A DNA stretch of 39,395 nucleotides from positions 1 through 39,395 of the forward strand of contig JAUSPI010000228.1 in NCBI GenBank assembly GCA_030655775.1, written 5' to 3'. This document shows positions 1-39,395 of the stretch, piece after piece. The position numbers were made by a program, and so were the translations under genes. Under the pieces are notes generated by a model. The model saw only the letters and a program-made list of their open reading frames with translations, had not been told where the DNA came from and did no database searches. This DNA comes from Syntrophales bacterium. GTDB taxonomy: Bacteria; Desulfobacterota; Syntrophia; Syntrophales; JADFWA01. Each line of letters starts with the position of its first letter. Positions within the stretch are counted from its first letter, which is position 1.

Positions 1-45
1 CAGAGATCTTCTTTTCGATTCAAGCTCGTTAAGTCTTTTATTCAT
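1..45 (-). CDS. 5' end of a leftward gene, cut by the window edge
   Basis: Reading the minus strand from the ATG at 45 gives 15 codons, MNKRLNELESKRRSL, before the edge. A strong Shine-Dalgarno (GGGAGGTG, about 49-56) sits just upstream of the ATG, and a consensus promoter lies at 86-114, so this is very likely a real gene start. The charged, helix-prone N-terminus gives no family. Function unknown. Confidence 0.6.
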   Translation of the reverse strand, partial: MNKRLNELESKRRSL

Positions 46-85
46 AAGCACCTCCCTATAGTCTGAATACTCACTAAGCAATCAG

Positions 86-122
86 ATTATAGGGTAAATA
101 AAAAGATTTGTCAAGTTTACCC
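86..122 (-). promoter_or_regulatory. Consensus sigma70-type promoter with flanking inverted repeat
   Basis: On the minus strand TTGACA (109-114) and TATAAT (86-91) are both perfect consensus hexamers with a 17-nt spacer. An inverted repeat GGGTAAA (92-98) / TTTACCC (116-122) brackets the -35 box and spacer, a good position for a repressor operator. It would drive the leftward gene starting at 45 with a 5' UTR of about 35 nt. The operator role is inference. Confidence 0.75.
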
Positions 123-227
123 ATAAATTTGTCGTAGACCCAATTAATTATCATTGATGGAATTTTTCAGCTATTGTAATATGATCGGTAGAAATATGGA
201 CACTACGTTAAGAGGAAGAATGCGCTT

Positions 228-1013
228 ATGAAAAGAATCAGTTGTTTCTGTTTGGTATTGAGTTTATTTGTTTTAGCCGGGTGTGTATGCGCAACTCAGA
301 AAAACATAAAGGGTGTTTCTGAAGTTCAAATGCTGACAGAGGAATACCCGCCGGTTACCTTCATGAAAGATGGGAAGGTCACCGGTTTTGTCACGGACAT
401 AATTCGGGAAATCATTGCCCGTCAGGGCATTCCAGATGACATCCGGTTGACCTCCTGGGATGAAGCCTACAATGTGGCGTTGACCAACCCGAATGTGGTG
501 CTCTTCAGTACCGAGAGAACGGAAAAACGGGAGAATCTTTTCCAATGGGTAGGGCCGGTCGGCAAAAACAGTGCGATATTTTACGCCAAGAAGGGTTCCG
601 GCATAAGAATCAACAGCTTGGAGGAGGCAAAAAAGATTGCCGCCATTGCCACGACTACTAACTGGTTTACCGAACAATACTTGAAGGACAAAGGTTTTAC
701 GAATCTGGTTAGTTCTCCTCTTCCCATCACCAGTGTTAAGCAGCTCATGAACGGAGAGGTGCAGATTTCGGTCTTTACCGATATTACAATTCCCGAGATT
801 GTAAAGAATGCGGGATACAGCATGGATGATCTGGAACCGGTCTTTACTGTGAGCAATACCTATTTTTACATCGCGGTGTCGCGTGGAACTCCTGTTGAGA
901 TGGTTAAAAAATGGCAGTCAGTCTTGGATGGCCTGAAGGCGGACGGCACCTTCGAAAAGATATACCGGAGCTATATTCCTAATGCGGACCTGGATGATCT
1001 GATGAAAAAATAG
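228..1013 (+). CDS. Extracellular solute-binding lipoprotein, family 3
   Basis: This 261-residue protein has a short lipoprotein signal peptide ending in the lipobox VLAGC (Cys about 19). The rest reads as an SBP_bac_3 domain (polar amino acid ABC transporter binding protein type): a YPPVTFMKDGKVTGFVTDIIREI strand-helix opening near residues 40-62 and a TEKRENLFQWVGP segment near 97-110. It should sit in the periplasm as a lipid-anchored ligand-binding protein. No permease or ATPase gene is adjacent, so it is an orphan binding protein; it may serve a transporter encoded elsewhere or act as a sensor. An AGAGGAAG sequence lies about 12 nt before the ATG, a rather long spacing. The ligand cannot be told from sequence. 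Confidence 0.85.
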   Translation: MKRISCFCLVLSLFVLAGCVCATQKNIKGVSEVQMLTEEYPPVTFMKDGKVTGFVTDIIREIIARQGIPDDIRLTSWDEAYNVALTNPNVVLFSTERTEKRENLFQWVGPVGKNSAIFYAKKGSGIRINSLEEAKKIAAIATTTNWFTEQYLKDKGFTNLVSSPLPITSVKQLMNGEVQISVFTDITIPEIVKNAGYSMDDLEPVFTVSNTYFYIAVSRGTPVEMVKKWQSVLDGLKADGTFEKIYRSYIPNADLDDLMKK

Positions 1014-1346
1014 ATAAATGGCCAATATGATTGGCATCATCTGGATATGTTGATTTCCAGGAGTCTGTCCACATTGAAGCCTGTTTTTCCTTGCACATCT
1101 GACAGAAGACCTACACACCGGCAAAGGGATGGCCATTTCCTGCCCTGGAGTGGCTGGCAACCCAAATAATCCTTGACGAGAAAGAAAAACTATGAATAAA
1201 TAAACACTATCTAACATCCTAATATCAATAGGGAATACAGGATATGTTACGTATAGCTTCCTGAAATGCAGCATCTGGGAATTTTAACAGACATACATCC
1301 TTCCAATGCGTAATGATCACCCCCAATTCTTGGCTCAGCATCCCCC
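1014..1346. other. Gene-free stretch downstream of the binding protein
   Basis: No supported coding region on either strand. The only structure seen is a small inverted repeat GCCAAT-ATG-ATTGGC just after the stop codon (about 1021-1035); it lacks a T-run and is a poor terminator. Confidence 0.5.
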
Positions 1347-1396
1347 ATTTGACTGTCAAATTTCGTTTGACATTCAAGACACTCCCGCCTTATACT
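1347..1396 (+). promoter_or_regulatory. Promoter with palindrome upstream of the ALS-like gene
   Basis: TTGACA (1367-1372) and TATACT (1391-1396) are separated by 18 nt and point to the small ORF at 1421 and the ALS-like gene at 1510. Immediately upstream an inverted repeat ATTTGA-CTG-TCAAAT (1347-1361) shares the TTTGAC core with the -35 region and could be a regulator site. The operator idea is inference. Confidence 0.6.
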
Positions 1397-1420
1397 TAAT
1401 CTTTTGAAAGAGACGTTCTT

Positions 1421-1510
1421 ATGAAGCCTGATTGTAAGAGTGATGAGTGTGATACTTATTTAATTGATGAGTTCACACCGTTATTTCTAAAAAAGTTTAA
1501 GGTAATGTGA
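1421..1510 (+). CDS. 29-residue ORF translationally coupled to the ALS-like gene
   Basis: An ATG 25 nt after the -10 box opens a 29-codon frame (MKPDCKSDECDTYLIDEF then PLFLKKFKVM with one Thr between). Its TGA stop (1508-1510) shares the A of the downstream ATG (TGATG), the arrangement seen in translational coupling. It holds two Cys and an acidic middle and is not enriched for a single amino acid, so it does not look like an attenuation leader. It may be a genuine small protein, a peptide substrate or just a coupling ORF. Its Shine-Dalgarno (AAAGAGA) is weak. No family recognised. Confidence 0.4.
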   Translation: MKPDCKSDECDTYLIDEFTPLFLKKFKVM

Positions 1511-3315
1511 TGAAAACTAATAAAACTGACTCCAGAATGAAAAATAAGCTGGAAAATAAAGTGAGAACAGGCGCTGGTGTATTTGTCGATACCATAAATG
1601 AATTAGGTATCTCTTATCTTTTTGGACATACTGGTGGAGCTATAATGCCGATGTATGTTGAGTTAAATGAGAGGCTGACAAGAAAAGAAAAAACACCTGA
1701 AGTGATACTGTTTCGGCATGAACAAGGGGCAGGGCATGCTGCAGAAGGCTATGCTAAAATCACTGGCAGACCTGGATTTGTCTGTGTAACATCTGGACCC
1801 GCGGCAACAAACATTGTGACACCTATTGCCGATGCATTCATGGATTCAATACCTGTAATATTTGTGACAGGACAAGTGTCTTCTCCAGGGATTGGGACCG
1901 ATGCATTCCAGGAAGTTCCTATCACACTGATTGTATCACAGATAACAAAGATTGCATTGCTCATAAAGACAGCTGATGAGATAGAAGGGGCGTTAAGGCT
2001 TGCACAGGAACTAACTACAACTGGTAGACAAGGACCTGTATTGATTGATATTTGCAGAGACGCGTTGATTGGAAATGAAACTCCTGGGAATCATAAAAAT
2101 CCTTTCGTTGTAAAAATGAAAGAAACCATCGATAATTTTGATACAAACTCCATAGATGAGATGTTACATCAATTTGCAAGTGCAAAAAGACCTATCTTAT
2201 ACGTTGGAGGTGGGATTAAGGTCGAAGATTCACAAAATCTCTTGAGAGAATTTGCAAAGAAGTATGACACGCCTGTTGGAATGACACTTATGAGTCTGGG
2301 AACAATTGATCGGAATGACAGACTTTCTCTTGGAATGCTTGGTATACACGGAACAGTTGAAGCAAATTATTCTGCATTGAATGCGGATCATATTCTAGCA
2401 ATCGGTGCAAGGTTTGATGATAGAGTTGTTGTAAAAGGTTTTGGGAAAAACGCTAAAATAATCACTCATGTTGATATTGATTCCGCGGAAATAGATAAGA
2501 TAAGAAAAGTTACTTATTCTATGAATACATCTGCAAAAAAATTCTTAGAATATGCTCTTAGACACGGACCGGAAAGAATTGAATCATTAAAAGATTGGCA
2601 TGATGAAATAATTGAGTGGAAAAAATTAAATCCAAAACTTGATGATTATAAGGATGCGATTGTTCCGCAAAAATTCATTAAACAATTATCTGACCTGACA
2701 TCTGGTAGCGCTGTCGTTGCTACAGGTGTTGGACAGCATCAGATGTGGACTGGGCAATTCTATGATTTCAAGAATCCAAGAGATTTTATAACTTCTGGAG
2801 GGCTTGGAACGATGGGTTGCGGCTTACCTGCCGCAATTGGTGCATATTATGCTAACAAGGATAAAACAATATTGCTTGTTGATGGTGATGGAAGTTTCCA
2901 GATGAACATTCAAGAGCTTGCGACAGTTGCCTCAAACAGGATACCTATAAAGATGTTTGTCATAAACAACGGGTTATGGGGCTTACCTATGCAATGGCAT
3001 GAGATGTTTGACAGAGGAAATCTATTTGAATGCTGCCTTGATAGGAGCATAGAATGTCCTGTCGGATGTTCATCATTTAAAGACTGCATAAAGCGAAACC
3101 GTAATCCTGACCTCGTTGGACTGAAGAATGTATATCACGGAATAAGGACAAACAGAATATCCAGACCTGAAGAAGTAATTCCTGCAATAAAAGAGGCATT
3201 ATCTCATGAAGGTCCTTACATTTTGGATGTTGAAATAAAGAAAGAATCTTATATACTTCCAATCATCCCTCCTGGAAAAGGGATTGAAGAGATGATAATG
3301 GAAATAAAAAAATAA
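1510..3315 (+). CDS. Acetolactate-synthase-like ThDP enzyme with Cys-rich insert
   Basis: A 601-residue member of the acetolactate synthase branch of ThDP-dependent enzymes. The N-terminal ThDP domain carries the activating Glu in HEQGAGHAAEGYA (Glu about 71); a central domain follows; the C-terminal domain has the metal/ThDP motif [13 protein letters not shown] ending in INN (about 457-485). It differs from the two IlvB proteins in this window: the loop after INNG reads LWGLPMQWHEMF instead of [12 protein letters not shown], and an added segment (about 508-528) holds Cys 508, 509, 516, 520 and 526. A GTG at 1507 is also possible, but the ATG at 1510 has better spacing to AAGGT at 1499-1503. 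Base composition is visibly richer in A+T than the ilv genes, and no regulatory subunit is attached. It may make a different 2-hydroxy-ketone; the substrate is unknown. Confidence 0.8.
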   Translation: MKTNKTDSRMKNKLENKVRTGAGVFVDTINELGISYLFGHTGGAIMPMYVELNERLTRKEKTPEVILFRHEQGAGHAAEGYAKITGRPGFVCVTSGPAATNIVTPIADAFMDSIPVIFVTGQVSSPGIGTDAFQEVPITLIVSQITKIALLIKTADEIEGALRLAQELTTTGRQGPVLIDICRDALIGNETPGNHKNPFVVKMKETIDNFDTNSIDEMLHQFASAKRPILYVGGGIKVEDSQNLLREFAKKYDTPVGMTLMSLGTIDRNDRLSLGMLGIHGTVEANYSALNADHILAIGARFDDRVVVKGFGKNAKIITHVDIDSAEIDKIRKVTYSMNTSAKKFLEYALRHGPERIESLKDWHDEIIEWKKLNPKLDDYKDAIVPQKFIKQLSDLTSGSAVVATGVGQHQMWTGQFYDFKNPRDFITSGGLGTMGCGLPAAIGAYYANKDKTILLVDGDGSFQMNIQELATVASNRIPIKMFVINNGLWGLPMQWHEMFDRGNLFECCLDRSIECPVGCSSFKDCIKRNRNPDLVGLKNVYHGIRTNRISRPEEVIPAIKEALSHEGPYILDVEIKKESYILPIIPPGKGIEEMIMEIKK

Positions 3316-3383
3316 AATTATCATTAGAAAAGATAAAAACTAATCCTTATCATTGCTCGAATAAAAGCATTTAAATATTGTAG

Positions 3384-3639
3384 CATCCCGAAAAGCTAAA
3401 CGGGACGGCTCTGCGCGAGAGAGATTATCGAACCGGGAAATTCTGTTGGTTATCACAAACACGAGGGAGACTTTGAATTATACTATGTTCTGGAAGGAGA
3501 AGGTATTGTAAATGACAATGGTTCTGAAACAACTGTAAGAAAAATGGATGTCGTTCGTACCGGCCATGGCGAGTCTCATTCTATTAAAAATGTCGGTAAC
3601 AAAAACCTTGAGCTTATTGCTATTATATTATTTGAATAA
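3384..3639 (+). pseudogene. Decayed single-domain cupin gene
   Basis: From about 3418 one frame encodes REIIEPGNSVGYHKHEGDFE and on to the stop at 3637-3639. This fits cupin motif 1, G(X)5HXH(X)4E(X)6G, and a motif 2 ending GHGESHSIKN. There is no start codon in this frame: a TAA stops it about 9 codons upstream. The homologous upstream residues (PEKLNGTALRER) continue in another frame, joined at a GAGAGAGA run near 3415-3423 that looks like a slippage frameshift, and that frame is itself stopped by a TAG just upstream. So the gene is broken or 5'-truncated, unless the run is a sequencing error. It lies about 70 nt after the ALS-like gene in the same direction, and the two may once have formed an operon. 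Confidence 0.65.
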
Positions 3640-3655
3640 TATTTAATGAAGTCTT

Positions 3656-3788
3656 ATTGATAAGGCATTGCTTTTAGACAAGAGAACTACAATTGATGAG
3701 AATTATGATGTCAATGGTAATTTAGGAGAGAAATGGGAGTCCAATTTTAGATATGGTCAAAGCGGCTCGTAACAATTCTTCTATTTTT
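3656..3788. repeat. 133-bp direct repeat, left copy
   Basis: Matches 4494-4626 over 133 bp with one difference seen (ACTACAATTG versus ACTATAATTG). The two copies bracket the duplicated ilvBNC fragment exactly. On the plus strand the repeat holds the tail of an open frame (..DKALLLDKRTTIDENYD.. ending at a TAA near 3770), possibly the remnant of another gene of the accessory strip; the family is not recognised. Confidence 0.9.
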
Positions 3789-3819
3789 CAATCTTTGCCA
3801 TGTTATCACTCCTTTGTTT

Positions 3820-4293
3820 TTATAGTGCTAAGATTCCTGATCTGCTCAGATCTTCTATACCAAGCCGTTCAAGTCGTTTCAAGATATTCTTGATTTCACT
3901 TTTATTTCCTGTTGCTTCCAGGACACAATTATCCGCGTCCACGGTGATTAATCTGCAATTATAGTCTCTTATAACTTCCATTACCTTGCCTCTGTTCTCA
4001 TTCGTTAGTTTTACTTTAACCAGTATCATTTCTCTTTGAAGAGACGATTTTTCTTTTAAATGAGAAACCTCAAGGATATCAATCAGTTTTTTTGTCTGGT
4101 TTTTGATTTTTGTAACTGTTGCCGTATCACCCCTTGTTACAATAATAATTTTCGTAATTTCGGGATTCATCGTTATGTTTGCACTGATGCTCTCTATATT
4201 AAAGCTCCGTGCGCTAAATACTCCTGCAATTTTTGCAAGAACATCCGGCCTGTTATTAACCAGAAATGTAATTGTCTGATCTTTCCTCTCCAT
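3820..4293 (-). CDS. ilvN: Acetolactate synthase small (regulatory) subunit, duplicate copy
   Basis: A 157-residue protein with an N-terminal ACT domain (TITFLVNNRPDVLAKIAGVF, about 8-27) and a C-terminal ALS regulatory domain. It is full length and uninterrupted, differing from the copy at 26735-27208 at about a dozen residues, most of them in the C-terminal half (for example VDADNC versus LEANHC near 117-122). ACT domains of this subunit bind valine and give feedback inhibition. It has no catalytic partner of its own beside it and no promoter I can see; it could be read through from the decarboxylase gene upstream on the same strand. The changes look conservative, so the protein may still work, perhaps with altered effector response. 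Confidence 0.85.
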   Translation of the reverse strand: MERKDQTITFLVNNRPDVLAKIAGVFSARSFNIESISANITMNPEITKIIIVTRGDTATVTKIKNQTKKLIDILEVSHLKEKSSLQREMILVKVKLTNENRGKVMEVIRDYNCRLITVDADNCVLEATGNKSEIKNILKRLERLGIEDLSRSGILAL

Positions 4294-4315
4294 GGCATCA
4301 CTTTCCTTTCTTGTA

Positions 4316-4492
4316 TTATAACAATTCTTCTTTTTTCAGTTTTGTTTCGATCAGGGAGGTACCCGGTTTCACCATGGGAAAAACACCTTCTTCCCGCTCA
4401 ACATGAAAATCCATTACAACGGGACCTGGGATATTCAGGCCTTTTTTTAGCGTCGGTTCTACTTCTTCCGGCTTCGTGGCTCTCAAACCGAC
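4316..4492 (-). pseudogene. ilvB: 3' fragment of acetolactate synthase large subunit gene
   Basis: The fragment encodes only the last ~58 residues of IlvB (from [10 protein letters not shown] to the C-terminus), matching the end of the gene at 27231-28934 with a few changes (NIPGPVV versus NIPNTVV; LIETK versus LSETK). The reading frame extends by chance into the flanking direct repeat to an ATG at 4519, but no ThDP or catalytic domain is present. It is debris of the duplication and not a functional gene. Confidence 0.85.
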
Positions 4493-4493
4493 G

Positions 4494-4626
4494 ATTGATA
4501 AGGCATTGCTTTTAGACAAGAGAACTATAATTGATGAGAATTATGATGTCAATGGTAATTTAGGAGAGAAATGGGAGTCCAATTTTAGATATGGTCAAAG
4601 CGGCTCGTAACAATTCTTCTATTTTT
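4494..4626. repeat. 133-bp direct repeat, right copy
   Basis: Second copy of 3656-3788. After it the sequence diverges at once (TTTTTTGAAAATCC versus TTTTTCAATCTT), marking the right end of the rearrangement. Confidence 0.9.
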
Positions 4627-4984
4627 TGAAAATCCTCTTACATTTTTGTGTATTTTACGCCTTTGAATCTGAATGTCAGACAGACCACTCCGACACGCCT
4701 CATGTGATTGCAGCGTCACGATTGGATATATTGGTCCCAGGAATATTCCGGATCATGGCAAAGATCCTCATCGCTGGGAAAAGGTTGACAGTGTTATATT
4801 GGGGTGAAAAAATCAGAGTCAAAAGTTTTCAGATATGTTTTTAATAGCATGAGCAATTTCCTGAGAACGCAGGGTATTGATATCTTGCCAATCACTCCGG
4901 GCTTTTGGTTGAAGTGCTCTCCATGCCTTTTAAAATTTAATCGGATTTTTGAAGGAAGTTCTTATCAGAATCAGAAGACACGTT
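4627..4984. other. Gene-poor stretch before the decarboxylase operon end
   Basis: Short open frames of 60-70 codons exist on the plus strand, but they lack convincing Shine-Dalgarno sequences and family resemblance. No terminator-like hairpin with a T-run was found for the minus-strand gene ending at 4985. It may be relic sequence of the accessory strip. Confidence 0.4.
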
Positions 4985-6181
4985 CTAATTAGCAGTAGCT
5001 ATATGTTCACCTACTTTGTAAAATTTATCACTTTCAGCAGTAAATTCTTTAATTACTCCCGGTCTGAAAAAAAGACAGTGCGTTGATCCTCCAAACTGGA
5101 AATAACCTACCTCTTCACCTTTTTTTACATGATATCCCGGTTTGATATTATCATTGATAATACATGTTGATACTTCTACCATACCTACCGGCATGAAACA
5201 CATCAAACCTATTTTTGGATCATCAGCTTCGATGAAAAAAAGAGCACGTGTCTGAACATGCACTAAATACCCTTGTGATTTTTCTTGAGCTGAAGGATCT
5301 ACTCCTTCTGAATCAGCCTGACTAAAATATAAACCTTCTTTTACAAAAGCTTTTTTTATTGTTCCGGAAACGGGACTGTGCCAACGATGATAATTGAAAG
5401 GACTAAGAAATGCTTGATAAACGTCCCCGCCTACAAATTCATCAACTAATTCATCATTAGCCAACATATCATTTAATGAATACGGTTGAGATTTAATCCA
5501 AAACTTACTGTATTTTTGAACGTTTTTACTAATATTATAGACGGTGGAATCGCAGGCGCTAACTATAACTTTATTGTTGTCCGGTTCTGCTACAGGACGC
5601 GCACCTTTAGCAAGTCTTCTTGTAAAGAAATCATTCCAGGATTTAAATCCCCAATATTTATCATCGGGATTATACTGATAATCACTCATCTTTAATTTTT
5701 CCCGGGCTTCTTTACTCTTCCATCCATTTGGAGAATCGTTGATTACATACTGCGATTTCTCGCTATTAAGAAATTCTGACCAGGCAACTAAATATTTTTT
5801 TATCATTGTATTAATTTTTTCATTACGGTATGCCGCAAATCCGGCGGGTGTACTCATTGTCCATACAAGTATTTCTGAAAGAGGAGTACCCGCAAGATGT
5901 GTTGGATTATATTCAGGAGCACGGTTTAATAGTTTATTCAGCTTACATAATAAATCCTCTACGTTTTTTAAATTTTTATGTTCTGGCGGAATCTGTTCGA
6001 TCATTTGTGTTAAATACATTCTAACCACAGGATCTTCGTCTATTATTTTTTTAAATTCTAATATTACCGGCTGAAACTTTATGGGATCTTTTCCAATTTC
6101 TCCACCGGCGAATGCATAAGACGCAAATATTAAAAAGAACAACCCAAATACTAAAAATCGTTTCATCTTAATTAAAACCAT
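4985..6181 (-). CDS. Exported phosphatidylserine-decarboxylase-family pyruvoyl enzyme
   Basis: A 398-residue protein. An N-terminal signal peptide (MKRFLVFGLFFLIFASYAFA, cleavage about after residue 25) is followed by an N-terminal extension of about 160 residues of the kind found in PsiD-like decarboxylases, then a PSD catalytic domain (about 190-398). Family motifs are YHRWHSPVSG, GMVEVST and the self-cleavage site FGGSTH; cleavage between Gly365 and Ser366 would give a 33-residue alpha chain with an N-terminal pyruvoyl group. Members of this subgroup include decarboxylases of phosphatidylserine and of free amino acids such as tryptophan, so the substrate is open. Start: the ATG at 6181 follows AAGGAGATTAA, whereas the longer frame has no such signal. 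Only one base separates it from the upstream transglutaminase gene, so the two are coupled. An export signal on a PSD-type enzyme is unusual. Confidence 0.8.
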   Translation of the reverse strand: MVLIKMKRFLVFGLFFLIFASYAFAGGEIGKDPIKFQPVILEFKKIIDEDPVVRMYLTQMIEQIPPEHKNLKNVEDLLCKLNKLLNRAPEYNPTHLAGTPLSEILVWTMSTPAGFAAYRNEKINTMIKKYLVAWSEFLNSEKSQYVINDSPNGWKSKEAREKLKMSDYQYNPDDKYWGFKSWNDFFTRRLAKGARPVAEPDNNKVIVSACDSTVYNISKNVQKYSKFWIKSQPYSLNDMLANDELVDEFVGGDVYQAFLSPFNYHRWHSPVSGTIKKAFVKEGLYFSQADSEGVDPSAQEKSQGYLVHVQTRALFFIEADDPKIGLMCFMPVGMVEVSTCIINDNIKPGYHVKKGEEVGYFQFGGSTHCLFFRPGVIKEFTAESDKFYKVGEHIATAN

Positions 6182-6182
6182 T

Positions 6183-7691
6183 TTAATCTCCTTCACGTTT
6201 AACAATGATCTTCCAGTTTTCGCTTAAAAGAAAACCCGGGTTCTCGTCCATTTCTGCACAGATGGCGGTGGGCTCTTGCAGAACCATGGAGAAAGCCAGG
6301 GGTTCGTCCGGCCGGGGAATAAGAGGGATATCTACATCCACCTGGATCAGATAACGATAGGGATCCATATTGCCAAAAAAGTATTCTATGAAGTCATGTT
6401 CTTCTGTATCTGTCATACTGGGATCGTACTTGGCCAGCTGTCCGACAGAGGTATCCACCGGTATCCAGCCATAGTTTGGCAGGTAGATCTGTGCCCAAAA
6501 GTGGTCACCGCAGCCGGTTTTGGGGTTGGGAAAAAGCTGCATTCCGCCGGAGGCTCTGGCAGGGATGCCTATGGATCGGCAGAGGGCGGCAAAGTACATG
6601 CTTTGGGCGCCGCAGTCGCCGTAACCGTGCTGGTGCACGTAAACCGACTCGGGAATATTCAGGGCATCCAGAGCTTCATGTGGAGTAAAGCTGTAATCGA
6701 GATCATAGACTATGTGGTCATAGAATTTTTTGGCGATCAGGTAGGGATTGGTCTCGTCCCCGGCGATCTTTCTGGCGGTTTTTGCGATTGCCGGTGTTAT
6801 ACTGATGTTCTTGTATGAGGCAGTATAGCGTTTGTAAAGTTCACTGTCCTTATCGTATTTCCCTACATTTGAGGGATCGACTTTGAATTTTTCTTCATAG
6901 TGAATGAAGTTAAATTTCGCGCCGATCTTGAGATCTCCTTTTATTTCTTCAAGAGGGATTTCAAAATATACGAGGCCGATATCACCGTCGTTCTTAACGG
7001 GATATTTGATATATTTTTCCGGATATATGGAAACGATCCTCAGATTTTGCTGGGCGGCGTTTACTAGAGGAAGTGGCATCCAGACTTTGAGGAGGCCTTT
7101 TTCCGCTAATTTATCCCTGGGAATAACAGCTTCTCCGGCAGCGGAATATGAAAAGGGCCTGGTCAGGGTTTGCCCGGGTTTGAGGGTGTCTTGTTCATGG
7201 ATGAAGGGTCCTATCAAATCCATAAGTTTACTCTGATGTCCCAGTGCGCCGGCTTCTTTTCTGGAGCGAAACTCGGGATATATATGGAAAAGTGTATTTA
7301 TGAAGTATTGAAAGTAGTATGTTTTTCCTTCTATGGTCATATGCGGCAGGCGGCCGCCGGCAATAACTTCATTAATCCTGTCGTCGGTCGTCTTTGGATA
7401 TTTTTCTTTGATCATCTTTTTTACTTCATCAACTTTATAAGGGTACGTGGTAGTGATCTGTCTCATCCGGGTAAAGGCATAGCGGCACTGGTCGGCAAGC
7501 TTACTGTTACCCTCTTCTACCAGCAGGGGTTTTGCCCGGCGGTAGGCTTTATCGGCAGAAAAGTAGTCCGCTTTCCTTTCGAGCCTTTGGGCTTCTTTGA
7601 ACAGTTTTTCTCCTTGAGCAGCGTTTATAGCAGGCGGGCAGGCAACTATGGAAAATACTAAAAGAAATATAATACATATCGATTTCTTCAT
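6183..7691 (-). CDS. Exported transglutaminase-like (papain-fold) protein
   Basis: A 502-residue protein. The signal peptide (MKKSICIIFLLVFSIVAC) could be cut at a lipobox-like IVAC (Cys18) or after AINAA. Residues 27-75 form a short TPR-like helical pair. The transglutaminase core (about 300-420) has an apparent catalytic triad: Cys360 in GYGDCGAQ, His397 in GDHFWAQIYLP and Asp413 in PVDTS. Proteins of this type act as peptidases, amidases or cross-linkers in the envelope. Start: the ATG at 7691 is preceded by GGAGGAAAAA; a TTG four codons earlier lies inside that signal. The coupled downstream decarboxylase suggests a joint envelope role, but the chemistry linking them is unknown. Confidence 0.8.
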   Translation of the reverse strand: MKKSICIIFLLVFSIVACPPAINAAQGEKLFKEAQRLERKADYFSADKAYRRAKPLLVEEGNSKLADQCRYAFTRMRQITTTYPYKVDEVKKMIKEKYPKTTDDRINEVIAGGRLPHMTIEGKTYYFQYFINTLFHIYPEFRSRKEAGALGHQSKLMDLIGPFIHEQDTLKPGQTLTRPFSYSAAGEAVIPRDKLAEKGLLKVWMPLPLVNAAQQNLRIVSIYPEKYIKYPVKNDGDIGLVYFEIPLEEIKGDLKIGAKFNFIHYEEKFKVDPSNVGKYDKDSELYKRYTASYKNISITPAIAKTARKIAGDETNPYLIAKKFYDHIVYDLDYSFTPHEALDALNIPESVYVHQHGYGDCGAQSMYFAALCRSIGIPARASGGMQLFPNPKTGCGDHFWAQIYLPNYGWIPVDTSVGQLAKYDPSMTDTEEHDFIEYFFGNMDPYRYLIQVDVDIPLIPRPDEPLAFSMVLQEPTAICAEMDENPGFLLSENWKIIVKREGD

Positions 7692-7786
7692 TTTTTCCTC
7701 CAAAGTGTTGGCAGTTACTCATCTGTCTGTTTTCTTGATAAGGGAAGATCCGTCAAGGAGGTGTGGGGCTGCTGCACAATCCGGGG

Positions 7787-8644
7787 TCAATCGAATACTA
7801 CGGTTTTTTGGCCGCAGACCAGTATCTTGTTTTCCAGATGAAGCCTCACCGCTTTGGCGAGGACGGTTCTTTCCAGGTCCTTCCCCTTGAGCTTCATGTT
7901 TTCTATCGAATCCCGGTGCGTTATCTCAATGACATCCTGGGCGATTATCGGCCCGTCGTCGAGTGTCTCCGTGACATAGTGGCTTGTCGCGCCAATAATC
8001 TTGACTCCTCGCTCATACGCCTGACTGTATGGCTTGCCCCCGGCAAATGCAGGTAAAAAGGAGTGGTGTATATTTATTATCCGGTTTTGATACTCATCCA
8101 CAAATGTACCGCTGAGTATTTGCATGTACCGCGCGAGAATAATCAGGTCGATGTTATGTTCTTTCAGCTCTGCAAGCTCTTTTTCTTCCTGTTCGGCTTT
8201 GTTTCCCGGGGTTATCGGATAGTGCCTGTAGTTTAAACCAAACTGTTCTGCTACCGGCTTCATGTCAAGGTGGTTACTGATAATAAGGGGTATTTCGGCT
8301 TTAAATTCACCCATCTGGTGTCTCAGTATCAGATCATAAAAGCAGTAGACATGCTTGGATACAAATATGGCTATCTTCGGAACGTAATCGGAGAAGTAGA
8401 GGTTCCATTTCATCTTGAATTTTTTTGCCAGCGGTGCAAAAGCGGTCTCTATTTCTTCACGGGGAATATCAAAACCGTCAAGGTCCCATTCAATTCTCAT
8501 AAATAATATGTTTTCCGGTTGCGCTGTGTACTGTCTGGCGTCCAAGATATTACCCTTGTGACCGAAGATAAAATTGGATATCGATGCTACAATTCCTTTT
8601 GCGTCAGGACAGGACAGCGCGATAACAGCGGTTATTTGATCCAT
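7787..8644 (-). CDS. purU: Formyltetrahydrofolate deformylase
   Basis: A 285-residue protein with an N-terminal ACT domain (about 5-85; ITAVIALSCPDAKGIVASIS) and a C-terminal formyltransferase-fold domain (about 90-285) with the active-site segment INIHHSFLPAF and the downstream TLDDGPIIAQD carrying the catalytic Asp. It hydrolyses 10-formyl-THF to formate and THF, supplying formate and rebalancing one-carbon pools. Start: of two in-frame ATGs, the one at 8644 has proper spacing to AAGGAGG; the ATG at 8650 touches that signal. It lies 53 nt after the aminotransferase gene on the same strand, probably in one transcript. Confidence 0.92.
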   Translation of the reverse strand: MDQITAVIALSCPDAKGIVASISNFIFGHKGNILDARQYTAQPENILFMRIEWDLDGFDIPREEIETAFAPLAKKFKMKWNLYFSDYVPKIAIFVSKHVYCFYDLILRHQMGEFKAEIPLIISNHLDMKPVAEQFGLNYRHYPITPGNKAEQEEKELAELKEHNIDLIILARYMQILSGTFVDEYQNRIINIHHSFLPAFAGGKPYSQAYERGVKIIGATSHYVTETLDDGPIIAQDVIEITHRDSIENMKLKGKDLERTVLAKAVRLHLENKILVCGQKTVVFD

Positions 8645-8697
8645 GTACATGCCTCCTTCGTTTAGAAATCTCTTATACAGGAATCGATCTTAAATTG

Positions 8698-9858
8698 TTA
8701 GCAATTAAGTAGATTTTTTCGATAGTTCTTAAAATATTTCTCTACCCGGCTGAGCCCCTCCGCTATGTTTTCCATCGAATTTGCGTATGAGAAGCGAATG
8801 TATCCTTCACAGTTGTCGCCGAAATCAACTCCCGGCGTGATGCCGACATGGGCCTTTTCAAGGATGTCGAATGCAGTTTTGTAAGAATCCATCGAGTATT
8901 TTTTTATATTCCCCAGGATGTAGAAAGCACCGGTGGGTTCCACGGTAATGCCGATGCCGATTTCATTCAGGCGCTCGATTATGAATCTTCGTCTTTCATT
9001 AAAGATGTCCCTCATCCTGACCACATCATCGCCCGCTTCCTTCAATGCGGCAACGCCTCCCCACTGGACAAACGAATTGGCACAGATAAAGAGGTTCTGC
9101 TGTATTTTCTGCATCGGCCGTATATATTCCCTTGGGGCGATCAGGTATCCCAACCGCCAGCCGGTCATTGCGTACGCCTTTGAGAATCCGTTGAAGACGA
9201 AGGCATTGTCCGTAAACTCGAGGATGCTGTGCTCTTCCTCATCGTAGACGAGGCCGTGGTAAATTTCATCGGAAATAACGGGGATGCCGAGTGAAACGAT
9301 TTCCTTCATCCGCCCTGCCCCGAGAGTGTTTCCCGTCGGGTTTGAAGGCGAATTGATCAGGATGCCCCTGGTCTTGCCGGTGATCTTTTCCCTGATTGCC
9401 TCTGTAGTATACTGAAACCCTTCTTCCTCATAGACGTTGACGTTTACAGGAATTCCATCGAGAAACGAGATGAAATTGGGGTAGCAGGCGTAATGGGGAT
9501 TGGAGATAATAACTTCATCACCTTTTTCGAGGAGGGCTGATAAAAGGAGAAACATGGCGGGAGATGTGCCGGATGTGATAATGACCTGATCCGGTGATAT
9601 GGTGACACCGTATTTCGTAAAATAGTGTTCACATATTGCTTCCCGCAATTCTATAAGCCCAAGGCTGTGAGTATAGTGCGTTTTCCCATCCCTGATCGCC
9701 CTGAAGCATGCCTCGTTGATACACTGCGGTGTGTCAAAATCGGGTTCGCCGATTTCCATATGGATGATATCTTTCCCCTCCCGTTCGAGTTCATGTGCCC
9801 GTTCCAGCACATCCATCACGATAAAAGGGGGGATTTCTGATGCTCTTCTGGTAATCAT
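8698..9858 (-). CDS. Class I/II PLP-dependent aminotransferase
   Basis: A 386-residue fold-type I aminotransferase of the aspartate aminotransferase superfamily. The PLP Lys is Lys227 in FSKAYAMTGWRLGY; the NPTG motif (SPSNPTGNT) is at about 170-178, SDEIYHGL at about 197-204 and the substrate-carboxylate Arg in GYIRFSYA near the C-terminus. It is a different subgroup from the AlaC-like enzyme at 21583-22797. It transfers an amino group between an amino acid and a 2-oxo acid in the cytoplasm; aspartate, alanine or aromatic substrates are all possible. It is the first gene of a minus-strand unit with purU downstream and a promoter at 10017-10045. Confidence 0.88.
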   Translation of the reverse strand: MITRRASEIPPFIVMDVLERAHELEREGKDIIHMEIGEPDFDTPQCINEACFRAIRDGKTHYTHSLGLIELREAICEHYFTKYGVTISPDQVIITSGTSPAMFLLLSALLEKGDEVIISNPHYACYPNFISFLDGIPVNVNVYEEEGFQYTTEAIREKITGKTRGILINSPSNPTGNTLGAGRMKEIVSLGIPVISDEIYHGLVYDEEEHSILEFTDNAFVFNGFSKAYAMTGWRLGYLIAPREYIRPMQKIQQNLFICANSFVQWGGVAALKEAGDDVVRMRDIFNERRRFIIERLNEIGIGITVEPTGAFYILGNIKKYSMDSYKTAFDILEKAHVGITPGVDFGDNCEGYIRFSYANSMENIAEGLSRVEKYFKNYRKNLLNC

Positions 9859-9909
9859 ACTGTACTCCCGTCAAGGTTTACGAGTCGGGTGTTTTTGAAC
9901 TGAACAGCG

Positions 9910-10002
9910 AGCGTAGTCCCCGCTGCTTGTGGTGGGGAATGCGAGCGAACATAAAAAATATTTTCCTTAACAGTCGGAGATTCCCCGCAACTTGTTGCGG
10001 GG
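9910..10002. repeat. Pair of REP-like palindromes
   Basis: The stronger unit is a perfect 8-bp stem CCCCGCAA-CTTG-TTGCGGGG (9983-10002) followed by GAGCTTC. A weaker relative (CCCCGCTGCTTGTGGTGGGG, about 9918-9937) lies upstream in the same leader. The GGGGAGCTTC tail recurs near 36918 and in a variant form near 18018, so this is a dispersed family. The rest of the 9859-10216 spacer shows no gene. Confidence 0.7.
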
Positions 10003-10010
10003 AGCTTCAA

Positions 10011-10045
10011 TAGTGTACACTACATGGATGAAAAAACCCTGTCAA
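10011..10045 (-). promoter_or_regulatory. Promoter overlapped by a perfect 12-bp palindrome
   Basis: On the minus strand TTGACA (10040-10045) is followed after 17 nt by TAGTGT (10017-10022). That -10 element is half of the perfect palindrome TAGTGTACACTA (10011-10022), well placed for a dimeric repressor that would block the aminotransferase-purU unit. Operator function is inference. Confidence 0.5.
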
Positions 10046-10216
10046 GCTGCAAAAGATGTCATCAGAAGATAAGGACTGAGAGATTTTTTTCGTCAGAAAA
10101 ATAGCGGATGCCTTTGATTTTCCTGATTTTTCAGTGGATTTTCCGGTTCTTGACTGGTAAGATATTATCTTCAAAAATTACAAAATATGGAACTTACGTT
10201 TAATTGAGGGGTGACG

Positions 10217-11224
10217 TTGAAGAAAAGACTGATTTTAGGACTTCTGCTTGGCGCCGTTTTTATTTACCTGTCTCTCAGAGGTATAAATTTTCAGGAGGTA
10301 GCCGTAAGTTTCAAGGCCGTTCACTACGTATACATCATCCCGGTTCTTATCATCCTGCTTTTAGTGCAATATCTGCGGTCATATAGATGGGGGGTGATTT
10401 TAAGCCCTATAGAAAAGATTGATCAGCTTTCTCTTTTCTCGGTAACATGCGTCGGATTTTTAGCGATAGTTACAATCCCGGCACGGATAGGCGAGCTGGC
10501 ACGGCCGTACCTTATAACCCACAAGAGTAATGTAACGATGACTTCTGCGCTGGGTTCTGTTTTTCTGGAGCGTGCATTCGACATTCTGACAATTCTCATC
10601 ATGTTCTTCATCGTTGCTTTTTTGACCCCTATGCCCCCATGGCTTATGAATTCAAGCATAGTTTTTTTTGTGATAATTCTCGTTATGATCGCCCTCGTGG
10701 CACTTCTTCTGATCAACAAAGAGGCTTTTCTTAGAATAATGGGGCCCGTTATCAGCAAACTGCCCGAAAAATATTTTCACAGGGCAGAAGAGCTGATTGA
10801 TCACTTTATCAGCGGGTTTAAGATGGTCGGCAGTCTGGGACTCATTTTGTATGTCGCTTTTCTGTCGCTTCTGATATGGGTTGCCGGTGCGCTGGCTATC
10901 TATGTTTTGTTCAGCGCCTTTGATTTTCAGCTTTCTCTGCTTGCCGCATTTGGTGTAATGGTTATTATTATAGTTGGTATTTCAATACCAACGGCGCCGG
11001 GCTTTGTCGGAAACTTCCATTTTTTCTGTATTCTTGGACTCGGCCTTTTCGGAATTTCCAAGGCGGATGCCGTAACCTATGCGGTTCTCTACCATTTTCT
11101 GGCGATCGGTATGGCCGTCGGCCTGGGTCTGATCTTCCTGCCATTTAATACATTAGTCCTGTCGGACCTGAAAAGAGACGGGAACGGCGCGGCGATTATC
11201 CGTCAAAAGGGGAGAAGTAAATGA
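10217..11224 (+). CDS. Flippase-like integral membrane protein (LPG synthase TM family)
   Basis: A protein of about 335 residues that is almost wholly hydrophobic, with roughly eight membrane segments. It resembles the lysylphosphatidylglycerol synthase transmembrane / UPF0104 family: GVILSPIEKI near 60, a LARPYLITHKSNVTMTSALG loop containing the family's ARP segment near 95, and APGFVGNFHFF near 265. Such proteins act in lipid or glycolipid transfer, but this one lacks the aminoacyl-transferase domain. Start: a TTG at 10217 has GAGGGG five bases upstream; a GTG at 10211 would overlap that signal. The stop overlaps the next gene's start (ATGA at 11221-11224), so the pair is coupled. Confidence 0.75.
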   Translation: MKKRLILGLLLGAVFIYLSLRGINFQEVAVSFKAVHYVYIIPVLIILLLVQYLRSYRWGVILSPIEKIDQLSLFSVTCVGFLAIVTIPARIGELARPYLITHKSNVTMTSALGSVFLERAFDILTILIMFFIVAFLTPMPPWLMNSSIVFFVIILVMIALVALLLINKEAFLRIMGPVISKLPEKYFHRAEELIDHFISGFKMVGSLGLILYVAFLSLLIWVAGALAIYVLFSAFDFQLSLLAAFGVMVIIIVGISIPTAPGFVGNFHFFCILGLGLFGISKADAVTYAVLYHFLAIGMAVGLGLIFLPFNTLVLSDLKRDGNGAAIIRQKGRSK

Positions 11225-12462
11225 TTTTCCAGGGTATAGCCGGGTTGGTGATTTTTTCACTGATCGCCTGGGCTATTAGTGAAAACCGCAGGCAGGTTCG
11301 TCTGAAACCGGTCATAATCGGCATAGGAATCCAGGTGGCGTTGGGAGCGATCCTTTTGAATCTCTCCATTTTCAGGGCAGTTTTTCTCTTTTTGAACAGG
11401 CTTGTTTTATCTTTGGGAGAAGCCACAACAGCAGGGACGTCCTTTGTCTTCGGTTATCTGGGAGGAGGGAGACTTCCCTTTGTTGAGACGTATCCTGGAT
11501 CGAGCTTTATCCTGGCCTTCAGAGGGCTTCCCCTCGTCCTCGTGATAAGCGCCCTCTCTGCGCTTTTATTCTACTGGAAAATCTTGCCTATTGTCGTGAA
11601 AGCTTTTTCCTGGGCTTTGCAAAAAACGATGGGCATAGGGGGTGCGGAAGGGGTGGGGGTGTCGGCCAACGTTTTTGTGGGGATGGTGGAATCTCCTCTT
11701 TTAATTCGTCCCTACCTGAAAGATATGACCCGCAGCGAGATATTCACCATCATGACCTGCGGCATGGCGACCATAGCAGGCACGGTCATGGTACTTTATG
11801 CGACCATATTGAGTAAAAGCATTCCCGATGTGATGGGCCATATCCTGACGGCTTCCATTATAAGTGTTCCGGCAGCGATTACCATTTCCAAGATTATGGT
11901 GCCGGAAACAGGCACACCCACTCCAGGTGAATTAACTTCTCCGGAAGAAGCAATGAGCTCTATGGATGCAATCACCAGGGGGACGGTTCAGGGGGTGCAG
12001 TTGCTTATAAATATTATAGCCATGCTGATAGTGCTCGTGGCCCTTGTCTATCTTGTCAATCTTGTGTTGGGTCTTCTGCCGAATATTGGGGGAGAACCGA
12101 TAACCCTTCAAAAAATTTTGGGATATATCATGGCCCCCGTCGTCTGGCTGATGGGTGTTCCGTGGAAGGAGACGCTGACCGCGGGATCGCTGATGGGAAC
12201 CAAAACTATCCTCAACGAGCTGATAGCCTATATCGATATGAGCAATCTTCCGCAGGGCGCTTTGAGTCCCAAGAGTTTGCTGATTATGACATACGCTATG
12301 TGCGGGTTTGCAAATCCGGGCAGCCTGGGGATAATGATAGGCGGTATGGGAACGATGGTCCCCGAAAGACGGGATGAAATAATCTCTCTGGGATTCCGGT
12401 CCATCGTGGCGGGCACACTTGCCACGTGCATGACGGGTGCCATTGTCGGGATTATTTTGTAA
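11221..12462 (+). CDS. Concentrative nucleoside transporter (CNT/NupC family)
   Basis: A 413-residue inner-membrane protein with about ten hydrophobic segments. Family features are the TAGTSFVFGYLGGG segment (about 70-83), GVGVSANVFVGMVESPLLIRPY (about 145-166) and a C-terminal CGFANPGSLGIMIGGMG motif (about 362-378). CNT proteins import nucleosides with Na+ or H+. The start ATG overlaps the previous stop and is preceded by AGGGGAG. No nucleoside-salvage gene lies nearby, so the transported base is not shown. Confidence 0.9.
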   Translation: MIFQGIAGLVIFSLIAWAISENRRQVRLKPVIIGIGIQVALGAILLNLSIFRAVFLFLNRLVLSLGEATTAGTSFVFGYLGGGRLPFVETYPGSSFILAFRGLPLVLVISALSALLFYWKILPIVVKAFSWALQKTMGIGGAEGVGVSANVFVGMVESPLLIRPYLKDMTRSEIFTIMTCGMATIAGTVMVLYATILSKSIPDVMGHILTASIISVPAAITISKIMVPETGTPTPGELTSPEEAMSSMDAITRGTVQGVQLLINIIAMLIVLVALVYLVNLVLGLLPNIGGEPITLQKILGYIMAPVVWLMGVPWKETLTAGSLMGTKTILNELIAYIDMSNLPQGALSPKSLLIMTYAMCGFANPGSLGIMIGGMGTMVPERRDEIISLGFRSIVAGTLATCMTGAIVGIIL

Positions 12463-12532
12463 GATAAGGAACAGTGGACTACTCAAGCCTGAAATGACAG
12501 GCTGAGAGTTGATAATAATAGAAGGTTTAAAA

Positions 12533-15364
12533 ATGAACAGAGATTCAAGAGCAGCTATTATTAAGGCCTTAGAAAAAAAGATTACAGGTCAAGTCTATTC
12601 CGACAATGTTTCCCGGGAAAAATATTCATACGATGCCAGTATCTACCGGATAAGGCCATCGGTTGTTGTTTGTCCCCGGAATGCCGAGGATGTAATTGCC
12701 GTCGTGAAAATAGCCCGTGAGTATAAAATTTCTATAACCGCACGGACTGCGGGAACGAATCTGGTGGGATCCTGTCTGGGCGAGGGGATCATCCTCGATT
12801 TTTCCCGGAATATGAACCGGATAATAAGGCTGGAGGAGAAGGAGGGAAGATTTTTCGTAGACGTGGAGCCGGGGGTGATTTATGACCGATTGAACCTCTA
12901 TCTCAAGGGAAAGGGTCTTTTTCTGCCTCCAGAGCCTTCCAGCAGGGAGATATGTATGATCGGGGGGAATATTGCCCACAAGGCCAGCGGTGCCCGGTCG
13001 GTAAAGTATGGCTCCATGGATGACTATCTTGAAGCGGTGGAGTTTGTAACCGCCGACGGGGTCCTCGCAGACACTTCCCACCCGGTGACCATTCCCGAAG
13101 AGATAAGGGCAAAGATCACCGATTTAGGAAACAGGATAAGGAAAGATCGGAAGGTAAAAGAAATATTTGAGGCGAAAAAAGGGATCAAGACAGCAAGCGG
13201 TTATAATCTAAGTGCATTTTTTAAGTACCATGAGTCCGGTAAAATCGTTTCTCATCTTCTGGTAGGGAGTGAAGGGACATTAGGGGTTTTTACCCGGCTG
13301 AAGTTGGAAGTGAAAAAGATTGTTCAGGGAAAAGCAACCAGTCTTATCTACTTTAAAAAACTCCAGGAGGCAGGAGACGCTGTTTCCCGTATCAAGGAGA
13401 TGGGGGCGTCCGCAATTGAGTTGATGAATGTCACTTCCCTGGGGTTGGTGAAGGAGCGATATCCCGGCCTTGGAATACCCGGAGGGGAAGTGCATATGCT
13501 TCTGGTCGAATTTGAGGGAGAAGAGAGGTTTAAGAAGACAGATGAGCTAAAAAAGATGATTGAAAAGAAGGGCTATCGCCTCTGCCGGAAAATACGTTCG
13601 GAGACGGAAAACGAAGAGAAACAGACCCAACTGTGGGAAGCGAGAAAGTCGCTGGTTCCCATCTTGTCAACCTATAGTAAAGAACTGAAACCGGTAGCCT
13701 TTGTGGAAGATATAGGGGTTGAAGCTTCTAATCTGGCGGATGTTATCGGTGATCTTGAGAAAATTTTCCGAAAGTATGACCTGGTTGTTGGAATATACGG
13801 ACATGCCGGCGATGGTAATCTCCATCTGAGACCCCTGATTAATCTCGATGATAACGAATCGAAAAAGCTGCTTATCAAATTGATGGATGAGGTCTACGAA
13901 ACGGTATTCAAATATCGGGGTACTATAACAGCGGAACACGGGATAGGACGAGTTCGCACCAATTATCTGGAAAAAGAGTGGGGGGGAAAGGTTTTCGGAT
14001 ATATGCGTGAGGTAAAGGAGATATTTGATTCCAGGGGAATCTTAAATCCGGGGGTAATCTTTGGTGAACGAAGGGTAACTGACGATCTGAAGTATCCCTT
14101 AGATTATGTAAGCGAGGAGGATCATTCCTGTATCGATTGTGGTTACTGTAAAGAGGTATGCCCCGTTTTTCGTATCGAAGGAGGGGAAGAAGGGGGCAGG
14201 CCTCTATTACAGTTGATTAGATTCAAAAATCGGGAGGATACTGTTCAGGAAGATAGAAAAAAAATTAATGAACTGATTTCTCTCTGCTTGGGTTGTAAAA
14301 AGTGTACTGTCAGGTGCCCCAGCGGAGTAGATGTTTGCCTTCTTCTGGAACAGGAAAAAGCTAAGAACCCCGGTGCTTTTTCCAATACTCGATTTCTTGT
14401 CCGGCTTATGACCTATAACTTTGAGAAATTCAAGAGAGTTGCCAAAATTATGGCAAAAACAAAACCGCTTTATGATAATCCCTTTGTGCGGTCTTTGATG
14501 AGGTATATCCCTTTCATCTATAATGATTCTTTGAAGTGGTCACGTTGGGATAAAAACAGGTACCTTCCTGACCTGAGAAGAGACGACCTGGTGGAAAGAG
14601 CTAAAAAATTGATAGAGCCGGTGAAAAATCCGAAGATGAAAGTCGCCCTGTTCATCGGATGCGGAAGCATGATAGTCGATGATGGTGTAGCGGAAGCCAC
14701 TATCCGGGTACTTCAGAAAAATCGTTTTGAGGTATTTATTCCCAGTCAGGGGTGTTGCGGCCTTCCCATGAGTTATTACGGTTACGAAAAAGAGGCCCTC
14801 GATAATGCGCGCAGGATTTTGGAGAGTTTTGAGAGCCGGGGGGTTGAGGCAATCGTATCCACCTGCGGTTCATGTACCGAAAGGCTGAAAGACTACGCCC
14901 GTATTTTTGAAAATGACGGGGAATATCGTGAAAAGGCAGCGTTTATCTCCGGTATCTCTTATGATATCAGTGAGTTTTTGATGAAATATTCCCGGGAACT
15001 TGAACTTGGGCTGCAGGATAAGCTTAATCTAAAAGTGGCCTATCACGATTCATGCCACCTGGTTGTGGCCGGAGTTACCAGGCAGCCGAGGGAGATTTTG
15101 AGGAAAATCGTAAAAGAAATGGTGGAACTGGAGGAAGGGTGCTGCGGCGGGGCAGGCGGGTATACTTTTTTGCATACGGAACAATCGAGAAAGATTTTTG
15201 ATCTCAAGGTACAATCGATACGAGATTTAGAGCCGGACTGTATCGCTTCCATCTGCCCGGGATGTGTAATACAGTTCAAGGAAGGATTAGAACGACATAG
15301 AATATCTGCTCAATCGTTAAATCTTGTCCAGTTGCTTGACAGGTATTACGAACAGGAACCCTAA
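12533..15364 (+). CDS. Fused FAD / 4Fe-4S / CCG-domain 2-hydroxyacid dehydrogenase
   Basis: A 943-residue fusion. An FAD-binding PCMH domain (about 35-220, with TARTAGTNLVGSCLGEGI) and an FAD-oxidase C-terminal domain (about 230-490, GHAGDGNLHLRP and TAEHGIGR) form a GlcD/D-lactate dehydrogenase half. Then come two 4Fe-4S motifs (Cys533-536-539-543 and Cys585-588-591-595) and two CCG domains (GCCGLP near 741 and GCCGG near 870), a GlcF-like half. Relatives oxidise D-lactate, glycolate or D-2-hydroxyglutarate and pass electrons on. The substrate is not fixed by these motifs. Start: the ATG at 12533 follows AGAAGG; a TTG at 12509 is less likely. A hairpin AGCCTG-AAATGA-CAGGCT (12486-12503) lies just upstream. 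The gene ends tail-to-tail with the next minus gene, stops overlapping. Confidence 0.9.
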   Translation: MNRDSRAAIIKALEKKITGQVYSDNVSREKYSYDASIYRIRPSVVVCPRNAEDVIAVVKIAREYKISITARTAGTNLVGSCLGEGIILDFSRNMNRIIRLEEKEGRFFVDVEPGVIYDRLNLYLKGKGLFLPPEPSSREICMIGGNIAHKASGARSVKYGSMDDYLEAVEFVTADGVLADTSHPVTIPEEIRAKITDLGNRIRKDRKVKEIFEAKKGIKTASGYNLSAFFKYHESGKIVSHLLVGSEGTLGVFTRLKLEVKKIVQGKATSLIYFKKLQEAGDAVSRIKEMGASAIELMNVTSLGLVKERYPGLGIPGGEVHMLLVEFEGEERFKKTDELKKMIEKKGYRLCRKIRSETENEEKQTQLWEARKSLVPILSTYSKELKPVAFVEDIGVEASNLADVIGDLEKIFRKYDLVVGIYGHAGDGNLHLRPLINLDDNESKKLLIKLMDEVYETVFKYRGTITAEHGIGRVRTNYLEKEWGGKVFGYMREVKEIFDSRGILNPGVIFGERRVTDDLKYPLDYVSEEDHSCIDCGYCKEVCPVFRIEGGEEGGRPLLQLIRFKNREDTVQEDRKKINELISLCLGCKKCTVRCPSGVDVCLLLEQEKAKNPGAFSNTRFLVRLMTYNFEKFKRVAKIMAKTKPLYDNPFVRSLMRYIPFIYNDSLKWSRWDKNRYLPDLRRDDLVERAKKLIEPVKNPKMKVALFIGCGSMIVDDGVAEATIRVLQKNRFEVFIPSQGCCGLPMSYYGYEKEALDNARRILESFESRGVEAIVSTCGSCTERLKDYARIFENDGEYREKAAFISGISYDISEFLMKYSRELELGLQDKLNLKVAYHDSCHLVVAGVTRQPREILRKIVKEMVELEEGCCGGAGGYTFLHTEQSRKIFDLKVQSIRDLEPDCIASICPGCVIQFKEGLERHRISAQSLNLVQLLDRYYEQEP

Positions 15365-17274
15365 TTGATCTGAACGAATTTTTTGCCTTTTACCGTGAGA
15401 ACGAAGAGCGACTTTTCTACTTCTCCCGTTTCTGAAAAGGATGTTTTTCCTGTAATGCCGGGATAATCTTTTAAGTTTAAAAGATTGATTCTCAGATCGT
15501 CTCTTATCTCGGCTTTGTTTAAGGTATTTACCATGATGCCGGCCGCATCGTAGATCAGGGCTTCTAAATCATCAGGTTCCCTGCCGTAGGTAACATAAAA
15601 ATTATCAATAAAATTTCTGACATCAGGATAAAAACTGTCGTGGAAGAAACCGTCGACGAAAATCGCTCCGTCAAGGTATTTACTTTCTCCTTCGAGGAGC
15701 TGTGGGGAATTCCAGCTATTGGTACCGAGTATTTGAATTCCTGTTACATCATAAAAAGCTAATTGGGGAACTATCATCCTTGCCCTGGAATGTGAATCGG
15801 GAATAAAAAGGGCATCGAAATCGATTATCGGTTCTGGCTTCTCTTCTGCCTCTTTTTTCTTTTCAATAAAATTGAGGCCGGTTAATGCTTTGATTTCTCT
15901 TCCGAAATCTGTCTGGTTGCTATCATATGACTCCACACCCCTTATTTCCCCTCCCCAGCGCAGCACCTCATTCCAGAAGAGGTTCATCATTTCAATACCA
16001 TAGTTATCTGTTGGATAGAGTATGGCAAAGCTGGTTATCCCAAGGTTTTGAATAGAGTACTTCACAAGGGTACTTACCTGCATGAGACTGGTCAGAAAAT
16101 TCCGGAATATGTAGTCTCCAAGTTTGGTTATTCCCTCACTCTGAGTCAGTGTCAGTATCGGAACGTTCAGTTTTTGAGCTTCCCTGGCAGCCTCAAGAGC
16201 AGTTGCACTTCCGAGAGGACCTAAAATGCCGATCACATTATCCTGTTTGACTAATTTGCTCACTGCCTCTTTAGCTGTAACTGGATCGCTTTTCGAATCT
16301 TCAATAATAAGTTTTATCGGGCTTTTTTTCTCAGGGTCGAATATTCCGGTTGCGAGAATAATAGCTTCTAATGCTTTGTTTCCATAGCGGGCATATCTTC
16401 CGGTGAGAGGGAGAATACAACCTATGGCATGGTGGTCTACAGTTTCAATCTCTGTTAGCCTCTGATGAAGCTTTGTCGCTTTTTCGAAGCGTGGGTGGCT
16501 CTCTCCATGATAAAAGAGGAATTTATTGATGTGTTTCTTTGCGTTTTTAAAATCCTTGTTTTGATAATGGGCCTCGGCCAGGGCAAAGAGGATATATCCC
16601 CGGGGGTATCCATACCATTGGGATTGGTATGTACTTTCAAGTTCGTCTATGGATGACCTTTTATCAATAACGTCTATGACCTTCTTTTTTATATCATCTG
16701 TGAGAATTGGAGAGGGATTTTTCTTGAGAGCATTCATATAGTATGCAAAGGCGTCATAAGGTTTTCCAAGTCCGACAAAGTTGTCACCGACAAGCGTCAA
16801 TATCCGAGCTTTTTGGTAGGGTGAAACCTTCTCTTTCAGAAGATTCTCTGCTATTTTGAGGGAAACATCATACCTTCCCAGATTGGAGTAACAGAAAGCA
16901 AGTTGATAGCGGGCCTCATTGTAGAGTGGATTTCTTGGGAATTTTTCAGCTATTGCATCAAAAAATTTAACGGCTTCCTCAAATTCTCCCTTGATAATAT
17001 ATGTCTCGCCTGTCTTGAAATAAGTCCATGCTGCCAAGTCTTCCGGGGGATGCTGTTTTAGAATTTCTCCATAGAGACTCAGTGCTTCATCTAACATTCC
17101 TCCATTGAATGCCTTCTCAGCATTGTTGAATGTGAAGAGGAATTCTTTAGGAATTTCAGGTGGCATCAACATTTTTTCTTCTTCAACTAAAGGTATTCCG
17201 GCACACCCCGCTAAGAGCAGGATAAGGACAAAACAGCAGACCACTAATGTTTTAAGCCACCTTGTTAAAATCAA
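15361..17274 (-). CDS. LpoA/LppC-like lipoprotein: TPRs plus periplasmic-binding fold
   Basis: A 637-residue protein. The lipoprotein signal peptide ends in the lipobox LLAGC (Cys about 24). Residues 45-270 are a run of TPR repeats (for example KFFDAIAEKFPRNPLYNEAR), and about 280-637 is a type I periplasmic-binding domain (HAIGCILPLTGRYARYGNKA). This layout matches penicillin-binding-protein activators (LpoA/LppC type), outer-membrane lipoproteins that stimulate PBP1A, though branched-chain amino acid binding proteins share the C-terminal fold. A PBP1A gene is present at 31827-34241 but not adjacent. The start is a TTG at 17274 with GAGGAG six bases upstream. The stop codon overlaps that of the convergent dehydrogenase gene. 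Confidence 0.8.
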   Translation of the reverse strand: MILTRWLKTLVVCCFVLILLLAGCAGIPLVEEEKMLMPPEIPKEFLFTFNNAEKAFNGGMLDEALSLYGEILKQHPPEDLAAWTYFKTGETYIIKGEFEEAVKFFDAIAEKFPRNPLYNEARYQLAFCYSNLGRYDVSLKIAENLLKEKVSPYQKARILTLVGDNFVGLGKPYDAFAYYMNALKKNPSPILTDDIKKKVIDVIDKRSSIDELESTYQSQWYGYPRGYILFALAEAHYQNKDFKNAKKHINKFLFYHGESHPRFEKATKLHQRLTEIETVDHHAIGCILPLTGRYARYGNKALEAIILATGIFDPEKKSPIKLIIEDSKSDPVTAKEAVSKLVKQDNVIGILGPLGSATALEAAREAQKLNVPILTLTQSEGITKLGDYIFRNFLTSLMQVSTLVKYSIQNLGITSFAILYPTDNYGIEMMNLFWNEVLRWGGEIRGVESYDSNQTDFGREIKALTGLNFIEKKKEAEEKPEPIIDFDALFIPDSHSRARMIVPQLAFYDVTGIQILGTNSWNSPQLLEGESKYLDGAIFVDGFFHDSFYPDVRNFIDNFYVTYGREPDDLEALIYDAAGIMVNTLNKAEIRDDLRINLLNLKDYPGITGKTSFSETGEVEKSLFVLTVKGKKFVQIN

Positions 17275-17290
17275 GTTTTTCTCCTCATTA

Positions 17291-17350
17291 CGAGTTCCGA
17301 GTTCCAGATTTCGATTTGAACTTTAAACCCTGAACCCTGAACTCTGAACT
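17291..17350. repeat. Degenerate 7-bp repeat array (GAGTTCC / GAACCCT / GAACTCT)
   Basis: About 60 bp of imperfect heptads: two GAGTTCC-like units, then GATTTGAACTTTAA, then TGAACCC, TGAACTC and TGAACT. The first units are complementary to the last, so the array can fold. The same family appears at 35429-35536 and 37345-37436. It fills the spacer between the PLD and LpoA-like genes. Confidence 0.75.
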
Positions 17351-17966
17351 ATCTATAAAGTGAATCAATATAACTGAGCGTCTCCCTGGCCACCTTCGTA
17401 GAATCTATGAAAATAGAGAGTTCGTTATTGTATTTCAATGCAGAATTGGTCAGATTATGGCTTCCCAAAAAGGTATACCTTCTATCAATTACAACCACCT
17501 TTGTATGGGTTGTAGTATGTAGGGAATCAAAATAAACGTCAATTCCTCCGTTTTTCAACCTTTTTGCCGTTTCCATATTATTTTTGTTTATCTGTGAGTT
17601 TGAATCTTTTCCTATTTCGAGGAGAATCTTTACCTTAATTCCTCTTTCGGCTGCCCGAATCAGATTATTGAGGAGTCTATCAGGATAATTTTTCCTGTAA
17701 CCGTTTGTCTTGAACAAAAAAAGGGACATGACGATTTCTTTTTCAGCGCCGTGGATTGCCTTTATCATGGCAGGAAAGTAATCTCTGTTTTTAAGCAGTG
17801 TTACGCTACATTCCGGATTTTGACTGGTTGAATATGATGAAGACAAGGCCGGTAGAATGAAAGTAAGAACAAGGGCACAAATTAAGAGGAGCTGAATCGA
17901 AAAAACAGTAATCTTAGGAAAACGGGTTACCATTGAAGTAATCTTTCCTGTTGCAAATTTTTTCAT
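17349..17966 (-). CDS. Membrane-anchored phospholipase D-family protein, one HKD motif
   Basis: A 205-residue protein with an N-terminal transmembrane or signal-anchor segment (about 18-42) and a single PLD domain (about 52-200). The HKD motif is complete: His154, Lys156 and Asp161 in HTKVVVIDRRYTFLGSHNLT, followed by the usual ALKYNNE. Single-HKD PLD proteins work as dimers; they include Nuc-type endonucleases and lipid phosphodiesterases. The anchor suggests action at the cell surface or in the periplasm. No clear Shine-Dalgarno precedes the ATG, which casts slight doubt on the exact start. Substrate unknown. Confidence 0.8.
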   Translation of the reverse strand: MKKFATGKITSMVTRFPKITVFSIQLLLICALVLTFILPALSSSYSTSQNPECSVTLLKNRDYFPAMIKAIHGAEKEIVMSLFLFKTNGYRKNYPDRLLNNLIRAAERGIKVKILLEIGKDSNSQINKNNMETAKRLKNGGIDVYFDSLHTTTHTKVVVIDRRYTFLGSHNLTNSALKYNNELSIFIDSTKVARETLSYIDSLYR

Positions 17967-17981
17967 ACATTCGAATTAAAA

Positions 17982-18017
17982 TAAAAATGCCCGTAAGGGA
18001 AGTTCCCCCTTACGGGC
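17982..18017 (-). terminator. Intrinsic terminator after dnaK
   Basis: On the minus strand an 11-bp stem GCCCGTAAGGG / CCCTTACGGGC (17989-18017) is followed by ATTTTTATTTTAA. It lies downstream of dnaK and just before the PLD gene. The same hairpin forms one end of the dispersed repeat at 17985-18140. Confidence 0.7.
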
Positions 18018-18140
18018 AAGGAGCTTCCCGGCAAGGAAATCGAAGATTCATGAGCCGAAGGCGAATAATCGGAGATAGTGAGCTGTTGCGAACAATATGT
18101 TTATTTTCATTGCGCCCCCTTGCGGGATGCGCCCCCGGTC
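17985..18140 (-). repeat. Dispersed intergenic element, copy A
   Basis: Read on the minus strand it contains, in order, GACCGG, GCGCATCCCGCA, GGGGGCGCAAT, GAAAATAAACATATT and CCGGGAAG, then the terminator hairpin. The same blocks in the same order occur on the plus strand at 36815-36900, with different sequence between them. No coding frame is apparent. Confidence 0.65.
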
Positions 18141-18209
18141 AATTATTATGACTTCAGAGCATATCATTTTTAAAGTTGATGACTGATTGCTGACCGCTGA
18201 TAGTTGCCT

Positions 18210-20132
18210 TTACTTGACCTCTTCAAAATCAGCATCTACAACATCATCCTCTTTCTTTTCGGATTCCCCTTTTCCTTCCTCTTCCGGAGCAGAGGTTGTG
18301 TCTGTTTCTGATCCTGCCTGTCCTGCTGCTGTCTTGGCATACATGGCCTCAGCAAGCTTGTGGGATACCTGGGTCAGCTCTTCCTGGGAAGCCTTTATGG
18401 CATTGATATCATCACCCTCTATGGCCGTCTTAACTTTTGCAATGGCCTCTTCGATTTTTGTCTTTTCCCCTGCCCCTGCCTTATCTCCAAACTCTTTGAG
18501 ATTTTTCTCAACACTGTAAATCATTGAGTCAGCCTGATTTCGGGCCTCGATTAAGTCTTTCTTCTTTTTGTCCTCCTCAGAATGCGCCTCGCCTTCTTTC
18601 ACTAATTTATCTATTTCTTCTTCAGAAAGACCGCTCGAAGAGGTGATCTTGATGCTCTGTTCCTTTCCTGTTCCCATATCCTTGGCGGAAACATGAACGA
18701 TACCGTTGGCATCGATATCAAATGTAACATCTATTTGAGGAAGACCTCTCGGTGCCGGGGGAATACCCACCAGTTCAAATCTTCCGAGTGTCCTGTTGTC
18801 TCCTGCCATGGAACGTTCTCCCTGGAGCACATGGATGCTCACGGCAGGCTGATTATCCGCGGCGGTAGAAAATATCTGACTTTTCTTTGTGGGAATGGTC
18901 GTGTTTTTTTCAATCAGCCTGGTCATAACGCTGCCTAAAGTCTCTATCCCTAAAGAGAGAGGAGTTACGTCTAACAGCAAGACATCTTTTACGTCACCGG
19001 CTAACACCCCTGCCTGAATTGCAGCTCCTATCGCAACGACTTCATCAGGGTTAACTCCCTTACTTGGTTCTTTTCCGAATATCTGCTTAACCTTCTGCTG
19101 AACTGCCGGCATTCTGGTCATGCCACCAACCAGGACAACCTCATCTATATCTTTTGTTGTAAGCCCGGCATCTTTGAGAGCAGTTCTACAGGGAGCTTCC
19201 ACTTTTGCTACCAGGTCATCAACCAGCATTTCCAGTTTAGCCCTGGTAAGTTTTATATTCATATGCTTGGGGCCTGATGCGTCAGCGGTAACAAAAGGAA
19301 GGTTAACATCGGTTTCCATCGAGGTAGAAAGTTCCATCTTCGCCTTTTCTGCCGCTTCCTTGATCCTTTGTAAGGCCATTTTGTCATTTCTCAGGTCTAT
19401 ACCCTGATCTTTCTTGAATTCATCTGCCAGGTAATCCATTAACTTCTGATCAAAGTCTTCCCCTCCCAGGTGCGTATTCCCGTTGGTTGCTTTAACTTCG
19501 AAAACCCCATCACCCAGCTCCAGGATGGATATGTCAAAGGTTCCTCCACCAAGGTCAAATACTGCGATCTTTTCATCCTTTTTCTTGTCAAGACCGTAAG
19601 CGAGAGACGCGGCGGTCGGTTCATTGATAATCCTCAGAACGTTTAGTCCGGCAATCTTCCCCGCATCCTTTGTTGCCTGCCTCTGGGAATCGTTAAAATA
19701 CGCGGGCACAGTGATTACTGCGTCGGTAACCTTTTCGCCGAGATAATCTTCGGCAGTCTGTTTCATCTTTACCAGAATCATTGAAGATATTTCCGGTGTA
19801 CTATAATTTTTGCCCTTTATGGTAACCTGCGCATCTCCATTTTTAGCTTCGGTAATCTTGAAGGGGCTGATAGTTGTGTCACGCTGAACCTCTGGGGAGG
19901 AAAATTTTCTTCCAATGAGTCTCTTTATGGCATAAACGGTATTTTCAGGATTGGTTATCGCTTGTCTTTTGGCGGTTTGTCCCACCAGCCTCTCGTCACT
20001 GTTGGTAAAGGCAACCGTAGAAGGTGTTGTCCTGTTTCCCTCCTGATTGGCTATGACAACAGGATCTCCTCCTTCCATTACGGCGACACACGAATTGGTT
20101 GTTCCTAAATCAATGCCTATTATTTTTCCCAT
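18210..20132 (-). CDS. dnaK: Hsp70 chaperone DnaK
   Basis: A 640-residue Hsp70 of normal length. The N-terminal ATPase domain begins [18 protein letters not shown] and holds the phosphate motifs [11 protein letters not shown] (about 193-203) and [14 protein letters not shown] (about 333-346). The substrate-binding domain and helical lid follow, and the tail is acidic, ending DADFEEVK. It folds proteins in the cytoplasm by ATP cycling with GrpE and DnaJ. grpE lies 50 nt upstream; no dnaJ follows, and hrcA is not in the upstream genes. A Shine-Dalgarno AAGGAGG lies upstream of the ATG. Confidence 0.98.
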
Positions 20133-20182
20133 TTTAAAGTAAACCTCCTTAATATTTCCTATTTATGATCTAAATTATTCTT

Positions 20183-20782
20183 CTATTTTTTCACACTTTT
20201 CGAAACGGAAACCTTGGCAGGTCTCAACAATCTCCCGTTCAAAAGATATCCTTTTTCAAATTCCTCCACAATTTTGTTTTCTCCATACTTTTCGCTTTCT
20301 ACCTGCAACATTGCCTCATGCACATTAGGGTCAAAATCCATTCCAACTGATTGAATACTTTCTACACCATGTTTTTCCAGACAGCCGAGGAATTGTTCCT
20401 GGACAAGCTTGAGACCTTCTATAAATGCGCCAAAATCTTCCGAGTTGCTTGCGTGTTCCAGTGCCCTGTCCAAGCTGTCTATTATAGGCAGCATGTCTTT
20501 GACGATGCTTTCATTGCCGTACTTTATGAAGTCAGTTCGTTCTTTTGCAATGCGTTTCTTATAATTATCAAGTTCTGCAGCTATGCGCAAAAACTTATCA
20601 TGATTTTCGGATGCTTCTTTTTCCTTTTCCTCAAGCTTCGTCAGGAGATCTAAGGTGTCTTCTTCTGAAAGCTCTTTCTGAAGCTCTGTTTTTTCTCTAT
20701 GTTTAATATCCTTCTTTTTGCTATTTTCCCCAAACTTCTTTTTAGTGTCACTTTGGTTCTTTCTTTCTTTTTTATTCGTCAC
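20183..20782 (-). CDS. grpE: Nucleotide exchange factor GrpE
   Basis: A 199-residue protein. A charged, disordered N-terminus (about 1-45) leads into a long helix (about 45-110, LEEKEKEASENHDKFLRIAA) and a C-terminal beta domain containing MLQVESEKYGENKIVEEFEKG and the YLLNGRLLRPAKV signature. It releases ADP from DnaK. The start is GTG, whose G is the last base of the gmhA stop TAG; GGAGGGTGAATA inside the end of gmhA supplies the Shine-Dalgarno, so translation is coupled. Confidence 0.96.
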   Translation of the reverse strand: MTNKKERKNQSDTKKKFGENSKKKDIKHREKTELQKELSEEDTLDLLTKLEEKEKEASENHDKFLRIAAELDNYKKRIAKERTDFIKYGNESIVKDMLPIIDSLDRALEHASNSEDFGAFIEGLKLVQEQFLGCLEKHGVESIQSVGMDFDPNVHEAMLQVESEKYGENKIVEEFEKGYLLNGRLLRPAKVSVSKSVKK

Positions 20783-21378
20783 TATTCACCCTCCGGTCTT
20801 TGAAACAACTTGTAGTCCACCATTTCGCAGATGACGTGTCCTGTTGTAATATGAACTTCTTGAATTCGAGGGACACTATTGGAAGAAACATTCAAGCAAT
20901 AATCGGCTATTTTAAGGACATTGCCTCCATCTCTTCCTGTAAAGCCGATTGTAATCAGGTTCATTTTTTTTGCAGTCTCCAGGGCTTTTACGACATTAGC
21001 GGAGTTGCCGCTGGTGCTTATACCCCAGGCTACATCTCCGGGTTTTCCTATTGCCCTGATCTGCTTGGCGAAAATTTCTGAAAAGTCATAATCGTTGCCA
21101 ATACTTGTTATTACAGAGGTATCAGCACTAAGAGCGATTGCCGGAAGTGGAGGTCTTTCTATCACAAATCTGTTTACAAATTCTGCTGCCAGATGCTGAG
21201 CATCAGCAGCGCTTCCTCCATTTCCGAAGAGAAGTATTTTGTTTTCTTCCTTTAGAGCTTCTGTTATAACTTCAATAACTTTTACAATCCCAACAAGGTT
21301 TTCATTAATGAAGACCTCTTTGAGTTGGCTGCTTTCTTTAAATATCTTTATGATATGATCTTCCATAGTCCTTACCAA
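20782..21378 (-). CDS. gmhA: SIS-domain phosphoheptose isomerase
   Basis: A 198-residue single SIS-domain protein. Key segments are the phosphosugar loop LLFGNGGSAADAQHLAAEFVNRF (about 47-69), GISTSGNSANVVKAL and the C-terminal VHITTGHVICEMVDYKLF. These match GmhA, which converts sedoheptulose 7-phosphate to glycero-manno-heptose 7-phosphate for LPS core synthesis; the DnaA-binding relative DiaA is a less likely alternative. It is the first gene of a unit with grpE and dnaK and sits 100 nt after a strong promoter. Pairing of this sugar gene with the chaperones is unusual and could place it under the same stress control. Confidence 0.88.
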   Translation of the reverse strand: MVRTMEDHIIKIFKESSQLKEVFINENLVGIVKVIEVITEALKEENKILLFGNGGSAADAQHLAAEFVNRFVIERPPLPAIALSADTSVITSIGNDYDFSEIFAKQIRAIGKPGDVAWGISTSGNSANVVKALETAKKMNLITIGFTGRDGGNVLKIADYCLNVSSNSVPRIQEVHITTGHVICEMVDYKLFQRPEGE

Positions 21379-21477
21379 TTTGACTTCTTTATAAAAAGTT
21401 TCCCACTGCTTTTGCAGAGTTTACTTCTGTGAAAACAGGGACGGGCTCTTAGGCATTATGCTTTATCTTTTGACAAT

Positions 21478-21506
21478 AATATATTTATCGCTTTCCTGTA
21501 TGTCAA
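21478..21506 (-). promoter_or_regulatory. Promoter for gmhA-grpE-dnaK
   Basis: On the minus strand TTGACA (21501-21506) and TATATT (21478-21483) are 17 nt apart. CCC precedes the -35 (CCCTTGACA), which leaves room for some sigma32-like reading, but no CCCCAT -10 is seen and no CIRCE inverted repeat is present. Confidence 0.65.
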
Positions 21507-21538
21507 GGGAAGGATTATGATTGGATTAGATAACATTA

Positions 21539-21574
21539 AGCAAAAGGGGACAGATAAATCTGTCCCCTTTTGCT
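21539..21574. terminator. Perfect 16-bp hairpin, probable terminator of the AlaC-like gene
   Basis: AGCAAAAGGGGACAGA (21539-21554), loop TAAA, then its exact complement (21559-21574). It starts 8 nt beyond the aminotransferase stop on the minus strand; the A/T ends of the stem can serve as the U-run. The GGGGACAGA core is typical of mobile palindromes, so a repeat origin is possible. Confidence 0.65.
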
Positions 21575-21582
21575 GTCCTTTT

Positions 21583-22797
21583 CTATACAGCCTTTTTGTT
21601 GTTTTTCCCGTTTAATACCCGTTTTATCTGCTTTATGGCCTGTCTGATTCTGTTTTCATTTTCAACCAGAGCCACTCGCAGGTATCCTTCCCCCTCTTTT
21701 CCGAAACCGATACCGGGGGAAACAGCGACTTCCGCTTCCTCCATGAGCTTGATGGCGAAATTGAGTGAGCCCATTTCTTTAAATTGTTCGGGTATCTGTG
21801 TCCAGACAAACATCGAGGCCTTTGGTTTCTCTACATTCCATCCAATATTATTGAGCCCATCGCAAAGTACATCGCGCCTCCCTTCATAGATAGAGACTTG
21901 AGTATCTATAAAGTCTTCACAATCCCTTAAGGCTATAATGGATGCAATCTGAATGGCCTGGAACAAACCGTAATCATAGTAACCTTTTATTTTTTCCAGG
22001 GCACCTACGATGGTTGGGTTTCCAGCACAGTAGCCAACCCTCCAACCTGCCATATTATATGATTTAGACATAGTTCCAAATTCTACTCCGACATCTTTTG
22101 CCCCTTTCACCTGGAGGAAGCTTGGTGCCCTGTAGCCATCAAAAGTTATCCTGCCATAAGCAAAATCATGGACAACTATCAGATTGTTTTTCTTTGCCAT
22201 TTTGACGATCTCCTCAAAAAATCCGATTTCCACTGTCTTTGTGGTAGGATTATGCGGGTAATTGAGAAAAAGTACCTTGGGTTTTGGCAGGGTTGTTTTG
22301 CATAAATAATCAACTGTTTTCAGAAACTTTTCATCTTCTACAATAGGAACATTTATGACGTTTCCGCCGGCAATAACAACGGAGTAAATATGTACTGGAA
22401 AGGCAGGGACAGGAACGATGGCTGTATCCCCTGGACCCAGCAGTGCCAGGGAAAGATGTGAAACGCCTTCCTTTGAACCTATTGTAGATAACACTTCATT
22501 ATTCGGGTTTAGCGAGACCTGATAATGTTTTTCGTAATATTTCGCGAGCTCTTTGCGGAAGTTGTATATGCCTGCCGCTACTGAATAACGGTGGGTTCGT
22601 GGATCCTGGACGGCTTCACGCAGCTTGTCTATGACCGGCTGGGGAGTTGGATCACTGGGATTCCCCATGGCCAGATCTATGATATCTATCCCAGCTCTCC
22701 TTTTTTTCAGTTTAACCTTATTAATTTTGCCGAAGAGATAAGGGGGCAAGAGATTCATCCTGTTAGATAATTTTATAGAGTTTTCTGTTGTTTCCAT
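21583..22797 (-). CDS. alaC: AlaC-like alanine (glutamate-pyruvate) aminotransferase
   Basis: A 404-residue fold-type I PLP aminotransferase. The cofactor Lys is Lys245 in [28 protein letters not shown] (about 41-52), [12 protein letters not shown] (about 179-190) and [15 protein letters not shown] (about 208-222) are typical of the AlaC/YfdZ subgroup, which makes alanine from pyruvate. The longer frame to 22908 would run through the terminator hairpins of the leader, so the ATG at 22797, with GGGAGATATC before it, is the right start. An alanine-rich leader ORF and attenuator lie upstream, which supports alanine as the product. The exact substrate remains inferred. Confidence 0.88.
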
Positions 22798-22848
22798 AAT
22801 TGATATCTCCCGAAGGGTTTGTAAGTCAGTAATCTGAATAATATAAAA

Positions 22849-22880
22849 AAGCCCTGAATAATTGCTGTCCAAGGCCTTTG
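22849..22880 (-). terminator. Second, weaker terminator-like hairpin before alaC
   Basis: On the minus strand AAAGGCC pairs imperfectly with GGGCTTT and is followed by TTTTTTATATT. It lies between the main attenuator hairpin and the alaC Shine-Dalgarno, as a possible backup stop. Confidence 0.4.
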
Positions 22881-22885
22881 ATAAA

Positions 22886-22931
22886 TACAAAAAGGCCATG
22901 GGCAGCATCTTAATCTGTTTTGCCCATGGCC
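22886..22931 (-). terminator. Attenuator terminator of the alanine leader
   Basis: On the minus strand GGCCATGGGCA (22921-22931) pairs perfectly with TGCCCATGGCC (22894-22904) to give an 11-bp stem, followed by TTTTTGTATTT. It lies between the leader ORF stop and the alaC start. Confidence 0.8.
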
Positions 22932-22990
22932 TGAGAAGTTTTATGCTGTCAATGGTTACAGTTCACCACAAACCACGGGCTTTTTAGCCC
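22894..22990 (-). promoter_or_regulatory. Alanine attenuator: alternative leader RNA pairings
   Basis: Four segments can be seen on the minus strand. Segment 1, GGGCT in leader codons 17-18 (22986-22990), pairs with the AGCCC of segment 2. Segment 2, AGCCCGTGG (22973-22981), can instead pair through GCCCGTGG with CCATGGGC (22922-22929), the 5' arm of the terminator, as 8 bp with one G-U. Segments 3 and 4 form the terminator. A ribosome stalled on the Ala codons 13-18 would cover segment 1 and free segment 2 for antitermination. The logic is that of ribosome-mediated attenuation; function here is inferred. Confidence 0.65.
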
Positions 22991-23039
22991 TGGCTGCCGC
23001 TGCTATTGCTGTTTGACGAATAATGTCTGTGAACTTCAT
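22956..23039 (-). CDS. Alanine-rich leader peptide
   Basis: A 27-residue ORF starting MKFTDIIRQ with a [11 protein letters not shown] core: six Ala between residues 11 and 18, using GCA, GCG, GCC and GCT codons. GGGAAAG precedes the ATG. It lies between the promoter and the terminator of the alaC leader, the position of an attenuation leader peptide. It is unlikely to have a function as a protein. Confidence 0.65.
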
Positions 23040-23068
23040 AATCTTTCCCATTTCAAAAATATAGATAT

Positions 23069-23097
23069 ATGTTATAAAACAATTTAATGATTGTCAA
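23069..23097 (-). promoter_or_regulatory. Promoter of the alanine leader and alaC
   Basis: TTGACA (23092-23097) and TAACAT (23069-23074) on the minus strand, spaced 17 nt, about 30 nt before the leader ATG. Confidence 0.7.
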
Positions 23098-23173
23098 GTC
23101 CTTTTATTCTTTGCAGTTTTGATTTATCGAAACTCCGAAAGCTTGCTGCTGGGAATACGAGCACGGTGCATTT

Positions 23174-23788
23174 TTAAATTTGCAAGAGCTTCTCGGGAGT
23201 ATCAATAATATAATCCGGGCTGGTTGATTTCAGTTTCTCCCTTGAGTGCCATCCCCATGTCACCGCGACAGTTTTAACCCTGGCCTCTTTTCCTTCTTTG
23301 ATATCCCCCGCTGTATCTCCTATGTAATAGGTTTTTTCCTTTGCAACCTTTAACGTATTCATCGACTGGATAATCTTTTCGCTCTTGCTGAATGTGTGTT
23401 CATATCCCATAACATCTTGAAAATAATGGTCAAACTTGTACTTTGAGAGCATCAGATTTATGGCATAGTTTGAGTTGGATGAAACAATTAGCAGAAAGTT
23501 ATCTTTCTTGAGTTTTGCGAGGACGGGTGCCAGATTATAATGTGGGAAAACCTTGTCATAATTCAATGTCGGAGCGATAATCGCCGACATTTTAATAAAT
23601 TCTTCAACATTAACTCCCTTCTTGCGGATGGAGTCGTAAAAGTTTTCCTCAAAAAGCGCCATAAAATCGGAACGATTCCTTATCAGTGGACATCCGATTT
23701 TTTCCAGACATAGATTAACAGCTTTTTCATATAGTTCTAACGAGTCGACAACAACTCCGTCAAAGTCGAAGAGGAAGAGTTTTTTCAT
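23174..23788 (-). CDS. HAD-superfamily hydrolase (phosphoglycolate phosphatase-like)
   Basis: A 204-residue haloacid dehalogenase family protein. Motif I is FDFDGVVVDS (about 5-14, nucleophile Asp and acid Asp), motif II is the VSSNSN segment (about 108-113) and motif IV is YYIGDTAGDIKEGKEA. An alpha-helical cap lies between motifs I and II. These enzymes dephosphorylate small phospho-metabolites; the substrate is not evident. The ATG at 23788 is chosen because the longer frame runs back into ilvD. It starts 4 nt after the ilvD stop, so it belongs to the ilv unit and may clean up a phosphorylated side product. Confidence 0.85.
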   Translation of the reverse strand: MKKLFLFDFDGVVVDSLELYEKAVNLCLEKIGCPLIRNRSDFMALFEENFYDSIRKKGVNVEEFIKMSAIIAPTLNYDKVFPHYNLAPVLAKLKKDNFLLIVSSNSNYAINLMLSKYKFDHYFQDVMGYEHTFSKSEKIIQSMNTLKVAKEKTYYIGDTAGDIKEGKEARVKTVAVTWGWHSREKLKSTSPDYIIDTPEKLLQI

Positions 23789-23792
23789 TACG

Positions 23793-25454
23793 CTATTCTT
23801 TAAAGATAGCCCCGGTATTTGCTGATGTGACCAGTTTGGCATACCTGCCGAGATACCCGCTCTTCATTGCTGGTGGTTTCGGTTTAAAAGACTTTTTTCT
23901 TTTATCTATTTCTTCCTGGCTTATTTTAAGGGTAATCTTTTTCTTTGGGATATCTATCGCAATAATATCACCTTCTTCTACCAGGCCTATGGGACCACTC
24001 TCGGCCGCTTCCGGAGAGATATGCCCTATGGCAGCACCCCGTGTGCCCCCGCTGAATCTACCGTCGGTAATGAGTGCCACCGATTTATCGAGACCCATGC
24101 CGACAATTGCCGATGTGGGGGAAAGCATCTCCCTCATTCCGGGGCCACCTTTCGGCCCTTCGTAGCGGATAACGACAACATCTCCGGGCCGGATGTCCCC
24201 ATCGAGAATAGCTTTAATACTTTCTTCTTCTGAATCAAAGACGCGGGCGGTACCCTCGTTTACCAGCATGTCCGGTGCAACGGCCGATTGTTTGACTACG
24301 CATCCATCCGGAGCCAGGTTGCCTCTGAGGATCGCAATTCCCCCGACTTTTGCGTACGGGTCTTCAACGGATCGGATTACTTCGTAATCGATAACTGTAA
24401 CGCCTTCTAAGTTTTCTTTCACCGTTTTTCCTGTGACCGTCATACATTCGAGATTGATGGCGCCTGTTTTGCTTATCTCCTTCATGACGCTCTGAATACC
24501 ACCTGCCATGTCAAGATCCTCAAGGTGATGAGGACCTGCGGGGCTTAGGTAACAGATGTTGGGAGTTTTCTCACTGATTTCATTGAACAGGTCGATGTCC
24601 AGCTTTATACCCGCCTCGTGAGCGATGGCAGGAATATGGAGAACTGTGTTGGTAGAACAGCCGAGCGCCATATCCATTACAATTGCATTTTTGAAGGCAT
24701 CAAGCGTTGCAATATCTCTCGGTTTGATATCTTTTTTTACAAGATTCATGATTTCCATCCCGGCGGTCTTTGCGAGACGTCTGCGGGCGGCCTGTACGGC
24801 TGGGATCGTACCATTCCCGGGAAGACCCAAACCAAGCGCTTCTGTAATGCAGTTCATCGAATTCGCCGTAAACATTCCGGCACATGAGCCACAACCGGGA
24901 CATGCACAGTCTTCCAGTGCCTTTAATTCAGTTTCGGTCATCTTGCCTGATTTTACTTTCCCTACACCCTCGAATACGCTAACCAGGTCAACCGTTTTAC
25001 CTGCCAGGTTGCCGGCCATCATAGGGCCTCCGCTTACAAATATAGATGGGATATTCAAACGGAGTGCTGCCATCAGCATACCGGGTATAATCTTATCGCA
25101 GTTGGGAACCATTACAAGACCATCGAAGGGATGGGCCATCGCCATAATCTCAACAGAATCGGCAATCAGCTCCCTGCTGGCAAGGGAATATTTCATTCCT
25201 GTGTGGCCCATGGCGATACCGTCACATACACCAATTGTGGAAAATTCTACAGGTGTTCCCCCAGCCATGTATATGCCCGCCTTTACAGCTTCGACAATCA
25301 TGTCGAGATGGACATGACCGGGCACGATCTCATTGGCGGAGTTGGCAATACCGATCAGCGGTCGTGAGAGTTCCTCATCAGTATATCCCATAGCCTTGAA
25401 CAGAGACCGATGCGGTGCCCTTTCCATGCCTTTTTTGATCAGATCACTTCTCAT
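23793..25454 (-). CDS. ilvD: Dihydroxyacid dehydratase
   Basis: A 553-residue IlvD/Edd-family protein of usual length. Fe-S cluster cysteines appear in [10 protein letters not shown] (about 117-126) and [20 protein letters not shown] (about 188-207); [11 protein letters not shown] is near the C-terminus. It converts 2,3-dihydroxy-isovalerate and 2,3-dihydroxy-3-methylvalerate to the 2-oxo acids in valine and isoleucine synthesis. A good AAGGAGG precedes the ATG. It follows ilvC after a 206-nt spacer that holds a long palindromic repeat. Confidence 0.97.
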
Positions 25455-25492
25455 AGATTCCTCCTTGATGTCCCATTCGGGGAGTGAGAGAA

Positions 25493-25656
25493 AAGCCCTC
25501 GCCTTTAAGCGAAGGCTTTAGTTTGATTTTGTATGTTATGGTAGAGGCACAAAGTGGCAAAGGCACAGAGGCACAAAGAAAAGATAAAAGAAATATCACT
25601 TTGTGCCCTTGCAGCTATGTGCCTTTGTGCCTCGAACTATCGGCTTTAGCCGATAG
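25493..25656. repeat. Long palindromic element, ilvC-ilvD spacer
   Basis: Three hairpins in a row. First, AAAGCC-C-TCGC / GCGA-A-GGCTTT (25493-25520), then AGTTTGATTTTG. Second, a long inverted repeat whose outer arms are GAGGCACAAAG (25544-25554) and CTTTGTGCCTC (25623-25633), with inner arms GGCACAAAG / CTTTGTGCC. Third, a perfect CTATCGGC-TTTA-GCCGATAG (25637-25656). The middle part and its left flank (CTTTAGTTT..ATTTTG..ATGT) recur at 35019-35160. It could act as an mRNA stabiliser or partial terminator between ilvC and ilvD. Confidence 0.8.
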
Positions 25657-25660
25657 CAGG

Positions 25661-26716
25661 TCACTTTTTACGTTTTTCCGGTCTGAGCGCACGAACTGCA
25701 GCCCCGGCTTTCCACATTTCGGAATTCCGTATCTCCCCCAGTTCTTTTTGAAGCCCTTTCATGTAATCGGGTCTGCTGTTTGCTTCGAGCACTACCCTTG
25801 TTTCTTCACCGGAAACCACCCTATCGTAAAGTTCGTCAAAGACAGGAGCTACGGCATCCCTGAACTTCGGTTTCCAGTCAAGTGCTCCACGCTGTGCCGT
25901 GGTACTGCAGTTGGCATACATCCAGTCCATCCCATTTTCGCCTACCAGGCGTATCAGGCTCTGGGTAAGTTCTTCAACTGTTTCATTAAATGCTTCACTC
26001 GGACTATGACCGTGTTTTCTTAATAAATTATACTGGGCTTCCATGATACCTGCCAGACATCCCATCAGTACGCCTCGCTCACCGGTCAAGTCGCTGTGTA
26101 CCTCTTTTTCAAAGGTTGTCGGAAAGAGATATCCTGACCCTACAGCTATTCCCATAGCCAGAGTTCTCTCTTCGGCTCTTCCGGTATAATCTTGATGAAT
26201 AGCATAACTGGAATTTATCCCGCTACCCTCAAGGAAATTAGACCTTACTGTGGTCCCGGAACCTTTGGGAGCCACCATAATTACGTCAATATTGTCCTGA
26301 GGAATAACTTTCGTCTGATCTTTGTATACGATGGAAAAACCGTGAGAAAAATAGAGGGCATCGCCTTCTTTTAAAAGGCCCTTGATCTTCGGCCACACAG
26401 CCATCTGTGCTGCATCGGAAATCAACATTGCGACAATAGTTCCTCTTTCTGCTGCTTCTTCCAGAGAAAAAAGGGTCTCTCCCGGTTTAAAACCGTCATT
26501 TATCGCTTTGTCCCAGAATACTTTGTCTTGTTCCCACTGTCCCACAATGACATTTATGCCGTTATCTTTCATATTCAGGGCCTGTGCAGGACCTTGAACG
26601 CCATATCCAAGGACGGCAATTGTTTCATTCGCCAAGACATCCCTTGCTTTTTCCAGGGAAAACTCTTCTGAAGTAACTACTTCTTCTATGCTACCACCAA
26701 AATCAATCGTTGCCAT
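25661..26716 (-). CDS. ilvC: Ketol-acid reductoisomerase
   Basis: A 351-residue KARI. The Rossmann motif is VLGYGVQGPAQALNMKDNG (about 35-53), and the C-terminal knotted domain holds metal-binding acidic residues around GERGVLMGCLAGIMEAQYN and VEELTQSLIRLV. It isomerises and reduces acetolactate or acetohydroxybutyrate. The loop after the second strand reads GQWEQDKVFWDKA, longer than and unlike the Arg/Ser-rich loop that selects NADPH in common class I enzymes, so cofactor preference is uncertain. The ATG follows GGAGTGATAAC. ilvN lies 18 nt upstream. The first codons of this gene are also present at 3788-3801 in the duplicated fragment. Confidence 0.96.
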   Translation of the reverse strand: MATIDFGGSIEEVVTSEEFSLEKARDVLANETIAVLGYGVQGPAQALNMKDNGINVIVGQWEQDKVFWDKAINDGFKPGETLFSLEEAAERGTIVAMLISDAAQMAVWPKIKGLLKEGDALYFSHGFSIVYKDQTKVIPQDNIDVIMVAPKGSGTTVRSNFLEGSGINSSYAIHQDYTGRAEERTLAMGIAVGSGYLFPTTFEKEVHSDLTGERGVLMGCLAGIMEAQYNLLRKHGHSPSEAFNETVEELTQSLIRLVGENGMDWMYANCSTTAQRGALDWKPKFRDAVAPVFDELYDRVVSGEETRVVLEANSRPDYMKGLQKELGEIRNSEMWKAGAAVRALRPEKRKK

Positions 26717-26734
26717 GTTATCACTCCTTTGTTT

Positions 26735-27208
26735 TTATAGTGCTAAGATTCCTGATCTGCTCAGATCTTCTATACCAAGTCGTTCAAGTCGTTTCAAGAT
26801 ATTCTTGACTTCGTTTTTATTTCCTGTTGCTTCTAGGACACAATGATTCGCTTCCAGGGTGATTAACCTGCAATTATAGTCTTTTATGATCTCCATTACC
26901 TTGCCTCTGTTCTCATTCGTTAGTTTCACTTTAACCAGTATCATTTCTCTTTGAAGAGACGATTTTTCTTTTAAATGAGAAACCTCAAGGATATCAACCA
27001 GTTTTTTTGTCTGGTTTTTGATTTTTGTGACTGTTGCCGTATCACCTCTTGTTACAATAATAATTTTCGTAATTTCGGGATTCATCGTTATGTTTGCACT
27101 GATGCTCTCTATATTAAAGCTCCGTGCGCTAAATACTCCTGCAATCCTTGCAAGAACATCCGGTTTGTTATTAACCAGAAATGTAATTGTCTGATCCTTC
27201 CTCTCCAT
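26735..27208 (-). CDS. ilvN: Acetolactate synthase small (regulatory) subunit
   Basis: A 157-residue protein: ACT domain at about 6-75 (TITFLVNNKPDVLARIAGVF) and C-terminal regulatory domain with LQREMILVKVKL (about 84-95). It activates IlvB and makes it sensitive to valine. It sits between ilvB (22-nt gap) and ilvC (18-nt gap). A nearly identical copy lies at 3820-4293, and a more distant paralogue at 29355-29840. Confidence 0.96.
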   Translation of the reverse strand: MERKDQTITFLVNNKPDVLARIAGVFSARSFNIESISANITMNPEITKIIIVTRGDTATVTKIKNQTKKLVDILEVSHLKEKSSLQREMILVKVKLTNENRGKVMEIIKDYNCRLITLEANHCVLEATGNKNEVKNILKRLERLGIEDLSRSGILAL

Positions 27209-27230
27209 GGCATCATTTTCCTTTCTTGTA

Positions 27231-28934
27231 TTATGACAATTCTTCTTTTTTCAGTTTCGTTTCGCTCAGGGAGGTGCCTGGTTTTACCATGGGGAAGACA
27301 CCTTCTTCCCGCTCAACATGGAAATCCATTACGACTGTATTCGGAATATTCAAGCCTTTTTTTAGCGTGGGTTCTACTTCTTCCGGTTTCGTGGCTCTCA
27401 AACCGACAGCTCCATAAGCTTCTGCCAGTTTCACAAAGTCCGGAATCTGACTTATATCACTGTGGGAATATCGCTTTTCATAGAACAGTTCCTGCCACTG
27501 GCGTACCATGCCGAGGTACCCGTTATTCAGAATTACAATCTTAACGGGAAGTTTATAGTTTACGGCAGTAGCCAGTTCCTGAATGTTCATCTGTATGCTT
27601 CCGTCCCCGGCGATATCAACGACCGTTTTATCAGGGAATGCAACCTGCGCGCCTATGGCAGCGGGGAAACCATAACCCATGGTACCGAGTCCTCCCGAAG
27701 AGAGAAAGGTATTAGGGTAATCGAAATGGTAATACAGAGCTGACCACATCTGGTTTTGTCCTACTTCGGTTGCTATGATGGCCTCTCCCTTAGTGAGCTT
27801 ATACAGTGTTTCAATGACTTTCTGAGGCTTGATTTTGTCACCTTCAGAGTAGGAGGTTAAGGGTGCATACGCTTTCCATTCTGCTATCTGATCAAGCCAT
27901 TTTTTGTTTTCTTCCTCGTTGACGGCAAAATGGTCTTGGTCTAACGACTGGTTCATCTCCTGTAGTGCGGATTTGGCGTCACTTATAATCGGTATGTCTG
28001 CGAGGACATTTTTATTGATTGAAGCGGCATCTATATCAATATGAATAATCTTTGCATTTGATGCAAATGTGGAAGTTTTCCCCGTAACACGGTCAGAGAA
28101 GCGAGTTCCGATAGTTATCATAAGATCACAGTTACATATTGCCATGTTCGCATAATAGGTGCCGTGCATACCCGGCATACCGAGCCATAGAGGATGAGTT
28201 CCGGGAAAAGCGCCAAGACCCATCAAAGTTGCGGTGACAGGAATTTTGGTTTTTTCAGCGAATTCTTTCAGTTCATTAGTTGCTCTTCCAAGTATAATTC
28301 CACCTCCTACCAGCAGAAGGGGCCTCTTAGCTTTCTTTATAAGTTCCAGGGCCTGTTGAAGCTGTTTAGCGTCAGGAAGATATTTAGGTTCGGTGAAACT
28401 TAATTTTAAAGAATTAGATTCCTTATATTCTGTTTCGGACTGCATGATGTCTTTGGGAAGATCTACCAGCACTGGCCCAGGACGTCCTGACCTGGCGATG
28501 TAAAATGCTTCTTTGATCGTTTTTGCCAGATCTTCAATATTTCTAACCAGGAAATTATGCTTTGTACAGGGTCTTGTAATTCCCGTGATGTCGGCCTCCT
28601 GGAATGCATCGGTACCGATGGTTGGTGACGTAACCTGTCCGGTAAATATAACCATAGGTACGGAGTCCATATAAGCTGTGGCGATACCGGTTACCGTATT
28701 TGTGGCTCCCGGTCCGGAAGTAACGAGACAAACGCCCACTTTACCTGATGATCTGGCATAGCCATCTGCTGCATGCGCCGCACCCTGTTCGTGACGGACC
28801 AGTATATGAGGAAAATTTTCTTTATAGATCTGGTCGTAAATGTCGAGGACAGCGCCACCAGGGAACCCGAAGATTATTTCTACTCCTTCTTCACGCAAGG
28901 TCTTTGTGAAAATTTGAGGTCCTTTTAACTTCAT
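27231..28934 (-). CDS. ilvB: Acetolactate synthase large (catalytic) subunit
   Basis: A 567-residue ThDP enzyme of normal length. The catalytic Glu lies in [14 protein letters not shown] (about 46-59); the ThDP/metal motif is [20 protein letters not shown] with the NN pair ([15 protein letters not shown]) after it, and the Trp in RQWQ is the residue tied to ALS substrate choice. It condenses two pyruvates, or pyruvate with 2-oxobutyrate. AAAGGAGATATTC precedes the ATG. It is the first structural gene of ilvBNCD-HAD and is preceded by an Ile-rich leader and terminator. Confidence 0.97.
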
Positions 28935-28963
28935 CTGAATATCTCCTTTGGGTTTAGGATATT

Positions 28964-28998
28964 AAAAAACCGTTACCAGAGCTGGCAACGGTTTTTTT
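28964..28998 (-). terminator. Attenuator terminator before ilvB
   Basis: On the minus strand AAACCGTT-G-CCAG pairs with CTGG-T-AACGGTTT (12 pairs plus a G-U) and is followed by a T-run (GGTTTTTTAAT). It ends about 30 nt before the ilvB ATG. Confidence 0.85.
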
Positions 28999-29035
28999 AA
29001 ATAAAGTATCATGAAAAGATCAAACCATCACCCAG
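28967..29035 (-). promoter_or_regulatory. Isoleucine attenuator: alternative leader RNA pairings
   Basis: The minus-strand segment CTGGGTGATGGTTT (29022-29035), which spans the leader stop codon, can pair with the terminator's 5' arm AAACCGTTGCCAG (28982-28994): 11 continuous pairs including three G-U, then two more after a bulge. The same segment can pair through GGTGATGG with CCATTACC in leader codons 7-9 (8 pairs, one G-U). This gives mutually exclusive antiterminator and terminator folds. Function is inferred from the known ilv attenuation model. Confidence 0.65.
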
Positions 29036-29117
29036 TCTCCATATAGAAGGGTATAATTATGCCTATAATTATAACGGCACTTTTAATATTGGTAATGGCA
29101 CCTTCGATCTTTTTCAT
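29028..29117 (-). CDS. Isoleucine-rich leader peptide of ilvBNCD
   Basis: A 29-residue ORF with nine Ile and the run SAVIIIGIII (residues 13-22), ending just before the terminator region. An AGGA lies about 12 nt before the ATG, so initiation may be weak. Stalling at Ile codons when charged tRNA-Ile is short would favour antitermination and ilv expression. Confidence 0.75.
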   Translation of the reverse strand: MKKIEGAITNIKSAVIIIGIIIPFYMETG

Positions 29118-29148
29118 CTTTTATATCAATCCTAAAAATAGTCCGTTA

Positions 29149-29178
29149 TCTATCTCACAAAAAAAATCATATTGTCAA
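29149..29178 (-). promoter_or_regulatory. Probable promoter of the ilvBNCD leader
   Basis: A perfect -35 TTGACA (29173-29178) on the minus strand. The best -10 is weak (GATAGA at 29149-29154 with an 18-nt spacer). The location, about 35-60 nt before the leader ATG, is right. Confidence 0.45.
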
Positions 29179-29195
29179 GAGAAATATTTGGCAAG

Positions 29196-29317
29196 TTTGT
29201 AAAAAGTCGGATTTCGTTCCTCTCTGTCATTCCCGCGTAGGCGGGAATCCAGTTATTGTAAGGTGTTATAGACTCCCGCCTGCGCGGGAGTGACAAGATT
29301 TGGACTTTTTACGAGAC
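29196..29317. mobile_element. MITE-like palindromic element
   Basis: About 120 bp with imperfect terminal inverted repeats (TTTGTAAAAAGTC at the left, GACTTTTTACGAGA at the right) and two internal hairpins: ATTCCCGCGTAGGCGGGAAT and CTCCCGCCTGCGCGGGAG, set as GTCATTCCCGCG ... CGCGGGAGTGAC. No ORF. This CATTCCCGC-type palindrome is widespread in many proteobacterial genomes. It lies between ilvN (second copy set) and the Ile leader promoter and may act as the terminator between them. Confidence 0.75.
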
Positions 29318-29354
29318 CATCATATTTGGAATTTTGATATTATTCTATGCCACG

Positions 29355-29840
29355 CTATTTATCCTTCTGCAAAGCGATTACTCCTGTTCTGGCAATTTCT
29401 TCGATACCCAATGGTGCAAAATAATTGAGAACCGTCTCTATTTTTTCTTTATTATCGACGACTTCAAGAATATAGTAATCAGATTTCATCGAGATAATCT
29501 TACACCCAAATATATCAACCGCTCGCGCTATTTCAGCTCTGTGTTCCTGCTGTAGTTTTATTCCGATCAATATCAATTCTCTCTGTACAGACTGTATTTG
29601 ACCCAGCTCGGTGACCTCGACAACATCAACCAGTTTCTCCAACTGCTTTTTCGTTCTTTCGGTGGAATCAGAATTCGATTTACTAACCAGGGTGATTTTT
29701 GAAATTTCAGGATCGGTTGTTGCTGCCACACAGAGGCTCTCTATATTGTAGCCGAGTCTCCCGAATACACCGGCAACACGTGATAGTACACCAGGCTTAT
29801 TATTAACCAGCATTGATATTAGATGTTCTTCACCGTTCAT
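29355..29840 (-). CDS. ilvN: Acetolactate synthase small subunit, second set
   Basis: A 161-residue ACT-domain regulatory subunit (LISMLVNNKPGVLSRVAGVF, about 7-26; VQRELILIGIKL about 84-95). It is clearly diverged from the 26735-27208 protein (for example YNIESLCVAATTDPEIS versus FNIESISANITMNPEIT), so it is an older paralogue and likely pairs with the large subunit just upstream (40-nt gap). It may give this isozyme a different valine response. Confidence 0.93.
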   Translation of the reverse strand: MNGEEHLISMLVNNKPGVLSRVAGVFGRLGYNIESLCVAATTDPEISKITLVSKSNSDSTERTKKQLEKLVDVVEVTELGQIQSVQRELILIGIKLQQEHRAEIARAVDIFGCKIISMKSDYYILEVVDNKEKIETVLNYFAPLGIEEIARTGVIALQKDK

Positions 29841-29880
29841 CTCTTGATTCCCCTTTTTGTTTTTGTATCTAAATGGTCCA

Positions 29881-31557
29881 CTAATCTGACCTTCTATATA
29901 TCATCTCTATGTTCGATAGACCGGGCGGTATAAGCGGAAAAACATATGTGTCAGGATCTACCATTACCTCTAATAAATAAGGTCCATCTGTTTTACGCAT
30001 CTTTTCGATACCGGACTCAGGGTCGTTCACCGAAACCCTCCCGGCGTCGATTCCGAATCCCTTGGCGACCATTACCATGTCAACTTTGTTTCCGAGTTCA
30101 CAGGCATTAAACCGGGCGCCATAGAATAAATCCTGGAGCTGGCGTATCATGCCAAGATTACCATTATTGAAGACAACAATCTTTACAGGAAGGTTATAAT
30201 AGCTTATTGTTGCTAATTCCTGGATGTTCATATAGAAACCACCATCTCCTGAAAATGCTACCACTTCCTGGTTCTGGACTCCTATTTTTGCACCTATTGC
30301 CGCCGGGACACTGAATCCCATGGTACCCATCCCCCCGCAGGTGATCAGGCCGCGGGGCGTTTTAGGTTGCCAGGAACGAACGGTCCATATCTGATTTAAC
30401 CCCACATCGGCGACCGCAGTCGTTTTTTCCGGCATAACGTCCTGAATCATACTGATAAGTTTTCCGGCAGGGCCGCATCCTTCGCGGGACCCTCTTTTTT
30501 CGGACAGCTCTCTTTCTTTATTAATTCTTTGAAACCACTCAGGCCTTTCCTTTTTTTCTACCAGTGGAATCATTTCGGTTATTGCTTCACGAATATCGCT
30601 GATCAACTGAAGATCCACCTTTATATTTTTGCCGATTGAAGTCGGATCAATGTCAATCTGGGCAATGGTAGCAAGGGGAGCAAATTCCTCTATGTTCGAC
30701 GTGCTCCGATCACTGAAGCGGGTTCCTACTGCCAGGATAAAATCCGAGTGGTGGATGGTGCTGTTAGCCAACTCGTTACCATGTGTTCCTATGAAGCCAA
30801 GGTTGAAACCGTTTGAGGAATCGATGGATCCAATACCCATCATGGTTGTTACGAAGGGGATTCGACCTTTTTTAATCAGCTCGCTCAGTTGGGTACAGGC
30901 TTTGCCCAGTTTCACACCGCCGCCGATTATGATGATCGGCCTTTCTGCCCTGTTTAAATACGTGGCAATTTGCTTTATCTGTTCAAGCTTTTCTTTGGGA
31001 CTGGTATGTTGCTTCTTTGATCTTTGTCCGTTATTGCTTTTGCTGTCCAGTTTGCAACTTGCAGTCAGGACATCTCTCGGCATGTCTACGAGAACCGGTC
31101 CCGGCCTGCCGCTTCTTGCAAGTTCAAAAGCCTCTTTTAAAGTGGACTCCACTTCTTCTACATCATTTAACAAGAAGCTGTGTTTTGTTATGGGCATGGT
31201 AATGCCGATAATATCCGTTTCCTGAAAGGCATCGCTTCCCAGAAGATTTGTGGTTACCTGGCCGGTGAGGGCGATCAACGGTGTCGAATCCATATAGGCG
31301 GTGGCTATACCGGTAACCATGTTGGTGGCACCTGGACCCGAGGTGGAAAGACAAACCCCAACCTTGCCCGTAGCTCTGGCATAGCCGTCTGCAGCATGAG
31401 CAGCAGCCTGCTCGTGCCTCATAAGGTAATGTTTGATAGGAGACTCCATTAAACGATCATGAATGGGTAGGGTATTTGCTCCTGGATATCCAAAGATTAC
31501 CTCGGTTCCCTCTTCTTTTAGGGTTTGTAAGATTATTTCAGCTCCTGTTTTTTCCAT
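29881..31557 (-). CDS. ilvB: Acetolactate synthase large subunit, second set
   Basis: A 558-residue ThDP enzyme. The catalytic Glu is in [14 protein letters not shown], the ThDP motif is [20 protein letters not shown], and NNGNLGMIRQLQDLFY follows. Here the position that is Trp in RQWQ of the other IlvB is Leu (RQLQ), which may change preference for 2-oxobutyrate. Start: the ATG at 31557 follows AGGCAGGTATAAA; a longer frame to 31617 runs through a terminator hairpin and is rejected. The gene is preceded by a Val-rich leader and two tandem terminators. Confidence 0.95.
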   Translation of the reverse strand: MEKTGAEIILQTLKEEGTEVIFGYPGANTLPIHDRLMESPIKHYLMRHEQAAAHAADGYARATGKVGVCLSTSGPGATNMVTGIATAYMDSTPLIALTGQVTTNLLGSDAFQETDIIGITMPITKHSFLLNDVEEVESTLKEAFELARSGRPGPVLVDMPRDVLTASCKLDSKSNNGQRSKKQHTSPKEKLEQIKQIATYLNRAERPIIIIGGGVKLGKACTQLSELIKKGRIPFVTTMMGIGSIDSSNGFNLGFIGTHGNELANSTIHHSDFILAVGTRFSDRSTSNIEEFAPLATIAQIDIDPTSIGKNIKVDLQLISDIREAITEMIPLVEKKERPEWFQRINKERELSEKRGSREGCGPAGKLISMIQDVMPEKTTAVADVGLNQIWTVRSWQPKTPRGLITCGGMGTMGFSVPAAIGAKIGVQNQEVVAFSGDGGFYMNIQELATISYYNLPVKIVVFNNGNLGMIRQLQDLFYGARFNACELGNKVDMVMVAKGFGIDAGRVSVNDPESGIEKMRKTDGPYLLEVMVDPDTYVFPLIPPGLSNIEMIYRRSD

Positions 31558-31578
31558 TTTATACCTGCCTATCTTAAT

Positions 31579-31611
31579 AAAAAAGCCGCACTTCTCAAGA
31601 ATTGCGGCTTT
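31579..31611 (-). terminator. Second tandem terminator before the second ilvB
   Basis: On the minus strand AAAGCCGCA pairs with TGCGGCTTT across a 12-nt loop, followed by TTTTTTATT. It ends about 20 nt before the ilvB start. Confidence 0.8.
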
Positions 31612-31617
31612 CTGCAT

Positions 31618-31655
31618 AAAAAGCCGCGGACCTTTGTGGGGTCCGCGGCTTTTTT
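31618..31655 (-). terminator. Main attenuator terminator before the second ilvB
   Basis: On the minus strand AAAAAGCCGCGGACC pairs perfectly with GGTCCGCGGCTTTTT (15 bp, 7-nt loop) with the T-run forming the end of the stem. Confidence 0.88.
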
Positions 31656-31692
31656 CCTTTTAATACTTTACAAGAGTCAAGCAGCGGTCCCC
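31638..31692 (-). promoter_or_regulatory. Valine attenuator: alternative leader RNA pairings
   Basis: Minus-strand GGGGACCGCTGCTT (31679-31692), the last codons of the leader ORF, can pair with AAGCCGCGGACCCC (31638-31651), which contains the 5' arm of the main terminator: 12 of 14 positions pair, with two mismatches. That antiterminator excludes the terminator. Ribosome stalling on the Val codons would favour it. Confidence 0.65.
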
Positions 31693-31754
31693 GTAACTAC
31701 TACTACGAGTACACTTACTACAGTAACTGTTACGGCCAAAAGCTGATGGACCAT
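31677..31754 (-). CDS. Valine-rich leader peptide of the second ilvBN
   Basis: A 25-residue ORF with ten Val and three Leu, core AVTVTVVSVLVVVVTG, preceded by AAGGAGATATACTA. It closely resembles in kind the IvbL leader of E. coli ilvBN. Expected to sense charged tRNA-Val and perhaps tRNA-Leu. Confidence 0.85.
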   Translation of the reverse strand: MVHQLLAVTVTVVSVLVVVVTGTAA

Positions 31755-31786
31755 TAGTATATCTCCTTTTCCTTTAAAACGATTTT

Positions 31787-31817
31787 ATTATCTGACACAA
31801 AGAAAATCTCTTGTCAA
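31787..31817 (-). promoter_or_regulatory. Promoter of the Val leader and second ilvBN
   Basis: TTGACA (31812-31817) and GATAAT (31787-31792) on the minus strand. The 19-nt spacer is longer than ideal. It lies 33 nt before the leader ATG. Confidence 0.55.
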
Positions 31818-31826
31818 TCTAATTTT

Positions 31827-34241
31827 TTATTGTCCCGACAATTTTTTTTCATTCCAACTTTGTGTGTCCAGGTCGTATTTAAAAAATTCTTCCTTCTCAT
31901 GCGTGCTCTCTTCTGGTGCATATTCAGTAGGGGCGGTCCCCTCAAGGAAACATGTAAAAACGGATTTTTTCGAATCAGGTTTTGCCAGGAGGCCTGTTTG
32001 GGGATCTATCCTGACGAATATAACTCCCTCAGGAACAGGGAAGAACTCAACAGGCATCTCTTCAAGAATCTTTTTCATAAAATAGAGCCAGATAGGGCTT
32101 GCTGCTCTGGAACCGGTTTCATATTTTCCCAATGGGATCTCTTCGTCAAAACCGATCCATACTCCGCATGCAAGGGAAGGCGTAAATCCGATGAACCAGG
32201 CATCCTTCAGGTCGTTCGTTGTTCCCGTCTTGCCTGCGACCGGCCGTTTGAGGGCCTTCACCCTCCATCCCGTACCGTTTTGAACTACATCCTGAAGGAT
32301 GTTGGTTGTGATGCATGTAATTCTGGGATCTATGACTTGTTCCGTTTTGGGCTGGTTTTCTTCAAAGACATGACCGGTTCTATCAACAATTTTTTTGATG
32401 TAATACGGTTCTACCTTTCCCCCCTGGTTTGCTAAGACACCGTATGTACTGACCATTTCCAAAAGAGTTACTCCTGAGGTTCCCAGGGCCATTGAGAGAT
32501 CTCTTGTAAGGGGGGATTTTATCCCCATATTGACGGCATAGTCTGCGGCGTAATTTATTCCTATATCCTTGAGAGTTTTTATCGTTACGAGGTTTCTTGA
32601 ATGAACAAGAGCAGTTCTCAAGGTTGTAGGTCCATAAAATTTCTCTTCATAATTTTGTGGTTTCCAGAGGCTGTCTTTTAGTGTGTCTTTAAATATAATA
32701 GGAGAATCCATAATGGTGGTAGAAGGTGTCAACCCTTTGTCAAAGGCAGCTGTATAGATAAAGGGTTTAAACGCAGAACCAGGCTGCCTTTTTGACTGAG
32801 TCGCTCGATTGAACTCACTTTTATCGAAGTTCCTTCCTCCTACCATGGCCTTTATTTCTCCTGTTTTCACATCCATACAGAGAAGTGATCCCTGCACGAT
32901 GGGCTCCTGTTCCAAGGCCAGTTTCAAGTGAGGTTCTTCGGTTTCTGATATTTCGATAACTCTTGCTTCCACTAAGTCACCGACATTGAGGACATCCGCA
33001 GGATTTCTGATGTTGACGCTGCCTGAAGCCACATCCGGATCCGGTATCCTTGCCCAGGACATGTACTTTAAGGCCATGGAGCCGTTATATTCGCCGACCC
33101 TTAATCGTACAATCTTTTGCTTGCTGTCAATACCTACTACGAGAGCCTTTATGATGCGGTCTTTTTCTGCCTTTTCATCCATTTTGCTCAGGAAGGAATC
33201 AAATTCCTCCATCGGTATTCTCTGTAGAGGACCTCTGTATCCCTGTCGCTTGTCTAATTCCCGTAAGCCCCTGTCCACCGCTGTCCGGGCGGCCTTTTGC
33301 ATCTCTATATTCAGAGTAGTGTAGACCTCAAGCCCTTCTCGATAAAGAACATTGCTTCCGTACTTGGTCTGAATGTACCGGCGGATATTTTCGGTAAAGT
33401 AGGGTGCTATCTTCTCCTCTTGTTTCGATTGTTTGAGTTCTAAGGGGGCTTTCAGTGCCTGCTCCTTTTCTTCTTCAGTGATATATTCTGCTTCGGCCAT
33501 TCTACTCAGGACGTAGGCCTGCCGCTGGAGTGCTCTCTTGGGGTGGTAGAAAGGAGAATACCTGCTGGGCGCCTTGGGGAGACCGGCTAAAAGAGCTGCT
33601 TCAGAAAGGGTGAGATCCCGTGCACTTTTTCTGAAATATCTTTGCGATGCGGCCTCTATTCCGTATGTGCCATGTCCCAGATAGATGTGGTTAAGGTAGA
33701 GATTCAAAATTTCATACTTTTTAAGATATTTGTCTATTCTGTATGCTAAAATTGCCTCTTTGAATTTTCTAATATAACTTTTTTTAGGGGAGAGGAAGAG
33801 TGATTTAGCGACTTGCTGTGTTATTGTGCTTCCGCCCTGCACGATTTTTCCGGCTTCTACATTTCTGAAAAAAGCCCTAATTATACCATGTAGATCTATG
33901 CCCTCGTGCTGGAAAAATCGCGCATCTTCCGCAGCAACAAAGGCCTGAATAACGACTTTGGGAGTCTGTGTTATAGAGATAACCTTTCTATCCTCCAGGT
34001 AGAATTCGTCTATCAGTTTATCATCGTCGGAATAAACCCTGGTGATTATACTTGGTCTGTAATCCTTGAGAGAGGCGATGCTCGGCAAGTCTCTTATTGC
34101 GACATATAAAAATCCGCTTCCAGCCAGAGCAAGGATGATTAAAAGGAATAATATTCCCCGAAGAGTTTTCCTGGAAATAAAACCCTTTTTGCCATCGCTC
34201 CCCTTTTTTATACTTTTGAGAGAGAGTTTTTCTCCGGCCAT
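31827..34241 (-). CDS. Bifunctional penicillin-binding protein 1A
   Basis: An 804-residue class A PBP. There is one N-terminal membrane anchor (about 28-50). The GT51 glycosyltransferase domain has the catalytic Glu105 in AAEDARFFQHEG and GGSTITQQVAKSLF; an OB-like linker follows; the transpeptidase has SxxK at Ser489-Lys492 (GSAFKPF), the SRN triad and KTGTTNDLKDAWFIG. It polymerises and cross-links peptidoglycan in the periplasm. Its ATG overlaps the tatC stop by one base (TAATG), so it is translationally coupled to tatC. The C-terminal tail after the transpeptidase (about 740-804) is acidic and charged. Confidence 0.96.
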   Translation of the reverse strand: MAGEKLSLKSIKKGSDGKKGFISRKTLRGILFLLIILALAGSGFLYVAIRDLPSIASLKDYRPSIITRVYSDDDKLIDEFYLEDRKVISITQTPKVVIQAFVAAEDARFFQHEGIDLHGIIRAFFRNVEAGKIVQGGSTITQQVAKSLFLSPKKSYIRKFKEAILAYRIDKYLKKYEILNLYLNHIYLGHGTYGIEAASQRYFRKSARDLTLSEAALLAGLPKAPSRYSPFYHPKRALQRQAYVLSRMAEAEYITEEEKEQALKAPLELKQSKQEEKIAPYFTENIRRYIQTKYGSNVLYREGLEVYTTLNIEMQKAARTAVDRGLRELDKRQGYRGPLQRIPMEEFDSFLSKMDEKAEKDRIIKALVVGIDSKQKIVRLRVGEYNGSMALKYMSWARIPDPDVASGSVNIRNPADVLNVGDLVEARVIEISETEEPHLKLALEQEPIVQGSLLCMDVKTGEIKAMVGGRNFDKSEFNRATQSKRQPGSAFKPFIYTAAFDKGLTPSTTIMDSPIIFKDTLKDSLWKPQNYEEKFYGPTTLRTALVHSRNLVTIKTLKDIGINYAADYAVNMGIKSPLTRDLSMALGTSGVTLLEMVSTYGVLANQGGKVEPYYIKKIVDRTGHVFEENQPKTEQVIDPRITCITTNILQDVVQNGTGWRVKALKRPVAGKTGTTNDLKDAWFIGFTPSLACGVWIGFDEEIPLGKYETGSRAASPIWLYFMKKILEEMPVEFFPVPEGVIFVRIDPQTGLLAKPDSKKSVFTCFLEGTAPTEYAPEESTHEKEEFFKYDLDTQSWNEKKLSGQ

Positions 34242-34984
34242 TATACTTTGTTCTTGGCCTCCTTTTTTTCTGACAATTTTACGACCCAGATGCTTATTTC
34301 GTACAGCAGCATTACCGGGATGGCCATCATTATCTGGGTGACAATATCAGGAGGGGTAAGCACTGCGGCAACAATGAAGGCAATTAGTATGGCATATTTT
34401 CTCTTGGCGGACAATGTTCTGGAGTTTACGAGGCCTATCCGGGCCATGAAAAACATGAAGATGGGGAGTTCGAAGATGATGCCGAATGCGAGGAGAAGCT
34501 TACACGAAAATGAGAGGAATTCCTTTAAGGTAAGCATCGGTTTGATAAAATCCGTAGCAAAACCGACAAAGAATTTAAACCCGAAAGGGAAAACAACAAA
34601 ATATGCAAAGAGAGATCCCCCAACAAAGAAGATGGTGGAGAAAAGGACAAACGGGAAAGCGTATTTTTTCTCTGAGACGTAAAGTCCCGGAGATATAAAT
34701 TTCCATATCTGATACAGGACAAATGGGCTGGCGAGAAATAATCCTCCGAAGAAGGATACCTTAAGATACGTAAAGAATGCCTCAGGGAGACTCGTAAATA
34801 TCATGGAACTGTTTTCGGGGAGTGTGGCAATAAGAGGCAAAGTAAGAATCTTGAAGAGCCATTCCTTAAAGGTAAAGCATATTAGAAAAGAGACACCTAC
34901 CGCGATGAAACTGTATATGAGTCTTTTTCTCAGCTCTTCCAGATGGGAAGTGACAGGCTGTTTTTCTTCTGTAGTATTGTCCAT
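34241..34984 (-). CDS. tatC: Sec-independent protein translocase TatC
   Basis: A 247-residue protein with six membrane segments. Family signatures are the N-terminal SHLEELRKRLIYSF (about 14-27) and the SPFVLYQIWKFISPGLY segment (about 80-97). It binds twin-arginine signal peptides and, with TatA, moves folded proteins across the inner membrane. The spacer to tatA contains a long palindromic repeat. Confidence 0.97.
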   Translation of the reverse strand: MDNTTEEKQPVTSHLEELRKRLIYSFIAVGVSFLICFTFKEWLFKILTLPLIATLPENSSMIFTSLPEAFFTYLKVSFFGGLFLASPFVLYQIWKFISPGLYVSEKKYAFPFVLFSTIFFVGGSLFAYFVVFPFGFKFFVGFATDFIKPMLTLKEFLSFSCKLLLAFGIIFELPIFMFFMARIGLVNSRTLSAKRKYAILIAFIVAAVLTPPDIVTQIMMAIPVMLLYEISIWVVKLSEKKEAKNKV

Positions 34985-35018
34985 TTATAATATTCCATAC
35001 GGGTACTGGGAGGGATTC

Positions 35019-35160
35019 CTTTACCCACAGGTAAAGACTTTAGTTTAAATTTGCATGTAAAGAGAGAGGCACAAAGTAACAAAGGCACAGAGGCACAAAG
35101 AAAAAACAAGAAATTTAATGTCACTTTGTGCCTTTGTAACTATGTGTCTTTGTGCCTCTC
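35019..35160. repeat. Long palindromic element, tatA-tatC spacer
   Basis: A left hairpin CTTTAC-CCACAG-GTAAAG (35019-35036) is followed by ACTTTAGTTTAAATTTGCATGT, split here as ACTTTAGTTT and ATTTGCATGT, and then by a long inverted repeat with outer arms GAGAGGCACAAAG (35064-35076) and CTTTGTGCCTCTC (35148-35160). It is clearly homologous to the element at 25493-25656. Its right arm supplies the last codons and the stop of tatA. Confidence 0.8.
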
Positions 35161-35409
35161 TTTGTTGTCTTTTTCGGATGAGAGTGGTTTTTCGTCATTT
35201 TTACCGTGTACAAGTGAATCCTTTATATCATCTATTTCATCCTTGATTTCATCTACATTCAAAGTTTCTTTAACATCGTTTGTGGCCCTTCGGAATTCGG
35301 ACAAGCCTTTCCCCAGAGCTTTAGCAATATCGGGCAGTTTTTTCGGACCTATAATGATTAATGCCACAACGAGAATGACTATAAGCTCAGGCATGCCAAT
35401 ACCGAACAT
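35140..35409 (-). CDS. tatA: Twin-arginine translocase subunit TatA/TatB family
   Basis: An 89-residue protein: a short N-terminal membrane helix (MFGIGMPELIVILVVALIII), the GPKKLP hinge, an amphipathic helix (DIAKALGKGLSEFRRA) and a charged tail. It forms the Tat pore element. The ATG at 35409 follows AGAGGATAGTATC; a longer frame reaches back into a repeat array and is rejected. The last residues (ERHKDT) and the stop are encoded by the arm of a dispersed palindrome, so the C-terminus has been rewritten by repeat insertion. Confidence 0.93.
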   Translation of the reverse strand: MFGIGMPELIVILVVALIIIGPKKLPDIAKALGKGLSEFRRATNDVKETLNVDEIKDEIDDIKDSLVHGKNDEKPLSSEKDNKERHKDT

Positions 35410-35428
35410 GATACTATCCTCTGTTATT

Positions 35429-35536
35429 GAGTTTCGAGTTTCGAGTTTCGAGTTCAAAGTTCAAAGTTCAAAGTTCTGAGTTTCGTGCCTCGATTTGAAC
35501 TCAGAACTCAAAACCTTGAACTCGGAACTTTGAGTT
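35429..35536. repeat. Heptad GAGTTTC / GTTCAAA / GAACTC repeat array
   Basis: Three GAGTTTC units, then AGTTCAA units in tandem, then CGATTTGAACTCAGAACTC and TTGAACTCGGAACTTTGAG. The left half is largely complementary to the right half, giving a long imperfect hairpin between tatA and its promoter. Confidence 0.8.
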
Positions 35537-35540
35537 AAGG

Positions 35541-35568
35541 AATATATATGGTTTTGAATGTTTGTCAA
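35541..35568 (-). promoter_or_regulatory. Promoter for tatA-tatC-PBP1A
   Basis: TTGACA (35563-35568) and TATATT (35541-35546) on the minus strand, spaced 16 nt. The heptad array would lie in the 5' UTR. Confidence 0.55.
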
Positions 35569-35681
35569 TGGTTTTTACAACACCTGGTTGTTTCTAAAAC
35601 TTTTTGATTTTTACAGTGTTGTGTGGTAGAAACCTCAAACAGTATCCATCTACTTTACGTTAAGAAATATGGAGGTGACAG

Positions 35682-36737
35682 ATGTCTTTAAAAACAGGAA
35701 TTGTGAAAGATTATAAATACCTAAGACATGAGACTGGTTCTTATCATCCGGAATCGCCTGAAAGACTGGAAGGAATGTACGAAATGATCGAGGCTCCGGA
35801 TATGAAAGGGAAATTTATCGAAATAGAACCTCGCCATGCTACTCATGAAGAAATAGGGATGATCCATCAGTCTTCTTATATAGACTTGGTTGCCAGTACA
35901 GCCGGTAAGGCTCATACGTCACTTGATCCAGATACATCTACATCACCGGAATCATACGATGTAGCAAAGTTGGCTGTAGGGGGGATGTGTAATGCCATAG
36001 ACAGTGTTGTTAAGGGAGAAGTGGACAACGCCTTTGCCTTTGTAAGGCCTCCGGGGCACCATGCGGAGGCGAACAGAGCAGCCGGTTTCTGTATATTTAA
36101 CAATGTTGCCATCGGTGCTTTGCATGCGATAAAGAATCACAATATGGAGAAGGTGCTCATTATTGACTGGGATCTGCACCATGGAAACGGTACACAGCAC
36201 TCCTTCTATGATGATCCTCGAATTTTGTATTTCTCGACACACCAATACCCATTCTATCCTGGTACGGGTGGTGTTCAGGAGATAGGTAATGGAAAAGGAG
36301 AGGGATACACAATAAATGTTCCACTAAGAAGTGGGCCGGGGGACAGTGAATATCTAAAGATTTTCAGACAGATTCTTCAGCCGGTCGCCATTGAGTTTAA
36401 TCCTGATATAGTCATGCTTTCGGCTGGATTTGACATCTATTACAAGGATCCCCTGGGTGGAATGAAGGTTTCTCCTGGTGGTTTCGGTGAGATGACACGG
36501 GTCCTTATGGATATTGCCGATCGTTGCTGTGGTGGAAAATTTGTTGTAATTCTTGAAGGTGGTTATCATATCGCCGGCATTGCTGAATCGGCAAGGGTGG
36601 TGCTTAATGAGATGTGCGGAGAAACTTGTGTAACCGAGGAGGAGCTGGCAAAAACAGCAGGGGATGCCAGCAGCTCAATAGACACGGTTATTGAAACGGT
36701 TATTGGGCAGATCAAGCCGTTTTGGCCGGTGTTCTGA
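35682..36737 (+). CDS. Histone-deacetylase-family (AcuC/HDAH-like) hydrolase
   Basis: A 351-residue arginase/deacetylase-fold protein of the class II HDAC type. FVRPPGHHAEANRAAGFCIFNN (about 118-139) holds the tandem catalytic His; IIDWDLHHGNGTQ (about 163-175) holds zinc ligands Asp and His, and LSAGFDIYYKDPLGG (about 246-260) holds the third ligand Asp. Bacterial members deacetylate acyl-lysines, acetylpolyamines or other amides. Natural substrate unknown. A strong TGGAGGTGACAG precedes the ATG. No neighbour suggests a pathway. Confidence 0.88.
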   Translation: MSLKTGIVKDYKYLRHETGSYHPESPERLEGMYEMIEAPDMKGKFIEIEPRHATHEEIGMIHQSSYIDLVASTAGKAHTSLDPDTSTSPESYDVAKLAVGGMCNAIDSVVKGEVDNAFAFVRPPGHHAEANRAAGFCIFNNVAIGALHAIKNHNMEKVLIIDWDLHHGNGTQHSFYDDPRILYFSTHQYPFYPGTGGVQEIGNGKGEGYTINVPLRSGPGDSEYLKIFRQILQPVAIEFNPDIVMLSAGFDIYYKDPLGGMKVSPGGFGEMTRVLMDIADRCCGGKFVVILEGGYHIAGIAESARVVLNEMCGETCVTEEELAKTAGDASSSIDTVIETVIGQIKPFWPVF

Positions 36738-36760
36738 TATTTAACAAATAACTGTAGCAT

Positions 36761-36930
36761 AGGGTTTTAGCCCTGCCGATTAAATGACAGCCCTGAAGGG
36801 CTGCACACTACAATGACCGGAAGCGCATCCCGCATGTCCCGCCTTGTAGGCGGAGCAGGGGGCGCAATAGAAAACAAACATATTCCTTACCGGGAAGTCC
36901 CGCCCTGTGGGCAGGGAGCTTCACATTCCC
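36761..36930 (+). repeat. Cluster of REP-like hairpins and dispersed element copy B
   Basis: AGGG-TTTTAG-CCCT (36761-36774) and CAGCCC-TGAA-GGGCTG (36788-36803) come first. Then GACCGG, GCGCATCCCGCA, a CCGCCTTGTAGGCGG hairpin, GGGGGCGCAAT, GAAAACAAACATATT and CCGGGAAG follow, in the same block order as copy A (17985-18140, opposite strand). It closes with GCCCTGTGGGC and GGGAGCTTC, as in the REP at 9983. No gene is seen in 36738-37052. Confidence 0.7.
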
Positions 36931-37052
36931 AAATTGATTTTACGCAGTACTGTAAGGTCTCCCCGATCCCCGATCAAAGTTGGGGATGGTCGGGGACAGG
37001 CTTAGCACTACACGAACGACGGCAAAACTCGAAATTTAAAATTGGAGGGTTT

Positions 37053-37337
37053 ATGATAACGAAGGAAGAGGTGGGCCATGTGGCACATCTGGCAAGACTT
37101 CATTTTAACGAGGTGGAGCAGGAAAAATTTACATCTCAGCTCAATGACATACTGATGTACATTGATAGGTTAAATAAGGTCGACACCCCTGACATTCAGC
37201 CAACGACACATGCGATCTCTTTGAACAATGCCTTCAGGGATGATGTGGTTAAGGAATCTCTTGGCCGTGACCTTGCACTGACCAATGCCCCCGATGAAAA
37301 GGAGAGCTGCTTCAGGGTGCCGAAGGTTATAGAATAG
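37053..37337 (+). CDS. gatC: Asp/Glu-tRNA amidotransferase subunit C
   Basis: A 94-residue GatC of normal length (MITKEEVGHVAHLARLHF; a central YIDRLNKVDT; and a C-terminal APDEKESCFRVPKVIE typical of the family). It holds GatA and GatB together in the GatCAB amidotransferase, which makes Gln-tRNA and/or Asn-tRNA by transamidation. A TTGGAGGG signal precedes the ATG; a longer frame reaches into repeat DNA and is rejected. Confidence 0.95.
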   Translation: MITKEEVGHVAHLARLHFNEVEQEKFTSQLNDILMYIDRLNKVDTPDIQPTTHAISLNNAFRDDVVKESLGRDLALTNAPDEKESCFRVPKVIE

Positions 37338-37344
37338 GAATATC

Positions 37345-37436
37345 TGGGTTCTGGGTTAAGAGTTTTGAGTTCAGAGTTCTGGGTTCAGAGTCGAACTTGA
37401 AACTTTGAACTTTGAACTCGGAACTCGGAACTCAAT
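37345..37436. repeat. Heptad repeat array inside the gat operon
   Basis: Tandem GGGTTCT / GAGTTCA-type units followed by GAACTTT / GAACTCG units, again self-complementary overall. It fills nearly the whole gatC-gatA spacer and ends just before the gatA Shine-Dalgarno. Confidence 0.8.
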
Positions 37437-37451
37437 CTAACAGGAGATGAT

Positions 37452-38915
37452 GTGGAATTAAACCGGTTAACAATTCATGAATTACAGGAGATGATAAAAG
37501 CGGGGAAGACTACCTCTTCCGCTATAGTTGAGTCAGCTTGTAACAGGATAGATGCAGTTGAGGATAAGGTTAATTCTTATATTACACTCCTTAGTGATTC
37601 GGCACTGAAGGAAGCAGAAGAAGCCGATGAAGAGATAAAAAAGGGAAACATAAAAGTCCTCACCGGAATACCCATCGCGGTGAAGGATATTATGTGTACT
37701 AAAGGTGTGAGGACGACCTGTGGATCAAAAATACTTCACAACTATATCCCTCCCTATGATTCTACGGTGGTAAAGAAGTTGAGGGAAGCCGGCGCCATAT
37801 TTATTGGCAAGACTAATATGGATGAATTTGCCATGGGTTCGTCGACAGAGACCTCTTACTTCGGTATCACCAGAAATCCCTGGGATCTCGAGAGGATACC
37901 GGGAGGTTCCAGCGGTGGTTCCGCTGCCGCCGTTGCCGCCGATGAATGTATTGCCTCTCTCGGTTCCGATACCGGGGGATCTATCAGGCAGCCGGCTGCG
38001 ATGTGCGGTGTGGTCGGGTTTAAGCCGACTTACGGGAGAGTCTCACGTTTCGGGCTGATAGCTTTCGCATCGTCGCTTGATCAGATTGGCCCCTTCACGA
38101 AGGATGTTGAAGACTGTGCCATATTGATGAACGTGATCGCCGGGTATGACCCGATGGATTCCACGTCTGTTCCGATGGAAGTTCCCGATTACAGGAAATA
38201 TATTGCAAAGGGAATAGATGGCTGGACTATCGGGATACCAAAGGAATATTTTATTGAGGGGATTGATCCCGAGGTGTCTGATGCCGTCAAGGGCGCGATG
38301 GGGGTCATGGAGAAACTCGGGGCACAATGCATAGAGGTTTCCCTGCCCCATTCGGAATATTGCGTTGCCGTTTATTATGTTGTTGCCCCTGCAGAGGCTA
38401 GTTCAAACCTTGCGCGCTACGACGGGGTGAGATACGGTTTACGGTCAGAGTTCAAAGAGGGGGATGGCCTTTTGGAGATGTACAAAAAAACCCGTTCTGA
38501 AGGCTTTGGTGCAGAGGTAAAAAGGAGAATAATGATCGGCACTTACGCCCTTTCCTCCGGCTACTACGATGCCTATTACAAAAAGGCGTCTCAGGTGAGG
38601 ACGTTGATCAAGAGGGATTTTGAGGAGGCATTCCGAAAATGCGATGTTGTTCTTACCCCCACAGTTCCTGCCCCGGCTTTCAAAATCGGGGAGAAGACGG
38701 ATGATCCTCTGCAAATGTATCTTTCTGATATATTTACGTTATCAGCCAACCTTGCCGGAATTCCCGGGATTTCTGTCCCCTGTGGTTATACGAAAAGTGG
38801 TCTTCCAATAGGGCTTCAGCTTCTGGCCGGCCATTTTGAAGAAGGAAAATTGATTCAGGCGGCCTCTGCTTACGAGAAACATTCGAAAATAGAAATCAGG
38901 AGACCGGAAATATAA
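37452..38915 (+). CDS. gatA: Asp/Glu-tRNA amidotransferase subunit A
   Basis: A 487-residue amidase-signature protein. The catalytic Lys lies in [11 protein letters not shown] (about 75-85), and the Ser pair lies in [14 protein letters not shown] and [13 protein letters not shown] (about 150-185). It releases ammonia from glutamine and feeds it to GatB. The start is GTG at 37452 with AGGAG five bases upstream. The stop overlaps the gatB start by one base (TAATG). Confidence 0.97.
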
Positions 38916-39395
38916 TGGGATACGAAGTTGTTATAGGGCTCGAAGTTCATGCCCAGCTCCTCACCAACACGAAGATATTTTGCGGTTGTTCCACCAAATT
39001 CGGGGCGGCTCCCAACAGTCACACCTGCCCGATATGTATCGGTATGCCCGGGGTTCTTCCGGTCATGAACAGAAAGGTGGTGGAATATACAATAAGGATG
39101 GCCCTGGCGATCCACTGCCGTATCAACGGGGAAAACAGTTTTGCCAGGAAGAACTATTTTTATCCCGACCTCCCCAAGGGATACCAGATTTCCCAGTATG
39201 CCTATCCGCTTGCAGAAGACGGATATGTAGACGTAGAGACGAATGGCGAAAAAAAGAGGATAGGTGTTACAAGAATTCATATGGAGGAGGATGCGGGAAA
39301 ACTTATCCACGATGAAAACAACCCCTCGAGTTATGTAGATCTTAACAGGGCAGGAGTTCCCCTTATAGAGATTGTCAGTGAACCCGATATGAGAA
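38915..39395 (+). CDS. gatB: Asp/Glu-tRNA amidotransferase subunit B, 5' part
   Basis: The first 160 residues of GatB, open to the window edge. [20 protein letters not shown] starts the family's cradle domain; zinc-type cysteines are seen in FCGCS and CPICIGMPG, and [13 protein letters not shown] and [14 protein letters not shown] are characteristic. It binds the misacylated tRNA and carries out the kinase and amidation step. The ATG overlaps the gatA stop. Confidence 0.97.

Follow-up and report, generated by a model that had tools for sequence, protein, structure and literature searches.

Ribosome-mediated transcription attenuation is a classical way of controlling amino acid operons, of which the textbook examples are his, trp, leu, ilv, thr and phe. 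The leader of the Escherichia coli his operon is described by the A-F scheme, where helices 1:2, 3:4 and 5:6 are set against the alternative helices 2:3 and 4:5. The T-box leaders of alaS and other genes in Firmicutes also read tRNA charging and control termination, and they bind the tRNA directly, unlike the leader-peptide attenuation proposed below for alaC. As a rule, the attenuators of amino acid operons contain codons for the product (PMC1183508). The trp, leu, ilv, thr and phe attenuators known from proteobacteria and Actinobacteria (PMC1262725, PMC1183508) share a leader ORF with regulatory codons, an antiterminator, a terminator and a biosynthetic target, and alanine is nowhere mentioned in PMC1262725. 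The published candidate attenuators that were found concern other amino acids, none of them alanine, and no description of an alanine attenuator, or of attenuation in Desulfobacterota, was found in the open literature, subscription journals being mostly outside the search. An alanine attenuator is therefore likely, rather than shown, to be new, and it would add to ribosome-mediated sensing an amino acid whose control is usually ascribed to other means.

The window, which is the whole analysed stretch of 39,395 nt from a Syntrophales bacterium, harbors on its minus strand a unit consisting of a promoter, a leader ORF, two successive terminators (T1 and T2) and an alaC-like class I/II aminotransferase gene (21583-22797). 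The alanine attenuation by this leader is strongly supported at the level of sequence, and the unit very probably represents a ribosome-mediated transcription attenuator, which would sense the alanyl-tRNA supply and control an alanine-forming aminotransferase. The leader most likely serves to turn alaC on once alanine is exhausted in the cell. It is similar to the his leader of E. coli and Salmonella (RF00514) in its run of codons for the regulated amino acid and in its six strands with two exclusive states, while it reads alanine instead of histidine and bears U-tracts on both 3:4 and 5:6 in most cases, in contrast with the his leader, where the last hairpin alone is the terminator. Compared with the trp, leu, ilv, thr and phe attenuators, the differences are alanine and alaC on the one hand and the two coupled terminators on the other, and it is in the amino acid and in this coupling that the alaC leader departs from known ribosome-mediated attenuation. 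The Rfam model His_leader gave the alaC leader 15.9 bits, which is under its gathering cut-off of 49. Neither a T-box nor any other Rfam family was detected in the window at the gathering cut-off, a permissive scan giving sub-threshold matches only, and Rfam annotates neither the alaC leader nor the ilvB leader of the window. The trpB motif (RF04312), reported from Firmicutes and Fusobacteria (PMC11109978), was rejected as a candidate (29.7 bits against a cut-off of 59), its resemblance being confined to two hairpins in a row.

The promoter is composed of TTGACA (23097-23092) and TAACAT (23074-23069) with a 17-nt spacer, spanning 23069-23097, so that both boxes named in the initial annotation could be located. 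Three promoter-like pairs were found in the window versus 1.2 expected, and the promoter alone is thus weak evidence, but such pairs precede 27 of the 60 related leader ORFs, where 1.5 would be expected. A Shine-Dalgarno-like GGGAAAG (23043-23049) belongs to the leader ORF, and AAGGAAA is found at the equivalent position in one relative (L010). The leader ORF (22956-23039; ATG at 23039, TAA at 22958-22956) has the previously described 27 codons with six alanines in residues 11-18, and Ala-run leaders of this kind are conserved before alaC orthologues. The putative regulatory codons, GCA (I) GCA GCG GCA GCC (R) GCT, occupy 22986-23009 and are assigned from the sequence and from ribosome-placement folding. 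Strand 1 (GGGCU, 22986-22990; sequence and folding) is the partner of strand 2 (GCCCGUGGUU, 22971-22980), which lies inside the leader ORF and, as indicated by pairing, covariation and folding, is also the antiterminator partner of strand 3. The latter (AGGCCAUGGGCA, 22921-22932) is the 5' arm of T1, and strand 4 (UGCCCAUGGCCU, 22893-22904) is its 3' arm; both are supported by conservation and covariation, to which the partner-swap test is added for strand 4, whose alternative partner is strand 5. The T1 stem is formed by 11-12 bp between 22932-22921 and 22904-22893 and is accompanied by a U-tract of five T (22889-22893). The folding, conservation and covariation define strand 5 (22865-22879) as the 5' arm of T2, and strand 6 (22845-22861) as its 3' arm (22861-22847) together with the U-tract.

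The two pairings drawn earlier, GGGCT with AGCCC and GCCCGTGG with CCATGGGC, both exist, and alaC begins downstream of the terminator, as had been claimed, at ATG 22797. The terminator itself was correctly recognized as T1 with its T-run, while the description of a single terminator does not hold: T2 (22879-22845), which straddles the low end of the interval then under study (22849-23097), had been missed, as had the 4:5 helix that joins T1 and T2 and the use of the same layout for other amino acids. An ORF start assigned mechanically at 22908 was rejected as that of the gene; this ORF runs on in frame through T1 and T2. As a whole, the leader folds more stably than all 200 shuffled sequences (z -3.5).

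The alignment of orthologous leaders, which the initial annotation had put forward as a check, revealed conserved Ala codons and covarying stems. Ala-run leaders, with runs of three to seven Ala codons, precede the alaC orthologues of at least 65 loci in about 16 families of Desulfobacterota, and T1 and T2 are present in nearly all of them; the bacteria concerned include many sulfate reducers and syntrophs. This count comprises 63 rule-flagged loci, minus two false calls (L151 and L102), plus five leaders retrieved by the covariance model (L135, L153, L177, L189 and L201, the sequence of the last ending before the leader ORF). A search for alaC in the genomes of named species yielded 80 loci, with Ala-run leaders in the upstream regions of the Desulfobacterota. 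Runs with five alanines out of six residues occurred in short ORFs in 12 of 78 upstream regions, while the shuffled sequences gave none, and the corresponding runs of any other residue were found in at most two of the same 78. All four Ala codons are in use across the leaders, as exemplified by MFSVITMQAAAAARAKRPMACGGSL (L011, Syntrophales), MMIPVVLLAAAAAFRSAWVPVGV (L022, Syntrophobacteraceae), MNAAAAAARKTAWATVGDVTKP (L027, Desulforhabdus), MKYTIGAAAAARSTARAEGGD (L040, Desulfatitalea), MQHQVAAAAAMNPVHWRPVAF (L125) and MNLHHAAAAATDSVH (L064, Desulfosarcina cetonica). The Ala run is the sole conserved part of the peptide, the N-terminal residues being free to vary and the C-terminal residues tracking the RNA pairing. 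A chance GC-rich, coding-like run near ordinary terminators, or else a small functional protein, would be favored by the eight matches on the reverse strand, but this control is uninformative, GCN repeats being readable as Ala from either strand; given the conservation in about 16 families, the compensatory changes in four helices and the lack of Ala runs in shuffles, the probability of such an explanation is close to nil.

Conservation of the Ala codons, of both terminators and of helices 2:3 and 4:5 is established by comparing the leaders. Nearly all leaders possess a T1 of the type CGCCATGGGCTG... and a T2 of the type AGCCTGGACCG..., and strand 2, which follows the Ala run directly within the leader ORF, has its complement in the 5' arm of T1, most often with a single-base bulge, as seen for CAGCCTGGGCG with CGCCATGGGCTG, CAGTTCATTGGCG with CGCCATGGACTGG, and GTCAACTCATTG with CGCCATGGGTTGAC. 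A similar complementarity links the 3' arm of T1 with the 5' arm of T2, as in CGGTCCATGGC with GCCTGGACCG, and gives 4:5. In an alignment of 47 leaders, pairing reached 92.8% in the terminator helices 3:4 and 5:6, where 14 pairs had both sides changed; this pairing is partly by construction because T1 and T2 served to choose the sequences. The alternatives 2:3 and 4:5, which did not serve for this choice, were 86.3% paired with 10 pairs changed on both sides; their covariation score exceeded all 500 shuffles, and their pairing collapsed when the partners were slid by one base. For 4:5, 19 compensated cells were counted at one pair and 15 at another, while the innermost pair is open in the majority of sequences. 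Pairing is poor at a few loci, which for 4:5 are L097, L092 and L202. Among 32 representatives, the strands matched their own partners better than swapped ones for both 2:3 (z -5.7) and 4:5 (z -5.9), with 0 of 5000 permutations in each case, z values that are inflated because the representatives are not phylogenetically independent. The control pairing 2:5 in the same representatives gave z -0.7, and relatedness alone therefore does not create the effect. The antiterminator is exclusive with the terminator and is conserved by covariation, and the earlier attenuator reading gains support, on these sequence comparisons, from orthologues in which Ala run and terminator are retained and the terminator and antiterminator stems covary.

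Several leaders deviate from the common pattern. In L135, an in-frame TGA precedes the Ala run (MKIH*RQKRAAAAKALRVR), representing a broken leader or a sequence error, and T1 is kept. The 5' arm of T1 is degenerate (CGCCATTTGGACC and similar) in L136, L138, L130 and L099, in which T2 is perfect. In one clade (L161, L176, L186, L190, L193, L194 and L208), the T1 hairpin is kept with no clear U-tract, so that only T2 resembles a terminator there, and these leaders are therefore nearer to the his arrangement. In addition, many leaders allow an extra small hairpin around their stop codon, in the interval from strand 2 to T1, such as ACCGATCCCT/GGGGATCGGT in L205 and AACAGCAG../GTGCTGT in L206.

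With regard to the mechanism, we infer that the leader is translated, that the ribosome stalls on uncharged tRNA-Ala and that transcription terminates, as well as the product of the enzyme. When alanine is plentiful, the ribosome would reach the leader stop codon, and strand 2 would be blocked by 1:2 or by the ribosome itself; T1 (3:4) would then form and terminate transcription, and any RNA polymerase that escapes would meet T2 (5:6). When charged tRNA-Ala is scarce, the ribosome would stall on the Ala run and cover strand 1, whereupon strand 2 would pair with strand 3, and strand 4, being freed, would capture strand 5. The combination of 2:3 and 4:5 would thereby disable both terminators at once and permit the transcription of alaC.

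This scheme was compared with foldings in which a ribosome was simulated on a set of codons of the window leader, pairing being forbidden under its approximate footprint, an approach that describes equilibrium and not kinetics. With the A-site on Ala14, Ala15 or Ala16, the full 2:3 helix was predicted in a transcript ending before strand 4, and 2:3 together with 4:5 was predominant or co-dominant in the full-length leader; with the stop codon occupied, or the ribosome absent, 1:2 and both terminators were predicted to form. Among the 32 representative leaders, Ala accounted for 47% of the codons that permit 2:3 when occupied, versus 16% of the others, and the stretch of permitting codons stops at, or close to, the 3' end of the Ala run, so that in silico a stall on the regulatory codons frees strand 2 and one further downstream does not. 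Some stalls on non-Ala codons upstream of the Ala run also allow 2:3 in part, which would suit a sensing through general slowing of the ribosome or nascent-chain arrest, for example under antibiotic or stress, in place of tRNA-Ala; as the Ala run is the only conserved part of the peptide and the controlled gene encodes an aminotransferase, we regard this as quite improbable and retain the sensing of tRNA-Ala.

The energies computed for the window indicate that 3:4 (-26.0) is stronger than 2:3 (-21.3), and thus antitermination before the synthesis of T2 rests on the order of folding. When the transcript stops after T1 alone, the equilibrium is in favor of T1; the ON state therefore needs 2:3 to be formed before strand 4 is made, after which 4:5 holds it. 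The window transcript favors or matches the ON state at equilibrium only once strand 5 exists. This dependence bears on a variant in which the leader does attenuate while T2 is an independent fail-safe terminator and 4:5 is unused. Each of 3:4 and 5:6 is a good terminator and 4:5 is weak in some loci, as this variant would have it, whereas the covariation of 4:5, the superiority of its own partners over swapped ones and the contribution of strand 5 to the ON state speak for the coupling of T1 with T2, which leaves a fail-safe T2 rather unlikely.

The clade formed by the window's enzyme and its Desulfobacterota relatives comprised 113 distinct proteins after the wider searches, and the gene tree indicated that the leader is confined to this clade. 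Its gain and loss on the tree required 11 changes versus 47 for shuffled labels, the number of losses being slightly overestimated because L177, L189 and L201 were scored as leaderless though the leader is present. No leader was found in the examined more distant homologues (L100-L119). The initial annotation had regarded orthologous leaders without the Ala run or the terminator as evidence against its reading; such absence is not the general rule, while two large subclades of the same enzyme, with 23 and 17 rows, do lack the leader, which is therefore dispensable.

The target enzyme is best matched among the NCBIfam profiles by the alanine transaminase PRK08175 with 536.6 bits, below the cut-off of 647, followed by LL-diaminopimelate aminotransferases, whose cut-off is also missed. 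The nearest solved structure, 2x5d, is named a 'probable aminotransferase', and some genomes contain a second, less similar copy of the enzyme. The two missed cut-offs would accommodate an enzyme that does not form alanine, such as an LL-diaminopimelate or aspartate aminotransferase, with the Ala run sensing alanine for another reason. This seems doubtful, since the best profile is that of alanine transaminase and attenuators normally carry the codons of the product (PMC1183508). Of the clues to an alanine-forming enzyme, the Ala codons are the best, and they would make alanine synthesis the task of an aminotransferase that is widespread in anaerobes and that the profiles cannot name.

Further leaders with tandem terminators emerged from the search with the alaC-trained RNA model, which was the sole means used for other leaders of this genome and which matches the Trp, aromatic and Val leaders more weakly than the alaC leaders. 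On account of these matches, the alaC leader seems to be the version for alanine of a layout widely used in Desulfobacterota, in which ilvB, trpB-like and aromatic leaders combine the same leader and two terminators with other amino acids. On balance, we lean toward counting it as the first attenuator for alanine and also as the model case of a class spread over the phylum, where a single stalled ribosome would disable two coupled terminators (2:3, then 4:5), giving a tighter OFF state than single-terminator attenuators and serving Ala, Val, Trp and the aromatic amino acids. The coupled double terminator would constitute a design for a low-leakage switch.

The window itself contains a second such leader (31576-31773, minus strand), which is Val-rich (MVHQLLAVTVTVVSVLVVVVTGTAA), is followed by two terminators and lies upstream of ilvB (29881-31557). 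It matches the alaC-trained model with 32.8 bits and folds with z -5.1, and its strands 4 and 5 are complementary (GCGGCUUU with AAAGCCGC). Two consecutive pairs of acetolactate synthase large and small subunits are encoded at 26735-28934 and 29355-31557 on the minus strand, and the Val-rich leader stands directly before the upstream one. Elsewhere, tandem terminators are located before trpB-like genes in six loci (L222, L224, L226-L228 and L237), several of which have short ORFs with ..WAWWW... Tandem terminators also precede aromatic-pathway genes in L225, L229-L236 and L239-L241, where the leaders are rich in Tyr, Phe and Trp, for example MNQRCKFEFIGGYYFGWFYYAGVYPPPGS; the genes downstream of these Trp and aromatic leaders were named by eye.
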